This document shows, piece after piece, positions 1-64,000 of a DNA stretch of 64,000 nucleotides. The translations under genes were made by a program, and so were the position numbers. Location: NCBI RefSeq assembly GCF_001984155.1, contig NZ_MTQO01000053.1, forward strand, positions 1-64,000, in the 5' to 3' direction. Under the pieces are notes generated by a model. That model made no database searches. It was not told the DNA's origin and was given only the letters and a program-made list of their open reading frames with translations. How positions within the stretch are numbered: position 1 is the stretch's first letter; each line of letters starts with the position of its first letter. The DNA is from Actinosynnema sp. ALI-1.44 (GTDB taxonomy: Bacteria > Actinomycetota > Actinomycetes > Mycobacteriales > Pseudonocardiaceae).

Positions 1-66
1 CCACGGAGAACGTGACCTCGTCGGCTGGACTCATTTCGGGGGGCCGAGCCCCCCAAACCCCCCACG
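1..66 (+). repeat. GC-hairpin repeat element, copy 1
   Basis: This stretch contains a G6/C6 hairpin (GGGGGGCCGAGCCCCCC) followed by AAACCCCCC. It is preceded by a block that closely matches the 55-bp repeat unit at 39051-39180 (CCACGGA, then CGTG, then TCGTCGGCTG, then CATTT). A third relative lies in reverse orientation near 27600. The other copies lie just downstream of tRNA genes, so this one probably ends a transcript that begins before the window. That is inference. Confidence 0.6.
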
Positions 67-118
67 GTGCGAGCTCCTTCCGGACCAGCGCTGGGCGCGG
101 GACGCTGTCACCAGCAAG

Positions 119-156
119 AACGCCCGGCAGACCCCAAGTGGTCCGCCGGGCGTTTT
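119..156. terminator. Rho-independent terminator
   Basis: A 10-bp perfect stem (AACGCCCGGC with GCCGGGCGTT) contains an inner GACC/GGTC stem. On the plus strand it runs into TTTT. It suits a transcript entering from the left, and on the other strand it can also end the csbD-like gene. Confidence 0.75.
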
Positions 157-220
157 CGCGTCCGGTCGCTGTTGCCCCGGTCGGGCGGCAGATCGTCGCC
201 GCGTTCCGGGGTGGGCCGGG

Positions 221-436
221 TCACCTCTTGTCGTTGTTGAGCGCGTCCTTTGCGTCCTTCACCGCGCCTGCTGCCCTGTCGCGGACGTCGTGCCCGGTTT
301 CCTTGACCTCGCCTTTGAGCTGGTCGCGCTTGCCTGCCGCTTCCATGTCCTCGTTGTCGGTCGACTGGCCGAGCTTTTCCTTGCCCTTGCCGATCAGCTG
401 TTCGGCCTTGTCCTTCATCTTGTCGAAGCCACTCAT
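221..436 (-). CDS. CsbD family stress protein
   Basis: This 71-residue, highly charged protein opens with MSGFDKMKDKAEQLIGKGKE, the typical CsbD-family start. It continues with the family's alternating Lys/Asp-Glu helix pattern and no membrane segment. CsbD proteins are small stress-induced proteins of unknown biochemical role. A GTG 30 bases upstream (at 466) is also in frame, but the family normally begins at the chosen ATG. Neither start has a strong Shine-Dalgarno sequence. It is a monocistronic gene downstream of tadA on the same strand. It resembles in composition, but not in family, the small protein at 6207-6401. Confidence 0.85.
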   Translation of the reverse strand: MSGFDKMKDKAEQLIGKGKEKLGQSTDNEDMEAAGKRDQLKGEVKETGHDVRDRAAGAVKDAKDALNNDKR

Positions 437-486
437 GCCTATGGAGTGCCCGTCCAACCGCGACACACACCGTTATGTGATCTGTG

Positions 487-948
487 TCACATTCGTTGTG
501 TTCTGAAGAACTCCGCCATGAGGTCCGCGGCTTGCTGCTCCAGCACTCCGCCGACCACTTCCGGCCGGTGGTTGAGCCGCCTGTCCCTGATCACGTCCCA
601 CAGCGAGCCCGCCGCGCCGGTCTTCGGCTCCCATGCGCCGAACACCACCCGCGTGATCCTGGCCAGCACCAACGCGCCCGCGCACATGGTGCATGGCTCC
701 ACCGTCACCACCAGCGTGCAGCCGGTCAGGCGCCAGCTGTCGCCCAGCTCGTGGGCTGCTGCGCGCAGGGCGAGGATCTCCGCGTGCGCCGTGGGGTCGC
801 CGAGGGCTTCCCGTGCGTTGCAGGCCCGTGCCAGCTCTTCTCCCGACGGGCCCACCACGATCGCGCCGATGGGCACGTCGCCGGTTCTGGTGGCTTCCGC
901 CGCCACGACCAGCGCGGACGCCATCAGTCGCTCGTCGGGAACCGTCAC
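487..948 (-). CDS. tadA: tRNA-specific adenosine deaminase TadA
   Basis: This 153-residue protein would convert adenosine-34 of tRNA-Arg(ACG) to inosine. It shows the zinc-dependent deaminase motifs: HAEI (His ligand plus catalytic Glu) and PCTMC (two Cys ligands) in the order HAE then PCxxC. Length matches TadA. The GTG start overlaps the TGA stop of the upstream gene (GTGA), which implies translational coupling to the deaminase-associated protein. Functionally it links to the two tRNA-Arg(ACG) genes in this window, whose wobble base would be its substrate. Confidence is high. Confidence 0.93.
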   Translation of the reverse strand: MTVPDERLMASALVVAAEATRTGDVPIGAIVVGPSGEELARACNAREALGDPTAHAEILALRAAAHELGDSWRLTGCTLVVTVEPCTMCAGALVLARITRVVFGAWEPKTGAAGSLWDVIRDRRLNHRPEVVGGVLEQQAADLMAEFFRTQRM

Positions 949-1433
949 TGCTGGATGCGGTCGAGCAACGCGTTGAACTCCCCCGCGAAGCCGCAGCGCT
1001 GGGCGATCATCTGCAGCTGCTGGTCGGGGTACAGGTCGACCTCGCCGGTGATCACCTGCAGTTCGGGCGCGGGCAGGCCCAGGTCGGCGAGGATGTCCAA
1101 CGAGCCCTCCGGCCACAGCTCGTCGTCCTCCTCGTCGGGTGGATCCACGCGCAGCAGGTCGAGGGCATCCGCCGCGACGTCGTAGTCCAACGCGGCGGCC
1201 GCGTCCGACAACAACAGCGACATACCACCGGGGCTCGGCCTGAGCAGCAGGAAGAACTCGTCGTCGACGGCCAGCATGCCGAAGACCGCGCCGGGCGAGC
1301 GGAGTTTGCGCAGTTCGGTGATGGCTGAGTCGAGTTCGCGCAGGGCGTCGGCGCCCATGGAGTCGCACCGCCACTTGCCGTCCTCCCGGACGACCGCTAC
1401 CGCGAAGCCGGCGACTGGCTCCTGGAGAGACAT
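945..1433 (-). CDS. tRNA adenosine deaminase-associated protein
   Basis: This 162-residue acidic protein is of the type found next to tadA in Actinobacteria. It has the characteristic start (FAVAVVREDGKW) and a conserved DILADLGLP stretch near residue 115. Its exact role is not known; the family name rests on its constant position beside tadA. Here it overlaps tadA by four bases, so the two are almost certainly co-translated. The ATG at 1433 was chosen because the family similarity begins just after it. The Shine-Dalgarno region is poor. It is divergent from the amidohydrolase gene, with about 80 bases between them for both promoters. Confidence 0.82.
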   Translation of the reverse strand: MSLQEPVAGFAVAVVREDGKWRCDSMGADALRELDSAITELRKLRSPGAVFGMLAVDDEFFLLLRPSPGGMSLLLSDAAAALDYDVAADALDLLRVDPPDEEDDELWPEGSLDILADLGLPAPELQVITGEVDLYPDQQLQMIAQRCGFAGEFNALLDRIQQ

Positions 1434-1512
1434 GTGCACACCGTATTCCGGTTGGCGTTCACCCGGAAGAACCAGCACCCATCGGCGCGCCCACGATGTC
1501 ACTATCGAGAAC

Positions 1513-2760
1513 ATGAACGCCTCACGTTCGACCCAGTCACCGTCCGTTTCCGAGCTGGCTACCGACCCGAGGTTCAGCGGCCTTGTCGAAGCGGCCCGTG
1601 CACTGCAACCACGCACGGTGGCGTTGCGACGCAAAATCCACATGCACCCCGAGCAGGGCCTGAACCTGCCGAAGACCCAGGCGGCGGTGATGCAGGCGCT
1701 CGACGGTCTCGGCCTGCACGTGATGACTGGCAAGTCGTGCAGTTCGGTCACCGCAGTGCTCAACGGGGCACGGCCGGGCCCGACCGTGCTGTTGCGTGGC
1801 GATATGGACGCCCTCCCCCTCCAGGAGGACAGCGGTCTGTCGTACGCCTCCGAAGTAGACGGTTCGATGCACGCGTGCGGCCACGACACGCACACCGCGA
1901 TGCTCGTGTCGGCCGCGCGACTGCTGTGCAGCCGCAAGGACGCGTTGGCCGGGCGAGTGGTTTTCATGTTCCAGCCCGGTGAGGAGGGCTACCACGGCGC
2001 CAGGTACATGATCGAGGAAGGCGTGCTGGACGCGGGCGGACGTCCGATCGAGCGGGCGTTCGCCCTGCACATCACCGCGACGGGCGCGTCCGGTGTGGTC
2101 CGCAGCAAGGCGGGACCGATGCTGGCCGCCGCCGACCAGTTCACCGTCCGGGTGATCGGCCGCGGCGGGCACGGTGCGATCCCGCACGACGCATTGGACC
2201 CGGTACCAGCCGCCGCTGCCATGGTCGGGGCGCTACAGACCTTGGTGACCAGGCGGATCAGCGTGTTCGAGCCGGTCGTGGTCACCGTTGGGCGGATCAC
2301 CGCGGGCACCACGTGGAACATCATCCCGGAGTCGGCCGAACTCGAAGGCACCTTCCGGTCGCTGTCGGAGGCCAGCAGGGCCACCATGCGGGAGGAACTG
2401 CCCAAGCTCTGCCACCAGATCGCCGCGGCCTACGGCTGCCGCGCCGAGGTCGACCTCGGCCAGGGCTACCCGGTGACGGTCAACGACGGCGAGATCGGGC
2501 CGCACGTGGTCGATCTGGCCGGCGCGGTTCTCGGTCAGCGGTACGCCGAACCGATGCCCGCTCCGATGATGGGCGCGGAGGACTTCTCCTACGTGCTGCA
2601 GAAAGTTCCCGGCGCGTTCGCGTTCATCGGTGCGTGCCCGCCGGGGGTCGAGCCCGCCGACGCCGACCCGAACCACTCCAACCGTGTCCATTTCGACGAG
2701 TCCGCGCTGGCCAACGGAGTAGCGATGTACGCCGCGTTTGCCTTGGACACGCTGCGATAG
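1513..2760 (+). CDS. M20D family amidohydrolase
   Basis: This 415-residue metal-dependent amidohydrolase belongs to the hippurate/IAA-amino-acid hydrolase group, which removes acyl groups from amino acids. Features seen are RRKIHMHPE near the N-terminus, the metal site GDMDALPL, MHACGHDTH with the family's Cys and His ligands, FQPGEEG with the catalytic Glu, a dimerisation domain around residues 190-300, and the C-terminal GAEDFSYV metal motif. The ATG at 1513 has a weak GAGA upstream, but family similarity begins shortly after it. It is followed 15 bases later by tyrA on the same strand and may be co-transcribed. The natural substrate cannot be read from sequence. Confidence 0.88.
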   Translation: MNASRSTQSPSVSELATDPRFSGLVEAARALQPRTVALRRKIHMHPEQGLNLPKTQAAVMQALDGLGLHVMTGKSCSSVTAVLNGARPGPTVLLRGDMDALPLQEDSGLSYASEVDGSMHACGHDTHTAMLVSAARLLCSRKDALAGRVVFMFQPGEEGYHGARYMIEEGVLDAGGRPIERAFALHITATGASGVVRSKAGPMLAAADQFTVRVIGRGGHGAIPHDALDPVPAAAAMVGALQTLVTRRISVFEPVVVTVGRITAGTTWNIIPESAELEGTFRSLSEASRATMREELPKLCHQIAAAYGCRAEVDLGQGYPVTVNDGEIGPHVVDLAGAVLGQRYAEPMPAPMMGAEDFSYVLQKVPGAFAFIGACPPGVEPADADPNHSNRVHFDESALANGVAMYAAFALDTLR

Positions 2761-2775
2761 GGCAGGATGTGATCT

Positions 2776-3738
2776 GTGCGGCCAGTGTGCGTGATCGGAC
2801 TAGGGCTCATCGGTGGTTCACTGCTGCGCGCGGCGCGTGAATCGGGCAGACAGGTCTGGGGATTCACCACGTCCTCTGTGGATGCCCAAGCCGCCACAGT
2901 GGACGGGTTCACCGTCGAGTCCGGAGTGGATGGCGCGCTGCGGCTGGCGAGGGAGCGCGACGCGATCGTCGCGATCGCGGTTCCCTTGCCCGCGGTGGAC
3001 AAGACGCTGACGGCCGTCGCCACCCACGCGCCGGAATGTGTGCTGACCGATGTGGTGAGCGTGAAGGCGCCCGTCGAGATGGCTGTCCGGCAGACCGCTT
3101 CCCGTGCCCGTTACGTCGGTGGGCACCCGATGGCGGGCACGACCGCTTCCGGTTGGGCGGCCGGGTCCGCGGGATTGTTCGAGAACGCGTCCTGGGTGTT
3201 GACCGTCGAGGACGAAACCGATCTGGCCGCGTGGCGTGACGTGGCGCAACTCGTCCTGGACTGCGGTGCGCGGATCGTGCCCGCGAGCGCGGCCGGGCAT
3301 GACGACGCGGTCGCGCGGATCTCGCATCTGCCGCACCTGCTGGCCGCCGTGCTCGCCGCCGTGGGCGCCGACGGCGGGAACCTTGCGCTCGCTTTGGCCG
3401 CGGGCTCGTACTCCGACGGCACCCGCGTCGCCGGGACACGCCCGGAGTTGGTCCGCGCGATGTGTGAAGGCAACCGAGGGCCGTTGCTGGACGCCGTGGA
3501 CGACGCGCTGGGCAGGCTCGGCGCGGCGCGCGGGGCATTGGCGTCGACGGGTTCGCTCCGGGCGACAGTGGAAGCCGGACACCAGGGTTGGCAGGCGTTG
3601 CAGGACCACCGCGACGCGCCCCGCACACCCGGCCGGATCGACCTGACCGGGCCCGACGTCCGCGCGGAGTTGCTCTCGCTCGGCGCGGGCGGCGGACGGG
3701 TCACCGGCCTCGACGGGACGTTCGCGGTGACCGCGTAG
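2776..3738 (+). CDS. tyrA: Prephenate dehydrogenase
   Basis: This 320-residue NAD(P)-dependent dehydrogenase makes 4-hydroxyphenylpyruvate (or arogenate) in tyrosine synthesis. The N-terminal Rossmann motif is GLGLIGGSLLRAA. The family signature GGHPMAG lies near residue 115, and an all-helical dimerisation domain follows. No ACT or chorismate mutase domain is fused. The GTG start has GGATG a few bases upstream. The gene directly follows the amidohydrolase. The aromatic or histidinol-phosphate aminotransferase at 30760 could act on its product, which is inference. Confidence 0.9.
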   Translation: MRPVCVIGLGLIGGSLLRAARESGRQVWGFTTSSVDAQAATVDGFTVESGVDGALRLARERDAIVAIAVPLPAVDKTLTAVATHAPECVLTDVVSVKAPVEMAVRQTASRARYVGGHPMAGTTASGWAAGSAGLFENASWVLTVEDETDLAAWRDVAQLVLDCGARIVPASAAGHDDAVARISHLPHLLAAVLAAVGADGGNLALALAAGSYSDGTRVAGTRPELVRAMCEGNRGPLLDAVDDALGRLGAARGALASTGSLRATVEAGHQGWQALQDHRDAPRTPGRIDLTGPDVRAELLSLGAGGGRVTGLDGTFAVTA

Positions 3739-3809
3739 CTCGGCGGAATTCGGTATCGACCAGGCAACGAAAGTGTGAACCACGGCACATTCCCCCCTAG
3801 CTTGAGTGG

Positions 3810-5597
3810 GTGGAGCGTCGTTTGTTACGCCGGACCGGTTACGCGGTCGGGGGGCTTGTCGTGGTCGTGGGTGCCGTGATCGCGCTGCGCAATTCGGACA
3901 CGCGGACCAACGGCGAACTGCCGCCACCGCCGGTCCAGACCACGGTCAAGGATTTCGCCGGGGACAGCGCGCTGCCGCCGAAACCCGGCTCGCGACCGGA
4001 GAAACCACACGGCTTGGTGGTCATCGCCGGTCCGCACCGATTACAGGCGACCTGGGCCGCCTCGGCGCCAGGTTACGACGTGCAGTTGCGCGGCGAGGGT
4101 GGCGTCGTGCGCAACCATTTGGTCGCCGACAACGCCATCCAGTTCGACGGCCTCGAAGAGGGCGTCGACTACCAGGTCGACGTGCGCGCAGTCGATTCCT
4201 TCGGCCAACGGTCGGAACCGTCGAGCGCGCGGGAACGGCCGTCGACCACCCGTCCCGACGAAAGCCGGTACGCACTGGTCGACCACTTCGACGGCACACT
4301 CGTGCCCGATCCGGCGCGCTGGCGCCTGGCGAACAACGCGGCGTGCGCCCGGATGTCCCGTGGCGTCGGCGACGACAACCGCAGGCTGGTGATCAGCGCC
4401 GCGTGCGGCAGCGAGTCCGTGGCGCTGCGGTCACGCACTCCGTTGCAGCTCAAGGACAACGGCGGCGAACTCGGCCGGATGATGATCGAGACCGACTACC
4501 CGGCGCGGGACGGCCAGCTGCTGCTCGACCTGGTGCCAGGACCGGCCGACCTGATCGACACCTCGCTGCCGCCGGGGACGCTGCGGGTGAAGATCACGCC
4601 GGAGTCGGTCACGCTGCCCGGTGCCGAGCCGGTAGCCATCGCGCGCCGGACCAGTGTCAGTTCCCGCTGGGAGCTCGTCCTCCGCACCGACGGCCTGTCG
4701 TTGTGGCGCAACGGCGCCAGGATCGCGAGCAGCACGTACGTGCCGCCGTGGACGTCGGCGACGCCCATGTTCGAGTTCGTCGGACCGCCCAACGGGTTGA
4801 GCTACGTCGGGATCGACGCGATCGGGCTGTCCAGCGCGGACACACCCGCGTTCGTGCCGCCGCCGCGGATCACCGCGACCAACCCGAGCAAGGACCCGAA
4901 GACCGAGCTGATGAAGGGTGTGCTCGGCGGTCAGCTGCGGCTGACGGTCCGCACGACGCTCCGCGAGCCGATGACACCGTTCACGGTCGAGGTCGCCGGG
5001 CGGGTGTTCCCGGCCCGGCCCGCCGTCGACGGGCACGTCTTCGCACCGAGTTTCCGGTTCCCGATCGTCGCCGACCTGCCTGCCGACGCCCTCGTGTTGT
5101 CCGGTGACCGCAAGGAACTGCGGATCACCGTCCGCGGCGTCACGCCGACCGTCTCACCGGTCGTGCAGCACGCCGACCTCGAACTGATCCCCGACCCGGC
5201 AGGCAGGCCGTCGCCGGAGCAGGCCGACCCGGCCACGGCCCCGGCCACCCGCCCGCCGCTGACCCTCGCCACGCTGAACACGACCTTCCTCGACGCCGCC
5301 GGCCAGGCGATCAAGGACAACCGGTTCGTCGCCCGCGGCCGGGTCGTGCTGGAGGTCGCCGCGACCGGCTCCGAGACGCAGGCCGGGCTCGCCGGGCTGG
5401 AGATCTTCGTCGACACCCAACGCGTCGCGGGCATCCCGACCGCGGTCGACGGCCCCGGCGTCGCCGGTCGGTGGCGGATCGCGCTCAACAGCGGCGCGTT
5501 CGCATCGGGGCCGCACAACCTCGAGGTGAAAGCCTTCAGCACCGACCCGAACGTCGCTCCCGGCTACGCGTCGGCGACGTGGTCGGTCCCTGGTTAG
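3810..5597 (+). CDS. Membrane-anchored secreted protein with fibronectin III-like and beta-rich domains
   Basis: This 595-residue protein has a single N-terminal hydrophobic segment (about residues 10-26, after RRLLRR), a Pro-rich linker, and an FN3-like module at about 65-150 (YDVQLRG, then YQVDVRAVDSFGQRSEPSS). Long beta-rich stretches follow, consistent with laminin-G/concanavalin-like and Ig-like folds (for example VDHFDGTLVPDPARWRL). It is probably displayed outside the membrane. I recognise no catalytic motif and give no function. The GTG start follows tyrA by 71 bases of AT-richer DNA that may hold its promoter. It converges on the next gene. Confidence 0.7.
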   Translation: MERRLLRRTGYAVGGLVVVVGAVIALRNSDTRTNGELPPPPVQTTVKDFAGDSALPPKPGSRPEKPHGLVVIAGPHRLQATWAASAPGYDVQLRGEGGVVRNHLVADNAIQFDGLEEGVDYQVDVRAVDSFGQRSEPSSARERPSTTRPDESRYALVDHFDGTLVPDPARWRLANNAACARMSRGVGDDNRRLVISAACGSESVALRSRTPLQLKDNGGELGRMMIETDYPARDGQLLLDLVPGPADLIDTSLPPGTLRVKITPESVTLPGAEPVAIARRTSVSSRWELVLRTDGLSLWRNGARIASSTYVPPWTSATPMFEFVGPPNGLSYVGIDAIGLSSADTPAFVPPPRITATNPSKDPKTELMKGVLGGQLRLTVRTTLREPMTPFTVEVAGRVFPARPAVDGHVFAPSFRFPIVADLPADALVLSGDRKELRITVRGVTPTVSPVVQHADLELIPDPAGRPSPEQADPATAPATRPPLTLATLNTTFLDAAGQAIKDNRFVARGRVVLEVAATGSETQAGLAGLEIFVDTQRVAGIPTAVDGPGVAGRWRIALNSGAFASGPHNLEVKAFSTDPNVAPGYASATWSVPG

Positions 5598-5616
5598 TCC
5601 CGCGCAGACCCCGTGC

Positions 5617-6210
5617 TCAGACCCGGCGCACCAACGGCGGGCACTCCGTCACGAACCCGGTGCTGTCCACGGTCATGTCCGTGGTGAACGCCTCGTGGGT
5701 GTAGGTGATCACCGAGCTCTCGTCGCCGACGGACACCGTGGTGTACGTCTGCTGGGAGACCCGGACCGACAGGTCCGGCAGTGACACGTACACGACCGGC
5801 AGCTCGTGCCGCCCGGATTCGCGGTGCAGGCCGAGCCTGCGGATCGGCAGCGAGTTGAACAGCACCGATCCCGCGACGTCCACCTCGAGCGCGCCGCCGC
5901 ACGCCGAGCGCTCGGTACCCTGGCCCCGGTCGACCAGCCAGGTGCCGTCCTCGGTGCGGTTGACCGAGATCTGGCGCTCCTCCTCGGCCGTCGTCGCCCT
6001 GATCAGCAGCCGGTGGAACCCGCCGTACTGGTCGGTCGCGGCCTCGTAGGAGGCGCTGTAGGCCTCGGTGTCGGTCGTCGCCGCGGCGATCAGGCGCCCG
6101 GACGCCCGTAAGCGGTTGTCGGCGACGAGGAGCCGGACGGACTCCAGCCTGGCGGAGTCGATGCCCTGCCAGGTCATGATCGTCGGCTTGCGCGTGAGGG
6201 TTGTCGTCAC
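5617..6210 (-). CDS. Putative glycolipid-binding protein (DUF1089/PF06475 type)
   Basis: This 197-residue cytosolic protein carries hallmarks of the putative glycolipid-binding family: an N-terminal TW-x-G opening, a central FNSLPIRRLGL block and VVYVSLPDLSV followed by QQTYT. These build a beta-barrel known only from structures, and no enzymatic role is established. The GTG at 6210 overlaps the TGA of the upstream small protein gene (GTGA), so the two are translationally coupled. An internal ATG 33 bases later is an alternative start and gives the more usual N-terminus (MTWQG). Confidence 0.75.
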   Translation of the reverse strand: MTTTLTRKPTIMTWQGIDSARLESVRLLVADNRLRASGRLIAAATTDTEAYSASYEAATDQYGGFHRLLIRATTAEEERQISVNRTEDGTWLVDRGQGTERSACGGALEVDVAGSVLFNSLPIRRLGLHRESGRHELPVVYVSLPDLSVRVSQQTYTTVSVGDESSVITYTHEAFTTDMTVDSTGFVTECPPLVRRV

Positions 6211-6401
6211 GCGTTGTCCTGCTTGGGCTTGTCCGGAATCATGTCCTGGATCTTGTCGACCACCGAGTCGACCTTGTCCTCGTGCCCGAACTTCTTCTTG
6301 GCGAACTCGCCGACCTTCTCGACGCCGTCCTCGATCTTGTCGCCGTGCTCCTTGACCAGGTCCTGCGCCTTGTTCTTGAGCTCGTCGAAGTTGATTCCCA
6401 T
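6207..6401 (-). CDS. MT0933-like antitoxin family protein
   Basis: This 64-residue, strongly charged helical protein (MGINFDELKNKAQDLVKEHG start) matches the MT0933-like antitoxin family of Actinobacteria by its KAQDLVKEHGDKIEDGVEKV pattern. The family is named from one putative toxin-antitoxin member. No recognisable toxin is adjacent here. Instead it overlaps the glycolipid-binding-like gene by four bases, so antitoxin activity is doubtful. A good ribosome site (AGGGAGATGAAAC before ATG) supports the start. Confidence 0.78.
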   Translation of the reverse strand: MGINFDELKNKAQDLVKEHGDKIEDGVEKVGEFAKKKFGHEDKVDSVVDKIQDMIPDKPKQDNA

Positions 6402-6434
6402 GTTTCATCTCCCTTTACAGGCCCGCTCCGCAGG

Positions 6435-8381
6435 CTATCCGACCCGGCGCACCGGCTGCAGCAGCCGCCGGACGATCTGCCCACCCGTCCGGGTGTACCA
6501 GTCCGGTCCGCGCAACGTGGCCAGCACCGAGACCAGCTCGGTGACCAGGCGCGACAGCCGGTCGACGTCCGGCATCGGCATCCGCTGCGGGGGACGTTCC
6601 TCCTTGATGGACGCGACAGCCTCCGCCACCGCGTCGGTCAGCGTCTCGATCGCCTCGGCCGTGATCGGCTCGGCGCCGCGCTGGATCCCGACGGCGAGGC
6701 CGGTCACCGCGTCGGCGGCGCGTTCGAGCGTCACGATCACCGGCCACCACGCCGCTGCCTGCAGGCCCGCCGCGGACGGCTCGACGACGGCCTGCTGGAA
6801 GGCGTTGCGCAGGTCGGACAGTTCCCGGTACGTGTCCCTGCGCAACTTGACGCGGTTGTCCGAACCGGACAGGCCGTGCTCGATGTAGGCGCTGAGCGAC
6901 TCCAATGTGCTCAGCAACTGCGTGCCGACTCGGGGCCGCAGGCTGCCCGGCCACAGCAGGTAGCCGAAGACGAGCACGATCGCGCAGCCCAGTGCGGTGT
7001 CGACGAGCCTGGCCGCGACCAGCCCCCAGTCGTTGGCGTGCGCCAGGTCGATTTGGACGATCACGAGCGGCGTGACGAACGTGGAGAACATGCCGTAGTT
7101 GCGGTCACGTCCGTACGGCAACGCGCCTGCGATCACCGCGACCAGCAGCACGAGCACCCAGCCGCGTGGGTCGAACGCCAGCACGACCGCGCCGAGCAGG
7201 ACACCGAGCAACGTGCCGAGACCGCGGAGAACCGCGCGGCCGAACACCGAGCCGAAGTCCGGCTTGAGCACGATCGCGACCGTCAACGCGACCCAGTACG
7301 GGTATTCGAGCTTGAACACCCAGCCGAGGAACTCCGCCATCGCCATGCACAGCATCAGGCGCAACGCGTGTGACCACGCGACCCGGCCCATGAAGACCGT
7401 TTCCAGCCGTTGACGGAACGGGACGTGGTCCTCGGGGTCGCGGTGGTCGCGTTTGCCGCTCGGCGACGACAGGCCTTCCAGCCCGGCACGCAGCGCGGCG
7501 AGGCCGCGGGTGGCTTCTTCGAACTCCGGTGCCTGGGGCAGCCGGTGGTCCAGGCGGATCGCCTCGGCGACCGCGGTCATGTGCATGACGACTTCGGCCG
7601 GTGGCTGGCGTCCGACGTTCACCAGCGCCACGCTCGCCTCCACGACCGGCGTGGTGTCGGCCAGGAGTGTCATCAGCCTGCGGTACGCCATGTCCCGCCC
7701 GGACAGGCGCGAACGGGCCGTCAGGAGCGCGTCGTAGGCGCTGTTGAGGGCTGCGGTGAGGTCACGCCTCGCCTCGCGGGCGCCTGCCGTTCCCGACGCC
7801 GCTAGCATCACGGCCATCTCGTCGTAGACCTCGGCGACCGCGGCCCGTTCCGGGCCTGTCGCCTTGAACGGCCACGCGGCCAGCGCCAGCAGCCACACCA
7901 TGGCCGCGCCGGCGAGGAACCACAGCGTGGCTATGACGGTGTCTCTCGGTTGTCCCGCGCCAAGGGCGGCGAACACCAGCAACTGCAGGGCCGCCAGCGA
8001 GGCGATGTTGCCGCTCGCGCTGATCAACGCGGAGATCCCGGCGATGCCGACGATGACCGCGGCCGACCACCAGCCGTGCCCACCGGCGAGGCTGCCGAAG
8101 AAGAACCCGATCGCACCCGCGAAGGCGGCCCAGCCGATCCGCCGCGCCCGGTAGCGGTACGGCCCGTCCGCGTCGGCGAGGGTCGAGCACAGCGCGCCCA
8201 TCGAGACGATCACGCCGATGTCGAGCCTGCCGAGCGCCAGCCCGATCGCGATCGGCCCGGTGATCGCCACCGCCGCCCTGGCGATCCGCCGCCACGGCAC
8301 CGGCAGGGTGGACGGCCGGACGAGCTGCACGAGCCAATGTGGAGCGGCGACGGGTTTGCCATCCACATTCGACTTGGGCAC
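6435..8381 (-). CDS. FUSC family membrane transporter
   Basis: This 648-residue protein is made of two repeated halves. Each has about five hydrophobic segments (residues about 30-175 and 345-470) followed by a large soluble helical region, the arrangement of the FUSC/aromatic acid exporter group. The motif YPYWVALTVAIVLKPDFG, a signature of the second half, is present. Such proteins are thought to export aromatic or toxic compounds, and the substrate is unknown. The ATG start lies 69 bases from the adhesin gene's stop, separated from it by a strong terminator. It runs in the same direction as the MT0933-like gene downstream. Confidence 0.85.
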   Translation of the reverse strand: MPKSNVDGKPVAAPHWLVQLVRPSTLPVPWRRIARAAVAITGPIAIGLALGRLDIGVIVSMGALCSTLADADGPYRYRARRIGWAAFAGAIGFFFGSLAGGHGWWSAAVIVGIAGISALISASGNIASLAALQLLVFAALGAGQPRDTVIATLWFLAGAAMVWLLALAAWPFKATGPERAAVAEVYDEMAVMLAASGTAGAREARRDLTAALNSAYDALLTARSRLSGRDMAYRRLMTLLADTTPVVEASVALVNVGRQPPAEVVMHMTAVAEAIRLDHRLPQAPEFEEATRGLAALRAGLEGLSSPSGKRDHRDPEDHVPFRQRLETVFMGRVAWSHALRLMLCMAMAEFLGWVFKLEYPYWVALTVAIVLKPDFGSVFGRAVLRGLGTLLGVLLGAVVLAFDPRGWVLVLLVAVIAGALPYGRDRNYGMFSTFVTPLVIVQIDLAHANDWGLVAARLVDTALGCAIVLVFGYLLWPGSLRPRVGTQLLSTLESLSAYIEHGLSGSDNRVKLRRDTYRELSDLRNAFQQAVVEPSAAGLQAAAWWPVIVTLERAADAVTGLAVGIQRGAEPITAEAIETLTDAVAEAVASIKEERPPQRMPMPDVDRLSRLVTELVSVLATLRGPDWYTRTGGQIVRRLLQPVRRVG

Positions 8382-8399
8382 AAGACCATCTAAACAAAA

Positions 8400-8430
8400 C
8401 CGGCCCCGGTGGCTACTCCACCGGGGCCGG
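8400..8430 (-). terminator. Rho-independent terminator of the adhesin gene
   Basis: A 13-bp perfect stem (CCGGCCCCGGTGG with its complement, loop CTACT) runs on the minus strand into GTTTTGTTTA. It lies 14 bases after the stop of the thioester adhesin gene and insulates the FUSC gene. Confidence 0.88.
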
Positions 8431-8444
8431 TACTGCTGCCTAGA

Positions 8445-9611
8445 TCACGCGCGGCGACGGCGGCGCTGGAAGATCAGCGCACCCACACCACCACCGACGA
8501 GCACGACACCGATGATCAGCGGCGTCAGGATCGACGCACCGGTGTTGGCGAGCTCGTTGTCGTCGTTCTTGGCCTGCGGCGCGGGGGTGTCGGTGGTCGG
8601 CGCGGTGGTCGGCGCGGTGCCGCCCCACTCCGCGGCACCCGGGGCCGACAGCCGGACCTTCTCGGACTTCGCCAGGATCAGCGACTGCGACTTCTTCTTC
8701 TCGTCCTTGGAGATGAACAGGCGGCCGAGCGAGAACTCGGTGTCACCGGACACGGTGAACTCGACCTTGCCGGTGGCCAGCGAGGCGGGCACCTTCAGGT
8801 AGAACTCGTACTTGTCCAGCTGCTGGATCTTCGCGGCGACGTCGGCCTTCGGCAGTTCCTTGCCGTCCTTGTCGCTGAAGATGACGCCCTCGGGCAGCTT
8901 GGCCGCGATGGTCACGCCGCTGGCCGACGTGGTGACGACGAACGGGCCGACGAGCGCGCCCGGCTTGCCGCTGAGCTTGTTCGGCTCGAGCTTGAGCACC
9001 GGCTTCGGCTCGGTCGGCAGGCCGTTGCCGACGTTCTTGACCAGGTAGTCGTAGACGGCGAAGACGTCCTTCTTGTCGGCCTTCGCGTGCTTCTTGGGGT
9101 CCTTCGGGTCCAGCACGTCCTTGAGCTTGCGGTTGTCGCTGAAGTGCCAGACCGCGGCCTGTGTTCCGGCGATGGCCTCGGCCTCGCTGAGCCCGTCGGT
9201 GAACTGACCGCCGACCTTCGTGGCGAGGTCGCCGACCTTGATCTGCGGGAAGCCGTTGTTCAGCACCCAGTTGATCTTGGCCGAGTTCTTGTGGAAGAAC
9301 GAGTCGCGCTTGGGGTGCTTGTTCCAGTCGGCCTCGACGTAGCCAGGGCCCTGCTCGTCGATGGCCTGCGCGATGTCGACGCAGTAGGTCTTGAGCCTGT
9401 CACCCTTGTCGCCATCGAGCTTGAGGCCGATGAGCTTGGTGACGACCTCCATGTCGTCCATCATCACCAAGGGGCCCTTGGTGTCCGCGCCCGTGTCGAT
9501 CCTGCCCGTGACCGAACCCGTCGCCGCAGCGGGTGTCACCGACGCCAGCAAGGCCGTGACGGTCACTCCTGCGAGAGCGGCGCCGATACGCAGCTTGTTC
9601 ACCCGACTCAC
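8445..9611 (-). CDS. Cys-Gln thioester-forming surface adhesin with sortase signal
   Basis: This 388-residue exported protein has a signal peptide at residues 1 to about 30 (ending TPAAATG) and a thioester domain. In that domain Cys77 (TYCVDI) and Gln151 (GTQAAVWHF) are the residues expected to form the internal thioester that lets such proteins bond covalently to host or surface amines. An Ig-like region follows, then a Thr/Pro-rich stalk and a C-terminal LANTG sorting motif, a membrane helix and an Arg-rich tail. Sortase would attach it to the wall. The GTG at 9611 has AGGGAG seven bases upstream. Transcription ends at the hairpin just downstream. The gene has no sortase neighbour here. Confidence 0.87.
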   Translation of the reverse strand: MSRVNKLRIGAALAGVTVTALLASVTPAAATGSVTGRIDTGADTKGPLVMMDDMEVVTKLIGLKLDGDKGDRLKTYCVDIAQAIDEQGPGYVEADWNKHPKRDSFFHKNSAKINWVLNNGFPQIKVGDLATKVGGQFTDGLSEAEAIAGTQAAVWHFSDNRKLKDVLDPKDPKKHAKADKKDVFAVYDYLVKNVGNGLPTEPKPVLKLEPNKLSGKPGALVGPFVVTTSASGVTIAAKLPEGVIFSDKDGKELPKADVAAKIQQLDKYEFYLKVPASLATGKVEFTVSGDTEFSLGRLFISKDEKKKSQSLILAKSEKVRLSAPGAAEWGGTAPTTAPTTDTPAPQAKNDDNELANTGASILTPLIIGVVLVGGGVGALIFQRRRRRA

Positions 9612-9795
9612 GTTTGGTGCTCCCTCATTTTCGGTTAGTGCCCCAGCTACCCCGTGGACGTTCTCGCGGTCTGCATGACACACGCTCACCCTGGGTCCCT
9701 CTAACGGGTGTCATGATCGACCACCTGGTGTACATCTACCGATCAGCGGCGTGACTCTATCCAGGGTGTAAAGGCGGTGTGATACCGGGTTGTGT
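9612..9795. other. Intergenic region upstream of the adhesin gene
   Basis: This 184-base gap holds the adhesin ribosome site (AGGGAGCACC) and presumably its promoter. The stretch TCTATCCAGGGTGTAAAGG and a repeated GGTGT word are visible. I see no hairpin or small gene that I can support. Confidence 0.4.
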
Positions 9796-11472
9796 TTACC
9801 GCGCCGCCCATTCGGTGACGACCTGGTCAAGGACAGTGAGCGGGAGCGGCCCGCTGCCGATGACGAGATCGTGGAACGTCCGGATGTCGAACCGGGAACC
9901 CAGCGCCTTTTCCGCGGCCGCCCGGACACGCTGGATCTCCAGCCTGCCGACCATGTACGACAGCGCCTGGCCGGGGTAGGCGATGTAGCGGTCCACCTCG
10001 TTGACGATCTCCAGCCGCGGCATGGGCACGTTCTCGACCATGTAGTCGATCGCCTGCTGCCGTGACCAGCCCTTGGCGTGCAGCCCGGTGTCCACGACGA
10101 GCCGCCCGGCGCGGGTGGCGTCCAGCGCCAGCATGCCCAGCCTGGCCACGTCGCCGGAGTACAACCCCATCTCCTCGGCCAGCCGTTCGCAGTACAGCCC
10201 CCAGCCCTCGACGTACGAGTTCACGTCCGCCAGACGGCGCAGCAGCGGCAGGCCGTCGAGCTCGCCCGCGATGGTCAGCTGGAAGTGGTGCCCCGGCACG
10301 GCTTCGTGGTACGCCGTGACCTCGGAGATGTGTTTGTAGCGTTCACCCGGCTGATATGTGTTGGTGAAATAGGTACCGGCTCGCTGGCCGTCCAACGACG
10401 GCGGCATGTAATAGGCCATGGGGGCGCCGGGCGCTTCCGCGGGCGGCACGGGCTCGACCTTGCAACTGTGCGACGGCAGCCGGCCGAACCATTTCGGCGC
10501 CTCCGCCTCGGCGCGTTCGATAGCCGTCCGAGCCGACGAGATCATTTCCTCTTCCGAGCTCCAGCGCAGCGCCGGATCCTCGCGCAGCCGCGAGAAGATC
10601 TCCTGGACGTCCTTCGTGCCGAACACCCTCGACCCGATCTCGGCGAACTCCTCGGCCAGCGCGCCGATCAGGTCGAGCCCGGTCCGGTGCAACTCGTCGG
10701 CCGAACGGCCGGTGGTGGTGTGCACCCGCGACAACCGGGCGTAGAGCTGGTCGCCGTCGGGCAGCCAGGTCAGCCCCGGCTTGTCGTCGGGACGGCCGTG
10801 CGGTGCGATCTCGTCGGCCAGCACCGCGCGGTACTCGGCGAACGCGGGCCGGACGACCTCGTCGAGGATCCGGTCGCGCTCGGCTGTGAACGACTCGACC
10901 ACCTCGGCAGGCGGCTGCGGCCTGCGCAGCGCGTCGTTCTCGGCGGAGCCGTCGAGGTAGCGGTCGAGGTGTGCGACGGCCGACCCCACCAGGTGTGCGA
11001 CCGGGACACGACCGGCGGCGACGCCTTCGCGGTGCCGGTTCGCGCACTCCGCCAGGTATCCCGGCAGGGCACGCAGCCTGGTCAGGTAGTCCGTGGCCTT
11101 CTGCTCGGTCGGCAGTGCCGTCATCGGCAACATCGTCAGCAGACCGGCGGCCGGGGCGACGAACAGGTCGGTGATCGTGTACTCGGCCATCTTCGAGTCG
11201 ATCCGGTCGACCGTGGCCTGCGCCTGCTGGGACACGACGGCCAGGGTGATCGCGTCGGACGGGTCCACCGACGCCCGGTCGACGGCGTCCGCGCGGGCGG
11301 CGATGTCGGCGGCCTGCCCGCGGGTGGTCTCGTCCGCCGCGGCGGACGGGTCGCCGATCAGCGCGTCGTAGCCAGGGATGCCGTGCAGCGATGCGCCGAT
11401 CGGCTCACGGTCGAAGCCCAGCCGGATCAGTTCGTCCGCCAGTGCGTCGGCCTGGCTCGAAGGGGTTGTCAT
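9796..11472 (-). CDS. DUF885 family putative metallohydrolase
   Basis: This 558-residue soluble protein belongs to the DUF885 family, which is distantly related to zinc peptidases. The likely metal site is TAYHEAVPGHHFQ (an HEAVPGHH core) around residue 395, and a conserved YVEGWGLYCERLA lies about 45 residues later, as in the family. No signal peptide is seen, so it is probably cytosolic. Substrate is unknown; members have been annotated as peptidases or dipeptidases. The ATG at 11472 was chosen over a longer ORF because family similarity begins at ADALADELIRLG. It is 20 bases downstream of the regulator gene and may be co-transcribed with it. Confidence 0.83.
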   Translation of the reverse strand: MTTPSSQADALADELIRLGFDREPIGASLHGIPGYDALIGDPSAAADETTRGQAADIAARADAVDRASVDPSDAITLAVVSQQAQATVDRIDSKMAEYTITDLFVAPAAGLLTMLPMTALPTEQKATDYLTRLRALPGYLAECANRHREGVAAGRVPVAHLVGSAVAHLDRYLDGSAENDALRRPQPPAEVVESFTAERDRILDEVVRPAFAEYRAVLADEIAPHGRPDDKPGLTWLPDGDQLYARLSRVHTTTGRSADELHRTGLDLIGALAEEFAEIGSRVFGTKDVQEIFSRLREDPALRWSSEEEMISSARTAIERAEAEAPKWFGRLPSHSCKVEPVPPAEAPGAPMAYYMPPSLDGQRAGTYFTNTYQPGERYKHISEVTAYHEAVPGHHFQLTIAGELDGLPLLRRLADVNSYVEGWGLYCERLAEEMGLYSGDVARLGMLALDATRAGRLVVDTGLHAKGWSRQQAIDYMVENVPMPRLEIVNEVDRYIAYPGQALSYMVGRLEIQRVRAAAEKALGSRFDIRTFHDLVIGSGPLPLTVLDQVVTEWAAR

Positions 11473-11492
11473 ACCGTCGAAACTAGTCGTTG

Positions 11493-12002
11493 CTAGTCGC
11501 CGAGTCCCCACTTGCGGTGCAGCTCCGCCCGTCGTTCCCGCCACTCCAGCATCACGTCCGGCAGGCGCTCGTGCAGGAAGGCGTAGAACTCCAGCGTCTC
11601 CTTCCAGCGCATCCCGGCGGGCGTGTTCTCGCCGAGCAGGTCCATGCCCTCGCGCATGGTCGACTCCCAGCGGTGGATCAGTTGCTCACGACGGGTGATC
11701 ACGTCGTACCAGAGGTCGTCCTTGACCACGTAGTAGTCGCGGCGCGAACCGGGCTCGCGCTCCCGTTCGACCATGTTGGCCTGGGTGAGGTAGCGCACGG
11801 CTCCGGAGATCGCCGCCGGGCTGACCTGGAGTGACTCGGCCATGTCCGTCGCTGTCATCCGTCCGGAGTCCTGACACAACAGGGCGACGAACACCCGGGC
11901 GGCCATGCGTTGCATGCCCGCGTCGGCCAGGTGTCCGGCATACCGCTCGATGAACCGAAGGATGGCGGCTTGATCCCGCTGCGTCTCCTGCACCTCGCTC
12001 AC
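11493..12002 (-). CDS. GbsR/MarR-type winged-helix regulator
   Basis: This 169-residue transcription factor has a winged helix at about residues 35-100 (MTATDMAESLQVSPAAISGA as recognition region, then EREREPGSRRDYYVV as wing) and a C-terminal helical dimer region, like GbsR-type MarR proteins. The GTG start has GAGAGGAT in good position. It is transcribed divergently from an ABC exporter with only 91 bases between. It very likely represses that exporter and itself through the palindromic site at 12057-12076. The inducing ligand is unknown. Confidence 0.85.
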   Translation of the reverse strand: MSEVQETQRDQAAILRFIERYAGHLADAGMQRMAARVFVALLCQDSGRMTATDMAESLQVSPAAISGAVRYLTQANMVEREREPGSRRDYYVVKDDLWYDVITRREQLIHRWESTMREGMDLLGENTPAGMRWKETLEFYAFLHERLPDVMLEWRERRAELHRKWGLGD

Positions 12003-12056
12003 CGCGTCATCCTCTCCCGGAGTTGGTTGCTACAGGTAACTTTATACGCTTTCTTA

Positions 12057-12076
12057 ACTTCATGATTTTGTGAAGT
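12057..12076. promoter_or_regulatory. Candidate operator between regulator and ABC exporter
   Basis: An inverted repeat ACTTCA-N8-TGAAGT sits in an AT-rich patch between the divergent genes, flanked by CTTA and AAG half-matches. TATACG, a possible -10 element, lies nearby. The position suits a shared operator for the GbsR/MarR protein. Confidence 0.55.
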
Positions 12077-12093
12077 AAGTGTAACTTCGGGCC

Positions 12094-12984
12094 ATGACAC
12101 ACGCGATATCCGTGTCCGGCCTGGTGAAGACGTTCGGCCGGACGCGCGCGCTCGACGGTCTCGACCTGACCGTGAGCGAGGGGGAGGTGCACGGCTTCCT
12201 TGGCCCGAACGGCGCGGGCAAGTCGACCACCATCCGTGTTCTGCTGGGTCTGTTGCGTGCCGATTCCGGCACCACCCAGCTGCTCGGCGGCGATCCCTGG
12301 GGGCAGGCCGCCGAACTGCACCGCCGCCTGGCCTACGTGCCCGGCGACGTCACACTCTGGCCGAACCTGTCCGGCGGCGAGGTCATCGACCTGCTGGGCA
12401 GGCTGCGGGGCGGCCTTGACCCGAAGCGCAAAGCCGTGCTGCTCGAGCGCTTCGAACTCGATCCGACCAAGAAGGGGCGCACGTACTCGAAGGGCAACCG
12501 GCAGAAGGTCGCGCTCGTCGCGGCCCTGTCGTCGGACGTGGAACTGCTCGTGCTGGACGAGCCGACGTCGGGCTTCGACCCGTTGATGGAGGCGATGTTC
12601 CGCGAATCCATCGAGGAGGAGAAGGAACGCAACCGGACCGTGCTGCTGTCCAGCCACATCCTCTCCGAGGTCGAGGCGCTGTGCGACCGGGTGAGCATCA
12701 TCCGCAACGGCCGCACGGTCGAGACGGGAACGCTCGCCCAGTTGCGGCACCTGACCAGGACCTCGATCCAGGCCGAGTTGGCGACCACCCCGACCGGCCT
12801 CGCCGAACTGCCCGGCGTGCACGACCTGCGGGCCCGCGACGGCCACGTCCAGTTCGAAGTGGACACGGCGGAGATCGACGGTGCGCTCAGGCACCTGACG
12901 TCGTTCGGCGTCCGGTCGCTGACCAGCCAGCCACCGACGCTGGAGGAGCTGTTCCTGCGGCACTACGAGGACGACCTCAAATGA
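12094..12984 (+). CDS. ABC transporter ATP-binding protein
   Basis: This 296-residue ATPase is of the CcmA/antibiotic-export type. The Walker A motif is GPNGAGKST. The signature is degenerate (YSKGNRQKV in place of LSGGQ), Walker B is [13 protein letters not shown] and the switch region is LLSSHIL. The YSKGNRQK form is usual for actinobacterial drug-exporter ATPases. Its stop overlaps the permease start (ATGA), so the two are one translational unit. Regulation is probably by the divergent winged-helix protein. The start has little Shine-Dalgarno sequence. Confidence 0.92.
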
Positions 12985-14567
12985 GCACCCTGGTAGGGAC
13001 CGGATCGCTGATCCGGTTGGCGCTGCGCCTCGACCGCGTCCGGTTGCCGATCTGGATGCTGGTCACCGTCGGTCTGGTGCTCGCGACCGCGACCTCGGTC
13101 GCGGATCTGTACCCCGACGACGCCTCACGCAAACAGATCGCGGCCACCATCGGCAGCAACCCGGCGATGAGCGCGATCTACGGCACGGTCTACGACACGT
13201 CGCTCGGTGCGGTGGTCATGTGGCGGCTGGCGATCGTCGGTGCGCTGATGGTCACGCTGATGAGCATCATGACCGTCAACCGGCACACCCGTCAGGACGA
13301 GGAAGCCGGTCGGCTGGAGCTGATCGGCGCGACCGTGGTCGGCAGGCACGCGCCGACGACCGCCGCACTGCTCGTCGCGGGCGGCGCGAACATCGTTGTG
13401 GCACTGGTGATCTCGGCGGGACTGGCCGGGCAGGGTCTGCCGGTCGGCGGGTCGTTCCTCGCCGGGTTCGCCTTCGGCGCACTGGGAATCGCGTTCGCGG
13501 CGGTCGCGGCCGCCGCCGCGCAGCTGGCCGAGAACGCCAGGACGGTCACCGGAATCGCGGCGCTGGTGCTCGCGGTCGCGTTCGTACTGCGGCTGGTCGG
13601 CGACGCGAGTTCGGTGGCGTGGCTGAGCTGGATCTCCCCGATCGGCTGGCTGCAGCAGACCCACGCGTACGCCGAGAACCGTTGGTGGACCTTGGTTCTA
13701 CTGCTCGCGGTAGCGGTCGTGTTCACCGGCGTGGCGTTCGCGCTGGGCAGCGGGCGCGACCACGGTGCCGGTCTGATCCGGTCGCGGCCAGGACCGCCGG
13801 CGGCGAGTGCGTCGCTGAGTGGCCCGTTCGGGCTGGCGTGGCGGCTGCACCGGGGGTCGATGATCGGCTGGCTGGCCGGTTTCCTGGTGCTGGGCCTGAT
13901 GTTCGGTGCGATCGCCAACAGTGCGACGGACCTGGTGAAGGACAACCCGCAGATGGCCGAGATCGTCGAGCAGATGGGCGGCCAGTCCGTGCTGATCGAC
14001 GCGTTCATGACGGCGATCCTCGGCATCATCGCGTTGGTCGTGTCGATCTACGCGGTGCAGGCGACGCTGCGGCTGCGGTCGGAGGAAACCGCTGTCCGCG
14101 CCGAACCGGTGCTGGCGACGGGCGTCAGCCGGTGGCGTTGGGCGGTGAGCCACTTGGTGTTCGCGGCGATCGGCGCGGCGGTGATGCTCGTCGCCGCCGG
14201 TGCCGCGATGGGCCTGGCGTACGGGATCTCGGTGAACGACATCGGTGGCCAGTTCGGCAACGTCATGCAAGCGGCGCTCGTGCAGTTGCCCGCGACCCTG
14301 GTCGTCGCCGGGATCGCGATGGCGCTCTTCGGTCTGGCGCCGCGGTACGTGATCGGCAGCTGGGCGGCGTTGACGGTGTTCTGGTTGCTCGGCCAGCTCG
14401 GGCCGATGCTGCGGGTGCCGCAGTGGCTGATGGACGTCTCGCCGTTCACGCACGTGCCGAAGCTGCTCAGCGATGTCAGCGCGGCACCGCTGGTCTGGCT
14501 GTCTGTCGTGGCGGTCGCGCTGATGGCGGCCGGTCTCGCCGGGTTCCGGCGCAGGGACATCGGCTAG
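12981..14567 (+). CDS. ABC exporter permease
   Basis: This 528-residue integral membrane protein has about twelve hydrophobic segments in two similar halves, typical of the fused two-domain permeases annotated as exporters of polyketide antibiotics. The conserved arginine-rich loops [19 protein letters not shown] (residues about 95-115) and [17 protein letters not shown] (about 360-380) mark the two halves. With the preceding ATPase it would form a drug or lipid exporter. Substrate is unknown, and an efflux role fits the MarR-type control. Confidence 0.88.
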
Positions 14568-14656
14568 CAGGGGCGGTTTGTGTGGGGACGGACGCACGGA
14601 CCCGCCCCCACCAGCACCCCACACATGTTGCTCCACACACCCGCCGTGCCGGGCAG

Positions 14657-14730
14657 TGTCCTCACGAGGACTCGAACCTCGGACCTCGGCGTTCGTAGCG
14701 CCGCGCTCTGTCCACCTGAGCTACGAGGAC
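14657..14730 (-). tRNA. tRNA-Arg(ACG), second isoacceptor gene, attenuator-linked
   Basis: The 74-base cloverleaf has acceptor GTCCTCG/TGAGGAC, discriminator A, a D-arm with GCTC/GAGC, anticodon arm CGGCG-CTACGAA-CGCCG (anticodon ACG) and T-loop TTCGAGT. CCA is not encoded. The anticodon loop resembles E. coli tRNA-Arg(ACG). The window also has a sequence-distinct tRNA-Arg(ACG) at 27687-27759 that looks like the usual actinobacterial one, so this copy appears to be extra. Its 5' end lies two bases after the U-tract of a strong terminator. No promoter fits in between, so its transcript must read through that terminator. Confidence 0.93.
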
Positions 14731-14732
14731 GG

Positions 14733-14807
14733 AAAAGAAAAGAGCCGCCTCATCGGAAGTCCGATTGGGCGGCTCTCGCGCTGTGCTTTCACTCAGCGCT
14801 GAGAGCC
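14733..14807 (-). promoter_or_regulatory. Candidate transcription attenuator of tRNA-Arg(ACG)
   Basis: Two mutually exclusive structures are visible. The terminator is a 9-bp stem (14776-14768 with 14749-14741, core GAGCCGCC/GGCGGCTC) carrying a small inner ATCGG/CCGAT hairpin, followed by TTTTCTTTT. The antiterminator pairs 14807-14794 (GGCTCTC, one bulged A, GCGCTG) with 14783-14771 (CAGCGC GAGAGCC), 13 bp in all. Both use the segment GAGAGCC at 14777-14771. The antiterminator left arm is formed by codons 21-24 and the stop of the 24-codon leader, so a ribosome finishing the leader would block it. Confidence 0.7.
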
Positions 14808-14867
14808 GTCCTGACCTGCGCGGAAGCACATGTCGCGGTCGTCTTCACTGTGACGCCATGCGTTCAT
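14793..14867 (-). CDS. 24-residue leader peptide upstream of tRNA-Arg
   Basis: This is a very short reading frame with an excellent ribosome site (AAAGGAGG, eight bases before ATG). The peptide starts MNAWRHSEDDRDM and ends in QR. Its four Arg codons (CGT at position 5, CGC at 11, 16 and 24) are all of the class read by tRNA-Arg(ACG), the gene that follows. Its last four codons lie inside the antiterminator stem. It has no similarity that I recognise and is best read as a regulatory leader rather than a functional protein. It follows the GNAT gene on the same strand but has a promoter-like sequence of its own. Confidence 0.68.
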   Translation of the reverse strand: MNAWRHSEDDRDMCFRAGQDGSQR

Positions 14868-14901
14868 TTTCGCTTCCTCCTTTCTCGGTTTGACGAGAAT
14901 T

Positions 14902-14931
14902 ACTATGACGCATTCCCGCGCAGTGGTCCAA
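14902..14931 (-). promoter_or_regulatory. Candidate promoter of the leader/tRNA-Arg unit
   Basis: On the minus strand TTGGAC and CATAGT are spaced by 18 bases. This would give a start site about 28 bases before the leader ATG and leave room for its Shine-Dalgarno sequence. The match is moderate. Confidence 0.4.
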
Positions 14932-14934
14932 CGA

Positions 14935-15507
14935 TTATTCGGCCGGGCGGACAGGCGCGGGCCGATTGGCGCCCGGCCACGGCTCGAAGCGTTCACCGTC
15001 CGCCTGCGACTTCTCCACGTGTTCCTCGACCCGGTACACGGTCATGCCACGGGCCTTGTAGTTGTTCAGCGCCTGCGCGCTGTCCAACGTGTTGGTGTGC
15101 AGCCACACCCTGGTCGTGCCCGGGACGGCCCACGCCGCCTCCAGGACGCGGGTGAGCAGGTATCCGCCGAGTCCCCGGCCGATGAACGACGGCACCAGGC
15201 CGAAGTTCTCGATCTCCACGTCGCCGCCGTCGCGCCGGGTGAGTTCGGCGTACCCGGCAGGCGTGCCACGGACCCACAGGACCCAGGTCTCGTGTCCCGG
15301 CGTGGTCAGCCAGTCCATCCACTGCTGGTAGTCCCAGTTCACGTTGTGCGCCCAGTACCAGTCGCTGCCGACGGCGGTGTAGAGGTACCTGTTGAACTCC
15401 GGTGACGGCTCCTCCGCCCGTACGAACCGCACATCGATGTCGGGCTTTGCCGAAGGTTTGACCTGGTCGGGACTGGTTTGCTGGAGGTAGTACCTGGTCG
15501 CGAGCAT
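14935..15507 (-). CDS. GNAT family N-acetyltransferase
   Basis: This 190-residue protein has the GNAT fold. The acetyl-CoA pyrophosphate loop is IGRGLGGYLL (about residue 108), and it is preceded by the beta-4 strand VEIENFGLVPSF. The N-terminal half is aromatic-rich (SDWYWAHNVNWDYQQWMDW). Similar stand-alone proteins are common in Actinobacteria with no defined substrate. It lies directly upstream of the leader/tRNA-Arg unit on the same strand. No antitoxin gene is adjacent, so there is no basis for calling it a tRNA-acetylating toxin. The ATG at 15507 has no clear Shine-Dalgarno sequence. Confidence 0.82.
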   Translation of the reverse strand: MLATRYYLQQTSPDQVKPSAKPDIDVRFVRAEEPSPEFNRYLYTAVGSDWYWAHNVNWDYQQWMDWLTTPGHETWVLWVRGTPAGYAELTRRDGGDVEIENFGLVPSFIGRGLGGYLLTRVLEAAWAVPGTTRVWLHTNTLDSAQALNNYKARGMTVYRVEEHVEKSQADGERFEPWPGANRPAPVRPAE

Positions 15508-15601
15508 GTGATCAGTCCACCACGGATCGCCTCAGGCGAGCACGCGGTTCGCGCAACGGGTTCAGAGAAGCCGGTGCTCGCGATCGAGTCGTCCACCACA
15601 G

Positions 15602-15640
15602 CACACCGCCCACTGTCCGCTGTGGACAGTGGGCGGTGTG
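15602..15640. terminator. Long perfect hairpin after the M28 peptidase gene
   Basis: A 17-bp perfect stem (starting CACACCGCCCACTGTCC, loop GCTGT) lies eight bases after the peptidase stop. No U-tract follows on either strand. It is a likely terminator or mRNA 3'-end stabiliser. Confidence 0.7.
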
Positions 15641-15648
15641 GCGGTGGA

Positions 15649-16925
<1,277 letters not shown>

Positions 16926-16943
<18 letters not shown>

Positions 16944-16970
16944 GGAGTGCATGCGATTGCGATTCGTCAT
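16926..16970 (-). CDS. 14-residue leader peptide upstream of tRNA-Asn
   Basis: The short frame encodes MTNRNRMHSGGSPP. Both Asn codons (positions 3 and 5) are AAT, a codon that is rare in this high-GC DNA. They lie just before the antiterminator arm, where ribosome stalling would leave that arm free. Asn and Met are the residues matching the two downstream tRNAs. No Shine-Dalgarno sequence is visible before the ATG, and no upstream in-frame start exists (TGA at 16994-16992), so translation is the weak point of this call. Confidence 0.5.
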
Positions 16971-17009
16971 GGCTCGAGCGTCGCACGCCGGTCAACAGGG
17001 TTTTCCACC

Positions 17010-17120
17010 TGTGGACAACCCTGTGGATGACTGGCCCCGCCTGTGGACAACCTCCCTCCTGTCCGCAGGCCGGGGCCGCGCGCGGTGTGGATGGGCCCGC
17101 CGCCCGTCCCCTGTGGACAA
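17010..17120. promoter_or_regulatory. Cluster of DnaA-box-like sites
   Basis: Three perfect copies of TGTGGACAA (reverse of the TTGTCCACA box used by high-GC Actinobacteria) lie at 17010-17018, 17042-17050 and 17112-17120, with a near-copy TGTGGATGA at 17022-17030. No replication gene is nearby, so this is not evidently oriC. Confidence 0.45.
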
Positions 17121-17299
17121 ACGGGGCACGGCGGGTAACGAACAGGTGTCACCCGGATGGCGCAAACCCGGCTGCGACCTCGGGATATACCAGCGACGAG
17201 CTCCCCTGTGGGGCGATCCTGTTCAGCCGTGGTTCACGGCGCACACCGGACGCCTTACGATGCGTACCCACGTGGGGGCCGGGAAAGGAGCAGGCGAGG

Positions 17300-18157
17300 G
17301 TGCCGAAGAGAGTCAATGACCTGTTCAACCTGGAGAACGTCAAGCGCGCCATGCGCGAGAAGGCGATCAGCGTGGTCGACCAGGTGGTCGCCCGCTATCA
17401 CAGGGAACAGGCCGAGCACATCGCTCGCCTCGAGCAGCAGGTGACCGATCTGCGCGCGGAGGTCGTGCACCAGGGCGACCGGACCCGTGACCGGGTGCTG
17501 GAGTTCGAGATCCGGCACCGCCGCGACATCCCGTTCGCGGCCGATCACGCCGCCGCGAAGGAAAGCGCCCGCTTCGTGCACGAGCACATGCCGGCCAAGC
17601 AGGCCTTCCCGCACGCCCACGACACGCTCGAACACGCGCTGTCGCTGGCCCCGCGCGGTGGGTTGTCGCTGGAGTTCGGCGTCTGGCAGGGCACCACGCT
17701 GAAGATCATCGCCACCGACCGCGTCGGCGACGGCGAGGACGTCTATGGCTTCGACTCGTTCGAAGGCCTGCCCGAGGACTGGCGCAGCGGCTTCCCGGCG
17801 GGCCACTTCACCGTCGACGGCCTGCCCGACGTGCCCGGCGCCGAGCTGGTCGTCGGCTGGTTCGACGACACGCTGCCCGGCTTCCTCGACGAGCACCCCG
17901 GTGTCGTGGACTTCCTGCACGTCGACGGGGACCTCTACAGCTCGGCGAAGACCGTGCTCGACCTGGTCGGACCGCGGCTGCGCGAGGGCAGCGTGATCCT
18001 GTTCGACGAGTTCTTCAACTTCCCCGGCTGGCAGAACCACGAGTACAAGGCGTGGATGGAGTACGTGGAGCGGACCGGGATCGAATTCACGTACGAGGGC
18101 TACACCTGGAACAACGAGCAGGTCATCGTGAAGGTGACCAAGCCGGGCCGACACTGA
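17300..18157 (+). CDS. Class I SAM-dependent methyltransferase (TylF/Methyltransf_24 type)
   Basis: This 285-residue protein has an N-terminal coiled-coil-like helix (about residues 1-70, rich in Arg/Glu) followed by a Rossmann methyltransferase domain. Motif I is LSLEFGVWQGTTLK near residue 120, then YGFDSFEGLP, FLHVDGDLYSS (metal/SAM region), and ILFDEFFNFPGW. The pattern is that of macrocin O-methyltransferase-like enzymes acting on sugars. Its place just upstream of a GlfT2-type transferase suggests a role in wall polysaccharide or lipid decoration, which is inference. The GTG start is preceded by GAAAGGAG. Confidence 0.82.
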   Translation: MPKRVNDLFNLENVKRAMREKAISVVDQVVARYHREQAEHIARLEQQVTDLRAEVVHQGDRTRDRVLEFEIRHRRDIPFAADHAAAKESARFVHEHMPAKQAFPHAHDTLEHALSLAPRGGLSLEFGVWQGTTLKIIATDRVGDGEDVYGFDSFEGLPEDWRSGFPAGHFTVDGLPDVPGAELVVGWFDDTLPGFLDEHPGVVDFLHVDGDLYSSAKTVLDLVGPRLREGSVILFDEFFNFPGWQNHEYKAWMEYVERTGIEFTYEGYTWNNEQVIVKVTKPGRH

Positions 18158-18173
18158 GTCAACCATTCGCACC

Positions 18174-18204
18174 CAGGCCGCGTCTCATTCATGGGCGCGG
18201 CCTG
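18174..18204 (+). terminator. Rho-independent terminator after the methyltransferase
   Basis: A 9-bp stem CAGGCCGCG/CGCGGCCTG with a 13-base loop is followed by TTCGTTTGT on the plus strand, 17 bases after the stop codon. The rest of the gap up to 18438 holds no gene that I can support. Confidence 0.7.
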
Positions 18205-18438
18205 TTCGTTTGTGCCGCGCCCGGGCCGCGTATTGTGGGCCTCACGCGGCGTCACAGCCGCGATGGAGCAGGTCAACTCAATGCGCCCGCTGAGGCGGCT
18301 CGCTGGTGCGGGCGTCGCGACGACGCGGCGCGGCCGCCCAGTCAGGTGGTGGCATCACCGATGTCACCGCGCAGATCGGACTGGTCCTGACGCACCCGGG
18401 ACCGCATGACGAGAGAAATCCGAGGAGCAGGAAACCGC

Positions 18439-20307
18439 ATGCCGACCCAGCAGGAGCAGAAGGCGGCCAAGCAGGAGCAGACAGCCGGCTCCCCATCGAG
18501 CATCCGCGGCGTGGTTCAGCGAATCCGGTTCGCATCCCCGAGCCCCCAGGCGCCGAACGAGCTGTACTCGTTGGGCGTCGTCGGCGCTGTCCGCCCGGAG
18601 CGGCACCGCGTTGTCGTCGAACCGGACGCCCGGCTGACCACGAACACGTACTTCGGTCGCCTTCCCGCGAGTTACCTGCAGCGTTGGACCCAGATCCGCG
18701 AGCTGGAGGCGGTCTTCCGCGTCCGCGGCACCGGCCGGCTGGAGATCCACGCGTCGGACGCCGAGGGCGAGCCCCGGATCCTGTCCACCGCCGACGTCAG
18801 CGCGCCCGCCGAGCAGGAGATCCGGCTGAAGGTCGCGCTCGACCGGTTCATGGACGGCGGCTCGATCTGGGTCGAGGCCGTGACCACGGCCGAGGAGCTG
18901 ACGATCGAGGACTGCCGGTGGGTGATCGGCGAGCCGCTGCGTGACCGCAAGACCTCGGTGGTCATCTGCACGTTCAACCGCGCGGACGACTGCCTGAACA
19001 CCATGCGCGCGCTCGGCGAGGACACCGAACTGCTGGCGGCGCTCGAGCACGTGTACGTCGTCGACCAGGGCACCGACGCGGTGCAGAGCCGTGAGGACTT
19101 CGACAAGGTCGTCGCCCTGTACGACGGCAAGCTGCGCTACCTGCGGCAGCCGAACCTCGGCGGCGCGGGCGGCTTCACCCGTGGCATGTTCGAGATCAGC
19201 GGCGCGGGCGGCAAGCACGCGAACGTCCTGCTGATGGACGACGACGTGCTGCTGGAGCCGGAGACGGTGCTGCGGATGAGCGCGTTCGCCAACAACGCGA
19301 CGGACCCGGTCATCGTCGGCGGCCAGATGCTGTACCTGTACCACCCGAACCGCCTGCACATCGGCGCGGAGACCACGGACCTCGCGCTGCTCAAGCCGGG
19401 TGTGCCGGTGGCGGGTGCGCTGCACAACGTGGACCTGACCAAGAAGTTGCCGCACCGCCGTGTGACGGCCGGGTACAACGCGTGGTGGTCCTGCCTGATC
19501 CCGGCCGAGGTGATCGAGCGCTGCGGCCTGCCGCTGCCGATGTTCTTCCAGTGGGACGACATCGAGTACGGCACCCGCGCGGGCCGCAACGGCTTCGCGA
19601 CGGTGACGCTGCCCGGCGCGGCCGTGTGGCACGCGGACTTCGCGTGGAAGGACTGGGACGACTGGGCCCGGTACTTCAGCCTGCGCAACTCGCTGATCAC
19701 CTCCGCGCTGCACTTCGACGGCTTCGACGGCAAGACCGCGGCGAAGGTGCTGGCCAAGCAGCTCGCCGAATACCTGGTGTCGATGCAGTACGGCATGGCG
19801 GCGACCCTGCTGACCGCCCTCGAGGACTTCCTGACCGGTCCGTCGGTGCTGACCGACGGTGGTGTGGCGGCGGCGGCCAACATCCGCAAGCTGCGCAACG
19901 AGTATCCGGACACCCACCGCAAGCAGCCGTCCGACCTGCAGGTCGACGGGGCCGCGACGCTGCCGATCATCGACGACACCGGCGTCCCGTCGCTGCCCAA
20001 GGCCGTGATGGTCAAGCGCGTGCTCAACATCCTGCGTGGCCGCAACGGCGGCGCGGCGCAGATCATGGCCCGCGACGCGAAGTGGTGGCACGTGTCGCTG
20101 TTCAAGTCGGTGATCGTCACGGACTCGGCGCAGGACGCGTTCCGCGTGCGCCACTTCGACCGCGACGTGGTCGTCGACCTCGCCAAGCGCGGCACGAAGA
20201 CGCTGTCCCGCCTGGCCAAGGAAGGCGCTGCCGCCCGCGAGGAGTGGCGCGGCGCGATGGGGGACCTGACCACCCGCGAGAACTGGGACCGCCTCTTCAA
20301 GTCCTGA
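18439..20307 (+). CDS. glfT2: Galactofuranosyltransferase, GlfT2 type
   Basis: This 622-residue protein would polymerise galactofuranose from UDP-Galf onto the galactan chain at the inner membrane face. It has an N-terminal beta-sandwich (residues about 20-170, with TNTYFGRLPASYLQRW), a GT-A domain starting KTSVVICTFNRADDCLNT, the metal-binding DDD of LLMDDDVLLEP, an acceptor-site WDD (FFQWDDIEYG), HADFAWKDWDDW, and a C-terminal helical region. The ATG at 18439 has AGGAG upstream. A longer ATG at 18406 is possible. A full-length paralog lies at 58401-60302. The paralog's position matches the dprE region, so which copy is the true GlfT2 is open. Confidence 0.88.
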   Translation: MPTQQEQKAAKQEQTAGSPSSIRGVVQRIRFASPSPQAPNELYSLGVVGAVRPERHRVVVEPDARLTTNTYFGRLPASYLQRWTQIRELEAVFRVRGTGRLEIHASDAEGEPRILSTADVSAPAEQEIRLKVALDRFMDGGSIWVEAVTTAEELTIEDCRWVIGEPLRDRKTSVVICTFNRADDCLNTMRALGEDTELLAALEHVYVVDQGTDAVQSREDFDKVVALYDGKLRYLRQPNLGGAGGFTRGMFEISGAGGKHANVLLMDDDVLLEPETVLRMSAFANNATDPVIVGGQMLYLYHPNRLHIGAETTDLALLKPGVPVAGALHNVDLTKKLPHRRVTAGYNAWWSCLIPAEVIERCGLPLPMFFQWDDIEYGTRAGRNGFATVTLPGAAVWHADFAWKDWDDWARYFSLRNSLITSALHFDGFDGKTAAKVLAKQLAEYLVSMQYGMAATLLTALEDFLTGPSVLTDGGVAAAANIRKLRNEYPDTHRKQPSDLQVDGAATLPIIDDTGVPSLPKAVMVKRVLNILRGRNGGAAQIMARDAKWWHVSLFKSVIVTDSAQDAFRVRHFDRDVVVDLAKRGTKTLSRLAKEGAAAREEWRGAMGDLTTRENWDRLFKS

Positions 20308-20322
20308 TTTCAGCCACAGCTG

Positions 20323-20354
20323 AAAGCCGGGTCGGATTCGTCCGACCCGGCTTT
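20323..20354. terminator. Bidirectional terminator between converging genes
   Basis: A 14-bp perfect stem AAAGCCGGGTCGGA with loop TTCG and its complement ends in TTT on both strands. It lies between the ends of the glfT2-like and LCP genes. Confidence 0.9.
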
Positions 20355-20374
20355 ACCATTTCAAGTGGACGGTT

Positions 20375-21517
20375 TCAGTCCACACACGGAATGGAATCCG
20401 CCGTCGGTGGCGGTGGTGGCTGCGCCTCGGCAGGCGCGGCCGGTACCGGCGCGGGGGGCTTCTGCTGTTTCCTGGCAGGCGGGTCGACGATTTCGGCGAC
20501 CACCCTTCGGACTTTGTGCGTGTCCACGATGTTGATGCTTTCGCCGTCCACTGTTTCGGTGTGCTCGATCGGCAGGGTCTGGAACGCCATCCGGCCGCCG
20601 GTCAGGTTCGACATGCGCAGTGCGAAGTCGAACAGTTCGATTCCTTCGTCGACCACCACGTTCTGCTTGGCGACGTCCACGAGTCCCGGCAGCGCCGACG
20701 ACCCCTGTGCGCGGATCTTGTGCATCACGGACGCGATGAAGGCCTGTTGGCGGCGAGTGCGGTCCAGGTCGCCGTTCTTGAGCCCGTGGCGCTGGCGGAC
20801 GAACGCGAGGGCCTGGGAGGCGTTGAGCGTCTGCTTCCCGGCGACCAGGTTCGAGCCGGAGTACGTGTCCTGGGTCGCGTTGTTCACGCAGACCTCGACA
20901 CCGCCGAGCGCGCCAGCGAGGTAGTAGAAGCCGGCGAGGCTCACTTCCGCCATGTGGTCGATCGGCACGTCGAGGAACGCCCGCACGGTCTCGATCTGCG
21001 CGCGGCGCCCGGCTTCCCTGCCCAGGTACTCCAGTTCCCGCGGGCTCCGCGCCCCCTGGGAGCGCAACCGGGACTCCTCCGCGATCTTCGCCCGGCCGTA
21101 CGCCTCCTTGATCTTCCCCTTGATCGGTTCACCGGGAACGCCGTGCAACTCGACGAAGTTGTCACGGGGTATAGACAACGCGGAGGCTTGTGAACCGTCA
21201 TTGGGGATGTGCAACAACATCAGCGTGTTGGCGTTGTAACCGCCCCGGTCGCTCTCCCCCGCCTGCAACTGGGAAAGCACGGCGTCCGGCAGCGGCTCGC
21301 CGTTCAGATCAAGACGGGTGGTCAGGCCCATCACCAGGATGTTCACGGCGCCGGTGGAACGCGGCGCGTCCGGCGCGATCGCCCGCGACCGGCGCACGCC
21401 TTCGTTCAGATCCTGGTACGTGGCCCACGCCACGCCGGCGGCGACCATCAGCACGATCGAGACGAGAATCCACGTGGTCCGGACCACTATGAGTGCGGGA
21501 ACCCGCAACCTCGGCAT
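20375..21517 (-). CDS. LCP (LytR-CpsA-Psr) family wall-polymer ligase
   Basis: This 380-residue protein has one N-terminal membrane helix (about residues 8-30) and an extracytoplasmic LCP domain. Its landmarks are NILVMGLTTR, the central SIPRDNFVELHG with the conserved Arg/Asp that bind the lipid-linked pyrophosphate, KIKEAYG, and the late ALAFVRQRH and LDRTRRQQ motifs. A Pro/Ala-rich tail follows. LCP enzymes join arabinogalactan to peptidoglycan in mycolata, which fits the GlfT2-type gene converging on it. No LytR_C domain is visible after the LCP domain. The ATG start lacks a clear ribosome site. Confidence 0.9.
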   Translation of the reverse strand: MPRLRVPALIVVRTTWILVSIVLMVAAGVAWATYQDLNEGVRRSRAIAPDAPRSTGAVNILVMGLTTRLDLNGEPLPDAVLSQLQAGESDRGGYNANTLMLLHIPNDGSQASALSIPRDNFVELHGVPGEPIKGKIKEAYGRAKIAEESRLRSQGARSPRELEYLGREAGRRAQIETVRAFLDVPIDHMAEVSLAGFYYLAGALGGVEVCVNNATQDTYSGSNLVAGKQTLNASQALAFVRQRHGLKNGDLDRTRRQQAFIASVMHKIRAQGSSALPGLVDVAKQNVVVDEGIELFDFALRMSNLTGGRMAFQTLPIEHTETVDGESINIVDTHKVRRVVAEIVDPPARKQQKPPAPVPAAPAEAQPPPPPTADSIPCVD

Positions 21518-21558
21518 GAATCGATGTTACGCCAGGGGGTGCTGCGGCTATATCCTCA

Positions 21559-21978
21559 ATGGAGTCCGATCTAGTCAGCGGGACGGCGGTCGTGGGGGAG
21601 TCACCGGTACATCCGCGTGTACCTGTGGAAGTACCGGCAGTAGCTGCCGTCGCCATGCTGACTGTCTTCGTCGGTATGGGGTTGGTCACCGACAAAGACG
21701 TGGTGGGCTGGGTCTTCGGGGTGTGGGTCATCATCGGCGCGGGCGTCGCGGCGGCGCTCGTCCGGCCGGTCGGCCTGTGGGTCGTGGTGCCCGCACCGCC
21801 GATCGTCCTGCTGATCGCGGTGACGATCCGCACCGCGTGGCGCAGGCAACCGGTGTGGGACAACGCAAAAGAGCTTGTCGCCGAGTTCGCGCCACCGTAC
21901 CTTCACGGGTTCCCGTGGCTCGCGGCCGCCATCGGAGTCGGCGTCGGCGTGGCGGTCATCCGCGTCAAGCGGCGCTAG
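21559..21978 (+). CDS. DUF6542-like small membrane protein
   Basis: This 139-residue protein has about four hydrophobic segments (residues about 28-45, 50-66, 72-90 and 118-133) and a short basic tail (RVKRR). The pattern, with VDDK-like loops between segments, resembles actinobacterial DUF6542 proteins of unknown function. TATATCCT lies just before the ATG without a Shine-Dalgarno sequence, so a leaderless transcript is possible. It is divergent from the LCP gene and leads a likely operon with the next two genes. Confidence 0.6.
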   Translation: MESDLVSGTAVVGESPVHPRVPVEVPAVAAVAMLTVFVGMGLVTDKDVVGWVFGVWVIIGAGVAAALVRPVGLWVVVPAPPIVLLIAVTIRTAWRRQPVWDNAKELVAEFAPPYLHGFPWLAAAIGVGVGVAVIRVKRR

Positions 21979-22001
21979 AAGTTTTTCACCTGGGGGGAAA
22001 C

Positions 22002-22184
22002 ATGCAGGGCACCGACAGACCGGTGTTCGCTTCGACGAGCCGGGCACGCCGGTTCGTCCGGCTGGCCAGCAGACTGCTGGCAGTCGGGATGATCGCGCTC
22101 GTGGTTGTGCTCGTCGCGGCCACGTTCGGTTCTGTTCACGACGACGACTCGGCGACGCCATGGCCCGTCATCGTTCAGAAGTAG
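22002..22184 (+). CDS. Small single-span membrane protein
   Basis: This 60-residue protein has a basic N-terminal part (TSRARRFVRLASRLL), one hydrophobic helix (about residues 27-43) and an acidic exterior tail. It has a strong ribosome site (GGGGGGAAAC before ATG) and overlaps the next gene by 25 bases, which suggests translational coupling to the glycosyltransferase. No family is recognised. A helper or stability role for the membrane transferase is only a guess. Confidence 0.62.
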   Translation: MQGTDRPVFASTSRARRFVRLASRLLAVGMIALVVVLVAATFGSVHDDDSATPWPVIVQK

Positions 22185-24289
22185 GGCGGATCCCGTGGGC
22201 GCACTGGATCACATTGGGCACAGCGTTGTTGCTCCTGCTGGTGTTCCTGGTGATCCACGCGTACAGCGTGACGACATCGCCACAGTCCGACACCAAGAAC
22301 GCTGACGGCGTCACCGACGTCCCGGACAACACCGTGGCGCTGGTGATCCACGACAGCCCCAATCCGAAGTGGACACCGAGGCTGCTCGACGCGTTGCGCG
22401 CGCACGGCGCGCACGCCACGTTCATGCTGGTCGGAACCAAGGTCAACGAGCACCCGGAGCTGGTCAGGCGGATGCTCGACGAGGGGCACGACGTCGGCGT
22501 CACCGGCTTCCGGCCCGGTGACGTCTCGCGGCTGCCCGGCTGGCAGCGGGATCTGGAGCTGTCGCTCGCCCAGCAGGCGCTGGCGTCGGCCACCGGTGTC
22601 CACACGCGACTCTTCGGCCGGGCGTACGACGTGGCACCGGACACGCTGGCCACCCTGCGCGGCGACGGCTACCTCGTCGTCGAGCCGACCGAGGACGCCT
22701 TGTCGCTGCCGTGGGGTGATCTTCCGGCACTTTCCGCGATCGCACAGCGCGGCACAGTGATCAGGATGCACGACACCGGCAGTGTCACCGTGGACGAGGT
22801 GAACGGCCTGCTGTCCACAATGTCCATTCGCGGGCACCGCTTCGCGAACCTCTCCGAGGCGCTGCACATACCCCGCCCGCAACGGGACGCCGGGCTGGCG
22901 GGCCAGGTCACCGGGCACGTCACAGCGGCCGCACAGGTCTACGGCGGCGTGGTCGTGGTCGTGCTGAACACGCTGATCATCATCGCCGCACTGCTGGCTG
23001 TCCTGCGTGCGTTGATGCAGCTCGGCCTGGCCAACACCGCACGACGCGTGGCGCGTGAACGCGAGGCCAATCCCCCGCCGTGGTACTCGCCGCCGGTGTC
23101 CGTCATCGTGCCCGCGTACAACGAGTCCGCGAACATCGAGGCCACGGTCCAGTCTTTGCTGGCCAACACGCACATGGCCGACGTCGAGGTGATCGTGGTG
23201 GACGACGGCTCGACCGACGGCACCGCCGACCTCGTGCTGGCCCTGGGTCTGCCGGGGGTGCACGTGATCCGGCAGCGCAACGCGGGCAAGTCGGCCGCGC
23301 TGAACACGGGGATCACGCACGCCAAGCACGACATCCTCATCCTGGTCGACGGCGACACCGTTTTCGAACCGGAGACGATCGGCCACCTGGTGCAGCCGAT
23401 GGCCGACGAGAACGTGGGAGCGGTGTCGGGGAACACCAAGGTGGCCAATCGCCGCAGCCTGTTGGGCCGTTGGCAGCACCTGGAGTACTGCGCCGGATCC
23501 AATTTGGACAGGCAGATCCTGAACGCGCTGCAGTGCATCCCGACCGTGCCGGGGGCGATCGGGGCGTTCCGCCGCGCGGCGCTGGCGAAGGTCGGCGGGA
23601 TCAGCTCGCAGACGCTGGCCGAGGACACCGACCTGACCATCGCGATCACCCGCGCGGGCTGGCGCGTGACCTACACGCCGGACGCACGCGCGTGGACCGA
23701 GGTGCCCGCGACGCTGGGCGCGTTGTACCGCCAGCGCTACCGCTGGTCGTTCGGGACCTTCCAGTCGATGTGGAAACACCGGCACAGTTGGCGCGATCGT
23801 GGCCCCGCGGGCCGGATCGGCCGTTACGGGCTGCTCTACCTGCTCGCGTTCCAGCTGATCCTGCCCCTGCTCGGACCCGCGATGGACGTGTTCGTGCTGT
23901 ACGGCATGTTCGTCGCGGACGCGCCGCACGCGGTCCTGCTCTGGCTGGGCTTCCTGGCGATCCAGACCGCGGGCGCGGGGTACGCGCTGCACCTGGACGG
24001 CGAGTCGTTGCGTCCGCTGTGGGGACTGCCGCTGCAGCAGGTGGTGTACCGGCAGCTGACCTACCTGGTGGTGATCCAGTCGGTGGTCACCGCTCTGCAC
24101 GGTGCGCAGCTGAAATGGCAGAGCAACGCCCGCTCCGGCCAGGCCGCGCGACTGCTGACGTACAAGACGAAACCCCAGGCGGGAGCCGCACCTCAGCCTC
24201 AGCCACACCCGGCACCGGCACCGATGCCCCGGCCACCAGCCGAGATGCTCGCCGAGGTGACCGTCGAAATCCCCAGGGTGGCACCCTGA
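22160..24289 (+). CDS. Membrane GT2 glycosyltransferase fused to a degenerate polysaccharide-deacetylase domain
   Basis: This 709-residue protein has a membrane helix at about residues 15-35, a NodB-like domain at about 50-240, a second helix, a GT2 domain from about 315 (VSVIVPAYNESANI, VDDGSTDGT, the metal DxD in ILVDGDT, and RQRYRW, the processive-synthase motif), then several C-terminal membrane helices and a Pro-rich tail. The GT half looks active and hyaluronan/PgaC-like. The deacetylase half has lost key residues: TFDDGP is IHDSPNP (His64-Asp65), and the HxxxH metal motif is replaced (GVTGFRPGD). It probably makes and exports a polysaccharide. Confidence 0.85.
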   Translation: MARHRSEVGRIPWAHWITLGTALLLLLVFLVIHAYSVTTSPQSDTKNADGVTDVPDNTVALVIHDSPNPKWTPRLLDALRAHGAHATFMLVGTKVNEHPELVRRMLDEGHDVGVTGFRPGDVSRLPGWQRDLELSLAQQALASATGVHTRLFGRAYDVAPDTLATLRGDGYLVVEPTEDALSLPWGDLPALSAIAQRGTVIRMHDTGSVTVDEVNGLLSTMSIRGHRFANLSEALHIPRPQRDAGLAGQVTGHVTAAAQVYGGVVVVVLNTLIIIAALLAVLRALMQLGLANTARRVAREREANPPPWYSPPVSVIVPAYNESANIEATVQSLLANTHMADVEVIVVDDGSTDGTADLVLALGLPGVHVIRQRNAGKSAALNTGITHAKHDILILVDGDTVFEPETIGHLVQPMADENVGAVSGNTKVANRRSLLGRWQHLEYCAGSNLDRQILNALQCIPTVPGAIGAFRRAALAKVGGISSQTLAEDTDLTIAITRAGWRVTYTPDARAWTEVPATLGALYRQRYRWSFGTFQSMWKHRHSWRDRGPAGRIGRYGLLYLLAFQLILPLLGPAMDVFVLYGMFVADAPHAVLLWLGFLAIQTAGAGYALHLDGESLRPLWGLPLQQVVYRQLTYLVVIQSVVTALHGAQLKWQSNARSGQAARLLTYKTKPQAGAAPQPQPHPAPAPMPRPPAEMLAEVTVEIPRVAP

Positions 24290-24375
24290 ACCCCCGCCAA
24301 ACCCCGCCACCAGGGGAGCCCCTGATCTTGATTCAACACCAGGGGTACGACAGTTTTTCCGGCGACGAGGGACCT

Positions 24376-24404
24376 GGTGGGCGTTTCCCTGGGAAACGCC
24401 CACC
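24376..24404. terminator. Terminator between converging genes
   Basis: A 14-bp inverted repeat GGTGGGCGTTTCCC with its complement and an effective three-base loop lies between the GT2 gene and sodC. A weaker CAGGGG/CCCCTG hairpin lies some 65 bases before it. Confidence 0.75.
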
Positions 24405-24413
24405 GGCAGCAAC

Positions 24414-25001
24414 CTAGGAACGTGTGACGACGCCGCAGGCGATCCGGCCGCCCGCGTCACCGGTCGCCAGGGTGGTGGCGTCCGGACCGGCAGGGGCATA
24501 ACGAGGCGGAATGTGCGCGAAGTTGTCGGGCAGGGCGTGGATGATGATGGCACTGCCGTCGGCGTCGAAGAGCGCGGCGGCGTTGAGCTGATCGTTCTCG
24601 GTGACGCTCACCGCCGTCCCGTCAGCGGACACCCGCAGGGAAGGCAGATCACCGGCGTGCGCACCGTGCGACGTCCCCCCGGTGTTGAGATGCCCTCCTG
24701 CGGTGAAGAACGGCACGACGGCACCGGTGGGATCCGTGGACTTCGGATCACAGATGCCGACGGCGTGCACGTGGAAACCGTGGAAACCGGGCGATATGCC
24801 GCCCAGTCTGCCGCTGACGAGGACCTTGCGGTTGCTGACCTCGAATCGAACCGATCCGAGTACGGCACCGCTGACGCTCCGGACGGTGGCCCGCCCGACA
24901 GTACCGCCGCCGTCCGTGGAGCCCGCCGACGCGACGGCAGGCGTGACAGCGGCCAGAACTGCGAAAGCGACAATGAGCTTGGGAATCTTGGGTTGACGCA
25001 T
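24414..25001 (-). CDS. sodC: Superoxide dismutase [Cu-Zn]
   Basis: This 195-residue exported protein has a signal peptide (residues 1 to about 27, ending AVASAGS) and a SodC fold. Copper ligands are in GFHVHAVG. The zinc loop has CDP, GGHLNTGG and SHGAHAGDLPSL, and the last copper His is in IIIHALPDN. It would protect the envelope from superoxide. The lipobox common in mycobacterial SodC is not seen, so it is probably secreted. The ATG has AGGAGG in ideal position. The palindrome group at 25071-25105 lies upstream. Confidence 0.9.
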   Translation of the reverse strand: MRQPKIPKLIVAFAVLAAVTPAVASAGSTDGGGTVGRATVRSVSGAVLGSVRFEVSNRKVLVSGRLGGISPGFHGFHVHAVGICDPKSTDPTGAVVPFFTAGGHLNTGGTSHGAHAGDLPSLRVSADGTAVSVTENDQLNAAALFDADGSAIIIHALPDNFAHIPPRYAPAGPDATTLATGDAGGRIACGVVTRS

Positions 25002-25317
25002 GGCGCCTCCTAACACCCCAATTCCTACCAAACCGCCCATCCGCCAAGGCATAGCGAATGCCCCTTAGTCCCCGTACGGGATCAAACGGTTTGATGGAAC
25101 CATCACACGGCCCGTGGATTCGCGCAGGCCAGCGGCGCGGGCAGATTCGGTGCGCGCAGCACAGCCCCCGTTGGTAGTGAGTGAAAACCGGCGTCCCAAT
25201 CCGCAGGTTGGCTCGGTCGGGTGAGATGTGTACCGGCACGTGTTTTCGAGTTGTCCAGGGCAGTTCTCGTTGATTCCATGCGATCATGGTGGAGCAGGCG
25301 ATCCGGCGCGGAGCGCG
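25002..25317. other. Intergenic region with palindromes upstream of sodC
   Basis: This 316-base gap lies between divergent genes. It holds the sodC ribosome site, a tight group of three palindromes (25071-25105) and the GGAG before the secreted-protein GTG. Short open frames here have no ribosome site and were not called. Confidence 0.5.
25071..25105. promoter_or_regulatory. Three adjoining palindromes, candidate operator
   Basis: CCCGTACGGG (25071-25080), TCAAAC-G-GTTTGA (25082-25094) and TGATGG-AA-CCATCA (25092-25105) are each perfect, and the last two overlap. The site is about 70 bases before the sodC ATG, suitable for a dimeric regulator. Confidence 0.5.
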
Positions 25318-25851
25318 GTGCGCCGGTTCGCGGCGCGGGTTCTCGTGACGGTCGTCGCGGTGTCGGGTCTGGCGGTGGGTGGCGCGGTGTCCGCGTCCGC
25401 GCAGTCATGGGCGGTCGAAGGCGAGCAGACACCGTCCACATTCGACTGTGAACACCTGTACCACAGCAACTTCCGGTCAGGGATGCAGTCCCGCAACGAC
25501 GCCGCAGGCGATGCCACCATCCAGAACACGGTGATCAGCAAACGGGTCGGCAGCGGGCTGCCGGACTACTGGTCGACCACCATGGCGATCGGCAAGGACA
25601 TGGCGCCCGGGACGACCACGGTCTGGACCAGGGGCGAGAACCTGACGCCGGTGCCCGCGGACGATCCCGTCTTCCGCGGCAGTTCACTGGTGCCCGACCT
25701 GTTCGTCGACAACGACGGCGGCGCGTACTACGGCATCGTCTACGGCGGCGCACTGTACAAAGTAGACCCGCGCACGGGCGCGTCGGTGCAGGTTCCCGGC
25801 GGCAACGCGCAGAACAACCAGGTCGGGCGGATCACGTCACCTACTCGGTAG
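25318..25851 (+). CDS. Secreted protein, possibly truncated
   Basis: This 177-residue protein starts with a typical signal peptide (VRRFAARVLVTVVAVSGLAV, cleavage near ASAQS). The mature part has Cys-containing TFDCEHLYH, then WSTTMAIG, then DLFVDNDGGAYYGIVYGGAL, which reads like the N-terminal beta-propeller-like part of larger surface proteins. It ends abruptly, and the next 130 bases hold no continuation, so it may be a 3'-truncated gene at the edge of an accessory segment. The GTG has GGAG five bases upstream. Function is unknown. Confidence 0.55.
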   Translation: MRRFAARVLVTVVAVSGLAVGGAVSASAQSWAVEGEQTPSTFDCEHLYHSNFRSGMQSRNDAAGDATIQNTVISKRVGSGLPDYWSTTMAIGKDMAPGTTTVWTRGENLTPVPADDPVFRGSSLVPDLFVDNDGGAYYGIVYGGALYKVDPRTGASVQVPGGNAQNNQVGRITSPTR

Positions 25852-25985
25852 CACCGAAACGCCCATACGCGCCATGACCATCACCAAGCGAGCACGAACC
25901 ACAACAGCCAAACCAGGCCTCCTCCTGACCGGCCTCACCCTCACCACCACAACCCACCCCCGAGACTGACACACCGTTGGCGCCG

Positions 25986-26987
25986 CTAGTTCCAGGTGGA
26001 GTAGCGGATGTCGATGGTTCCGGTGGCAGGACTGGCGCGTTCGGTAATGGTGAGGATCGCGGTGCGTTTTTCGTCGGTGGTGACGCAGACCTGGCGGCCC
26101 TCAGGCAGATCGTAGATGTCGGGGATGGGATTTTCCCTGGTCCAGTGGACGTCGGCGCATCGTCGGGGGTCTTCGGAGCCCGCGTCGGGAAGCAAGGCGA
26201 TCTTGGCGCGGTTGCCGGTGGCGTACAGGGCGGTGCTGCGGTCTGAGAACGAGATGTCGACTCCAGGGGTGCGTTGGAGGCGTCGCTGTCCAGTGTCGAG
26301 GTCGATGCCTTCGTTGCCGAGCAGGTTGTCCGCAGAGCCGGTGTTGTGCGCGGGGGCGGGATCACCGAACATGGCCATCGCCATCGTTTCGGCGGTGTGC
26401 CGCGGGGTGCCCGAGCTGGCCGCGATAACGATCATCGCGGCGAGGGCAACGCACGCGCCGCCGAGGGTCCAGCACGCCCAGCGCGGTGACCGCCGCGACC
26501 GATCCCACCGAGGCGTGCGGGTCGACGTCCATGTCGCCGTGCCCCGCCCTGCCACCACAACAGGTGGGTGAACACACTCCGGTTCATCCTCAGCGGTAAA
26601 GATGTCATCTGCCGGTTCGACGAGCTTGCTGGTCTGCGCGGGAATGGCGGGTGCCTCGTGCGTGGTGGTGAGGTGGGCGCGGGCGATGATCCAGGGCCGC
26701 AACTCGGCAGCGAGTTGGTGGGCGCCGGGTTTCCGGCCCCAGCGCCTGGTGAGGCACCGGTCGAGGAAGTCGTGGATCCATTCCTGTCTGGGCAGACCGG
26801 CGCCGGTCTCGTAGCGGGACAGGGTGCTGTCGCTGGTGACCGGGCGCAGGGTGCTGTCCTCGAAACTCTTCTGCGTCAGCCCTGCCCAAACTCGCACCGC
26901 CTTGACCGCCTGTCCGAACTCCTCCCGAGACGGCGCGGGCGCCGGGCGAGGAGGAGTTGCCGGTCTGGGGTGGGTGGGCTGGTACAT
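25986..26987 (-). CDS. XRE-type DNA-binding protein with membrane anchor
   Basis: This 333-residue protein has a helix-turn-helix domain at about residues 22-85 (FGQAVKAVRVWAGLTQKSFE, then DSTLSRYETGAGLP), a charged linker, one membrane helix at about 170-190 (ACVALAAMIVIAASS), and an outer domain with two Cys (CADVHW, VCVTTDE). The design suggests a membrane-tethered regulator that senses an external signal. Similar actinobacterial proteins exist without assigned function. The ATG has GAAGGAG nine bases upstream. Palindromes CCGGGA-N3-TCCCGG (27060-27074) and CCCGATCGGG (27101-27110) lie upstream and could be autoregulatory sites. Confidence 0.72.
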   Translation of the reverse strand: MYQPTHPRPATPPRPAPAPSREEFGQAVKAVRVWAGLTQKSFEDSTLRPVTSDSTLSRYETGAGLPRQEWIHDFLDRCLTRRWGRKPGAHQLAAELRPWIIARAHLTTTHEAPAIPAQTSKLVEPADDIFTAEDEPECVHPPVVVAGRGTATWTSTRTPRWDRSRRSPRWACWTLGGACVALAAMIVIAASSGTPRHTAETMAMAMFGDPAPAHNTGSADNLLGNEGIDLDTGQRRLQRTPGVDISFSDRSTALYATGNRAKIALLPDAGSEDPRRCADVHWTRENPIPDIYDLPEGRQVCVTTDEKRTAILTITERASPATGTIDIRYSTWN

Positions 26988-27266
26988 CAGCGATCACTCC
27001 TTCAACTGTCCACAGGAGCCGTTCCCTCGCATCATCGGCAGGAACAACGGACCAGCGTTCCGGGAATCTCCCGGTTCCCACCCCGATTCCCACCCCTTCG
27101 CCCGATCGGGTGACACCACGGAACCCCACCCGCCGGTCAGCCGCGGTCCGGGAACAGCCAGGTCTTCCCATTCCCATCTGCTAGCAGGGAAACCAAGCCC
27201 CAACGGGACTGTTCTCATACGCGCGTGGCCACACCGGCCCACGCCACAGAGGACGGAGAGACCGCG
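26988..27266. other. Divergent intergenic region of the accessory segment
   Basis: Between the XRE gene and the small membrane protein this gap has two palindromes (27060-27074 and 27101-27110), a short direct repeat (GATTCCCACCCC-like, around 27075-27096), and the ribosome sites of both genes. Confidence 0.5.
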
Positions 27267-27554
27267 ATGAAGTGGTTCCTTGCCGAGTGCGCGACATCCA
27301 CCGCGCTCGCACCCGCACCCACGCCCTCCACCCACTGGGCAGTCGTCGCCAGCGCAATCACCGTGACCTGTGTCCTGCTCTTCGTATTCGCCGTAGTCCG
27401 CCTGGTCCTAACCCGAAAATCCCCCGGCGACCACATAACGATCCGACTGCCCATAGCCCGCATCGAAGTACGCACCAACACCCCCACCGCCAGCAAAGCC
27501 AAGCCCACCCAGCGCACCAGTGCTGGTAAAGCCAAGCGCACCCGGTGCTGGTAA
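27267..27554 (+). CDS. Small single-span membrane protein
   Basis: This 95-residue protein starts MKWFLAECATST, has one strong hydrophobic helix (about residues 24-46, ending FVFAVVRLVL) and a basic Thr/Lys/Arg-rich tail. The ATG has GGAG eight bases upstream. An upstream GTG (27225) is in frame but lacks a ribosome site. No family is recognised. The 3' end of the gene runs into a 25-base imperfect repeat (GTGCTGGTAAA seen twice), so the C-terminus may be shaped by repeat expansion. Confidence 0.5.
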   Translation: MKWFLAECATSTALAPAPTPSTHWAVVASAITVTCVLLFVFAVVRLVLTRKSPGDHITIRLPIARIEVRTNTPTASKAKPTQRTSAGKAKRTRCW

Positions 27555-27597
27555 AAACCCAACGCGCCCACCGCTGAAAAGGCGAGGAGCAAGCACC

Positions 27598-27664
27598 GTG
27601 GGGGGCCTGGGGGGCTCGGCCCCCCAAAATGGAAAGGACGACCCGGCGAAGTTGCGAAGCAACT
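27598..27664 (-). repeat. GC-hairpin repeat element, copy 2 (reverse), tRNA-Arg terminator
   Basis: Read on the minus strand it is CATTTTGGGGGGCCGAGCC followed by C-rich sequence and ACGGTGC, nearly identical to the element at the window start. A further AGTTGC-TTC-GCAACT hairpin at 27650-27664 lies between it and the tRNA. Together they probably end the tRNA transcript. Confidence 0.6.
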
Positions 27665-27686
27665 GAGCAGGGTCGCCCTGAGGACG

Positions 27687-27759
27687 CGCACCCGAAGGGA
27701 TTCGAACCCCTAACCTTCTGATCCGTAGTCAGATGCTCTATCCGTTGAGCTACGGGTGC
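27687..27759 (-). tRNA. tRNA-Arg(ACG), canonical
   Basis: The 73-base cloverleaf has acceptor GCACCCG/CGGGTGC, discriminator G, anticodon arm TCTGA-CTACGGA-TCAGA (anticodon ACG) and T-loop TTCGAAT. It has the form usual in Actinobacteria. It lies 37 bases after tRNA-Ser(GCT) on the same strand. No terminator adjoins its 5' end, in contrast to the other tRNA-Arg(ACG). CCA is not encoded. Confidence 0.95.
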
Positions 27760-27796
27760 TTGTTCAGTTGTCGCTCGGCCGAGGCCGAACGTACTG

Positions 27797-27885
27797 CGGA
27801 GGCTCCGGGATTTGAACCCGGGAGGGGTTTTATCCCCAACCGCATTAGCAGTGCGGCGCCATAGACCAGACTAGGCGAAGCCTCC
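27797..27885 (-). tRNA. tRNA-Ser(GCT)
   Basis: The 89-base class II tRNA has acceptor GGAGGCT/AGCCTCC, discriminator G, anticodon arm CCGCA-CTGCTAA-TGCGG (anticodon GCT), a long variable arm (GGGGATAAAACCCC) and T-loop TTCAAAT. It is probably co-transcribed with the downstream tRNA-Arg. CCA is not encoded. Confidence 0.95.
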
Positions 27886-27953
27886 CGGGGCCCTCGGCCG
27901 CTTCGAGGTGAAAGAGTACTACATGCCGTCCGGGGCCCCGTTCGGCCACCCCC

Positions 27954-29903
27954 TCATTCGGTCTTGGCCGCCAGGGCGACGAAGGGGTCGAGTGCCGCCG
28001 GGTTGGCCAGCGCGTCCCTGCTCACGGCCTTGTCGGGGGCTGTTCCCGCGAGGATCTTCTTGACCGGGACCTCGCATTTCTTGCCGTTGAGGGTCCTGGG
28101 GATCTGGGTGACCTCGATGAACCGGTTGGGCACGTGCCGGGGCGAGAGGGCGGTCCTGAGCTCGGCTTTCAGGCGGGGTTCGAGGTCGGTCAGCGCCGCG
28201 CCGGGGGCCAGCACCAGGAAGCAGAGCAGCTCTCCTTCCTCCTTGCCCACTGCCGTGGTGTCGATCACAAGGGAGTCCGCGACTTCCGGGTAGCCCTCGA
28301 CCACCCGGTAGAACTCGCTCGTGCCCATCCGGACGCCGCCTCGGTTGAGGGTCGAGTCGCTGCGGCCGTAGATCACCGCCGAGCCCCTCGGGGTGATCCT
28401 GATCCAGTCGCCGTGCCGCCAGACGCCGGGGTACTGCTCGAAGTAGGACGACTTCAGCCGTGATCCGTCCGGGTCGTTCCAGAACGACACCGGCATGGAC
28501 GGCATCGGCTGGGTGATCACGAGTTCGCCTACCTCGTCGGTCACTTCCTTGCCGTCGTCGTCGTACGCCGCCACCGCCGCGCCCAGTGCCCGGCAGGACA
28601 GTTCGCCGAGCCAGACGGGGACTTCGGGGGCCGCCACCACGAAAGCCGTGCACAGGTCTGTTCCGCCGGACACCGAGCAGATCTGGACGTCGTCGCCGAT
28701 CTCGTCCACCAGCCAGCGGAAGCCTTCCGGGGACAGCGGCGCTCCGGTCGCGCCGATCGCGCGCATCGCGGTCAGGTCGAACTGGGTCGCCGGTTTGATG
28801 CCCTTCTTCAGGCACGACTGGATGTACGGCGCCGAGGTGCCGAAGTAGGTCACCCGGTGCTGTTCGGCCAGTCGCCACAGCGCCGTCAGGTCCGGGTAGC
28901 CGGGGTTCCCGTCGTACAGCACGATCGTGCAGCCGACCATCAGGCCGGAGATCAGGAAGTTCCACATCATCCAGCCGGTGGTGGTGAACCAGAAGAACCG
29001 CTCCCCCGGCCCCAGGTCGCTGTGCAGGGCGAGCATCTTGAGGTGTTCGACGACGATGCCGCCGTGCCCCTGCACGATTCCCTTCGGCAGGCCGGTCGTC
29101 CCGGACGAGTACAGCACCCACAACGGGTGGTCGAACGGCACCGGGTCGAACTCCAGTGCCGCCTGGGTCTCCAGCAGCTGCGACCACGGCACGGTGTCCG
29201 GCAGCGTGGCGCCGTTGTCGAGGTAGTCGATCAGCACTGTGGCGCGCAGGCTGGGGATGTCCACGCGGAGCGCGTCGATGGTGGGGCGGATGTCGAAGGA
29301 CCGGCCGCCGTAGACGTAGCCGTTCACCGCGACCAGCACGGTCGGTTCGATCTGGGTGAACCGGTCGGCGATCGCGCGTGGCCCGAAGTCCGGAGAGCAG
29401 GATGACCAGGTCGCGCCGAGGCTCGCGGTGGCGAGGAAGGCCACGAGCGTCTCGGGGCAGTTGGGCGCCAACGCCACGACCCGGTCGCCGCGTTTCACGC
29501 CCAGCGACACCAGTGCGGCGCGGAAGGCCGCGACCTGGGTGCGCAGCTGCCCGTACGTCAACTGCGCGGACTTGCCGTCCTCGCGGTGGAAGATCACCGC
29601 GAGGACGTCGGCGGGTTGGCCGGTCAGCGCCTGTTCGGCGTAGTTCAGCGTCGCGCCGGGGAACCAGGAGGCGCCCGGCATCCGGCTCGAACCGAGTACG
29701 CCGGTCGGCCGCGAGTGGAAGATCACGCCGAGGAACTCGGCGACCGCACCCCAGAAACCCGCCAGGTCCGTGGTCGACCAGCGCCACAACGCGTCGTAGT
29801 CGGGAAGGTCGAGATCACGGTTGGCACGCAGCCACGTGCGGAACTCCGCCAGCCGGGTCTCGGCGGCGGGGTCCGGCTGCCACAACAGCTCTGGGGTGGT
29901 CAT
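27954..29903 (-). CDS. Acetoacetate--CoA ligase
   Basis: This 649-residue cytosolic AMP-forming ligase activates acetoacetate to acetoacetyl-CoA. The N-terminal ACAS_N region has the acetoacetyl-CoA synthetase look (ASWFPGATLNYAEQAL). The P-loop motif is LYSSGTTGLPKG, A5 is ISGGTDLC, A8 is YGRSDSTLNRGGVRMG, and the catalytic Lys is in RTLNGKKCEVPVKKI near residue 615. Length is right for the family. The ATG lacks a strong ribosome site. It lies downstream of the hydrolase gene on the same strand. A role in ketone-body or storage-polymer carbon use is likely. Confidence 0.92.
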   Translation of the reverse strand: MTTPELLWQPDPAAETRLAEFRTWLRANRDLDLPDYDALWRWSTTDLAGFWGAVAEFLGVIFHSRPTGVLGSSRMPGASWFPGATLNYAEQALTGQPADVLAVIFHREDGKSAQLTYGQLRTQVAAFRAALVSLGVKRGDRVVALAPNCPETLVAFLATASLGATWSSCSPDFGPRAIADRFTQIEPTVLVAVNGYVYGGRSFDIRPTIDALRVDIPSLRATVLIDYLDNGATLPDTVPWSQLLETQAALEFDPVPFDHPLWVLYSSGTTGLPKGIVQGHGGIVVEHLKMLALHSDLGPGERFFWFTTTGWMMWNFLISGLMVGCTIVLYDGNPGYPDLTALWRLAEQHRVTYFGTSAPYIQSCLKKGIKPATQFDLTAMRAIGATGAPLSPEGFRWLVDEIGDDVQICSVSGGTDLCTAFVVAAPEVPVWLGELSCRALGAAVAAYDDDGKEVTDEVGELVITQPMPSMPVSFWNDPDGSRLKSSYFEQYPGVWRHGDWIRITPRGSAVIYGRSDSTLNRGGVRMGTSEFYRVVEGYPEVADSLVIDTTAVGKEEGELLCFLVLAPGAALTDLEPRLKAELRTALSPRHVPNRFIEVTQIPRTLNGKKCEVPVKKILAGTAPDKAVSRDALANPAALDPFVALAAKTE

Positions 29904-29939
29904 GCCCTGTTCTTAGCTCATGGCCGTCCCGGAAACCAC

Positions 29940-30611
29940 CTACCGCAGGTGCGCGTCGAACCAGTTGAGGGTGCGGTGCCACGCCTCGGTCGCGGCGCCG
30001 GGGTCCGAGTCGAACCTGTGGCCCGCGCCCGGGTAGCGGACGACGTTGGTCGCCACGCCCGCGCCGACCGACGCGTCCCGGAGCTTCTCGATCTCGCTGG
30101 GGTCGATGACGTCGTCCTGGTCGCCGTAGATGCCCAGCCACGGGCACTTCAGGTCGCCCGCGATCTCCACGAGCGGGGGTAAGGCCGCGGAGATGGGCTG
30201 GATGATGCCCGCCGCTCCGACACTCACCGCCGCGCCGATGGACCGTTTGGCCGCCACGACCATGGCCGCGGTCGCACCGAGGTCGAACCCGACCACGCCC
30301 ATCAGGTCCGCGGTCACGCCGCGTTCGGCGAGCACGGCGAAGGCGATGTCGGTGTCGGCCAGCACCGAGTCGCCGGAAAGCTGTCTGACCTGTTCTTCCT
30401 GCGGCAACGCCTCGTGGTAGAGGTGCGGGGCCACCGCGAGCCAGCCCTCGGCGGCGAGCGAGCTTGCCAGCAGGCGCACTGTGTCGGTCACGCCGCCGGC
30501 CTCGTGCAGCACCACCAGGCCGCCCCGGACCACCTGTTCCGGCTCCGCGACGGTCAGCAGCGCCGACCTGCCGTCCTTGAGCTGGAACTGCTCGGTGCGT
30601 GTTTCGGTCAT
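29940..30611 (-). CDS. Dienelactone hydrolase-like alpha/beta hydrolase with Asp at the nucleophile elbow
   Basis: This 223-residue protein has the dienelactone hydrolase fold order: LVVLHEAGGVTD (oxyanion region), the elbow GVVGFDLGATAAMV, the acid in YGDQDDVID and the His in GAGHRFDSD. The elbow residue is Asp110 where dienelactone hydrolases have Cys (GFCxGG). It may therefore work like Asp-nucleophile enzymes or be inactive. The ATG is preceded by GGGTGGAGCC. The gene precedes the acetoacetyl-CoA ligase by 36 bases and may form an operon with it. Confidence 0.78.
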   Translation of the reverse strand: MTETRTEQFQLKDGRSALLTVAEPEQVVRGGLVVLHEAGGVTDTVRLLASSLAAEGWLAVAPHLYHEALPQEEQVRQLSGDSVLADTDIAFAVLAERGVTADLMGVVGFDLGATAAMVVAAKRSIGAAVSVGAAGIIQPISAALPPLVEIAGDLKCPWLGIYGDQDDVIDPSEIEKLRDASVGAGVATNVVRYPGAGHRFDSDPGAATEAWHRTLNWFDAHLR

Positions 30612-30759
30612 GGCTCCACCCAATCACGTAGGGGTGAACATCAGTCAACGTGACCAACCAGACGAGGCAACCACGATAGACCGTCCAGCAAGAGGCCGGA
30701 ATATCGCGTCCCGGTCCAAATCGTGGCGCCGGTCCGGTCGCGGTGGATACCGTGCGGGT

Positions 30760-31830
30760 GTGCCTGAACCACAAGTGACGTACGTCCAGCCGAGGGCAGA
30801 CCTGGCGAGCCTGCCGTCCTACGTGCCCGGCCGGACGATTCCCGGTGCGATCAAGCTGGCCAGCAACGAGGTGCCCGCCGGCCCGTTGCCCAGTGTGGCG
30901 AAAGCGATCGCGGACGCGGCCGCGCACGCCCACCGCTACCCCGACAGCGCCGCGGGCGAACTGACCGCGCGGCTGGCCACCAAGCTCGGCGTCGCCGAGG
31001 CCCAGATCTCCGTCGGCTGCGGCTCGGTGAGCCTCTGCCAGCAGCTGATCCAGGCCACCTGCACCGACCGCGACGAGGTCATGTTCGGCTGGCGGTCGTT
31101 CGAGGCGTACCCGATCGTCACGCACGTGGTCGGCGCGCAGCAGGTCCGGGTGCCGCTGACGAACGACCACGCGCTCGACCTGGACGCGATGCTCGCCGCG
31201 ATCACCCCGCGCACGCGGCTGATCTTCGTCTGCACGCCGAACAACCCGACTGGAACGCTGGTCCGCAAAGCGGAACTGGACAGGTTCGTCGAAGCGGTGC
31301 CGTCGAACGTGCTCGTGGTGCTCGACGAGGCCTACTTCGAGTTCGTCACGGACCCCGACGCCGTCGACGGCGTCGACTACCTGCGCGACCGCGACAACGT
31401 CGCCGTGCTGCGCACGTTCTCCAAGGCGTACGGCCTGGCCGGTCTGCGCGTCGGGTACTGCGCGACGTCCGAGGAGGTCACCACCGCGGTTCGCAAGGTC
31501 TATCTGCCGTTCAGCGTCAACCACCTCGCCCAGGCGGCCGCCATCGCGTCGCTCGACGCGGAGCAGGAGCTGTTCGAGCGGGTGCTCGAGATCAAGGACG
31601 AGCGGATCCGGGTCCGCGACGAGCTGGTCACGGCGGGCTACGAAGTGCCTGAGACGCAGGCGAACTTCGTGTGGTTGCCGCTGGGTGACCGGACCGCCGC
31701 GTTCAACGACCACTGCCTGGAGCAGAAGCTCGTGGTGCGTGCGTTCGCCGGTGAAGGCGCGCGGGTCACGATCAGCACTCCCGAGGAGAACGACCTGTTC
31801 CTGGCCGCGGCGAAGTCGTTCAGTCGATAA
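30760..31830 (+). CDS. Histidinol-phosphate/aromatic aminotransferase
   Basis: This 356-residue class I/II PLP enzyme has substrate-entry residues in IKLASNEVPAGPLPS, the cofactor-stacking region CTPNNPTGTL, the Asp/Tyr pair in VLDEAYFEF, and the Schiff-base Lys in TFSKAYGLAGLRVGY. It resembles the stand-alone HisC2/Pat group used for phenylalanine and tyrosine as well as histidine. It is not in a his operon, so an aromatic aminotransferase role is as likely as HisC. The GTG at 30760 begins the conserved sequence. Its ribosome site is weak. Its 3' end overlaps the converging transporter gene by 11 bases. Confidence 0.87.
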   Translation: MPEPQVTYVQPRADLASLPSYVPGRTIPGAIKLASNEVPAGPLPSVAKAIADAAAHAHRYPDSAAGELTARLATKLGVAEAQISVGCGSVSLCQQLIQATCTDRDEVMFGWRSFEAYPIVTHVVGAQQVRVPLTNDHALDLDAMLAAITPRTRLIFVCTPNNPTGTLVRKAELDRFVEAVPSNVLVVLDEAYFEFVTDPDAVDGVDYLRDRDNVAVLRTFSKAYGLAGLRVGYCATSEEVTTAVRKVYLPFSVNHLAQAAAIASLDAEQELFERVLEIKDERIRVRDELVTAGYEVPETQANFVWLPLGDRTAAFNDHCLEQKLVVRAFAGEGARVTISTPEENDLFLAAAKSFSR

Positions 31831-32569
31831 GCAGCTTGGTCACGGCGACCAGTCCGACCACGACGATCACCGCGCGCAGCACCGTCGGTGGCAGCCTCCG
31901 GCCGATCTTGGCCCCGAGGATGCCGCCGACGGTCGAGCCCGCCGCGATCAGCAGCACGACCCACCAGTCGATGTCCGCGATGGCCACGAAGACGATGCCC
32001 GCGACCAGGTTCACGCCGGCGGTCAGCACGTTCTTGAGCGCGTTCAGCCGTTGCAGCCGCTCGTCCATCAGGATGCCGAGCATGCCGACGAGCAGAACGC
32101 CCTGCGCCGCGCCGAAGTAGCCGCCGTAGACGCCCGCGCCGAACGTCGCCGCGATCGCGCTGGCGCCGCCGTGCTCGTGGCGTTCCATCGATGCCAGCCT
32201 GCGTGACAGCCACGGCTGCAGCACGACGAGGACCAGCGCGATGATGATCAGCACCGGCACGATCGCTTCGAACACGTCCGGGTCCAGCAGGAGCAGCAGC
32301 ACCGCGCCGATGGCGCCGCCGAGCAACGACGGCCCACCCAGCCGGAGCAAACGCTTGCGTTGCCCGGTCAGCTCGCTGCGGTAGCCGATCGCGCCCGCGA
32401 TGCCGCCCGGCACCAGCCCGATGCTGTTGGACGCGTTGGCCACGACCGGCGGGTAGCCGAGCGCGAGCAGCACGGGGAAGGTGATCAGCGTTCCTGAGCC
32501 GACCACGGTGTTGATGGTGCCTGCGCACACACCGGCCACCGCGACCAGGCCTGCCTCGAGGGGAGTCAT
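31820..32569 (-). CDS. TSUP family membrane transporter (TauE/SafE type)
   Basis: This 249-residue protein has about eight hydrophobic segments in two repeats. The first repeat carries the family marker INTVVGSGTLITFPVLLALG with NASNSIGL. The second carries GVYGGYFGAAQGVLL and LNALKNVLTAGVN. TSUP proteins move sulfite, sulfonates or other small organic anions. The substrate here is unknown. The ATG at 32569 was chosen over a longer frame because the first membrane segment begins directly after it. Confidence 0.85.
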   Translation of the reverse strand: MTPLEAGLVAVAGVCAGTINTVVGSGTLITFPVLLALGYPPVVANASNSIGLVPGGIAGAIGYRSELTGQRKRLLRLGGPSLLGGAIGAVLLLLLDPDVFEAIVPVLIIIALVLVVLQPWLSRRLASMERHEHGGASAIAATFGAGVYGGYFGAAQGVLLVGMLGILMDERLQRLNALKNVLTAGVNLVAGIVFVAIADIDWWVVLLIAAGSTVGGILGAKIGRRLPPTVLRAVIVVVGLVAVTKLLID

Positions 32570-32677
32570 CGCGGGGATCGTGACACGTGCCTGCGGCTTT
32601 CGAGTGGCCGAGGTCGTGGAGATCACCGAAGATGGCGGCAGACCCATACGGAGAGTGACTGTCGGGAAGTGATCTGC

Positions 32678-33736
32678 ATGCGTGCGTCGATCGCTGTTGT
32701 GGGCGTGATCACGCTCGCCGCGGCACTGGCAGGCCCGGCGAACGCGACCGCCGAGCGGACGGTCAGCTATCGGGGGTACGAGCTGAGCGTGCCGGCCAAT
32801 TGGCCTGTGATCGATCTGGCGGCGAACCCGACGGCGTGCGTCCGGTTCGACCGCAACGCGGTCTACCTCGGCAAGCCGGGCGCCGACCAGCGGTGCGCCG
32901 CGCGGACGGGCCCGACGACGGACGCCGTGCTCGTCGAGCCCGTCGGCGAGCGGACCAGGGTGACCGTGAGCGGCGAGAAGTACGCCTCGCTGGCCACGAG
33001 GGTCGACGAGGACGTCGAGTCGGCCAGGGTCCGCAGCGTCCAGCCGGGGGTCTACTCAGGACCTGGGTTCGACGCCTGCGCGGCGCCGTCGCAGCAGGCG
33101 ATGGACGCATGGCTCGGCTCACAGTTCCGGGCGGTCGGCGTGTACATCGGCGGCGTGCACCGCGCGTGCGCCCAGCCCAACCTGACCCCGGCCTGGGTCG
33201 GTGCGCAGGTCAGGAAGGGCTGGCGGATGATCCCGACCTACGTCGGCCTGCAGGCGCCGTGCACGGGGTACAAGTACCGGCTCGAGCCCGACCAGGGCAA
33301 GGCACGCGCACAGGGCCGGGACGCGGCGGCGGACGCCATCACGCAGGCCTCCCGGCTGGGGATGGACCCGGGAACCGTGATCTACAACGACATGGAGGCG
33401 TACAACATCGGCGATGTGCCGTGCAGTGCCGCTGTGATGGCGTTCCTCAGCGGCTGGAGCGACCAGCTGCGTGAGCGCGGATACCGCTCGGGTGTGTACA
33501 GCAGCGCCGGTTCGGGCATCAGTGATCTGGTCCGCAACCACGACAACCGGGCGTACAGCAGGCCTGACCACGTCTGGTTCGCCTGGTGGAACGGTCAGGC
33601 GAATGTGGACGGTGGCCGCTTCCTGCCCGGCGACCGGTGGGCAGGCCAGCGGATCCACCAGTACCTCGGCGGCCACGACGAGTCGTACAACGGCGTCGCC
33701 ATCAACATCGACAGCAACTTCCTTGATCTCAGGTAG
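32678..33736 (+). CDS. Secreted DUF1906 glycoside hydrolase-like protein
   Basis: This 352-residue protein has a signal peptide (MRASIAVVGVITLAAALAGP, cleavage near ANA), a short N-terminal region, and a C-terminal TIM-barrel-like domain of the DUF1906/Rv2525c kind: GFDACAAPS, VGVYIGG, IPTYVG, IYNDMEAYN (likely acidic catalytic pair) and RSGVYSSAGSG. Such proteins are exported and thought to act on wall glycans; activity is unproven. The ATG was preferred to a GTG nine bases upstream. Its end overlaps the converging polyprenyl synthase by eight bases. Confidence 0.84.
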   Translation: MRASIAVVGVITLAAALAGPANATAERTVSYRGYELSVPANWPVIDLAANPTACVRFDRNAVYLGKPGADQRCAARTGPTTDAVLVEPVGERTRVTVSGEKYASLATRVDEDVESARVRSVQPGVYSGPGFDACAAPSQQAMDAWLGSQFRAVGVYIGGVHRACAQPNLTPAWVGAQVRKGWRMIPTYVGLQAPCTGYKYRLEPDQGKARAQGRDAAADAITQASRLGMDPGTVIYNDMEAYNIGDVPCSAAVMAFLSGWSDQLRERGYRSGVYSSAGSGISDLVRNHDNRAYSRPDHVWFAWWNGQANVDGGRFLPGDRWAGQRIHQYLGGHDESYNGVAINIDSNFLDLR

Positions 33737-34739
33737 TTCTGCGGGTGACGAAGTCGCACAGGGCGAACAGCGCGTCGCGCGCCGGGACGGACGGCAGGTC
33801 GTAGAGGACGTCCTTGGCGCGCTGGACATGCCGTTCCGCCTCCCGGCGCGCCCGCTCCAGGCCTGGTGACGCGCGCAGGACACCGATGACCTCGGCGCGG
33901 CGCGTGTCGTCGGCGATCGGCTCGGCGACGAGGTCCGCGATGCCCGGATCGTGTTCGATGGCGTAGAGCACGGGCAGGGTCACGATCCCCTCGCGCAGGT
34001 CGGTGCCCGGCGCTTTGCCGAGGTCGCGTTCGTCCGCCTCGATGTCCAGGATGTCGTCGGAGATCTGGAACGCCGTGCCGATCAGCTCGCCGTACACCTC
34101 GAGCAGGTCGGCCACGTGGCTGTCCGCGTCGGTGACCACCGCACCGATCCGGGTGGACATGGCGATCAGCGAGGCCGATTTGTCCGACATCACCCGCATG
34201 CAGTGCCCGATCCGGTCGGCACCTGCCTGCGGGCCAACGGTTTCGGCCATCTGGCCGTGGACGAGACGGCCGAGCGTACGAATCTGCAGGCGCATCGCGG
34301 CATCGCCGAGCCCCGCGCCGAGTTCGGCCGCCTTCGCCAGCAGGTAGTCGCCGAGCAGCACCGCGACTGTGTTGCTCCACCTGGTGTTCGCCGTGACGGC
34401 ACCGTGCCGGACCTGGGCCTCGTCCATCACGTCGTCGTGGTAGAGCGTGGCCACGTGCACCAACTCGGCCAGAACGGCCGCGTCCAGCACCTTTTCGGTG
34501 CACGGCTCACCGAATCGCGCCCCCAGCAACACCATCATCGGACGGAACCGCTTGCCACCGGCGTCGATCAGGTGTGTCGACGCGCGGCCGAGGAACCCGT
34601 CACCCGGCGCGCGCAGGGTTTCCCGCAGCCTGGTCTCGACCTCGCCGAGTTGTGCCCGCATGGCCGCCGCCAGTTCGGCGTCGACCATGTCGACGATCGC
34701 GCTCGCGCTGCGCGGCCGTGCCCCCGTTGATGTGTTCAT
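33729..34739 (-). CDS. Polyprenyl diphosphate synthase
   Basis: This 336-residue trans-prenyltransferase makes long-chain isoprenoid diphosphate, probably for menaquinone. The first Asp-rich motif is LYHDDVMDEA (DDxxD), GGKRFRPMM precedes it, and the second motif is QISDDILDIEAD. Short residues before the first motif suggest a long product, but chain length cannot be read reliably. It resembles the GrcC group. The ATG at 34739 was chosen because a longer frame reaches into the divergent upstream gene. Promoter space of 142 bases separates it from the excalibur gene. Confidence 0.9.
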   Translation of the reverse strand: MNTSTGARPRSASAIVDMVDAELAAAMRAQLGEVETRLRETLRAPGDGFLGRASTHLIDAGGKRFRPMMVLLGARFGEPCTEKVLDAAVLAELVHVATLYHDDVMDEAQVRHGAVTANTRWSNTVAVLLGDYLLAKAAELGAGLGDAAMRLQIRTLGRLVHGQMAETVGPQAGADRIGHCMRVMSDKSASLIAMSTRIGAVVTDADSHVADLLEVYGELIGTAFQISDDILDIEADERDLGKAPGTDLREGIVTLPVLYAIEHDPGIADLVAEPIADDTRRAEVIGVLRASPGLERARREAERHVQRAKDVLYDLPSVPARDALFALCDFVTRRTT

Positions 34740-34881
34740 ACCGTCAACCGTCGCTTCGCCGCAGGTCCCGGCACATCGATCGGCGGAGCGAAGGCAATCC
34801 CTCGCAGGAGGGAGATCCGCGCGGTAACACTGGGACCCCCGGCGGGGATGTGTCCGGTAACCGAACCGGTGAGGACTTGCT

Positions 34882-35343
34882 ATGGGTGGTGGCAGACCGT
34901 GGCACTGGATCGCCGCGGGTACGGCCGCAGTCGCGGTCGTCGTCGCAGTCATGGTGAGCGACACGTCCGACGGCAACAGCTTCATCTCCAAGCCGTTCGC
35001 CGCGACCGAGCGCACGCCTGACGTCGGCAACCCGATCCTCGCGATGCCGACGATGGACGCGACCACGGTGACGCGGACCACAACCACCGCACCCGCGCCG
35101 CCCCCGGTGAGAGCGACACCGCCGTCGAACAAGCCGCCCGCCAAGACACCGTCGCCGCACCGGCATCAGCCGCCGCCCCCGCAGACGAAGTGGACCATCA
35201 CCCTGCCGATGCCCGACTTCCCGTGGTACTACCCGGACTGCGAGACGGCGAGATTCTTCGGCGCCGCGCCGTTGCGGCGCGGCCATCCGAGTTACCGGGA
35301 CGACCTCGACAACGACCATGACGGCGTTGCATGCGATCGATAG
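34882..35343 (+). CDS. Excalibur calcium-binding domain protein
   Basis: This 153-residue protein has an N-terminal membrane helix (about residues 8-25), a Thr/Pro-rich stalk, then a C-terminal excalibur module: YPDCETARFFGAAPLRRG and YRDDLDNDHDGVACDR, where the DxDxDG loop binds calcium and two Cys likely pair. It would be anchored to the membrane and sit in the wall. The ATG has GAGGA seven bases upstream. The PASTA-like gene follows on the same strand 75 bases later. Confidence 0.87.
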   Translation: MGGGRPWHWIAAGTAAVAVVVAVMVSDTSDGNSFISKPFAATERTPDVGNPILAMPTMDATTVTRTTTTAPAPPPVRATPPSNKPPAKTPSPHRHQPPPPQTKWTITLPMPDFPWYYPDCETARFFGAAPLRRGHPSYRDDLDNDHDGVACDR

Positions 35344-35418
35344 ACGTATAGTGGCACTACTTATGTAACGTGCTCCGGCGCGCCGGCTACATGCAGGTGT
35401 CCGGAGGTGACTGTTGGC
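35344..35418 (+). promoter_or_regulatory. Candidate promoter region of the PASTA-like gene
   Basis: An AT-rich patch contains TATAGT (35347-35352), a good -10 match, followed by the palindrome CCGGCGCGCCGG and a GGAGGTGA ribosome site at 35403-35410. No clear -35 was found. Confidence 0.4.
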
Positions 35419-35715
35419 ATGACCACGGAATCGAAGACGGCGGCGTGGGCGCTGAGCCTGATCGCGACGGCCGCGATTTTCCTGACGTTCTTCTTCGATG
35501 ACAGCAATCCCGAGTCGACCGTCCCCGGCGATCTGACTGGCAAGAGCGCGGTCACGGCGGACAACCAGTTGCGGCGACTGGGATTCGCCAACATCATGTA
35601 CCTCTCCGAGCTCGGCGGCTCGGCGACCGTTCGTCCCGATTGGACTGTCGTGTCGGTCGACGGTGCCGGTCAGACCGTCGGGCTGGACACGTGGATCACC
35701 ATCAGGGTGCGGTGA
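35419..35715 (+). CDS. Small membrane protein with PASTA-like domain
   Basis: This 98-residue protein has a membrane helix (about residues 10-28, WALSLIATAAIFLTFFF) followed by one PASTA-like module: VPGDLTGKSAVTADNQLRRLGF, then VVSVDGAGQTVGLDTWITIRV. PASTA units bind peptidoglycan stem peptides. The ATG was preferred to a GTG at 35407 that overlaps the ribosome site. Its end overlaps the converging NDT-Nudix gene by 14 bases. Confidence 0.75.
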   Translation: MTTESKTAAWALSLIATAAIFLTFFFDDSNPESTVPGDLTGKSAVTADNQLRRLGFANIMYLSELGGSATVRPDWTVVSVDGAGQTVGLDTWITIRVR

Positions 35716-36835
35716 ACACGGAGGCGAGCATGCCGAGAGTCGCCCAGTCCGCGTGCCCGTTGTCGAGGATGTCCCCGTAGGTCCGCACTTCGACGAACGT
35801 CCGCTCGGAATCCTCCGCGACGCCGTGCGGTCCGGGGTTGTCGCGCAGCAGCGCGATCTCGTCCCCGGTCAGCTCCACGCAGAAGACATGCACCCGATGC
35901 GCGGACAGTGTGGCAATTGCTTGCCGTACCTGGCTTTTGCGTAACCTTTCCGGTGCGACCGCCAGGCCGGTCTCCTCCGCGAGTTCGTGCACGGCCTGCG
36001 CGACCGGCTCGCCGCGCAACACCCCACCGCCGGGCAGTTCGCGGACATAGCCGTCCACCGAACAAGACGGCGACCGGAACTCGCGCACCAGCACGACCTC
36101 GTTCCGCCGGACCGCGTCAGCGGGCCGATAGGCCACAATGGACACCACGTCCGGGCGGCCGAGCACGATCTCGTTGCGCTTCTCGCGGTTCTCCGCCGCG
36201 ACCCGCATCCGCGCGTGGAAAGCCCACAGGAACTGGCGGTGTGTCCACAGCAACCGGCCGTCCAGCAGGACGTTCCCCGCGCGCTGCTGGGCGGACAGCC
36301 AGTTGCGGAACGTCGGGTTCCGCCAGGCCAGCAATGGCACGTACCGCTCGCCGCCCGACCGCGGCGCCCCCTCGCCGACGAGGTCGAGCGTCGCCGCGAT
36401 CGTGTCCGGCAACGTGAACGTCACCCGCGCGCCGCGCTGCCTCGCGTGGTGCTGCATGTACCGGACGTGCTGCGCGGTGTCCGGCGCGCCGAGCACCACG
36501 CGTCCGGACGACTCGTACCGGCCGAACTCGACGTTCGTGGTCAGCCCCGGCAAGGTGGACATTTCCCTCGGCACCCAGAAGAGAATGCCGTCGGCCGCGT
36601 CCAGCCACCGTTCCTCCCAGGCGATCTGGTCGTCGTAGGAGGGATATCTCGTGCCATCCGGTGGTTCCGGGACGAACACGACCAGTGTGCCGTCCCGTGT
36701 CCACTGGCGCTCGATCTCGGCGAGCGCCCCCGGACGCCAGCTCGGCACGTCGTCACGGCGCGGCGTCGGGCCCGCGAGAAAGATCGAAGCGGACCACTCG
36801 TCCGGTGGCTGCTGACCGGCGTACACGACCTCCAT
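35702..36835 (-). CDS. Nucleoside 2-deoxyribosyltransferase-like/Nudix hydrolase fusion
   Basis: This 377-residue protein has two parts. Residues 1 to about 140 are like nucleoside 2-deoxyribosyltransferases (ASIFLAGPTPR, WEERWLDAADGILFWVPR, NVEFGRYESSGRVVLG). Residues about 220-377 are a Nudix domain whose box reads GGGVLRGEPVAQAVHELAEE, then TGL, with His in place of the usual Arg before the first Glu of the REUxEE core. A nucleotide clean-up role is likely: one part cleaves a damaged nucleoside or NMP and the other a nucleoside diphosphate derivative. It overlaps the O-methyltransferase stop by one base. Confidence 0.85.
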   Translation of the reverse strand: MEVVYAGQQPPDEWSASIFLAGPTPRRDDVPSWRPGALAEIERQWTRDGTLVVFVPEPPDGTRYPSYDDQIAWEERWLDAADGILFWVPREMSTLPGLTTNVEFGRYESSGRVVLGAPDTAQHVRYMQHHARQRGARVTFTLPDTIAATLDLVGEGAPRSGGERYVPLLAWRNPTFRNWLSAQQRAGNVLLDGRLLWTHRQFLWAFHARMRVAAENREKRNEIVLGRPDVVSIVAYRPADAVRRNEVVLVREFRSPSCSVDGYVRELPGGGVLRGEPVAQAVHELAEETGLAVAPERLRKSQVRQAIATLSAHRVHVFCVELTGDEIALLRDNPGPHGVAEDSERTFVEVRTYGDILDNGHADWATLGMLASVFTAP

Positions 36836-37851
36836 CAGGCGGGCTTTCTCGCGATGACCACGCTGTACCCGGCCGTGGTCGGCCGCAGGTGGACGTCCTC
36901 GAAGCCCACGGGGGTGAGGATGTCGGCGAGCTCAGGCGTGGAATAGCACTTGCCGACGGTCGCCATCATCATCCAGACCGAGAACTCGGCCTCCCGCAAC
37001 GGGCCCGACTTGGTGTCGTTGAGGTGCATGTCGTGGTCGACGAGCACGCCGCCCGGCGGCAACGCGGCGAACGACGCCTTGGCCAGTTTGGTGATGTTCG
37101 CCGGATCCCAGTCGTGCCAGACGTTGGAGTACAGGTGCACGTCGAATCCCCGCGGGAGTTCGGTGAACATGTCGCCGGCGATCACGTCGACCCGGTCGGA
37201 CAGTCCGCGCGCGGCGATCGACGCCCGGCTGGTGTCCACCACTGACGGCAGGTCGAGCACGGCGGCCGACGTCCCCGGCAACGCGCTGACCAGCGAACAC
37301 GCATAGATACCGGAACTGCCCCCGACGTCGAGGATGCGGTTGGCCGTGACGCTGCCGCGCAGCACGTCGGCCAACGCCGGGCTGAGGTACGTGCCCCGCG
37401 CGTTCATCCCGGCGGTGAACGTCTCGGCGAAGTCGTTCTGCGACATCCGGTTCAGCCAGTCGTCACCCTCGTCGACGTCCCACGCGGCCGGTTGGCCGGT
37501 CCGCAGCACCTCGACGGCCGCGCGGCTGCCCGGCCGGTCGCTCGACATCCTCGTGTAGTGCCGCAGGTCGATCTCGGCACCGGCTGTCAGGTACTGCCCC
37601 GCCGCTTGCGTGACACGCACGGCGCCATCAGGCAGGCGCTCGACGAGCCCGAGTGCCGCGAGGTAGGTCAGGGTGACGTCCGCGGCCCGCTCGTCGATCT
37701 CGAGCAGGTCGGCCAACTGCCGAGCGGTCGTCGCCTCGCGGTCGGCGAGCCGGGTGAAGATGTCGAACTCGCTCACCACCGCGACGAACAGGTCTGTCGC
37801 GTGCGTGCTGTTCACCAAGCCGACGATGTCGCCGGGCCCCAGAATCGTCAT
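36835..37851 (-). CDS. Family 2 O-methyltransferase
   Basis: This 338-residue SAM-dependent enzyme is of the plant-type/acetylserotonin O-methyltransferase family. It has an N-terminal winged-helix dimerisation domain (residues about 10-90, RQLADLLEIDERAADVTLTY), motif I ILDVGGSSGIYACSL near residue 180, VLDLPSVVDTSR, GDMFTELPRGFDVHL, and SNVWHDWDPANITKL carrying the catalytic-His region. The substrate is probably a small phenolic or polyketide. It is translationally coupled to the NDT-Nudix gene; the functional link is not evident. The ATG lacks a strong ribosome site. Confidence 0.85.
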   Translation of the reverse strand: MTILGPGDIVGLVNSTHATDLFVAVVSEFDIFTRLADREATTARQLADLLEIDERAADVTLTYLAALGLVERLPDGAVRVTQAAGQYLTAGAEIDLRHYTRMSSDRPGSRAAVEVLRTGQPAAWDVDEGDDWLNRMSQNDFAETFTAGMNARGTYLSPALADVLRGSVTANRILDVGGSSGIYACSLVSALPGTSAAVLDLPSVVDTSRASIAARGLSDRVDVIAGDMFTELPRGFDVHLYSNVWHDWDPANITKLAKASFAALPPGGVLVDHDMHLNDTKSGPLREAEFSVWMMMATVGKCYSTPELADILTPVGFEDVHLRPTTAGYSVVIARKPA

Positions 37852-37873
37852 ACATCGATCTTGGCCGCGGCTG

Positions 37874-38227
37874 CTAGCTCTCCGCAACGCGTGGCGGAAC
37901 TTCGTCGACCACGCTCGTGCCCGCGCCGGAGCGGGACTCCCACTCCCACTTCTCGTTGAGCCGCATGCTGCCGTCCGGTTTGGTCTCGATCGTGGCGACG
38001 CAGTGCCCGGTGTTGGTCTCACCGGCCGTGTTCAGTTGCGTGTAACGGAAATCGAGCGTGTCACCGGTCCGCGTGCCGACCAGGTAGCCGCGGCGGACCT
38101 TGCCGCCGGAGTACTCGGCCCAGATCTCGCCGTCCTGCTCGTGGTAGGTGAACAAGGTCGACGCCTCGACCTCGCCGCCCGCCACGTCGTCGGCAGGCTT
38201 GAACACCCGGCCGTCCAGACTGCTCAC
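37874..38227 (-). CDS. Conserved actinobacterial protein of unknown function
   Basis: This 117-residue soluble beta-rich protein begins VSSLDGRVFKPADDVAGGEV, with FTYHEQDGEIWAEYSGGKV and NTGHCVATIETKPDGSMRL. It resembles small proteins often labelled n-acetylglutamate synthase in databases, a label unsupported by any GNAT motif here. The GTG at 38227 has GGGAG eight bases upstream and is preferred to the GTG at 38236, whose ribosome site would be too close. It lies 22 bases before the O-methyltransferase and may be co-transcribed. Confidence 0.7.
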   Translation of the reverse strand: MSSLDGRVFKPADDVAGGEVEASTLFTYHEQDGEIWAEYSGGKVRRGYLVGTRTGDTLDFRYTQLNTAGETNTGHCVATIETKPDGSMRLNEKWEWESRSGAGTSVVDEVPPRVAES

Positions 38228-38446
38228 GATAGCCACTCCCTCGTCCGTGCCCGACTACCCGAAGCCTACTGTCTTGCCTGGTCAGCGGCTGGAAATCACG
38301 GCGCACTCCGTGCGGTCCCGCACGTGCCGAACTCGTCGCACGCCGTCAAGTCCACAACGGACAACGCGCAGGCTCCGGAAGGCTGTGCGGGGCCACCCGG
38401 CCCGCTGAACGGCCGAAACGCCAGCACAGCCGGTTAGCCTGGAACG

Positions 38447-38905
38447 GTGACCGCAGAACCCCGCTGGCTGACCGCCGCAGAGTTACGCGCCTGGCGCGCC
38501 TACGTGATCGGCAGCGAGCGGTTGCGCCAGCGGCTGAACACCGAACTCCAGGAGCGCCACGACCTGCCACTGGCCGACTACGAGGTCCTCGTCCGCCTGT
38601 CGGAGCAGGAGAAGGGCCAGATGCGGATGACACAGCTGGCCGAGGAGGTCGCGCAGTCCAAGAGCAGGCTCTCCCACCAGATATCCCGCCTGGAAGCGGC
38701 CGGCCTGGTCCGCCGGACCCACTGCCCCAACGACGCGCGAGGAGTCCTCGCCGAGATCACCGAAACCGGCGTGGCCCAGCTGCGCACAGCGGCACCTACG
38801 CACGTCGACGGCGTCCGTGACCACCTCGTAGACCTCATCACCCCGGAGGAACGCGACGTGCTGGCGACCGTGTTCGAGCGCGTGCTCACCCACCTGGACA
38901 AATGA
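38447..38905 (+). CDS. MarR family transcriptional regulator
   Basis: This 152-residue winged-helix protein has helices around ADYEVLVRLSEQ, the recognition helix in MRMTQLAEEVAQSKSRLSHQ, and the wing LVRRTHCPNDARGVLAEITE, as in MarR/OhrR-type regulators. There is no obvious redox Cys. The GTG start has no clear Shine-Dalgarno sequence. It is divergent from the unknown-function gene and lies just upstream of tRNA-Ser(TGA). Its target is not evident. Confidence 0.88.
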   Translation: MTAEPRWLTAAELRAWRAYVIGSERLRQRLNTELQERHDLPLADYEVLVRLSEQEKGQMRMTQLAEEVAQSKSRLSHQISRLEAAGLVRRTHCPNDARGVLAEITETGVAQLRTAAPTHVDGVRDHLVDLITPEERDVLATVFERVLTHLDK

Positions 38906-38920
38906 AGTGCGCCCATCGGA

Positions 38921-38926
38921 TAAGCT
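38921..38926 (+). promoter_or_regulatory. Candidate -10 box of tRNA-Ser(TGA)
   Basis: TAAGCT lies eight bases before the tRNA 5' end, where a -10 element is expected. This contrasts with the attenuator-linked tRNAs, which have a terminator in that place. Confidence 0.4.
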
Positions 38927-38933
38927 CGACGGC

Positions 38934-39020
38934 GGTAGCGTGTCCGAGCGGCCGAAGGAACATGTCTTGAAAACATGAGAGGGTTAACGCCCTCCGTGGG
39001 TTCGAATCCCACCGCTACCG
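38934..39020 (+). tRNA. tRNA-Ser(TGA)
   Basis: The 87-base class II tRNA has acceptor GGTAGCG/CGCTACC, discriminator G, anticodon arm CATGT-CTTGAAA-ACATG (anticodon TGA), a long variable arm (GAGGGTTAACGCCCTC) and T-loop TTCGAAT. CCA is not encoded. It borders the repeat array and the TIR operon, a typical island position. Confidence 0.95.
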
Positions 39021-39050
39021 CAGCCTCAGGAGACGTGTGTCCACGGAAAG

Positions 39051-39180
39051 CGTGGACCACGTCGGCTGCCGTCATTTTGGGGGGACGACCCCCCAAACCC
39101 CCCGCCGTGGACCACGTCGGCTGCCGTCATTTTGGGGGGACGACCCCCCAAACCCCCCGCTGTGAACCACGTCGGCTGTC
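39051..39180 (+). repeat. 55-bp tandem direct repeat with terminator-like hairpins
   Basis: Two near-identical 55-bp units (starting at 39051 and 39106) are followed by a partial third (39161-39180). Each begins CGTGGACCACGTCGGCTG and contains the 9-bp stem TTTGGGGGG-ACGA-CCCCCCAAA. The sequence before the first unit matches the element at the window start. The array separates the tRNA-Ser and the membrane gene that converges on it, and probably ends both transcripts. Confidence 0.85.
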
Positions 39181-39184
39181 CCTA

Positions 39185-39766
39185 TTATCGCTGGTCAGTG
39201 GCGCCGAGTTCGGTGAACCAGGTGCTGAGCGAGGTCGTCCAGTGTGTGATCGGTGAGACGCAGGCGCCGTCGGCAGGTGGTCCTCCCGCGCACGACTGGC
39301 TGTTCCAGACCAGGAAGAGCACCACGAGCAGGACCACCAGGACGATCCCGCTGCCGTTCTTCACCGCCGCGAGTTTCGGCACCAGCCTGCGAACGACCTT
39401 TTCGAACAGGTCAACCGACGTCATGACCACGGTGCCGTAGGCGTACACCACTTCCGGCGGTATGCGTCCCAGGCGGCGCATACCGCGGCTGACAGCCAGA
39501 TCGGGCAGCAGCAGGAGTGTCCTCACGAGGTCGCCGACCAGCACGGCCGGAGTCACCAGAGCTGTTCCCAGCCACGGCAGCAGCCGGCTCGCCAGCAGCC
39601 GGAGCAGCGCGTACCCGAGCAGCCCGGCCAGCACGAGTTCGATGAGCGATCGGAGCCAGAACGGCAGGGACAGCTGGGTGAAGGCGTCGTTCACCACAGT
39701 GATGACGTAGCCGAGCAGCGGAACATCGGTAAGCGGGTTGAGCACTGCTTCGACAGGCTGGCTCAT
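39185..39766 (-). CDS. Membrane protein of the TIR/SPFH operon
   Basis: This 193-residue integral membrane protein has about four hydrophobic segments (residues about 15-35, 38-62, 66-90 and 140-157). The last is preceded by AAVKNGSGIVLV and followed by a short Cys-containing outer tail (QSCAGGPPADGACV). No family is recognised. Its start overlaps the SPFH gene stop by four bases (ATGA), so it is the last gene of the coupled four-gene unit. It could be the membrane target or pore component of that system, which is inference. Confidence 0.72.
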   Translation of the reverse strand: MSQPVEAVLNPLTDVPLLGYVITVVNDAFTQLSLPFWLRSLIELVLAGLLGYALLRLLASRLLPWLGTALVTPAVLVGDLVRTLLLLPDLAVSRGMRRLGRIPPEVVYAYGTVVMTSVDLFEKVVRRLVPKLAAVKNGSGIVLVVLLVVLFLVWNSQSCAGGPPADGACVSPITHWTTSLSTWFTELGATDQR

Positions 39767-40812
39767 TCCCGTTCACCGTCCAGATCGATCTCGTCGGGAT
39801 CTGAGCGCGCCGACTCGATGGGCACCGGGGGCCGCGTCGAGATCGCTTCGACCTTGCCGCCGCCGTCGGCGTTCCCGCCACGCATGTGGTCGACGACGAC
39901 GTTGCTCGCGTTGGCCATGATCGCGGCCACGTCCCTGCGGTTGAGCAGATTCGCGTCCAGCAGCGAGTTCAACATCGCGTTCGCGCCTTCGAACTTCATC
40001 TGCTTCTCGCGCATGATCAGCTCGATGACGTCCTTGACGTCCTCGCCGTGCCCGGCCAGCCGGAGCGCCAGCACGTTGAGGTCGTCGGTGCGCAGCGCGT
40101 CCGCGTAGACCCGCATGCGTTGTTCCTTCAAGTCCAGCTCGTGCTTCTGCTTCAGGGCTTCGAGTTCTCGCTGCTGCGCGGCGAGTTGCATCTCCAGGCG
40201 GTGGGCGTACCCGGAATGCGTGAGACCGGCGAGGCTCTCTTTCGTCTTCGCGTCGAGAGACAGGGTCACGTTGCACCGGTTCATGGTGATCGCGTCGGAG
40301 ATCATCACGGTGCGATCGCCGTAGTCGTTGTTGATCCGCCGCTCTGCCGCGCCGATGTCGTCGACGTCGAAATCGCAGCTGATCAGCCGCAACCGTTCCT
40401 CCATGTAGTCCCGGAGCACCGGCACCGGATCCGTCAGACCGGCAGCGACGGCCGCGATGGGGTCGGCGACACGCCAGGTGATCCGCACCTTCGCCGGGAA
40501 GAAGATCGCGTCCTGCTTGCACGGCAGCTCCAACGTGAGCAGGGTCTGATGCGACGAGGTGTCCACCGAATAGACTTCCTTCGGCGTCCTCAGCCAGAGT
40601 TCGCCCATGGTCATCCGGCTGCTTCCGAGCTCGTACGTGCCCCGCTTCGTCAAGTAGACAACGGCAGTCGGGCCTGAGGAAACCGGGTTGAGCTTGCGCA
40701 GTTCGCTGCGATCCGCGCTCAGCTTCTCGACAATCTTCTTCTGCGAAGACTCTCGCTTCGCCGCCGATGTGCCCGCTGACCGCTTCTCCGCACCCGGGAC
40801 GGCGTCGTTCAT
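39763..40812 (-). CDS. SPFH/band 7-like protein
   Basis: This 349-residue protein has a central SPFH-like fold (residues about 45-200: VVYLTKRGTYELGSS, KVRITWRVADPIAAVAAGLT, RDYMEERLRLIS) followed by a charged coiled coil (about 205-245, HRLEMQLAAQQRELEALKQK). No membrane helix is seen, so it would associate with the membrane through partners such as the downstream membrane protein. SPFH proteins form ring scaffolds. Overlaps of four bases on both sides place it firmly in the TIR operon. Confidence 0.75.
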   Translation of the reverse strand: MNDAVPGAEKRSAGTSAAKRESSQKKIVEKLSADRSELRKLNPVSSGPTAVVYLTKRGTYELGSSRMTMGELWLRTPKEVYSVDTSSHQTLLTLELPCKQDAIFFPAKVRITWRVADPIAAVAAGLTDPVPVLRDYMEERLRLISCDFDVDDIGAAERRINNDYGDRTVMISDAITMNRCNVTLSLDAKTKESLAGLTHSGYAHRLEMQLAAQQRELEALKQKHELDLKEQRMRVYADALRTDDLNVLALRLAGHGEDVKDVIELIMREKQMKFEGANAMLNSLLDANLLNRRDVAAIMANASNVVVDHMRGGNADGGGKVEAISTRPPVPIESARSDPDEIDLDGERE

Positions 40813-43031
40813 GTCGATCCACCTTTCTCTTCGAGGTACTGGAGTACTGTTTCCGCCGCATCACGAGGGCCACCCCGCTGCACTCCCCAGTATTCGACGT
40901 AGTACCGGATGCTTGCCAGCTCACCCGAGTGTTCGCCGATGTCGAACAACAGATCAGCGATCGGTCTGCACAGAGTTTTGTCTTTCCGCGCGACCGTCAA
41001 CCACCGCCGCATCGCAAGATATCCGCGCTGCATGAACTCAGCGGCCGACAACATTCGAGAGAACAACGTGACAACCAGGTCGCGATGCTCTCCGAGGTGT
41101 TCGGCGACCCAGATGAGAACCGGCCATTTTTCCACACTCTTCCGCATCGGAACGACCACGTAAGCCGAGATGATCAACACCGACAGGAAGGCTGTTTCCC
41201 GACGCTCGGGATACTCGTCGTCGTCGGTCCACTTCACCAGTGCACGCAAAACCTGCCCCGGGTCGTCGACACGGCAGAACAGCTCGCTCAAGCTTTCACC
41301 GATCGCGTAGGCCATGTCCCAGTTGGCGTGCCTGCTGGCGTACCTCAGCAGCCGCAACGCGGCCCCGGGGCTCATCGCCTCGGTACTCCCGATGGCCTGC
41401 ACGGCGGTTACCCGCCTGTTGGGAACCTTCTTCTGGGCAATCCACTTGTGCAACATCCGGTACACGACTCTGGCCATTTCCGGGTGTCGGCCGGGTATCT
41501 GCAGCGCGGCGACCGCTGCCCACCGGTTGTCGACATCGCCCGAGTCGGCCCACGGTTCGATCACCGTGTTGTATATGCCGAGAAAATCGAAAGTGCTGAG
41601 CAGACCAGCCGCTACACCCGCCCTGATCCGCACGTCCGATCCTGGAATGCCGCCCAGTTTGAGCAACCAGTCCCTGACCACCTCGTGCGCCTGGCTGTAC
41701 TGACCACACACGTGATCCAGCACTTTGCGCGGAAACCGATCGTCTCGAAAGCGCGCCTTCAGCAGCTTGATTTCACCGTACCGCGTCTCGACCGTACCGG
41801 AAACCACTTCCGCACGGGCATCGTCGAGACGTTTCTGCAATGGAATTTCAAAGACCGATCGACACCATTCACTGCGCCTGCGCCGTTCCGCCTTGTGTAT
41901 ACTGTCCGCCAGCCAGCTGGCCGCCTCCGACACAAGCTGTACCGATTCGTTGTTGAAAACCGCGAGTGCGATCACGAAAGCGCGTTGATCGGTGTCCGCC
42001 TGCTGGTCGAACCATTCGAGGAACTTCGCGTCGTCGGCGCGGAGGTAGCGCTCACGCAGGGCTTCGACAGTGAGCCGCTCGTGGGCGACATCGACCAGGA
42101 GCGCGGCGAGTTCCGCCAGCTCGCGGTGCGCGGAGTCCTTCGAGACCTGACTGAGGATCTCAGCCACTTCCGGTCGATCGAGGAGGGCGTTCACATCGAC
42201 TGCCGAGCCCCGCACTCCCCAGGCGACGTGTTTCTTCACCAGCTGTTCCGCGGACACCTCACCCAGACCGTCGACGACCATGTGGCCGATGTCGGCAGTG
42301 TGCAGAGGCGTCGTCCGGTCGACGACGACGACCAGCCGACAGCCTTTCCTGTGCATCAGGCTCGCCAGTTGCTCGGCGTGGTAGGCCTGGAACTCCTGCG
42401 CCTGCTCCGGAGCCAGCGACTCCAGGAGGTAGCCGTGGTTGTCCTCCAGGTCACCTTCGCTGAGAGTCTTCAGCTTGACGTCCGGATCGAGTTTGCGCAC
42501 ACCTGCCCGGCACACGTGATCCAGGAGGCGCAGTGCGGTCGCCGTCCGCCCCGATCCGCTGTCCGAACGGATGAACACCGCCTGCTGGCTCTCCAGGACC
42601 TGCCTGATCTCGCGGTACCGGGTCGGCTCGACGTACGAATCCCTGATGCGGGCCAGCACATCCCTCGACACCGTGCCGCTACGGATCAGGACGCCGAACT
42701 GGTTGGACGTCGTCGACCGGTAGTGATCACCCAGCGTCCCGATGGAGGTTTCACCGAAGAAGACGTTCGCCCGGCCGCCACCGATCAGCGCGGCCAGCGC
42801 GGCGTCCATTCCGAGCCCGACACTGCGCCATTTGCGCGCACTTTCCGGGTCGGCCGCCTTTTCCTGGGCGGTCGCGGACTCGCTCTTGCCGCTTTCCCCC
42901 CTCGCATTCTCCTTGTTTTCGTCCGTGCTGTCGTTCTTGACAGAGCCGTCGGCGGCGGCGACTTCGTCGTCAGGCTCGGGGGCACCCGAATCCTCTTGCC
43001 CTCCTTCCCGTGAGCCCGAATCGTCAGTCAT
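40809..43031 (-). CDS. P-loop NTPase-like protein with HEAT-like repeats (STAND-like)
   Basis: This 740-residue protein has an acidic disordered N-terminus (residues 1 to about 65), a P-loop-like region with SDSGSGRT at about 156-163 (Arg in place of the Walker A Lys) and LVVVVDRTT as a Walker B-like strand. From about residue 400 a long helical repeat region follows (RAGVAAGLLSTFDF, RWAAVAALQI, RRVTAVQAIGS) like HEAT/ARM repeats. The architecture suggests a signal-sensing STAND-type switch. Base composition is less GC-rich than in neighbours. ATG at 43031 is preceded by AGGAG inside the TIR gene. Confidence 0.68.
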   Translation of the reverse strand: MTDDSGSREGGQEDSGAPEPDDEVAAADGSVKNDSTDENKENARGESGKSESATAQEKAADPESARKWRSVGLGMDAALAALIGGGRANVFFGETSIGTLGDHYRSTTSNQFGVLIRSGTVSRDVLARIRDSYVEPTRYREIRQVLESQQAVFIRSDSGSGRTATALRLLDHVCRAGVRKLDPDVKLKTLSEGDLEDNHGYLLESLAPEQAQEFQAYHAEQLASLMHRKGCRLVVVVDRTTPLHTADIGHMVVDGLGEVSAEQLVKKHVAWGVRGSAVDVNALLDRPEVAEILSQVSKDSAHRELAELAALLVDVAHERLTVEALRERYLRADDAKFLEWFDQQADTDQRAFVIALAVFNNESVQLVSEAASWLADSIHKAERRRRSEWCRSVFEIPLQKRLDDARAEVVSGTVETRYGEIKLLKARFRDDRFPRKVLDHVCGQYSQAHEVVRDWLLKLGGIPGSDVRIRAGVAAGLLSTFDFLGIYNTVIEPWADSGDVDNRWAAVAALQIPGRHPEMARVVYRMLHKWIAQKKVPNRRVTAVQAIGSTEAMSPGAALRLLRYASRHANWDMAYAIGESLSELFCRVDDPGQVLRALVKWTDDDEYPERRETAFLSVLIISAYVVVPMRKSVEKWPVLIWVAEHLGEHRDLVVTLFSRMLSAAEFMQRGYLAMRRWLTVARKDKTLCRPIADLLFDIGEHSGELASIRYYVEYWGVQRGGPRDAAETVLQYLEEKGGST

Positions 43032-44097
43032 CACCGTCTCCTGACGGATAGTAGATGTCGCCGATGTGCTTTGCGCGCACCTTGTCGTAGAAGTTGGTCA
43101 CCTTTGCGGGGACGTTCGCCTTGCGGGAAGCCTTTTCTTCCGTGACCGGCTTTGGTTTCGGGTAACCGGGAACCCTGAGCCAAATGCTCTGCCCGTCCGA
43201 CAGCCGCGCCTGGCTGTAGGTGGACAGGATGTCGGCGGACCTGCCGGACCGCACCGCGTTCTTGTACCACTCACTGGAGACGGCGACGATCAAATCGGCT
43301 CGGGTGGCCGCGGCGAAGGTCCTGAGGACCACGGCGTCGTCGATCATGGCGATCGCGGCACGAACGTCAGCGCCGTCCCACTCCGGGAACACACCGGCTA
43401 TCTCTCCCATGTGGACCCCGACGCTCACCTTGCAGCCACGAGCCGAGGCCTCGTCCTCGACGTGCGGGAGAAACGTGGTCAGCAGGTCCAACGGCCCTGC
43501 TTTTTCCATGGGGACCACAGCAACGGACTGATGGTCGGAGTGGTGCAGAAGATCGCTCGGCAGATCGATGCGAGAGTTCTTCAGCGCCGCCGTCATGACG
43601 GCTTCCGAACGCCCAGCGCCTTCGGTGGCCACTGCGATGTACGTGGCCACAGTCGACTTGCCTGCCGCCAACTCGAGTTTGCCGACGAGGATGTCGACGA
43701 GTTCGCGTGGCGTGGTCACCCGTGCGTCGATGTAGCCGATGGAGTCGCCTATGCCCGGAATTCGAGTGTCGTCGAACCGCACCGGGAGCAGGTACAACCT
43801 GCGGTCTTTCATCACACGGTCCTGCACGCTCCGCCATTCCAGTCGGGTCCAGGTTTTCCTGGCGTAGTCCGCCGACACGAACAGGACGCAGAGCTTGGAT
43901 CGACGGTAGTAGATGTCGTCGAAGAACTCGTAGAGGTCGGTTCCCCACATGGTGCCGGTCTCGTCGGAGTCGTAGAATACCTTGACAGCATTGACCTTGA
44001 GGAGTTCGGCTACCTCTTCGACGTACTGTCGTTGTTCACCTGCGAAGGACAAACACACGTCGTACCGCGATGACGGCGCCTCGCCGGCCTTGGCCAT
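43024..44097 (-). CDS. TIR domain protein with cyclase-like C-terminal domain
   Basis: This 357-residue protein has an N-terminal TIR domain (about residues 10-140: YDVCLSFAGEQRQYVEEVAE, VFYDSDETGTMWGTDL, LCVLFVSADYARKTWTRLEW, LLPVRFDDTRIPGI). Glu87 in TRLEW fits the catalytic Glu of NAD-cleaving TIRs. Residues about 190-300 (VSVGVHMGEIAG, GADVRAAIAMIDDAVV, LIVAVSSEWYKNAV) resemble inactive class III nucleotide-cyclase folds found in bacterial conflict proteins. The ATG has GGGAGG five bases upstream. It is the first gene of the operon and overlaps the P-loop gene. An abortive NADase effector is the best guess. Confidence 0.8.
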   Translation of the reverse strand: MAKAGEAPSSRYDVCLSFAGEQRQYVEEVAELLKVNAVKVFYDSDETGTMWGTDLYEFFDDIYYRRSKLCVLFVSADYARKTWTRLEWRSVQDRVMKDRRLYLLPVRFDDTRIPGIGDSIGYIDARVTTPRELVDILVGKLELAAGKSTVATYIAVATEGAGRSEAVMTAALKNSRIDLPSDLLHHSDHQSVAVVPMEKAGPLDLLTTFLPHVEDEASARGCKVSVGVHMGEIAGVFPEWDGADVRAAIAMIDDAVVLRTFAAATRADLIVAVSSEWYKNAVRSGRSADILSTYSQARLSDGQSIWLRVPGYPKPKPVTEEKASRKANVPAKVTNFYDKVRAKHIGDIYYPSGDGDD

Positions 44098-44656
44098 GTA
44101 GCCTCCCACACGGAACAAAACAATCGCCTGTGTGCACAGCAAACGGCATTCGGCCGATCGGCCGCAGGCAAGTCTTGGAAGTGACCACCAATTGTCAGGT
44201 GGTTGACCAACGTCCCCCGACCACCCCGGTGGCGTGGGCGCGGGCGGCCCCTCCGGCCGGCGTGTCGAGGTCCTGTTCGGACAGTGACGACCAACTTCAC
44301 CAATTCAGGTCCCTTGTGAGCGGGGCCACAAAGGTGCATGCTCGGAGGTAGGCGTTACTCCGAACGCGAAGGGCAGGTGGTGCCGTGGCAATGCGCTTAC
44401 GTCTCGCGGTCACGCGCTCCCTGTCGCAACCCCACGACTGGGCTGATCGGTACTCGGCGCGGTCGTGACTGTGAGCGGCCGGTCCAGCCCGTTCGAACTG
44501 TGCGTCGCACGTCGACGCGTTGAGCCTCCTTGGAAACTCCGCGCCAGCGGGTGAGGGCGTTCGTGACCAAGACATGTCCATCCGATCCGGGTGCGGCGCG
44601 CTGAGCGCGCCGCGCCCGGCTGTATATCGTTGGCTTCCACACACCACGGAGGCGAC
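44098..44656. other. 559-base intergenic region between the TIR operon and the zinc peptidase gene
   Basis: Visible here are the palindrome CGGCCGATCGGCCG (44151-44164), an inverted repeat CCACC-N8-GGTGG near 44186, a CTGT-TCGG-ACAG hairpin (44272-44284), and a 9-bp hairpin GCGGCGCGC-TGA-GCGCGCCGC (44593-44613) just before TATATC, a possible -10 of the peptidase gene. A 25-codon frame at 44391 has no ribosome site and was not called. Confidence 0.5.
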
Positions 44657-45586
44657 GTGGAATTCAACGACGACGCTGGTTTGGACACATCGCAGGTCGA
44701 GGACATGCGGTCCGGCGGCGGAGGTGGCGGTACCGGCGGCCGGGTGCTGCTCGGCGGCGGTGGGCTCGGCATCGTCGGCCTGATCATCTATTTCGTGATG
44801 TCCCAGCTCGGTGGGGTCGGTGGGCTGGACGGCACGTCCGCGAGCGGCATCGGCGACGTCCGCAACGGCGACAAAGTGGACAACGCCAGGCTCTCCGAGC
44901 AGTGCCGCACGGGCAAGGACGCCAACACCAACCACGACTGCGCGCTGGTCGCGGTGATCAACTCGATCCAGGGGTACTGGCAGGACGAGTTCGCCAGGTC
45001 AGGCCGGACGTACCGGAAGGCGCCGACCAACTTCTTCCAGGGCGGCGTGCGCACCGGCTGCGGCAGCGCGACCTCCGACGTCGGCCCGTTCTACTGCCCC
45101 GGCGACTCCGAGGTCTACATCGACCTGGCGTTCTTCAAGCAGCTGCAGACCCAGTTCGGCGCGCAGGGCGGCACGTTCGTCGAGGCGTACGTGCTGGCGC
45201 ACGAGTACGGCCACCACGTGCAGAACCTGCTGGGCACCTCCGACCGGGTCCGCAGCCGCAAGGGCGCCACGTCGGACGCTGTCCGGCTGGAGTTGCAAGC
45301 TGACTGCTACGCGGGCGTCTGGGCGAAGCACGCGACCACGCAGCCGACCGCGAACGGCGGCCAGCCCTTGATCAAGTCGATCAGCGACGACGACATCCGC
45401 CGTGCGCTCGACGCGGCGGCCCGCATCGGCGACGACTTCATCCAGCGCGAACTCGGCGGCGGCCGCGTCGACGAGAGCCAGTTCACCCACGGCACGTCGA
45501 AGCAGCGCGAGAAGTGGTTCACCACGGGCATCCAGTCGGGCAATCCCGCCAACTGCGACACATTCCGGACCAGCAACCTCGGCTGA
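44657..45586 (+). CDS. Membrane-anchored neutral zinc metallopeptidase (YpfJ family)
   Basis: This 309-residue protein has a Gly-rich N-terminal part and one membrane helix (about residues 35-50, GGLGIVGLIIYFVMSQL). The peptidase domain has the zinc motif AHEYGHHVQNLLG near residue 185, the further acidic ligand region LELQADCYAGVWA, and conserved Cys residues. It belongs to the putative neutral zinc metallopeptidase family of unknown substrate. The GTG start has GGAGG five bases upstream, and the long hairpin at 45592 ends the transcript. Confidence 0.9.
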   Translation: MEFNDDAGLDTSQVEDMRSGGGGGGTGGRVLLGGGGLGIVGLIIYFVMSQLGGVGGLDGTSASGIGDVRNGDKVDNARLSEQCRTGKDANTNHDCALVAVINSIQGYWQDEFARSGRTYRKAPTNFFQGGVRTGCGSATSDVGPFYCPGDSEVYIDLAFFKQLQTQFGAQGGTFVEAYVLAHEYGHHVQNLLGTSDRVRSRKGATSDAVRLELQADCYAGVWAKHATTQPTANGGQPLIKSISDDDIRRALDAAARIGDDFIQRELGGGRVDESQFTHGTSKQREKWFTTGIQSGNPANCDTFRTSNLG

Positions 45587-45591
45587 AAGCT

Positions 45592-45635
45592 TCGTGAGTG
45601 GTTAGTCCGGTTAGCACCGGACTAACCACTCACGA
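45592..45635. terminator. Very long perfect hairpin between converging peptidase genes
   Basis: A 19-bp perfect stem (TCGTGAGTGGTTAGTCCGG, loop TTAGCA, complement) is followed by GGTTTTAG on the plus strand. It lies between the ends of two secreted or membrane peptidase genes and should stop both transcripts. Confidence 0.88.
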
Positions 45636-45639
45636 GGTT

Positions 45640-47157
45640 TTAGCTGGCTGGGTCGTGGTTGTACGTGGTCGGGGCCGAGAAGGCCTTCGCCGCCATGCGT
45701 GCCTGGGCGCGCTTGGGCCTCGGCGGGACGCCGTTGACGTCCTCCGTGCTGATGCCGTAGGCGGCGATCACGTACGAGATCGCGGTGGCCTGCTTGCCCA
45801 GCGCCGTGCGGTTGACGTTGTAGAGGTTGTCGCAGGCCTGGTGGTAGCACTTGTCGTATGCCACGTTGGCCTGGCCGCCCCACTTCGCCGCCTGCGCGGC
45901 CGTCTTGAGCTTCTCCGCACCGGTGAACGTGCCGCCAGCGGGGATGCCCTGTGCGACGAACTCCGCGTAGTCCGAGCGGGAGTCGAAGTCAGTGCCCTCG
46001 GTTTCCACGCCCGCGGCGCGGAAACGGGCCTGCAGCGCCGACTCGATCGCCGCCGAGCCGGTCGGGCCGGGGCCCGCGCCGGTGTTGTCGGAGTTGTCAC
46101 CGTCGAACACGAAGTAGCCGGCGTTCGGTGAGCCGACCATGTCGAAGTTCAGGTACAGCGCGATGTCCAACTGCTGCTCGAAGGTCAGCGACCGGACGTA
46201 CTGCGTCGAGCCGACCAGGCCGAACTCCTCGGCGCTCCACCAGCCGAACCGGATGGCGTTGTTGACCTTCGGCGACCCGCCGAGCTGCAGCGCGGTTTCC
46301 AGCAGGACGGCCGATCCGCTGCCGTTGTCGTTGATTCCCGGGCCGCCTTCGACGCTGTCGAGGTGCGCACCGGCCACCACGACGTTGTCCTTGCGCCCGG
46401 TCTTCGTCTGGGCGAGGACGTTGAAGCTCTTGCGCGGCTCCTCCGTGGCGCGGGCGTTGACGGTCACCGACGCGGGTGGTTTCGCGGCGAGCGCCTCGCC
46501 CTCCGCCAGGGTGACACCGACCGTGGGAACCCTGGCGTTGGCCGGGTCGCTGAGCGTTCCGGCCAGCGGCGCGGGGTCGGGAACGTTGTTGTAGATGACC
46601 GTGGCGATCGCGCCCGCTTCCGCGGCGATCTGCTGCTTCTGGGCGAACGAGCAGGTGCCGCGCTTGATCAGCGCGATCTTGCCCGTGACGTTGAGGCCCG
46701 CGTAGTCGGTTGCCTCGCAGCCGGGCGAGTCGTCGACGGGGACGGGCACGAGCGGCGCTGTCAGACCGCCTGCCGGGGTCGACTTGCTGTACGTGAACAT
46801 GTGCGTCGGCACCGAGCGGCCGTCCGCGGTCAGCGTCTCGACCTGCGGGACGAAGTAGATGAACGGGAACTCGTGGATCGAGACGTCGAAGCCCGCGGCA
46901 CGCACCTTGTCGGCGATGTAGTTCGCGGACTGCTGGTGGCCCGCGCTGCTCGCGACCCTGGTGCGGCCGTTGCGGTCGGCAAGGCGCTGGAACGCGATGA
47001 GGTGGCGGTGCACACCGTCCACTGAGACGTTGCGTGAGATCTTCTTCGGTAGCGCGTCACCCTGCGCAGCGGCGGTGGCCGGCACGGCGGCGAGCGCGAA
47101 CCCGACGGTCGCGGTGGCGATGACTGCCGCGAACCGGGTTGTTGCCTTAAGGGGCAT
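45640..47157 (-). CDS. Secreted M28 aminopeptidase with PA domain
   Basis: This 505-residue exported enzyme has a signal peptide (residues 1 to about 32, ending TAAAQG), an N-terminal part of the M28 fold, an inserted PA domain (about 130-240, CEATDYAGLNVTGKIALIKR and GTCSFAQKQQIAAEAGA), and the catalytic half with [37 protein letters not shown] and CYHQACD. The paralog at 15649-16575 lacks the PA domain. The ATG at 47157 was chosen because AGGAAGG lies seven bases upstream; ATG 47163 would overlap that site. Confidence 0.9.
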   Translation of the reverse strand: MPLKATTRFAAVIATATVGFALAAVPATAAAQGDALPKKISRNVSVDGVHRHLIAFQRLADRNGRTRVASSAGHQQSANYIADKVRAAGFDVSIHEFPFIYFVPQVETLTADGRSVPTHMFTYSKSTPAGGLTAPLVPVPVDDSPGCEATDYAGLNVTGKIALIKRGTCSFAQKQQIAAEAGAIATVIYNNVPDPAPLAGTLSDPANARVPTVGVTLAEGEALAAKPPASVTVNARATEEPRKSFNVLAQTKTGRKDNVVVAGAHLDSVEGGPGINDNGSGSAVLLETALQLGGSPKVNNAIRFGWWSAEEFGLVGSTQYVRSLTFEQQLDIALYLNFDMVGSPNAGYFVFDGDNSDNTGAGPGPTGSAAIESALQARFRAAGVETEGTDFDSRSDYAEFVAQGIPAGGTFTGAEKLKTAAQAAKWGGQANVAYDKCYHQACDNLYNVNRTALGKQATAISYVIAAYGISTEDVNGVPPRPKRAQARMAAKAFSAPTTYNHDPAS

Positions 47158-47240
47158 GGACATCCCTTCCTGCATGGTGGGCCGTCACCCTCTCCCCGCG
47201 CGGGTCCCCGGTCAAGAGTCGCATGCGAATATGGGCATTT

Positions 47241-47876
47241 TCAGTCCGCGGACGGGTCCAAACCGAGCAAGCCGCGACATCCGTCCAGCCCATCGACCTC
47301 GACCGACCACTCGGGACGGACGAACCGCTCCCTCGTCAGCGCCAGCCGGACGTCGATGCCAAGCTTTCCCCTGATAGCGATGCGGTTCGTGCCGTCCTGC
47401 CGGTAACCGAGTTTCCTGCTCACGTTGTGTGAGGCCTTGTTGTCACTGAACGCACCCGAGGTCAACAGCTCGGCCCCTAGGTAGTCGAACGCGAACATGA
47501 CCACGGCGGCGCGCATCTCGGTGCCGTACCCCTTGCCCTGGAACTCCCGGCCCAGCCACGAACCGGTGTGCACCTCGCGCGTGATCGCGAAGTCCTTGCC
47601 GGTGGCGCCCTGCATGCCGATCACCCGACCGTCCACTCTGGTCAGGAAGTTGACGGTCCAGTCCGCCGGGCCGAGCATCGCGCGCGTCATCCAGTAGAAC
47701 TGGATCCATTCCCGCGGGTGCCGGTCGGTCCACGGCACGACGAACGGCATCCGGTCGGGCTCGTGGACACCGCGCTTGGCCACCTCGACGAGCTCGAACA
47801 GGCCCGCGTCGTCGTCCGGCCGCAGCTCAAGCCGGGGTGTGCGCAGGACGAGGTCGCGGAGTGGCCATGGATCCAT
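47241..47876 (-). CDS. GNAT family N-acetyltransferase (RimJ/RimL type)
   Basis: This 211-residue protein opens with LRTPRLELRPDDDAGLFELV, as in RimJ/RimL-type acetyltransferases. It carries TGSWLGREFQGKGYGTEMRA, containing the acetyl-CoA loop (Q-x-K-G-x-G-T), and SDNKASHNVSRKLGY, the usual late motif. Substrate (a protein N-terminus or a small molecule) cannot be told. It is divergent from the quinone oxidoreductase gene with only 43 bases between starts. Confidence 0.88.
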   Translation of the reverse strand: MDPWPLRDLVLRTPRLELRPDDDAGLFELVEVAKRGVHEPDRMPFVVPWTDRHPREWIQFYWMTRAMLGPADWTVNFLTRVDGRVIGMQGATGKDFAITREVHTGSWLGREFQGKGYGTEMRAAVVMFAFDYLGAELLTSGAFSDNKASHNVSRKLGYRQDGTNRIAIRGKLGIDVRLALTRERFVRPEWSVEVDGLDGCRGLLGLDPSAD

Positions 47877-47919
47877 GCCCCGAGCGTATTCACCACGGCG
47901 ACCGGTTTACCGTGGAGAT

Positions 47920-48897
47920 GTGTATGCAATCGTGGCCCGCGAGCCGGGTGGACCTGAAGTACTGGAATGGACCGAGGTGCCGGACCCCCAGGCCGGGCCG
48001 GGCGAGGTGCTGATCGACATCGCGGCGAGTGCCGTGAACCGGGCAGACCTGTTGCAGCGCCAGGGTTTGTACCCGCCGCCGCCGGGCACGCCGAACATCA
48101 TCGGCCTGGAGTGCTCCGGCACGATCACCGCGCTCGGCGAAGGCGTGACGGACTGGCAGATCGGCGACGAGGTCTGCGCGCTGCTCGCGGGCGGTGGTTA
48201 CGCCCAGCGCGTCGCGGTACCGGCCGCGCAGGTCCTTCCGTTGCCCGAGGGGGTCGATCTGGTGACCGCGGCCTCGTTGCCCGAGGTCGCGTGCACGGTC
48301 TGGTCCAACGTCGTCCAGCACGCGGGCCTGCGGGCCGGCGAGATCCTGCTGGTGCACGGCGGCGCAGGCGGCATCGGCACCCACGCGATCCAGGTCGGCA
48401 AGGCGCTCGGCGCCACGGTCGCGGTCACCGCGGGATCCGCCGAACGCCTCGCCCGCTGCACGGAGCTCGGCGCGGACATCGCGATCAACTACAAGTCCGA
48501 GGACTTCGTCGAGGTGCTCGGAAAGCGCGGCGCCGACGTGATACTCGACAACATGGGAGCGTCCTATCTGGACAGGAACATGCAGGCGCTCGCCAACGAC
48601 GGCAGGCTGATGGTGATCGGCTTCCAAGGTGGGCGGAAGGCCGAGCTCGACTTCGCCAAGCTGCTGCCCAAGCGCGGAAGCGTTGCCGCGCTTGGCCTGC
48701 GCGGCCGACCGGTGTCCGGAAAGGGCAGCAAGGCCGACGTGGTCGCCGGTGTCCGCGAAGGACTGTGGCCGTTGATCGCCGAGGGCAAGGTCAAGCCGAT
48801 CGTGCACGAGGTCCGGTCGATGCGGGACGCGTCCGGCGCGCACACCGCGTTGGAGAGCGGCGGCGAGGTCTTCGGCAAGCTGATCCTCACACCCTGA
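47920..48897 (+). CDS. NAD(P)H-quinone oxidoreductase (medium-chain dehydrogenase)
   Basis: This 325-residue zinc-free MDR enzyme begins VYAIVAREPGGPEVLEWTEV. SAVNRADLLQRQGLYPPPPG is the quinone reductase-type substrate region, and the nucleotide-binding motif HGGAGGIGTHAIQVGKALGA lies near residue 150. It matches the PIG3-like group. The GTG start has GGAG very close upstream. Its place before the aminotransferase-like gene corresponds, as I recall, to Rv3777-Rv3778c of M. tuberculosis at the edge of the galactan locus. Confidence 0.88.
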   Translation: MYAIVAREPGGPEVLEWTEVPDPQAGPGEVLIDIAASAVNRADLLQRQGLYPPPPGTPNIIGLECSGTITALGEGVTDWQIGDEVCALLAGGGYAQRVAVPAAQVLPLPEGVDLVTAASLPEVACTVWSNVVQHAGLRAGEILLVHGGAGGIGTHAIQVGKALGATVAVTAGSAERLARCTELGADIAINYKSEDFVEVLGKRGADVILDNMGASYLDRNMQALANDGRLMVIGFQGGRKAELDFAKLLPKRGSVAALGLRGRPVSGKGSKADVVAGVREGLWPLIAEGKVKPIVHEVRSMRDASGAHTALESGGEVFGKLILTP

Positions 48898-48903
48898 CAG
48901 CGC

Positions 48904-48934
48904 ACCGGGAACGCTCGCAACGGGCGTTCCCGGT
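48904..48934. terminator. Terminator between converging genes
   Basis: An 11-bp perfect stem ACCGGGAACGC/GCGTTCCCGGT with a nine-base loop lies between the quinone oxidoreductase and aminotransferase-like genes. There is no U-tract. Confidence 0.7.
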
Positions 48935-48937
48935 CAG

Positions 48938-50140
48938 CTAACGGCGCAGGTCGGCGACCGCGTCCACCAGTTGGTCGACCTCGCTCGACGTCGTGTAGTG
49001 CGCCAGGCCGACGCGCACCGCGCCACCGACCTCGCTCACCCCCAGTGCCGTGAAGACGCCGCTGGGCACGTCGTCGGCGAACGCGCAGATACCGCTGTCG
49101 GCCAGTGCCACGATCGCGTCGGCGGCTTTCATGTCGCCGATCGTGAAGGCCAGAACCGGGATTCGGCGCATCGCGTCGCCGATCACCATCACGTGGCGGA
49201 TCGCCCGCAGCTCCGAGATCAGCTTGGCCAGCAGCCCGGCCAGGTAGCTCTTGGCCGACCCCATCGAGGTGTGCAGGCGCTCGCGCCTGGTCCCCGTGGC
49301 CCCGTCGTCCAGCATGGCCAGGTAGTCGACGGAGGCCACCAGGCCTGCCAGCAGCGGATACGCGTGCGCGCCCAGCTCGAGGCGTTCCGGGCCGCGTGTG
49401 CTCGGGTCCAGCGAACTCACCGGCAGGCGGTCGAGCAGCTCGGGGTCGGCGAAGACGAGCGCGCCGACCGCGGGACCGCCCCACGCCGACGCGGACACGG
49501 CGATGATGTCGGCACCCATCGCCGCCATGTCCAGCGGCATGTACGGCGCCGCTGCCGAGGCGTCGACCACCAGCAACGCGCCGACGCTGTGCGCGATGTC
49601 GGCTATCTTGCGAATGTCCGGTCTCGTACCGACCGCCCCTGACGCCGCCGTGACGGCGACCACTTTCGTGCGGCGGGACATGAGGCTCTCGTACTGCCAC
49701 GCGGGCAGTTCGCAGGTCTCGATGTCGATCTCGCCCCACCGGATCGCCGCGCCCGGCCGCTGCGCCGCGCGCAGCCACGGGGCGATGTTGGCCTGGTGGT
49801 CGAGGCGGGACACCGCCACCTCGTCGCCGATCAGCCAGCCGCTGCCGATCGCCTCGGCCAGCCGCTGCAGCAGTACGGGCACGTTCGGGCCGAGAACCAC
49901 CCCGGCGGGGTCGCCCCCGACGAGGTCGGCGACCGCCCTGCGGGCGGCGTCCACGATGGCCTCGGCTCGTTGCGACGCCGGGAAGGCGCCACCAGGTCCG
50001 GACACGGGTGCGCGCATGGCTGTGGCGACCGCCATGGCCACCTGTTCGGGCACCTGCATGCCGGCGGATGCGTCCAGGTGGACCCAGCCGTCCCCCAGGG
50101 CGGGGAACAGCCCACGGATCCGAGCGACGTCGAACGCCAT
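48938..50140 (-). CDS. Class V aminotransferase/cysteine desulfurase-like protein lacking the PLP lysine
   Basis: This 400-residue protein aligns in pattern with cysteine desulfurase-like enzymes: VHLDASAGMQVP, SRLDHQANIAPWL, VVDASAAAPYMPLD, and a C-terminal VRVGLAHYTTSSEVDQL. Where the family has SGHK with the Schiff-base Lys, this protein reads SASAWGGP (Ala219), and the cofactor-stacking region is also changed (APY for APH). It may bind PLP without catalysis or serve a structural role. It lies between the oxidoreductase and bpa genes, as I recall for Rv3778c. The ATG at 50140 was chosen over an upstream frame that overlaps the divergent gene. Confidence 0.8.
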   Translation of the reverse strand: MAFDVARIRGLFPALGDGWVHLDASAGMQVPEQVAMAVATAMRAPVSGPGGAFPASQRAEAIVDAARRAVADLVGGDPAGVVLGPNVPVLLQRLAEAIGSGWLIGDEVAVSRLDHQANIAPWLRAAQRPGAAIRWGEIDIETCELPAWQYESLMSRRTKVVAVTAASGAVGTRPDIRKIADIAHSVGALLVVDASAAAPYMPLDMAAMGADIIAVSASAWGGPAVGALVFADPELLDRLPVSSLDPSTRGPERLELGAHAYPLLAGLVASVDYLAMLDDGATGTRRERLHTSMGSAKSYLAGLLAKLISELRAIRHVMVIGDAMRRIPVLAFTIGDMKAADAIVALADSGICAFADDVPSGVFTALGVSEVGGAVRVGLAHYTTSSEVDQLVDAVADLRR

Positions 50141-50223
50141 GGCCACACCGTACGGACCGGTCCAAGTGTCACGACCGCTACCCTCGGGTATGAGTCTTCC
50201 GGGGGACAAGGACAGCCGCAGGG

Positions 50224-50781
50224 ATGGAACAGATGAGCGAGCCAGGACAGAACGGCAAAGACGACGCGCACCACGTGGTCGTGGTGGGTCCGGACGGTCA
50301 GCCGCTCGGCGCCGCCCGCATCCCCGACGGCAGCGAGCAGGGTGAGGCCAGCGCCGAGACCATCGGCGACATGGTCGAGCAGCCCGCGAAGGTGATGCGG
50401 ATCGGCACCATGATCAAGCAGCTGCTCGAGGAGGTCAGGCAGGCCCCGCTCGACGACGCCAGCCGGACCCGGCTCAAGGAGATCCACGCGTCGTCGATCA
50501 AGGAGCTGGAGGAGGGGCTGGCCCCCGAGCTGCGCGAGGAGCTCAACCGGCTGACCCTGCCGTTCACCGACGGCAGCATCCCGTCCGACGCCGAGCTGCG
50601 GATCGCGCAGGCCCAGCTGGTCGGCTGGCTGGAGGGCCTGTTCGCGGGCATCCAGACCGCGCTTTTCGCCCAGCAGATGTCCGCACGCGTGCAGCTGGAG
50701 CAGATGCGCCGGGGCGCGTTGCCGCCGGGCCTCGGTGAACAACAGCAGCCGCACGACGCCACGCGTGGCCAGTATCTCTGA
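50224..50781 (+). CDS. bpa: Bacterial proteasome activator Bpa/PafE
   Basis: This 185-residue (or 182 from ATG 50233) helical protein forms the ring that opens the 20S proteasome independently of ATP. It has the family core VEQPAKVMRIGTMIKQLLEE, LDDASRTRLKEIHASSIKEL and RIAQAQLVGWLEGLFAGIQT. It ends in GQYL, the HbYX-type C-terminus that docks into the proteasome. Its presence implies a 20S proteasome elsewhere in the genome. The second ATG has a slightly better ribosome context. It overlaps the next gene's start. Confidence 0.94.
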   Translation: MEQMSEPGQNGKDDAHHVVVVGPDGQPLGAARIPDGSEQGEASAETIGDMVEQPAKVMRIGTMIKQLLEEVRQAPLDDASRTRLKEIHASSIKELEEGLAPELREELNRLTLPFTDGSIPSDAELRIAQAQLVGWLEGLFAGIQTALFAQQMSARVQLEQMRRGALPPGLGEQQQPHDATRGQYL

Positions 50782-51379
50782 AAAGCAACTCGCCGGGGAC
50801 GCCACGCGTCCTCGATGTGTGCGGGGATGGATCAGAACCGTCCTGGTCGCCGGTGTTCTCGTCGTGTTCTCCGGATCACTCTTCGGGCTGTGGAGCTTCA
50901 AGGTGATCGGGTACGAGCGGCTCAGCGGCCAGGCAACATACGACATCAACGGGGTCGTCGGGCCGGAGACCGGCTCGACGTGCCCGACCGACAAGCGCTA
51001 CGTCGACGAGCAGCCCACGGGCCTGCGCGACGACGTGCTGGCGGCGTTCCAGCAGCTCAAAACCGAGGCCAAGAAGCAGAACATCACGATGTGCCTGCAG
51101 GACGGCAAGCGGAGCTCACGTCAGCAGCAGGCCCAGTTCGACGACTACGTCAAACGCTTCGGAACGCGTGAACTGGCTCGCAAATACGCGCTGCCGCCGG
51201 ACGAGTCGATGCACGTGAAAGGCATCGCGGTCGACATCCAGCCGCTCGCGGCGGCCGGGTGGGTGGAGCGATCGGCCGGAAAACACGGCTGGTGCAGGCG
51301 ATATGAGAACGAACCATGGCACTTCGAGTACAACCCGGACTACCGCAACGGATGCCCGGCACTGCTGCCCCACGCGTAA
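50765..51379 (+). CDS. Membrane-anchored M15 peptidase (VanY-type D,D-carboxypeptidase)
   Basis: This 204-residue protein has one membrane helix (about residues 20-40, RTVLVAGVLVVFSGSLFGLW) and an outer M15 domain. The zinc site is in ESMHVKGIAVDI (His and Asp ligands) and EPWHFEYNPDY (His ligand), and two Cys pairs are likely (STCPTD, ITMCLQDG). It would trim D-Ala from peptidoglycan stem peptides. The start is uncertain: GTG 50735, 50765 or 50819. The middle one is given. It overlaps bpa by 17 bases and precedes the galactan exporter genes. Confidence 0.78.
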   Translation: MASISEKQLAGDATRPRCVRGWIRTVLVAGVLVVFSGSLFGLWSFKVIGYERLSGQATYDINGVVGPETGSTCPTDKRYVDEQPTGLRDDVLAAFQQLKTEAKKQNITMCLQDGKRSSRQQQAQFDDYVKRFGTRELARKYALPPDESMHVKGIAVDIQPLAAAGWVERSAGKHGWCRRYENEPWHFEYNPDYRNGCPALLPHA

Positions 51380-51465
51380 CGGACATACCATGCGTTTCCA
51401 TGCGCGCCACAGGTGTTCGTCAGCTCGGTGACCGACCGGTCACCGAAGGGGTGAATGGTCGTCGG

Positions 51466-51471
51466 TACTCT
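51466..51471 (+). promoter_or_regulatory. Candidate -10 box for a leaderless wzm transcript
   Basis: TACTCT lies nine bases before the GTG at 51480, and no Shine-Dalgarno sequence is present. This fits a leaderless mRNA, which is common in Actinobacteria. Confidence 0.35.
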
Positions 51472-51479
51472 CAACAACC

Positions 51480-52406
51480 GTGCAAGCGACGAGCACGATC
51501 GACCGACCGATGACGGCGGCAGAAAAGCCTCTCGACAACCCCAGCCGGACCTTCCGCCGGGCGTGGCAGGACATCCGCGAGGGGTTCCAGCAACGCGACC
51601 TGTGGGGTCACCTCGGCTGGCAGGACATCAAGCAGCGCTACCGCCGCTCGGTGATCGGTCCGCTGTGGATCACCCTGAGCATGGCGGTCACCGCCATCGG
51701 TCTCGGCCTGCTGTACTCGACGCTGTTCCAGGCGAACATCGGCACGTTCCTGCCGTACCTGACCGTCGGGTTCATCGTCTGGAACTTCATGCTCGGCTGC
51801 GTGACCGAGGGCACCGAGACCTTCATCGCCAACGAGGGTCTGATCAAGCACCTGCCCGCGCCGCTGACGGTGTACGCGTTGCGCACGGTGTGGCGCCTGA
51901 CCCTGATGATGGCGCACAACCTGCTGGTCTACGCCGTGATCCTGGTGATCTTCTTCGGCGACCTGAGCACCACCGGCTACAAGATCACCGAAGCGGGTCC
52001 GGGGCAGCCGGGCCTGGACTGGACCATCGTGCTCGCGGTCCCGGCGTTCTTCCTGATCGCGCTCAACGGCGTGTGGGTGGCGTTGCTCTTCGGCGTCATC
52101 TCCACCCGCTACCGCGACATCCCGCAGGTCATCACCGCACTGACCAACCTGGCGTTCTTCGGCACGCCGATCGTGTGGACCACCGACCTGCTGAACAAGA
52201 TCGCGAGCGGCGGCAGCAGCTGGCGGTCGATCATCATCGAGGTCAACCCCTTCTACCACTTCATCCAGATCCTGCGGGCGCCACTGATCGGCAACGAGCA
52301 GAGCTGGCACCACTGGGCGGTCGTCGGTGGCATCACAGTCGTCGGCTGGTTCTTGGCACTCGTGGCGATGCGCAACTACCGCGCACGCGTCCCCTACTGG
52401 GTCTGA
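51480..52406 (+). CDS. wzm: Galactan ABC exporter permease Wzm
   Basis: This 308-residue ABC-2 permease has six membrane helices (first near residue 65, WITLSMAVTAIGLGLLYSTL). The N-terminal interface helix contains LGWQDIKQRYRRSVIGPLW, and ISTRYRDIPQVI marks the cytoplasmic loop. With Wzt it would flip lipid-linked galactan across the membrane, as Rv3783 does in M. tuberculosis. GTG 51480 may be leaderless; ATG 51510 is an alternative. It is followed 18 bases later by wzt. Confidence 0.93.
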   Translation: MQATSTIDRPMTAAEKPLDNPSRTFRRAWQDIREGFQQRDLWGHLGWQDIKQRYRRSVIGPLWITLSMAVTAIGLGLLYSTLFQANIGTFLPYLTVGFIVWNFMLGCVTEGTETFIANEGLIKHLPAPLTVYALRTVWRLTLMMAHNLLVYAVILVIFFGDLSTTGYKITEAGPGQPGLDWTIVLAVPAFFLIALNGVWVALLFGVISTRYRDIPQVITALTNLAFFGTPIVWTTDLLNKIASGGSSWRSIIIEVNPFYHFIQILRAPLIGNEQSWHHWAVVGGITVVGWFLALVAMRNYRARVPYWV

Positions 52407-52424
52407 TTGAGGCAGGAGGAGCAC

Positions 52425-53228
52425 ATGGTCAGCATCGACGTCTGGAACGCCTCGGTCGACTTCCCGATCTTCGACGCCAAGAGCCGCTCGCTGAAGAAGG
52501 CGGTGCTCGGCAAGGTCGGCGGCACGATCGGCACCGAAAGCCGGATTCCGGTGATCGAGGCCCTCAAGGACATCACCCTCTCGCTCAAGGAGGGCGACCG
52601 GGTCGCGCTCGTCGGCCACAACGGCGCGGGCAAGTCCACCCTGCTGCGGCTGCTCGCCGGGATCTACGAGCCGATCACCGGTGGCTCGAAGATCGTCGGC
52701 AAGATCGCGCCGGTCTTCGACCTCGGCGTCGGTCTCGACCCGGAGATCTCCGGCATCGAGAACATCATGATCCGCGGGCTGTTCCTCGGCATGAGCCGCA
52801 AGCAGATGGAGTCGAAGATCGACGACATCGCGGAGTTCAGCGAACTCGGCGACTTCCTGCAGATGCCGCTGCGGGCGTACTCGAGCGGTATGCGCGTACG
52901 GCTGGCGCTGGGCATCGTGACCTCGATCGACCCGGAGATCCTGATCCTGGACGAGGGCATCGGCGCGGTGGACGCGGCGTTCATGGACAAGGCCCGCGAC
53001 CGGATGATCGACCTGGTGAAGCGCTCCGGCCTGCTGGTGTTCGCCTCACACGCGGACGAACTGCTGATGGACCTGTGCGACTCGGCGATCTGGATGGACG
53101 GCGGCCGGATGAAGATGCAGGGTTCCCTGCGCGAGGTCCTGACCGCGTACAAGGGCCGCGACCCGTACGAGAACCTCAGTCCTGAGGCGCTGGCCCGCTT
53201 CGGCGTCACCGCGGGTGGTGACAAGTGA
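52425..53228 (+). CDS. wzt: Galactan ABC exporter ATPase Wzt
   Basis: This 267-residue ATPase has Walker A GHNGAGKST, the signature YSSGMRVRLALG, Walker B ILILDEGIGAVD and switch ASHADE. No C-terminal carbohydrate-binding domain follows, which agrees with the galactan-type exporter (Rv3781-like) rather than O-antigen Wzt with a recognition domain. The ATG has AGGAGGAG in ideal position. Its stop overlaps the glfT1 start. Confidence 0.94.
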   Translation: MVSIDVWNASVDFPIFDAKSRSLKKAVLGKVGGTIGTESRIPVIEALKDITLSLKEGDRVALVGHNGAGKSTLLRLLAGIYEPITGGSKIVGKIAPVFDLGVGLDPEISGIENIMIRGLFLGMSRKQMESKIDDIAEFSELGDFLQMPLRAYSSGMRVRLALGIVTSIDPEILILDEGIGAVDAAFMDKARDRMIDLVKRSGLLVFASHADELLMDLCDSAIWMDGGRMKMQGSLREVLTAYKGRDPYENLSPEALARFGVTAGGDK

Positions 53229-54130
53229 TGGCCACTGGATCCCTGGGGCCCGACTCCGTCGTGGCCGTCGTGGTGACGCGGCACCGGCGTGAGCTGCTGG
53301 TCGACTCGCTCAAGATCCTCGGCGCGCAGACCCGCCCGCCGGATCACCTGATCGTGGTCGACAACGGACCGGACCAGCCGGTCGAGGACCTGGTCAAGGC
53401 CGCCGCGGTGCCGTCGACCTACCTCGCGTCACACCGCAACCTCGGTGGCGCGGGCGGTTTCGCGCTCGGCATCCTGCACGCGCTCGCGATGGGCGCCGAG
53501 TGGGTCTGGCTGGCCGACGACGACGGCCGCCCGGCGGACGAGAACGTGCTCGAGATCCTGATGGGTGAGGCCAAGAAGCGCGGCCTCGCCGAGATCTCCC
53601 CCGTCGTGGCGAACATCAACACCCCGGACGCGCTGGCGTTCCCGTTGCGCCGCGGTCTGACGTGGAAGCGCCAGACGTCGGAGCTCGGCACGGACTTCCT
53701 GCCCGGCATCGCGTCGCTGTTCAACGGCGCGCTGTTCCGCGCGTCCACTTTGGACGTGGTCGGGGTGCCGGACTACCGGTTGTTCGTCCGCGGCGACGAG
53801 GTCGAGGTGCACCGCAGGCTGGTCCGCTCCGGCCTGCCGTTCGGCACGTCGCTGCGCGCGACCTACCTGCACCCGGACGGTTCGGACGAGTTCAAGCCGA
53901 TGCTCGGCGGCCGGTTCCACGCACAGGACCCGGACAACGAGGTCAAGCGCTACTACACGTACCGCAACCGCGGGTACCTGTTGTCGCGCCCGGGAATGCG
54001 CAAGATCGGCGCGCTGGAGGTCCTGCGGTTCGGTCTGTACTTCCTGACCGTCCGCAAGGACCCCAAGGCGTTCGTCCAGTGGCTCAAGCTCGTCCGCCAG
54101 GGCCAACGCGAACACTTCTTCCGCTACTGA
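53228..54130 (+). CDS. glfT1: Galactofuranosyltransferase GlfT1
   Basis: This 300-residue GT2 enzyme adds the first galactofuranose residues to the decaprenyl-linked rhamnosyl acceptor before GlfT2 elongation. It has VVAVVVTRHRRELL, VVDNGPDQP, the HRNLGGAGGF motif shared with GlfT2, the metal-binding WLADDDGRP, and a late VRGDEVEVHRRL. The ATG at 53228 overlaps the wzt TGA; GTG 53225 is also possible. The last 47 bases overlap the converging lanthipeptide synthetase gene, an unusual amount for this locus. Confidence 0.92.
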   Translation: MATGSLGPDSVVAVVVTRHRRELLVDSLKILGAQTRPPDHLIVVDNGPDQPVEDLVKAAAVPSTYLASHRNLGGAGGFALGILHALAMGAEWVWLADDDGRPADENVLEILMGEAKKRGLAEISPVVANINTPDALAFPLRRGLTWKRQTSELGTDFLPGIASLFNGALFRASTLDVVGVPDYRLFVRGDEVEVHRRLVRSGLPFGTSLRATYLHPDGSDEFKPMLGGRFHAQDPDNEVKRYYTYRNRGYLLSRPGMRKIGALEVLRFGLYFLTVRKDPKAFVQWLKLVRQGQREHFFRY

Positions 54131-56663
54131 CGCTCTCCAGTCCGAAGACCACGGGTGCGCTGTTGTCGCTCAGAAAAGGCAACAGCTGCACGCCGTCCAT
54201 TGCGGACGCAAGGGCAAGCAGCACCCCCGCACTGCCCGTAGCGACGTCCATGGACAGCCGGAAGAGGTGCGTACCGGGGAACGCCACATGGCCCTGGTAC
54301 GCGACCGCGTGCAACGCCAGCCATTCGAGGTGCTGATCGAGGGCCCGTGACGCGAGCGGGTCCGGATCGCGCCGCAGCCCCGCAGCCAGCGCACCGATCA
54401 GTCCGGCCCGGCCGAGCATCAGGCCGGGCTGGATCACGAACTCGGCCAGCAGCGCGCGCCGGAGCTTCGGCAGTTCACTCGCCACGGAAGCACCGGGCCA
54501 CGTGGTCAGCAGCTCCTCCACCGCGATCGCGATGCCCGCACTGCCGACTTCCAGGTACGGCAACGTGTTCTGCCGGTCGCGGACCTGCAGCGAGCCGTCC
54601 GGGGTCCTGGCGCACTCCATCAGGTCGCGGCGGATGGCCAGGTCGGCGTGATCCAGCCAGCCTCGGTCGCGTGTGCGCTCGAACAGCCTGAGGAACAGCA
54701 GCGCCGGACCGGACCAGCCGTGCATCAGGCCCGCCCGGCCCCGTGCGGGGTTCTCCAGCATGGTCGTCAGCCGGTCACCGAGCTCGATGGCGTGCCACAG
54801 GTGCCCGGCGTCCTGCCTGTTCGCCGCGAGGTGCAGCAGGCTGAGGCCGATTCCGGCGAGCCCGGCGCGTAATCCGTGTGCCGTGATCGACGTCAGTTGC
54901 GGGTCGACCTTGTCGATCAGCTCGTCGGCGTCGTCGTGGTAGCCGAAGTTGTCCAGGACGTGGATGGCGCCGTGCGCGCCGTCCCAGAATCCCGCTGTCG
55001 CGGGCGGCTGCCGTCGCACCGCGTCGATCAGCCACTTCTCGTGCGCCGGGAACCGGCCGAACCCGCAGACCTCCAGCGTGTGCAGCACGCCGGCCGCGCC
55101 GTGGCCGAAGCTCGTCCCACCGACGGCGAACTGCTGGATGTCGCCGGGGAACAGGCGGTCCTTGCGGTGTGGTGTGGCGCTGGCCAGCACGCCGTCGGCG
55201 ATCGACCGGCGCACCGACGTCCAGTTGACCTCGGGCTGGTCGAACGCGATCCGCCTGCGCGCGGACCTGGGCGCACGCGGGCGCAGTTCGGCGAGGACCT
55301 CTTCGAGGTACCCCAGCGGGAGGTCGAACCGCTTGCGGACCTGGCGGACGAAGTCGGCGAGCTTGTCCGGCGCCAGGTCGAGCACGGTCGTCATCGGCAG
55401 GAACATCCACAGCCGCAGCACGGCGAAGGCGTACCGGTCGACTTCGAAGCCGGTGCGGTCGGCGGGCGCGCGGTAGCCCGGTGTGGCCCCGCTCGGCCTG
55501 CGCCGGTCGGCGGCGGGGAACGACAACTCGAAGTCCACGAGGGACACCGAGTCGTCCTCGTCGACGACGATGTTGCGGTCGTTGAGGTCGCCGTGGACCA
55601 GTCCGCGCCGGTGCACGTCGGACAGGACGCGTTCGACCCTGGCGAGCAGGGCGAGCACGCGTTCGACGTACCGGCTGCGGTCGGTCTTGGCCTGCTCCCG
55701 TTGGGTCAGCGGGTAGTTGCGGGCGAGCCAGCGCGACAGCGGGACGCCGGGCACCGGGCTCAGCAGCAGGACTTCGTTGCCGGACACCGAGATCCGGCCG
55801 TGCAGTTCGGGCACGCCGGGGACGCCGGCGAGCCGCAGCAACGTGCGGGCCTCGCGGTCGAGCCGGGTCACCGCGTCGGCGCCGTCCTGGTCGAGCCCGG
55901 TGTACGGCCGGGCTTCCTTGAGCACGATCTGGCTGCCGTCAGCCCGCTGATTGGCCAGGTACACACCACCGGCGTTGGTCTGTTGCAGGACCTTGGTGAC
56001 CTGGTAGCGGGCCGCCTCGCGGGGTTGCTGTGCGTGGAAGTGCTGCTTCAGGAAGGCGGGGATCTCGACCCAGTCGGGTACGCCGGGTGGCTCGGGCACC
56101 ACCACACCGTCCGGCCGCTGCAACGCCGGGATGCGGGCGCCACGCGCATCGGTGATCATACGTTCGACAAATCCACCAAAACGAATGTAAAGAGGGCCCT
56201 CGCGGTACCGCACGTCACCTGGTATATGCGGGGCCCGCAGCCCGGCCAGCCGGGTCGACAAGTCCTCGAGGACGCGTTTCAGAACGTTGTCTCCGACCGG
56301 GTAAATCGTGATCAATTTACCGCTTGCCAGCCGATCGGCATACTTCGCGTTACGATTTGCAAAAATTCGCGGCGAGCGCAGGAATTTGAACGGCAACCGC
56401 GCCGACACACAGTACGGCCGTACCGCGTCGAGCACGGCGGCGGCATCGGCGCCGGTCGCGGCGACGTGCACCTTCCAGCCCTGCATCGGCAGGTCCACAT
56501 CCTCGGGGAGGCAGACGTGCCAGTCGCCGCGGTCGAACCGGCGCCAGTCGGCACGGCAACCGGAAAGCGAGCTGACCCAGCTTTCCAGGGTATCGATTCC
56601 ATAACCATCGGCGTCGTAGAAGTAACGATCCGCGAAACAGAATGCCTCATAACGCAGATCCAT
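54084..56663 (-). CDS. Class III lanthipeptide synthetase LanKC
   Basis: This 859-residue enzyme phosphorylates Ser/Thr of a precursor peptide, eliminates phosphate and cyclises with Cys. Its N-terminal lyase domain starts MDLRYEAFCFADRYFYDADG. The kinase domain (about 220-500) has Lys249 (IVLKEARPY), HGDLNDRN (Asp359, Asn364) and VDFEL (Asp377). The C-terminal LanC-like domain keeps FGHGAAGVLH and LMHGWSGPALL but lacks the zinc Cys-Cys-His set, which marks class III rather than class IV. The ATG has GGGAGG ten bases upstream. No convincing precursor gene is adjacent. Confidence 0.88.
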   Translation of the reverse strand: MDLRYEAFCFADRYFYDADGYGIDTLESWVSSLSGCRADWRRFDRGDWHVCLPEDVDLPMQGWKVHVAATGADAAAVLDAVRPYCVSARLPFKFLRSPRIFANRNAKYADRLASGKLITIYPVGDNVLKRVLEDLSTRLAGLRAPHIPGDVRYREGPLYIRFGGFVERMITDARGARIPALQRPDGVVVPEPPGVPDWVEIPAFLKQHFHAQQPREAARYQVTKVLQQTNAGGVYLANQRADGSQIVLKEARPYTGLDQDGADAVTRLDREARTLLRLAGVPGVPELHGRISVSGNEVLLLSPVPGVPLSRWLARNYPLTQREQAKTDRSRYVERVLALLARVERVLSDVHRRGLVHGDLNDRNIVVDEDDSVSLVDFELSFPAADRRRPSGATPGYRAPADRTGFEVDRYAFAVLRLWMFLPMTTVLDLAPDKLADFVRQVRKRFDLPLGYLEEVLAELRPRAPRSARRRIAFDQPEVNWTSVRRSIADGVLASATPHRKDRLFPGDIQQFAVGGTSFGHGAAGVLHTLEVCGFGRFPAHEKWLIDAVRRQPPATAGFWDGAHGAIHVLDNFGYHDDADELIDKVDPQLTSITAHGLRAGLAGIGLSLLHLAANRQDAGHLWHAIELGDRLTTMLENPARGRAGLMHGWSGPALLFLRLFERTRDRGWLDHADLAIRRDLMECARTPDGSLQVRDRQNTLPYLEVGSAGIAIAVEELLTTWPGASVASELPKLRRALLAEFVIQPGLMLGRAGLIGALAAGLRRDPDPLASRALDQHLEWLALHAVAYQGHVAFPGTHLFRLSMDVATGSAGVLLALASAMDGVQLLPFLSDNSAPVVFGLESVSSGRSVRVGPGGRA

Positions 56664-56830
56664 GCCGGCAAGCGCCTCCCCGTTCTGATTTCCGCCATTC
56701 GCGCCCGAGAAGAAATATTTTCCGCGTGAAACGAACAGCAGGTCGATCCGCCGTTCGAGGGTTCAGCCTGCCAATTAGACGCCTGCACGCACTTCCTACC
56801 GTCGAGTATCCGGCAGTGACCTGTCGGAAA

Positions 56831-56923
56831 ATGACGAAAGACACCCGGTTGCCGCTGGTCGCTCCTCCGGATGCCGCATTGATCGACGGTCCGGCACGGA
56901 CTATCGCCCGCTACACACAGTAG
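56831..56923 (+). CDS. Possible 30-residue peptide
   Basis: The frame starts MTKDTRLPLVAPPDAALIDG and has no Cys or Ser. GGAAA overlaps the ATG region, so the ribosome site is weak. It is listed because it lies in the otherwise gene-free DNA between the lanthipeptide synthetase and the transporter. Function is unknown, and it may not be expressed. Confidence 0.25.
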   Translation: MTKDTRLPLVAPPDAALIDGPARTIARYTQ

Positions 56924-56966
56924 TGGATCTACCGAGAGTGTGTCGCCTGATAAGAGGTTCACTCCA

Positions 56967-57041
56967 ATGACGCTTGACATCGCCGCTAACGTCCTTGACG
57001 TGCACCGCATGTTTCCGATAACTCCGCCGCCCGCCGCCTAG
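56967..57041 (+). CDS. Possible 24-residue leader or small peptide
   Basis: The frame starts MTLDIAANVLDVHRMFPITP and ends PPPAA, with AAGAGG nine bases before the ATG. Its stop lies in the palindrome CCGCCTAGGCGG. It contains no Cys, so it is not a lanthipeptide core. It could be a leader acting on the EamA gene 120 bases downstream, but no U-tract terminator is seen. Confidence 0.35.
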   Translation: MTLDIAANVLDVHRMFPITPPPAA

Positions 57042-57161
57042 GCGGGGCAGGAGCAAGCACACATACCCGCGCGCGGCCACGACGTTCGCGTGCGATGGAA
57101 CATGCCCTGATCGCCCCGCGGAAGAACATGCCCGTGTTCCTCCTGCGTTGGAGCGTTTTCC

Positions 57162-58079
57162 TTGTCTACCAAGCTGTTTCTGATCATCGCCGGTGTGCTG
57201 TGGGGAACCGGCGGCCTGGCGGGTGCGGTACTGCAGAACCTGACCGGCCTGCACCCGCTGGCCGTCGCGGCCTACCGGCTGCTGCTCGGCGGAGCGATCG
57301 CCACCGCCGCACTGGCCGGGCAGATCCGACGAGTCAAGATCACCAAACCGCTGACCCGCAGGCTCATCGCGGCAGGCGCGCTGTTGGCGATCTTCCAAGC
57401 AAGCTACTTCGGTGGCGTCGCTATGACTTCGGTCAGCCTCGCCACCCTGGTCACGATCGGCAGCACACCGGTCATGCTCGCGGCGTTCACGGCACTGCGG
57501 ACCCGCCGCCTGCCCAGCACACGAACGACACTGAGCATCGCGATGGCCGTAATCGGCCTGGCGCTGCTCGCGGGCACACCGTCGACCAGAACACCGGCGG
57601 AGACCGTCGTCGGGATCACGATGTGCCTGATCGCGGCGGGCGGCTTCGCGGCCTTCACCGTGATCAACCGAACCCCGGTCCTCCCGGCGGGGCAGACGAT
57701 CTCACTGGGTCTCCTGATAGGTGGTCTGGTCCTCCTACCGATAGCGCTGCCACTGGGAATGGCGATCCCGCTACGAGCGGACACCCTGCTGACGGCGGCA
57801 TTCCTGGGAACAATCCCCACAGCGGTCGCCTACGGCTGCTACCTGACCGCACTACGCGGCTCAAACGTGGTGACAGCCGCACTGGCAGCAGTCCTGGAAC
57901 CCCTGACAGCGACGGTGCTGTCGGTCCTGTTCTTCAACGAATCACTGGGAACAACGGGAGCGGTGGGAGCGGTGCTGCTGGGAATCGCGCTGGTCATGAG
58001 CTATTCCGCCGACAGCGGATCCGCTCAGGGTGAACCGGCGTTGCGACCCGGCAAACCCGATGCTGGAGTGAAACCATGA
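57162..58079 (+). CDS. EamA/DMT family transporter
   Basis: This 305-residue protein has ten predicted membrane helices in two EamA repeats (residues about 5-130 and 150-285). Typical motifs are GVLWGTGGLAGAVLQNLTG, YRLLLGGAIATAAL and LEPLTATVLSVLFFNESLG. Such transporters export amino acids, sugars or metabolites. The TTG at 57162 has GGAG eight bases upstream. Its stop overlaps the next small gene (ATGA). Proximity to LanKC suggests possible export of a related product, but EamA is not the usual lanthipeptide exporter. Confidence 0.87.
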   Translation: MSTKLFLIIAGVLWGTGGLAGAVLQNLTGLHPLAVAAYRLLLGGAIATAALAGQIRRVKITKPLTRRLIAAGALLAIFQASYFGGVAMTSVSLATLVTIGSTPVMLAAFTALRTRRLPSTRTTLSIAMAVIGLALLAGTPSTRTPAETVVGITMCLIAAGGFAAFTVINRTPVLPAGQTISLGLLIGGLVLLPIALPLGMAIPLRADTLLTAAFLGTIPTAVAYGCYLTALRGSNVVTAALAAVLEPLTATVLSVLFFNESLGTTGAVGAVLLGIALVMSYSADSGSAQGEPALRPGKPDAGVKP

Positions 58080-58348
58080 GCGAGCCGAAGAAGAACGCCC
58101 TCGTGCTGCACCTCGCGAGCGGTGGGGAACCCCTGGTGTACGCACTGTCGGCAGCGGCCGCCGAAGGCCTGGCAAGCAAGCTCCCGACACTGATGACGTC
58201 CGGCGCGGTCGACGCCCCCGACCTGGAAGACGGGACAAAGGTGACTATCAACTTCGCCCACGTGGCCACCGCGCACTTCGACGAACTGCCGCCGTCGTCT
58301 CGCGTTTACGGCAGCGCAGCCAAGGGTGGACGCGGCTTCAGGCCGTAG
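58076..58348 (+). CDS. Conserved small protein of unknown function
   Basis: This 90-residue soluble protein (MSEPKKNALVLHLASGGEPL start; VTINFAHVATAHFDELPPSS; Gly-rich C-terminus) is translationally coupled to the EamA gene by a four-base overlap. It has no recognised family or metal site. The terminator at 58354 follows it directly, so it ends the operon. Confidence 0.65.
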   Translation: MSEPKKNALVLHLASGGEPLVYALSAAAAEGLASKLPTLMTSGAVDAPDLEDGTKVTINFAHVATAHFDELPPSSRVYGSAAKGGRGFRP

Positions 58349-58353
58349 GAACT

Positions 58354-58394
58354 CGGTGGTCCCGTTGACGCGGTTCGCGCCAACGGGACCACCG
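58354..58394. terminator. Terminator between converging genes
   Basis: A 14-bp perfect stem CGGTGGTCCCGTTG with its complement, and an inner GCG-GTT-CGC, lies between the small protein gene and the second glfT2-like gene. Confidence 0.82.
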
Positions 58395-58400
58395 GAACCT

Positions 58401-60302
58401 TCAGAGTTGGTAGAGCCTTGCCCAGTTCTCTCGGCTGGTCAGGTTCGGCATCGCTTCCTTGTACTGCTGCTGGACTGTGTTGCCCTCGGCCATGAACCGG
58501 CGGAGGACCGCCGCGCTTTGCTTGCCCAGTCGCATCATCAGGTCGCGGTCGTACTTGCGCAGGCGCACGCCCTCCTGCGACGCGTCGGTCACTGCCACGT
58601 TCGCGAACCTTGAGACGTGCCACCAGGTTGCGTCTTCCAGGCTTACCGCGCCGCGTTCCAGCGTGTGCTTGCCCAGCAGCTGGTTGGTGATCTGCTTGAG
58701 CAGTTGGACCGGCTTGTTCTTCGGGGACGGGCCCGCCGGGATCAGCGGCAGTTCTCCGTTTCGGAGTTCCGGCACGTCCGCTGGGCTGTGGCGGAAGGTG
58801 TCCGGGTATCGGGCTCGTAGCGCTCGGATCTCGGCTACCACCGCCGCGCCGCCGTCTTCCAGTATCCGCGGGCCGACCAGGAAGTCCTCCACCGCTTTCA
58901 GCATCGTCGCGGCGAGGCCGTACTGCATCGACAGCAGGTAGCGGGTCAGTTGGGCGGCGATCACGCGGGCGACGCGTTTGGTGTTGAACGGGCTGTGCAG
59001 TGCCGCTGTGATCATCGAGTTGCGCAGGTTGAAGTACCTGTGCCAGTCGTCCCAGTCCTTCCACATGAAGTCCGCGTGCCACACCGCCGCTCCGGGCAGC
59101 GTCACTGTCGCGAAGCCCGCCGCCTTGGCGCGGTAGCCGTACTCCGCGTCGTCCCACTGGAAGAACACCGGCAGGGGGTAGCCGATCTCCCGCACGATCT
59201 CCGTGGGGATCAGGCAGGACCACCAGCCGTTGTAGCCCGCTTCCACCCGCCTTTCCTGGCGGTTGGGCTTTCCCGTCTCCGGGTCGGTGCCGAGCAGGTC
59301 CGCGTTGGACAGCGCGCCTTCCGCGACTCGTCCCGCGGCGAGGCCTTCCAGGTCCGCGTACTCCGCGCCGACGTGCAGGTTGTCGGGGTGCAACAGGTTC
59401 AGCATCTGGCCACCGACGATCACGGGGTGCGCCGTGCGGTTGGCGAACGCCGTCAGCCTGATCGCGATGTCCGGCTCCAGCAGCACGTCGTCGTCCATGA
59501 ACAGGACGTTGGCGTGATCCGACTGCTTCGCCGCCTCGAACAGCCCCCTGGTGAAACCGGCCGCGCCGCCGAGGTTGGGCTGCTGGATGTACGTGAGTTT
59601 CGCACCGAGTTTCTTGGCGACGTCCGCGAACCTGGGCCGCGAATCCACCGTGTCCGTTCCCTGGTCGGCGACGTAGATCGTGTCCAGGACCGACAACGCC
59701 TCCGGGTCGGCGGCGAGCGCCGCCAAGGTGTTCAGGCAGTCGTCGGCGCGGTTGCACGTGCAGATGACCACCGACGTCGGCCGCAACGCCTCCGGGGGCG
59801 CGACGGTCCACCGGACCTCGGACACGGTCAGCGTCTCGCCCACGCCGGTCTCGATGTCCAGCCACAGCGCGCCGCCGTCGATGAAACGGTCGAGCTTGGC
59901 GGTCAGCGTGACCGGACCGTCCGTGGACACCACCGACGAAGCCACGGTCCGCGACACGCCTTCGTAGTCCGAGGCGTGCACGGTCACACGGCCGACTCCT
60001 GCGGCGACCAACTCCACGGCCACCTCGCGCACCACCGTCCAGCGCTGCCAGTAGCTCGCCGGGAAACGGCCGAAGTATGTGTTCATCGACACGACCGACG
60101 ACGGCTCGACGGTCACGCTGTCGCGCGAACGCGTGGCTGCGCCTGTGCCCACCTGGGCGTAGAGGTCGTCGCTGACCAGGGGCGACGGGCCACCGAACAG
60201 CGCGCGTTGGGTCACCAGGCGGGCTGGTCGCGGTGCGCTGCCGTTGGCCTGCGCACGTGCTGTGGTGGTCTTGCCGCGGGCGGGTGCGGTTTTGCCGGGC
60301 AT
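58401..60302 (-). CDS. glfT2: Galactofuranosyltransferase, GlfT2 type (second copy)
   Basis: This 633-residue paralog of the protein at 18439-20307 has the same parts: an N-terminal beta domain (MNTYFGRFPASYWQRW), a GT-A start TSVVICTCNRADDCLNT, NLGGAAGFTRGLF, the metal motif LFMDDDVLLEP, the acceptor site FFQWDDAEYG, HADFMWKDWDDW, and a helical C-terminus ending RENWARLYQL. It lies next to gtrA and dprE1/dprE2. It is transcribed with gtrA, 25 bases upstream of it. The ATG has GGAGG nine bases upstream. The two copies may differ in acceptor length or sugar. Confidence 0.9.
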   Translation of the reverse strand: MPGKTAPARGKTTTARAQANGSAPRPARLVTQRALFGGPSPLVSDDLYAQVGTGAATRSRDSVTVEPSSVVSMNTYFGRFPASYWQRWTVVREVAVELVAAGVGRVTVHASDYEGVSRTVASSVVSTDGPVTLTAKLDRFIDGGALWLDIETGVGETLTVSEVRWTVAPPEALRPTSVVICTCNRADDCLNTLAALAADPEALSVLDTIYVADQGTDTVDSRPRFADVAKKLGAKLTYIQQPNLGGAAGFTRGLFEAAKQSDHANVLFMDDDVLLEPDIAIRLTAFANRTAHPVIVGGQMLNLLHPDNLHVGAEYADLEGLAAGRVAEGALSNADLLGTDPETGKPNRQERRVEAGYNGWWSCLIPTEIVREIGYPLPVFFQWDDAEYGYRAKAAGFATVTLPGAAVWHADFMWKDWDDWHRYFNLRNSMITAALHSPFNTKRVARVIAAQLTRYLLSMQYGLAATMLKAVEDFLVGPRILEDGGAAVVAEIRALRARYPDTFRHSPADVPELRNGELPLIPAGPSPKNKPVQLLKQITNQLLGKHTLERGAVSLEDATWWHVSRFANVAVTDASQEGVRLRKYDRDLMMRLGKQSAAVLRRFMAEGNTVQQQYKEAMPNLTSRENWARLYQL

Positions 60303-60327
60303 CGCGCCTCAGTCCTCCAGGAGGGCT

Positions 60328-60753
60328 CTACTGCTTGAACACCACGGTCCGCAGCATCACGAAGTTGATCACTGTCGCCGTGCCCTGGGCGATCACCCAC
60401 GCCACGGTGTGTTCCCACTCGAAGTCGCCGAGCACCTGCAGCATCAGGGCGTTCACACCGACGTTCACGAAGAACGTCACGGTGTAGAGCACCATGAACT
60501 TCGCCACTGGCGCGGCACCGCCCGAGACGTTGAAGGTCCAACGCCGGTTGAGCAGGTAGGCGGTGGTGGTACCGAGGACGAAGGATATCGCCTTCGCGAG
60601 GTGCACCCACGTGCCCAGCGCGAGCAGGCCCTGGTAGATGCCGTAGTCCACGATCGCGGACAGCCCGCCGACCAGGACGAACCGGCTGATCTGGGTGAGC
60701 AGACCCACTTCGCGTGAATCGGTTGGAGAACCAGCGTCCACTGCCGTCACCAT
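60328..60753 (-). CDS. GtrA family membrane protein
   Basis: This 141-residue protein has four membrane helices (residues about 22-40, 50-65, 88-105 and 115-135) and the family marks FVLVGGLSAIVDYG, GTTTAYLLNRRWTF and the late FVMLRTVVF. GtrA proteins handle polyprenyl-linked sugars. In M. tuberculosis the dprE1 neighbour Rv3789 is of this family. The ATG at 60753 has AAGGA four bases upstream; the longer frame runs into the divergent dprE1 and was rejected. Confidence 0.88.
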   Translation of the reverse strand: MVTAVDAGSPTDSREVGLLTQISRFVLVGGLSAIVDYGIYQGLLALGTWVHLAKAISFVLGTTTAYLLNRRWTFNVSGGAAPVAKFMVLYTVTFFVNVGVNALMLQVLGDFEWEHTVAWVIAQGTATVINFVMLRTVVFKQ

Positions 60754-60815
60754 GATTTCCTTGCTGCTCGGCGCCCCAAGCAGTGTATGAGTCCGCGCTC
60801 GGTAGGCTCGGGCGG

Positions 60816-62162
60816 GTGGATCCCGAGTTGCGAACGCTGGTCGGTTGGGGGCGTACCGCGCCGAGTACCGCGCGTGTCGTCGTCCCACGGACCGTCGACG
60901 AAGTCATCGAGGCGCTGCGGTCCGCCGACGAGCGCGGTGTCATCGCCCGCGGCCTCGGTCGTGCGTACGGCGACCCGGCGCAGAACGCGGGCGGCCTGGT
61001 CATCGACGTGACGGGCCTCGACCGCATCCACTCCATCGACGCGGACGCCGCGGTCGTGGACACCGACGCGGGCGTCAGCCTGGACACGCTGATGCGCAGG
61101 CTGCTGCCGTTCGGCCTGTGGCTGCCGGTGCTGCCGGGCACGCGGCAGGTCAGCGTCGGCGGCGCGATCGGCGCGGACATCCACGGCAAGGCGCACCACG
61201 TGGAAGGCAGCTTCTGCGAGCACGTCGAGTCGATGGACCTGGTGACCGCGGACGGCGAGGTCCACACGCTCACGCAGGACGACGAGCTGTTCTGGGCCAC
61301 CGCTGGCGGCATGGGCCTGACCGGCGTCGTCGTCCGGGCGAAGCTGCGGCTCAACCGGGTCGAGACGGCGTACTTCAAGGTCGACACCGACCAGATCGAC
61401 AACCTGGACGAGCTGATGGCCCGCCAGTCGGTCGACGACGAGAAGTACCTCGAGTCGGTGTCGTGGTTCGACTCGACGGTCTCCGGACCGCACCTCGGCC
61501 GCGGCATCCTGACCAGGGCGAACCACGCCACGCTCGACGACCTGCCCAAGAAGCTCCGCAAGAACCCGTTGAAGTTCGACGCGCCGCAGCTGCTGACCGT
61601 GCCGAACGTCTTCCCGCCGGGAATGCTGAACAAGCTGACCGCGCGGATGTTCTGCGAGCTCTGGTACCGCAAGTCGCCGACGAAGCACGGCGCGATCCAG
61701 AACATCACGATGTTCCTGCACCCGTTGGACATCGCCGGTGAGTGGAACCGGGTGTACGGCCCGCGCGGGTTCCTGCAGTACCAGTACGTGATCCCCTTCG
61801 GCCACGAGGACGCGGTCAAGCGCAGCGTCGAGCTGATGGTCGAGACCGGTCACGTGTCGGCGCTGAACGTGCTCAAGCGCTTCGGTGAGGGCAACCGCGC
61901 GCCGCTGTCGTTCCCCCAACCGGGGTGGACTCTCGCTGTCGACTTGCCGGTCCGGCGCGGACTCGCTGAACTGTGCGCGGAGCTCGACGAGCTCGTGCTG
62001 AGCACCGGCGGGCGGTTGTACCTGGCCAAGGAGTCCAGGGCGACGCCGGAGGCGATCCAGCGGATGTACCCCCGGATCGACGAGTGGCGCAAGGTGCGCG
62101 CCGAGGTCGACCCGAACGGAATCTTTGTCTCCGACATGGCCAGAAGGTTGAGGCTTACGTGA
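60816..62162 (+). CDS. dprE1: Decaprenylphosphoryl-beta-D-ribose oxidase DprE1
   Basis: This 448-residue FAD enzyme oxidises decaprenylphosphoryl ribose, the first half of making the arabinose donor for arabinan. It has LVGWGRTAPSTA, the FAD-binding RGLGRAYGDPAQNAGG, PGTRQVSVGGAIGADIHGK, ELWYRKSPTKHG and RVYGPRGFLQYQYVIP. The benzothiazinone target Cys (Cys387 of M. tuberculosis, in NICVDFP) is Ala374 here (TLAVDLP). GTG 60816 begins the conserved part; GTG 60783 is in frame upstream. Its stop overlaps the dprE2 start (GTGA). Confidence 0.93.
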   Translation: MDPELRTLVGWGRTAPSTARVVVPRTVDEVIEALRSADERGVIARGLGRAYGDPAQNAGGLVIDVTGLDRIHSIDADAAVVDTDAGVSLDTLMRRLLPFGLWLPVLPGTRQVSVGGAIGADIHGKAHHVEGSFCEHVESMDLVTADGEVHTLTQDDELFWATAGGMGLTGVVVRAKLRLNRVETAYFKVDTDQIDNLDELMARQSVDDEKYLESVSWFDSTVSGPHLGRGILTRANHATLDDLPKKLRKNPLKFDAPQLLTVPNVFPPGMLNKLTARMFCELWYRKSPTKHGAIQNITMFLHPLDIAGEWNRVYGPRGFLQYQYVIPFGHEDAVKRSVELMVETGHVSALNVLKRFGEGNRAPLSFPQPGWTLAVDLPVRRGLAELCAELDELVLSTGGRLYLAKESRATPEAIQRMYPRIDEWRKVRAEVDPNGIFVSDMARRLRLT

Positions 62163-62917
62163 TCGACGCGGTTGGCAGCCCCCAGTCCCTGTTGTTGCTC
62201 GGCGGCACCTCCGAGATCGGCCTCGCGGTCGCCGAGCGCTACGCCCGTGCCCGCAAGTCGATGCGGGTCACGCTGGCAGGTCGCCCGTCGGACCGGCTGG
62301 ACGCGGCCGCGGCGCGGCTGCGTGACCTGGGTGCGACGGTCACGACGTTGCCGTTCGACGCGCGGCAGCCGGACACCCACACCGAGGTGATCGAGAAGGC
62401 GTTCGCGGACGGCGACATCGACGTCACGCTCGTGGCGTTCGGTGTGCTCGGCGACCAGGAGGAAGCCTGGACGAACGTCGACGTGGCCCGTGAACTCGCC
62501 GAGATCAACTACGTGGCCGCGGTGACCGTCGGCGTACCGCTGGCCGAGCGTCTGCGCAAGCAGGGCCACGGCTCGCTCGTCGCGTTGTCGTCCGCCGCCG
62601 GGGAGCGGGCACGCCGGTCGAACTTCGTGTACGGCTCGACCAAGGCCGGTTTCGACGCGTTCTACACGGGCCTGACGTACGCGCTGAAGGAGCATGGCGT
62701 GACCGTGACGGTCGTGCGTCCCGGTTTCGTGCGCACGAAGATGACCGTGGGCATGAAGCCCGCGCCGCTGTCGCAGACGGCCGACCAGGTGGCTGAAGTC
62801 GTCGTCAACGCCGTGCGCACGCGACGTGAGCAGGTCTGGGCGCCTGCGGTGTTCCGGGGCGTGATGTCGATCCTGCGGCACGTGCCGCGGCCGATCTTCC
62901 GCAAGCTGCCCTTCTAG
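62159..62917 (+). CDS. dprE2: Decaprenylphosphoryl-2-keto-ribose reductase DprE2
   Basis: This 252-residue short-chain reductase completes the epimerisation started by DprE1 to give decaprenylphosphoryl arabinose. It has LLLLGGTSEIGLAVAERYA (NAD(P) motif), the catalytic Ser region VALSSAAGERAR, YGSTKAG (Tyr and Lys) and TVVRPGFVRTKMT. Coupling with dprE1 by a four-base overlap agrees with their joint function. Its end overlaps the converging TetR gene by four bases. Confidence 0.94.
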   Translation: MIDAVGSPQSLLLLGGTSEIGLAVAERYARARKSMRVTLAGRPSDRLDAAAARLRDLGATVTTLPFDARQPDTHTEVIEKAFADGDIDVTLVAFGVLGDQEEAWTNVDVARELAEINYVAAVTVGVPLAERLRKQGHGSLVALSSAAGERARRSNFVYGSTKAGFDAFYTGLTYALKEHGVTVTVVRPGFVRTKMTVGMKPAPLSQTADQVAEVVVNAVRTRREQVWAPAVFRGVMSILRHVPRPIFRKLPF

Positions 62918-63516
62918 GAGATTCCCCCAGCGAGCCGGTCGAAGGCACGGTTGACCGCGACGATGTGATCAGCCGTGACCTCGACCGCGGTGCTCCCTGC
63001 GAGCATGCGCGCTACCCCCTGCGCGAAGACCGCTTGGAACGCCCCCATGATCACGGCAGCGGTCACGTCCGGCGATGGGTCGTCGCTGGTCTCGGCGATC
63101 ACCTTGGCCAGGCACGCCGTCAGTTCGTCCATTCCCTCACGCGCCCGCGACCGCAGCGCGGCCGAGTCCAGCACCGTGCGCCAGAAGGCGACGAACCTGT
63201 CCTGGAACCCACCGAGCGGGTGCCCCTCTTCGGCCTGGCGCACGAACAGGCGCCGCATGGCCCGCACAGGTGACTCGTCCGGCGCACGGTCGCGGACGGC
63301 GGCGGTAAGCAGCTCCATGGCCTGCGGTCCGCGGTCGAAGAAGATGTCCTCCTTGCGCGGGAAGTAGTTGAAGACTGTCACCTTCGACACGTCCGCCGCC
63401 TCGGCGATCTCGGCGATGGAGACGTTGTCGAACCCGCGTGTCACGAACATCAGCGTCGCCACGTCGGCGATGCGCTGGCGTGTTTCCGCCTTCTTCCGTT
63501 CCCGCAAGGACGTCAC
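62914..63516 (-). CDS. TetR family transcriptional regulator
   Basis: This 200-residue regulator has a TetR DNA-binding domain in the first 60 residues (RKKAETRQRIADVATLMFVT, VSIAEIAEAADVSKVTVFNY) and a helical ligand domain. The GTG at 63516 has no Shine-Dalgarno sequence but sits about eight bases after TATATT on its strand, so the transcript may be leaderless. It is divergent from the FAD monooxygenase, which it probably represses. Confidence 0.87.
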   Translation of the reverse strand: MTSLRERKKAETRQRIADVATLMFVTRGFDNVSIAEIAEAADVSKVTVFNYFPRKEDIFFDRGPQAMELLTAAVRDRAPDESPVRAMRRLFVRQAEEGHPLGGFQDRFVAFWRTVLDSAALRSRAREGMDELTACLAKVIAETSDDPSPDVTAAVIMGAFQAVFAQGVARMLAGSTAVEVTADHIVAVNRAFDRLAGGIS

Positions 63517-63564
63517 GACCGGAAAATATACTCGACAAAATTTTGAGTCGGGTAAGTTTTCGGC
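63517..63564. promoter_or_regulatory. Divergent promoter/operator between TetR and monooxygenase genes
   Basis: This AT-rich segment has TATACT (63527-63532) as a good plus-strand -10 and TATATT (63530-63525) on the minus strand, overlapping each other. An ACTC-N11-GAGT inverted repeat around AAAATTTT (63530-63548) is the likely TetR site. Confidence 0.5.
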
Positions 63565-64000
63565 ATGACCTACGACGTGATCATCTCCGGAGCCGGGCCG
63601 TGCGGCCTGATGCTCGCCTGTGAACTGCGGCTTCGCGGCGTCAACGTGCTGGTCGTCGAGCGCCTCGCGGAACCCGACATGACGATCAAGGCCGGTGCGA
63701 TCAACATCCCGACCGCCGAGGCCTTCTACCGGCGCGGGCTGCTGCCCCACCTGACGGCCGCGCAGGAGGAGTCGCTGTCGATGTTCCGCAGCACCCTGCC
63801 CAAGAACGCGGGCAAGGTGCGTACCCCACCGAAGTTCGCGGGTCACTTCGCGGCACTCTGGCTGGACAGCGAGAACTTCGACCACGACGACCCGGCGTTT
63901 CACGGCCGCGGGCCTGCTGGGGAGATCGGCTTCGTCGTCCAGCAGCAGGTCGAGGCGATCCTCGGCGCCTGGGCGAACGACCTGGGGGTCGAGATCCGGC
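63565..64000 (+). CDS. FAD-dependent aromatic monooxygenase, partial
   Basis: Only the first 145 codons are in the window. The dinucleotide-binding motif VIISGAGPCGLMLACELRLR, then VLVVERLAEP, and the later QQQVEAIL are those of PF01494 flavoprotein hydroxylases acting on phenols, polyketides or antibiotics such as rifampicin. Substrate cannot be told from this part. It is divergent from a TetR gene that probably controls it. Confidence 0.85.
   Translation, partial: MTYDVIISGAGPCGLMLACELRLRGVNVLVVERLAEPDMTIKAGAINIPTAEAFYRRGLLPHLTAAQEESLSMFRSTLPKNAGKVRTPPKFAGHFAALWLDSENFDHDDPAFHGRGPAGEIGFVVQQQVEAILGAWANDLGVEIR

What the first reader, a model, noticed from the sequence alone, without database searches (positions are those of the whole stretch)
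14657..14931. tRNA-Arg(ACG) appears to be controlled by a leader-peptide attenuator
Seen directly: on the minus strand a 24-codon frame with a perfect AAAGGAGG site has four Arg codons, all CGT/CGC, the class read by the tRNA encoded next. Its last four codons form the left arm of a 13-bp stem that excludes a strong terminator. That terminator's U-tract ends two bases before the tRNA 5' end, leaving no room for a separate promoter. Established knowledge: amino-acid operon attenuation uses the same geometry, with cognate codons, an antiterminator arm and a terminator. Inference: stalling at Arg codons 5, 11 or 16 leaves the antiterminator free and the tRNA is made, while a ribosome reaching the stop covers the arm and transcription ends. 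I know of no tRNA gene described as regulated by its own cognate leader peptide.
Basis: partly seen in the sequence, partly recalled or inferred. Interest (0 to 1): 0.92.

Follow-up and report, generated by a model that had tools for sequence, protein, structure and literature searches.

The report
Self-sensing switches on backup tRNA genes
In this soil bacterium and its relatives, spare copies of tRNA genes sit behind a stop signal, and a tiny peptide gene rich in exactly the codons those tRNAs read probably lets them be made only when the cell runs short of them.

Summary
The window lies in Kibdelosporangium (Pseudonocardiaceae). Its tRNA-Arg(ACG) follows a promoter-like site, an SD, a 24-codon ORF, an antiterminator hairpin and an overlapping terminator. 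A second copy, for tRNA-Asn/Met, lies at 16692-16970. The genome has five strong matches, before 17 tRNA genes with 17 anticodons, each duplicating a housekeeping anticodon at 56-83% identity.

Of 160 related elements not picked for tRNAs, 149 have a tRNA gene within 300 nt downstream. Leader codons mirror the downstream tRNAs: 26.0% are read by the element's own tRNAs against 12.8% after shuffling (84 non-redundant leaders, z=16, 0 of 20,000), and not in the two other sense frames. Antiterminator arms pair far better with their own partner than with swapped ones. Many promoters carry an A/T box placed as in WhiB7/WblC promoters.

Best reading: codon-specific leader-peptide attenuation of backup tRNAs. 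For this Arg leader alone the codon bias is not significant (3 Arg of 19, p=0.34); the case rests on the family. No expression data were available.

The parts
14925..14939 (-). A/T box AATAAT (14939-14934), 3 bp, then -35-like TGGACC (14930-14925; TTGGAC if read one base upstream)
   Evidence: geometry as in WblC/WhiB7 promoters
14902..14907 (-). -10-like CATAGT, 17-18 bp from the -35
   Evidence: CATAGT kept in 7 of 8 Kibdelosporangium upstream regions, CAGAAT in G005
14876..14883 (-). Shine-Dalgarno AAAGGAGG
14793..14867 (-). 24-codon leader ORF MNAWRHSEDDRDMCFRAGQDGSQR
14770..14808 (-). antiterminator hairpin; left arm is the end of the ORF, right arm includes the 5' arm of the terminator
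   Evidence: arms of homologous elements co-vary in a swap test
14733..14777 (-). intrinsic terminator hairpin (14777-14740) with U-tract to 14733
14656..14730 (-). backup tRNA-Arg(ACG), 69% identical to its nearest housekeeping counterpart with the same anticodon
16926..16970 (-). second leader ORF MTNRNRMHSGGSPP (Asn, Asn, Met codons), no recognised SD
16893..16940 (-). second antiterminator hairpin, -27.1 kcal/mol
16866..16900 (-). second terminator hairpin, ending in a TTTTGTTTT tract
16789..16861 (-). backup tRNA-Asn(GTT)
16692..16763 (-). backup tRNA-Met(CAT); found by ARAGORN but not among the Rfam tRNA matches

Best explanation
A ribosome-mediated transcription attenuator controls a backup tRNA gene and senses the decoding of that tRNA's own codons. 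Shown by sequence and comparison: the anatomy, its conservation, the in-frame match of leader codons to downstream tRNAs across the family, co-variation of the antiterminator arms, and the backup nature of the tRNAs. Inferred: RNA polymerase starts at the promoter upstream of the leader, probably helped by WhiB7/WblC during translation stress. If the tRNA is plentiful, the ribosome reaches the stop codon, covers the left arm of the antiterminator, the terminator forms and the tRNA is not made. If the tRNA is scarce (uncharged, cleaved or depleted), the ribosome stalls on a cognate codon upstream of the arm, the antiterminator forms, and polymerase reads on and makes the backup tRNA, which then shuts its own switch. 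A leader that is not translated at all would also read through.
For:: mutually exclusive hairpins sharing one arm; 29 of 30 pattern loci lead into tRNA genes; 120 of 130 model-found loci do so within 300 nt; codon match z=16 in frame, z 0.9 and -0.6 in the other sense frames; z=15.6 with one leader per distinct codon set (71); one random leader per genus (15 genera, 200 draws) gives mean z 5.7, minimum 3.77; z 5.5 within Kibdelosporangium, 2.7-5.2 within five other genera; 232 of 244 array amino acids occur in their own leader (0.951 against 0.658 shuffled); own antiterminator arms pair better than swapped arms, z -11, 0 of 5000 swaps (80 leaders); loop region between the lower arms folds better than shuffles (mean z -2.1, 76 of 81 below 0); cognate codons are fewer in the last three codons before the arm (0.19 against 0.34 in the next three), where a stalled ribosome would itself cover the arm; all 17 controlled tRNAs duplicate housekeeping anticodons. 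A/T box before the -35; a WhiB-family protein with an AT hook in the same genome.
Against: No expression, term-seq or translation data were available. Arg codons are not significantly enriched in this leader alone, and it has at least as many Asp codons without an Asp tRNA in the operon. In G005 the ORF found by eye, MITNRTVLRRTADDRDW, stops about 20 nt before the arm, and the blind ORF choice there gave another, unmatched ORF. In G007 the conserved Arg codon is AGG, not read by ACG. 5 of 84 leaders have no cognate codon and 8 of 84 rank in the worse half; 5 of 84 have no recognised SD, among them the second leader in the window. The last three codons still match above background (0.19 against 0.10), and the match also falls to 0.19 at 19-30 codons from the arm, so the position effect is not clean. 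11 of 169 elements have no tRNA called downstream. One antisense frame shows an excess (z 3.2). On the plain sequence alignment of 34 sites the upper stem shows no more pairing or covariation than column shuffles (68.2% against 67.5%).
Confidence: 0.86

Rival explanations
1. General translation-stress attenuator: any slowing or absence of leader translation (ribosome-targeting antibiotics, general starvation) gives read-through, as known to me for whiB7-type uORF leaders (recalled); the codon content is secondary.
For: An untranslated leader also favours the antiterminator; WhiB7-type promoters; long arrays have leaders that sample many amino acids, e.g. L196 and L154; the Arg leader alone is not Arg-enriched.
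Against: The specific codon match across 84 leaders, also within single genera and for single targets such as Cys, Leu or Tyr, would not be needed.
Confidence: 0.1
2. The short ORF encodes a stable small protein with its own terminator, and the tRNA downstream is independently promoted.
For: Good SD and a DDRD motif kept in the genus.
Against: Two bases between U-tract and tRNA leave no promoter room; ORF ends overlap the antiterminator arm in relatives (stop at +12 from the arm start in 57 of 84); peptides differ between loci while tracking the tRNAs; among the five equal-length leaders of the genus, nonsynonymous codon differences are as many as synonymous ones or more in all nine pairs that differ.
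Confidence: 0.03
3. Nascent-peptide arrest rather than codon hunger: the conserved DDRD stretch stalls the ribosome on a small-molecule or drug signal.
For: DDRD is present in all 8 Kibdelosporangium leaders, G005's being the ORF found by eye.
Against: No peptide motif shared across the loci listed was noticed besides the GSPP-like end that the stem imposes; codons follow the tRNAs instead.
Confidence: 0.04

Closest known systems
Classical leader-peptide attenuators (trp, his, pheST; in Actinobacteria trp operons, trpS and leuS were predicted: PMC1262725, passages read)
   Same: Leader ORF with cognate codons, antiterminator and intrinsic terminator, stop codon positioned on the switch.
   Different: Targets are tRNA genes themselves, not biosynthetic or synthetase genes; two hairpins sharing one arm; many parallel copies, each with its own codon set.
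Anabaena trn operon and its repressor TrcR (PMC10272220; abstract, outline and Discussion read)
   Same: Extra tRNA genes kept silent and switched on by translation stress; an RNA-repair gene (rtcB) in the same regulon.
   Different: There a ribbon-helix-helix repressor controls one 26-gene operon; here cis-acting leader peptides control many small operons one by one.
WhiB7/WblC regulon (PMC3905903 passages; PMC7157823 passages and two sections)
   Same: A/T box 3 bp upstream of the -35; six tRNA genes reported in the S. coelicolor WblC regulon.
   Different: No leader-peptide control of those tRNAs was described in the parts read; WhiB7 dependence here is inferred from promoter shape only.
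tRNA array units of mycobacteria and phages (PMC5966550, PMC12803027; passages read)
   Same: Duplicate tRNA sets that differ from the chromosomal copies, HNH endonuclease neighbours in some groups, proposed anti-defence role.
   Different: Here the set is split over several operons and a regulatory device is visible; the words leader and attenuat- do not occur in the main text of either paper.
T-box elements
   Same: Sense tRNA charging and control termination (recalled).
   Different: No leader ORF in T-boxes (recalled); no T-box match here at E<=1.

Membership tests
Leader-peptide (ribosome-mediated) transcription attenuator | Short ORF with ribosome-binding site upstream of the controlled gene | tested here: met
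   recognised SD in 79 of 84 non-redundant leaders
Leader-peptide (ribosome-mediated) transcription attenuator | Mutually exclusive antiterminator and intrinsic terminator | tested here: met
   swap test; null on the plain alignment
Leader-peptide (ribosome-mediated) transcription attenuator | Regulatory codons cognate to the controlled product, this locus alone | tested here: inconclusive
   3 Arg of 19 codons, p 0.34
Leader-peptide (ribosome-mediated) transcription attenuator | Regulatory codons cognate to the controlled product, across the family | tested here: met
   z 16.2, 0 of 20,000 shuffles; holds under stricter sampling
Leader-peptide (ribosome-mediated) transcription attenuator | Read-through depends on ribosome position in cells | not testable with these tools
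   needs reporter or term-seq
WhiB7/WblC regulon | A/T box about 3 bp upstream of the -35 | tested here: met
   A/T run then TTG in 51 of 84 against 3.6 in shuffles; A/T 0.82-0.98 at -8 to -5 for 56 TTGAC sites chosen by position only, mean of the region 0.40
WhiB7/WblC regulon | WhiB7-like protein in the genome | tested here: met
   L345, WhiB domain plus RGRPRK AT hook
WhiB7/WblC regulon | Expression depends on WhiB7 | not testable with these tools
   needs RNA-seq or ChIP
tRNA array unit | Dense cluster of many tRNA genes | tested here: not met
   one or two tRNAs per operon in the window; long arrays occur in relatives, e.g. L196
T-box element | Match to the T-box covariance model | tested here: not met
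   no match at E<=1

The most novel reading that the evidence does not exclude
A two-key emergency system for tRNA loss: a translation-stress activator opens the promoters of dispersed backup tRNA operons, and each operon's leader peptide then releases only the tRNAs whose codons are actually starving, for example after an anticodon nuclease has cut the housekeeping copies. RNA-repair enzymes are wired to the same switch. It would be a codon-resolved counter-defence shared by Pseudonocardiaceae, a second actinobacterial family and some phages.
Probability: 0.4. Interest if true: 0.96.

Novelty: new variant of a known kind. Interest (0 to 1): 0.92.

Why it matters
Nine full-text searches listed no paper that, by title and start of abstract, describes tRNA genes controlled by a leader peptide made of their own codons; seven of the nine lists were cut, and no preprints or most subscription papers are held. 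If right, cells can sense and replace individual tRNA species, not just amino acids. It gives the unexplained tRNA arrays of actinobacteria a testable role, and each leader names the tRNA species whose loss it watches for.

Tried and rejected
Chance: the reversed control pattern gave 2 matches against 31 places in the same 297 genomes. In the named genomes 32 of 84 stretches led into a tRNA; one of these (L081, Halomonas) is a coincidence of tRNA 3' ends; of the other 31, 26 bear titles of genera that I take to be Pseudonocardiaceae (Kibdelosporangium and Lentzea checked; the rest recalled), one is titled Rhodococcus rhodnii but has the length of a contig of G003, and four titles were not shown. 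Known RNA: the best sub-threshold Rfam hits besides tRNA in the two devices (RcsR1 26.7 bits against 60; BcKCsr2 23.3 against 40) are treated as chance. A sigma-70 scan reported no promoter. Isoacceptor-level choice of codons was weaker: z 6.0 on all rows, 2.75 on non-redundant ones, against pooled usage. A count of upper-stem pairs on the plain alignment of 34 sites gave nothing beyond column shuffles; the pair types come from each sequence's own fold and so lean towards pairing; the swap test is the test that I rely on. Outside the family: in 394 class genomes 4 had a match at E<=0.001, two of them in family f1; in 297 genomes of the family of G532, 35 had a match at E<=0.01 and 7 of the 30 loci fetched led into a tRNA. 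Of 8 loci examined (these 7 plus L317 of the home family) the top-scored ORF matched its tRNAs at p<0.05 in 3 (L355, L366, L367).

Rows dropped or chosen: 169 loci were examined: 130 model-found, 30 pattern-found, and 9 picked because they led into tRNAs. Pattern and model were themselves made from sites before tRNA genes. The 11 loci without a called tRNA and 2 without an ORF (L163, L175) were left out of the codon test (156 rows, 84 clusters, 6 of whose representatives are among the 9 picked). Without the 9 picked, 149 of 160 have a tRNA within 300 nt. The listing was cut, so the 130 are the stronger matches. In the own genome two weak matches (E about 0.04, one of them the other strand of the finding) were set aside.

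Full report
What is there. On the minus strand the order is A/T box and promoter-like hexamers (14939-14902), SD AAAGGAGG (14883-14876), a 24-codon ORF (14867-14793), an antiterminator hairpin (14808-14770), a terminator hairpin that uses part of the right arm of the antiterminator (14777-14740), its U-tract to 14733, and tRNA-Arg(ACG) at 14730-14656. The two hairpins are about equally stable alone (-27.5 and -28.0 kcal/mol) and the whole leader folds better than all 200 shuffles (z -4.28).

Where it is. All 8 genomes of the genus held, own included, have a match. In 7 the leader ORF is recognisable, with an SD-like site, DDRD(M) and a stop on the antiterminator arm. In the eighth, G005, the region has diverged: its ORF MITNRTVLRRTADDRDW ends earlier. 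CATAGT at the -10 position is kept in 7 of 8.

It is not alone. A pattern for the three arms (GGCTCY ... RGAGCCGYC ... GGCGGCTYYTTY) found 31 places in 30 of 297 family genomes, with 2 for the reversed control. 29 of the 30 fetched lead directly into tRNA genes, from single genes to long arrays. A covariance model built from 34 such sites found matches in 125 of 297 genomes (E<=0.01), up to 6 per genome. Of 130 model-found loci examined, 120 have a called tRNA within 300 nt downstream. In the named genomes 32 of 84 pattern stretches led into a tRNA, one of them a coincidence. Of 10 viral stretches with the pattern, one, with a large tRNA array, also leads into tRNAs (L154).

The leaders mirror the tRNAs. 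Leaders were chosen by SD, start codon and stop position, blind to their content. Examples: MTQSRTQELLLLLLLLSCADSPP before Leu, Leu (L265); MTNTRRCCSRSQGSPP before Arg, Cys (L169); MVHMKRTDLHCCCPGSPP before Cys (L273); MKSKLECQSSKLELSLELGRLLV before Glu, Leu, Leu, Gln, Ser, Lys, Cys (L182, own genome); MKATGFAVAAIVADDRDDLFFWHLTCAVSP before Trp, Asp, Phe (L190, own genome); MTNRNRMHSGGSPP before Asn, Met (L187, in this window). With codons of the stem arm and the start codon left out, and one leader per 50%-identity cluster (84), 26.0% of codons are read by the element's own tRNAs against 12.8% (sd 0.8) when tRNA sets are shuffled: z 16.2, 0 of 20,000. The two other sense frames give z 0.9 and -0.6; the three antisense frames give 0.9, 3.2 and -0.5. 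One leader per distinct codon set (71) gives z 15.6; one random leader per genus (15 genera, 200 draws) gives mean z 5.7 and minimum 3.77; within Kibdelosporangium z is 5.5, within five other genera 2.7 to 5.2. 232 of 244 array amino acids occur in their own leader, 0.951 against 0.658 shuffled. The choice of codon within an amino acid follows the isoacceptor more weakly (z 2.75 on non-redundant leaders). Results against: 5 of 84 leaders have no cognate codon, 8 of 84 rank in the worse half, and the Arg leader of the finding has 3 Arg of 19 codons, p=0.34.

The switch itself. The stop codon lies at +12 from the start of the left arm in 57 of 84. The loop region between the lower arms folds better than shuffles (mean z -2.1, 76 of 81 below zero). 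In each sequence's own fold the upper stem uses different pairs at the same place (GC 22, AT 19, CG 6 at one position and CG 18, GC 18, AT 5 at another, of 57). The stricter test swaps arms between loci: own left and right arms pair at -9.17 kcal/mol on average, swapped ones at -6.44 (sd 0.25), z -11, 0 of 5000, 80 leaders; with one per genome z -10. A count on the plain sequence alignment of 34 sites showed no excess over column shuffles, though more than with slid partners; the loop aligns poorly there. Cognate codons are fewer in the three codons next to the arm, 0.19 against 0.34 in the next three (backgrounds 0.10 and 0.14), the expected place for a gap, since a ribosome stalled there would cover the arm; but the match is also 0.19 at 19-30 codons away.

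The tRNAs are backups. The genome has 65 distinct tRNA genes by ARAGORN on fetched stretches (63 by Rfam, which missed two backups). 17 lie behind the five attenuators. They carry 17 different anticodons, each also present among the 48 others, at 56-83% identity. So the genome keeps a divergent spare for 17 anticodons, spread over five switches.

Upstream input. 51 of 84 leaders have an A/T run shortly before a TTG hexamer against 3.6 in shuffles and 4 on the other strand. At 56 TTGAC sites chosen only by position, A/T content at -8 to -5 is 0.82-0.98 with a regional mean of 0.40. This is the geometry reported for WhiB7 and WblC promoters (PMC3905903 and PMC7157823). The second device in the window shows no such site in the consensus scan. 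The genome encodes a WhiB protein with an AT hook (L345). The S. coelicolor WblC regulon includes six tRNA genes. In M. abscessus, VapC5, which cleaves one tRNA, raised whiB7 more than any other transcript (PMC10287673; abstract and one section read). WhiB7 control of the present operons is inferred, not shown.

Non-tRNA targets. Among 11 elements without a called tRNA, two (L261, L267) lead to similar proteins of which one was tested and has a HAD_SAK_2 RNA-repair domain (PF18143), and two (L041, L279) to similar proteins of which one was tested and has an HNH endonuclease domain. HNH genes are also reported in about 87% of one group of mycobacterial tRNA arrays (PMC5966550). One leads to an amidohydrolase; others show what look like decayed or interrupted tRNA-like sequence, or nothing recognised.

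Beyond the family. In the family of G532, 7 of 30 fetched loci lead into tRNAs. Some have different stem letters that still pair, for example GGTTCCC with GGGAACC (L348). L367 has MDHEVDRIRRRGRTRSRVRLVSRWRCR (one of two equally scored starts of one frame) before Arg, Val, Arg. Of 8 loci tested, including one of the home family, 3 matched at p<0.05.

Judgement. Leader-peptide attenuation is a known mechanism, and actinobacterial cases before trp operons, trpS and leuS were predicted earlier (PMC1262725, passages). Its use on tRNA genes, with each leader spelling out the tRNAs it guards, was not seen in the listed titles and abstract starts of nine searches, most of them cut lists. I therefore rate it a new variant of a known kind with high interest. 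What is missing is any measurement in cells.

Noticed in passing
window 27686-27759 and 27796-27885: Housekeeping-type tRNA-Arg(ACG) next to tRNA-Ser(GCT), with no attenuator match listed there, in contrast to the backup copy at 14656.
   Followed up: partly
L261, L267: The same kind of leader and attenuator precedes a gene for a HAD_SAK_2 RNA-repair domain protein (Pfam run on L267 only).
   Followed up: partly
L041 (same sequence as L127), L279: The same attenuator precedes an HNH endonuclease gene (Pfam run on L041 only); L041's leader is Cys-rich.
   Followed up: partly
L338 (G000 contig 36, about 207600-208180): Backup tRNA-Leu(CAG) and (GAG) are only 74-75 nt long, with a short variable arm, unlike the usual long-arm tRNA-Leu (the comparison with the usual form is partly recalled); how they are charged is open.
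   Followed up: no
L199, L245 just downstream of the attenuator: tRNA-like sequence whose two halves look interrupted by an insert of some tens of nt (by eye).
   Followed up: no
L183, L193: Attenuators followed by what look by eye like decayed tRNA-Tyr-like and tRNA-Asn-like genes that ARAGORN does not call.
   Followed up: no
L154 (IMG/VR contig, 81.9 kb): Viral contig with a large tRNA array behind a matching antiterminator-terminator pair and a 45-residue leader, without recognised SD, that samples most amino acids.
   Followed up: partly
window 14793-14867 and L190: The Arg leader and the Trp-Asp-Phe leader of the same genome share the stretch DDRD; perhaps common origin of leaders.
   Followed up: no
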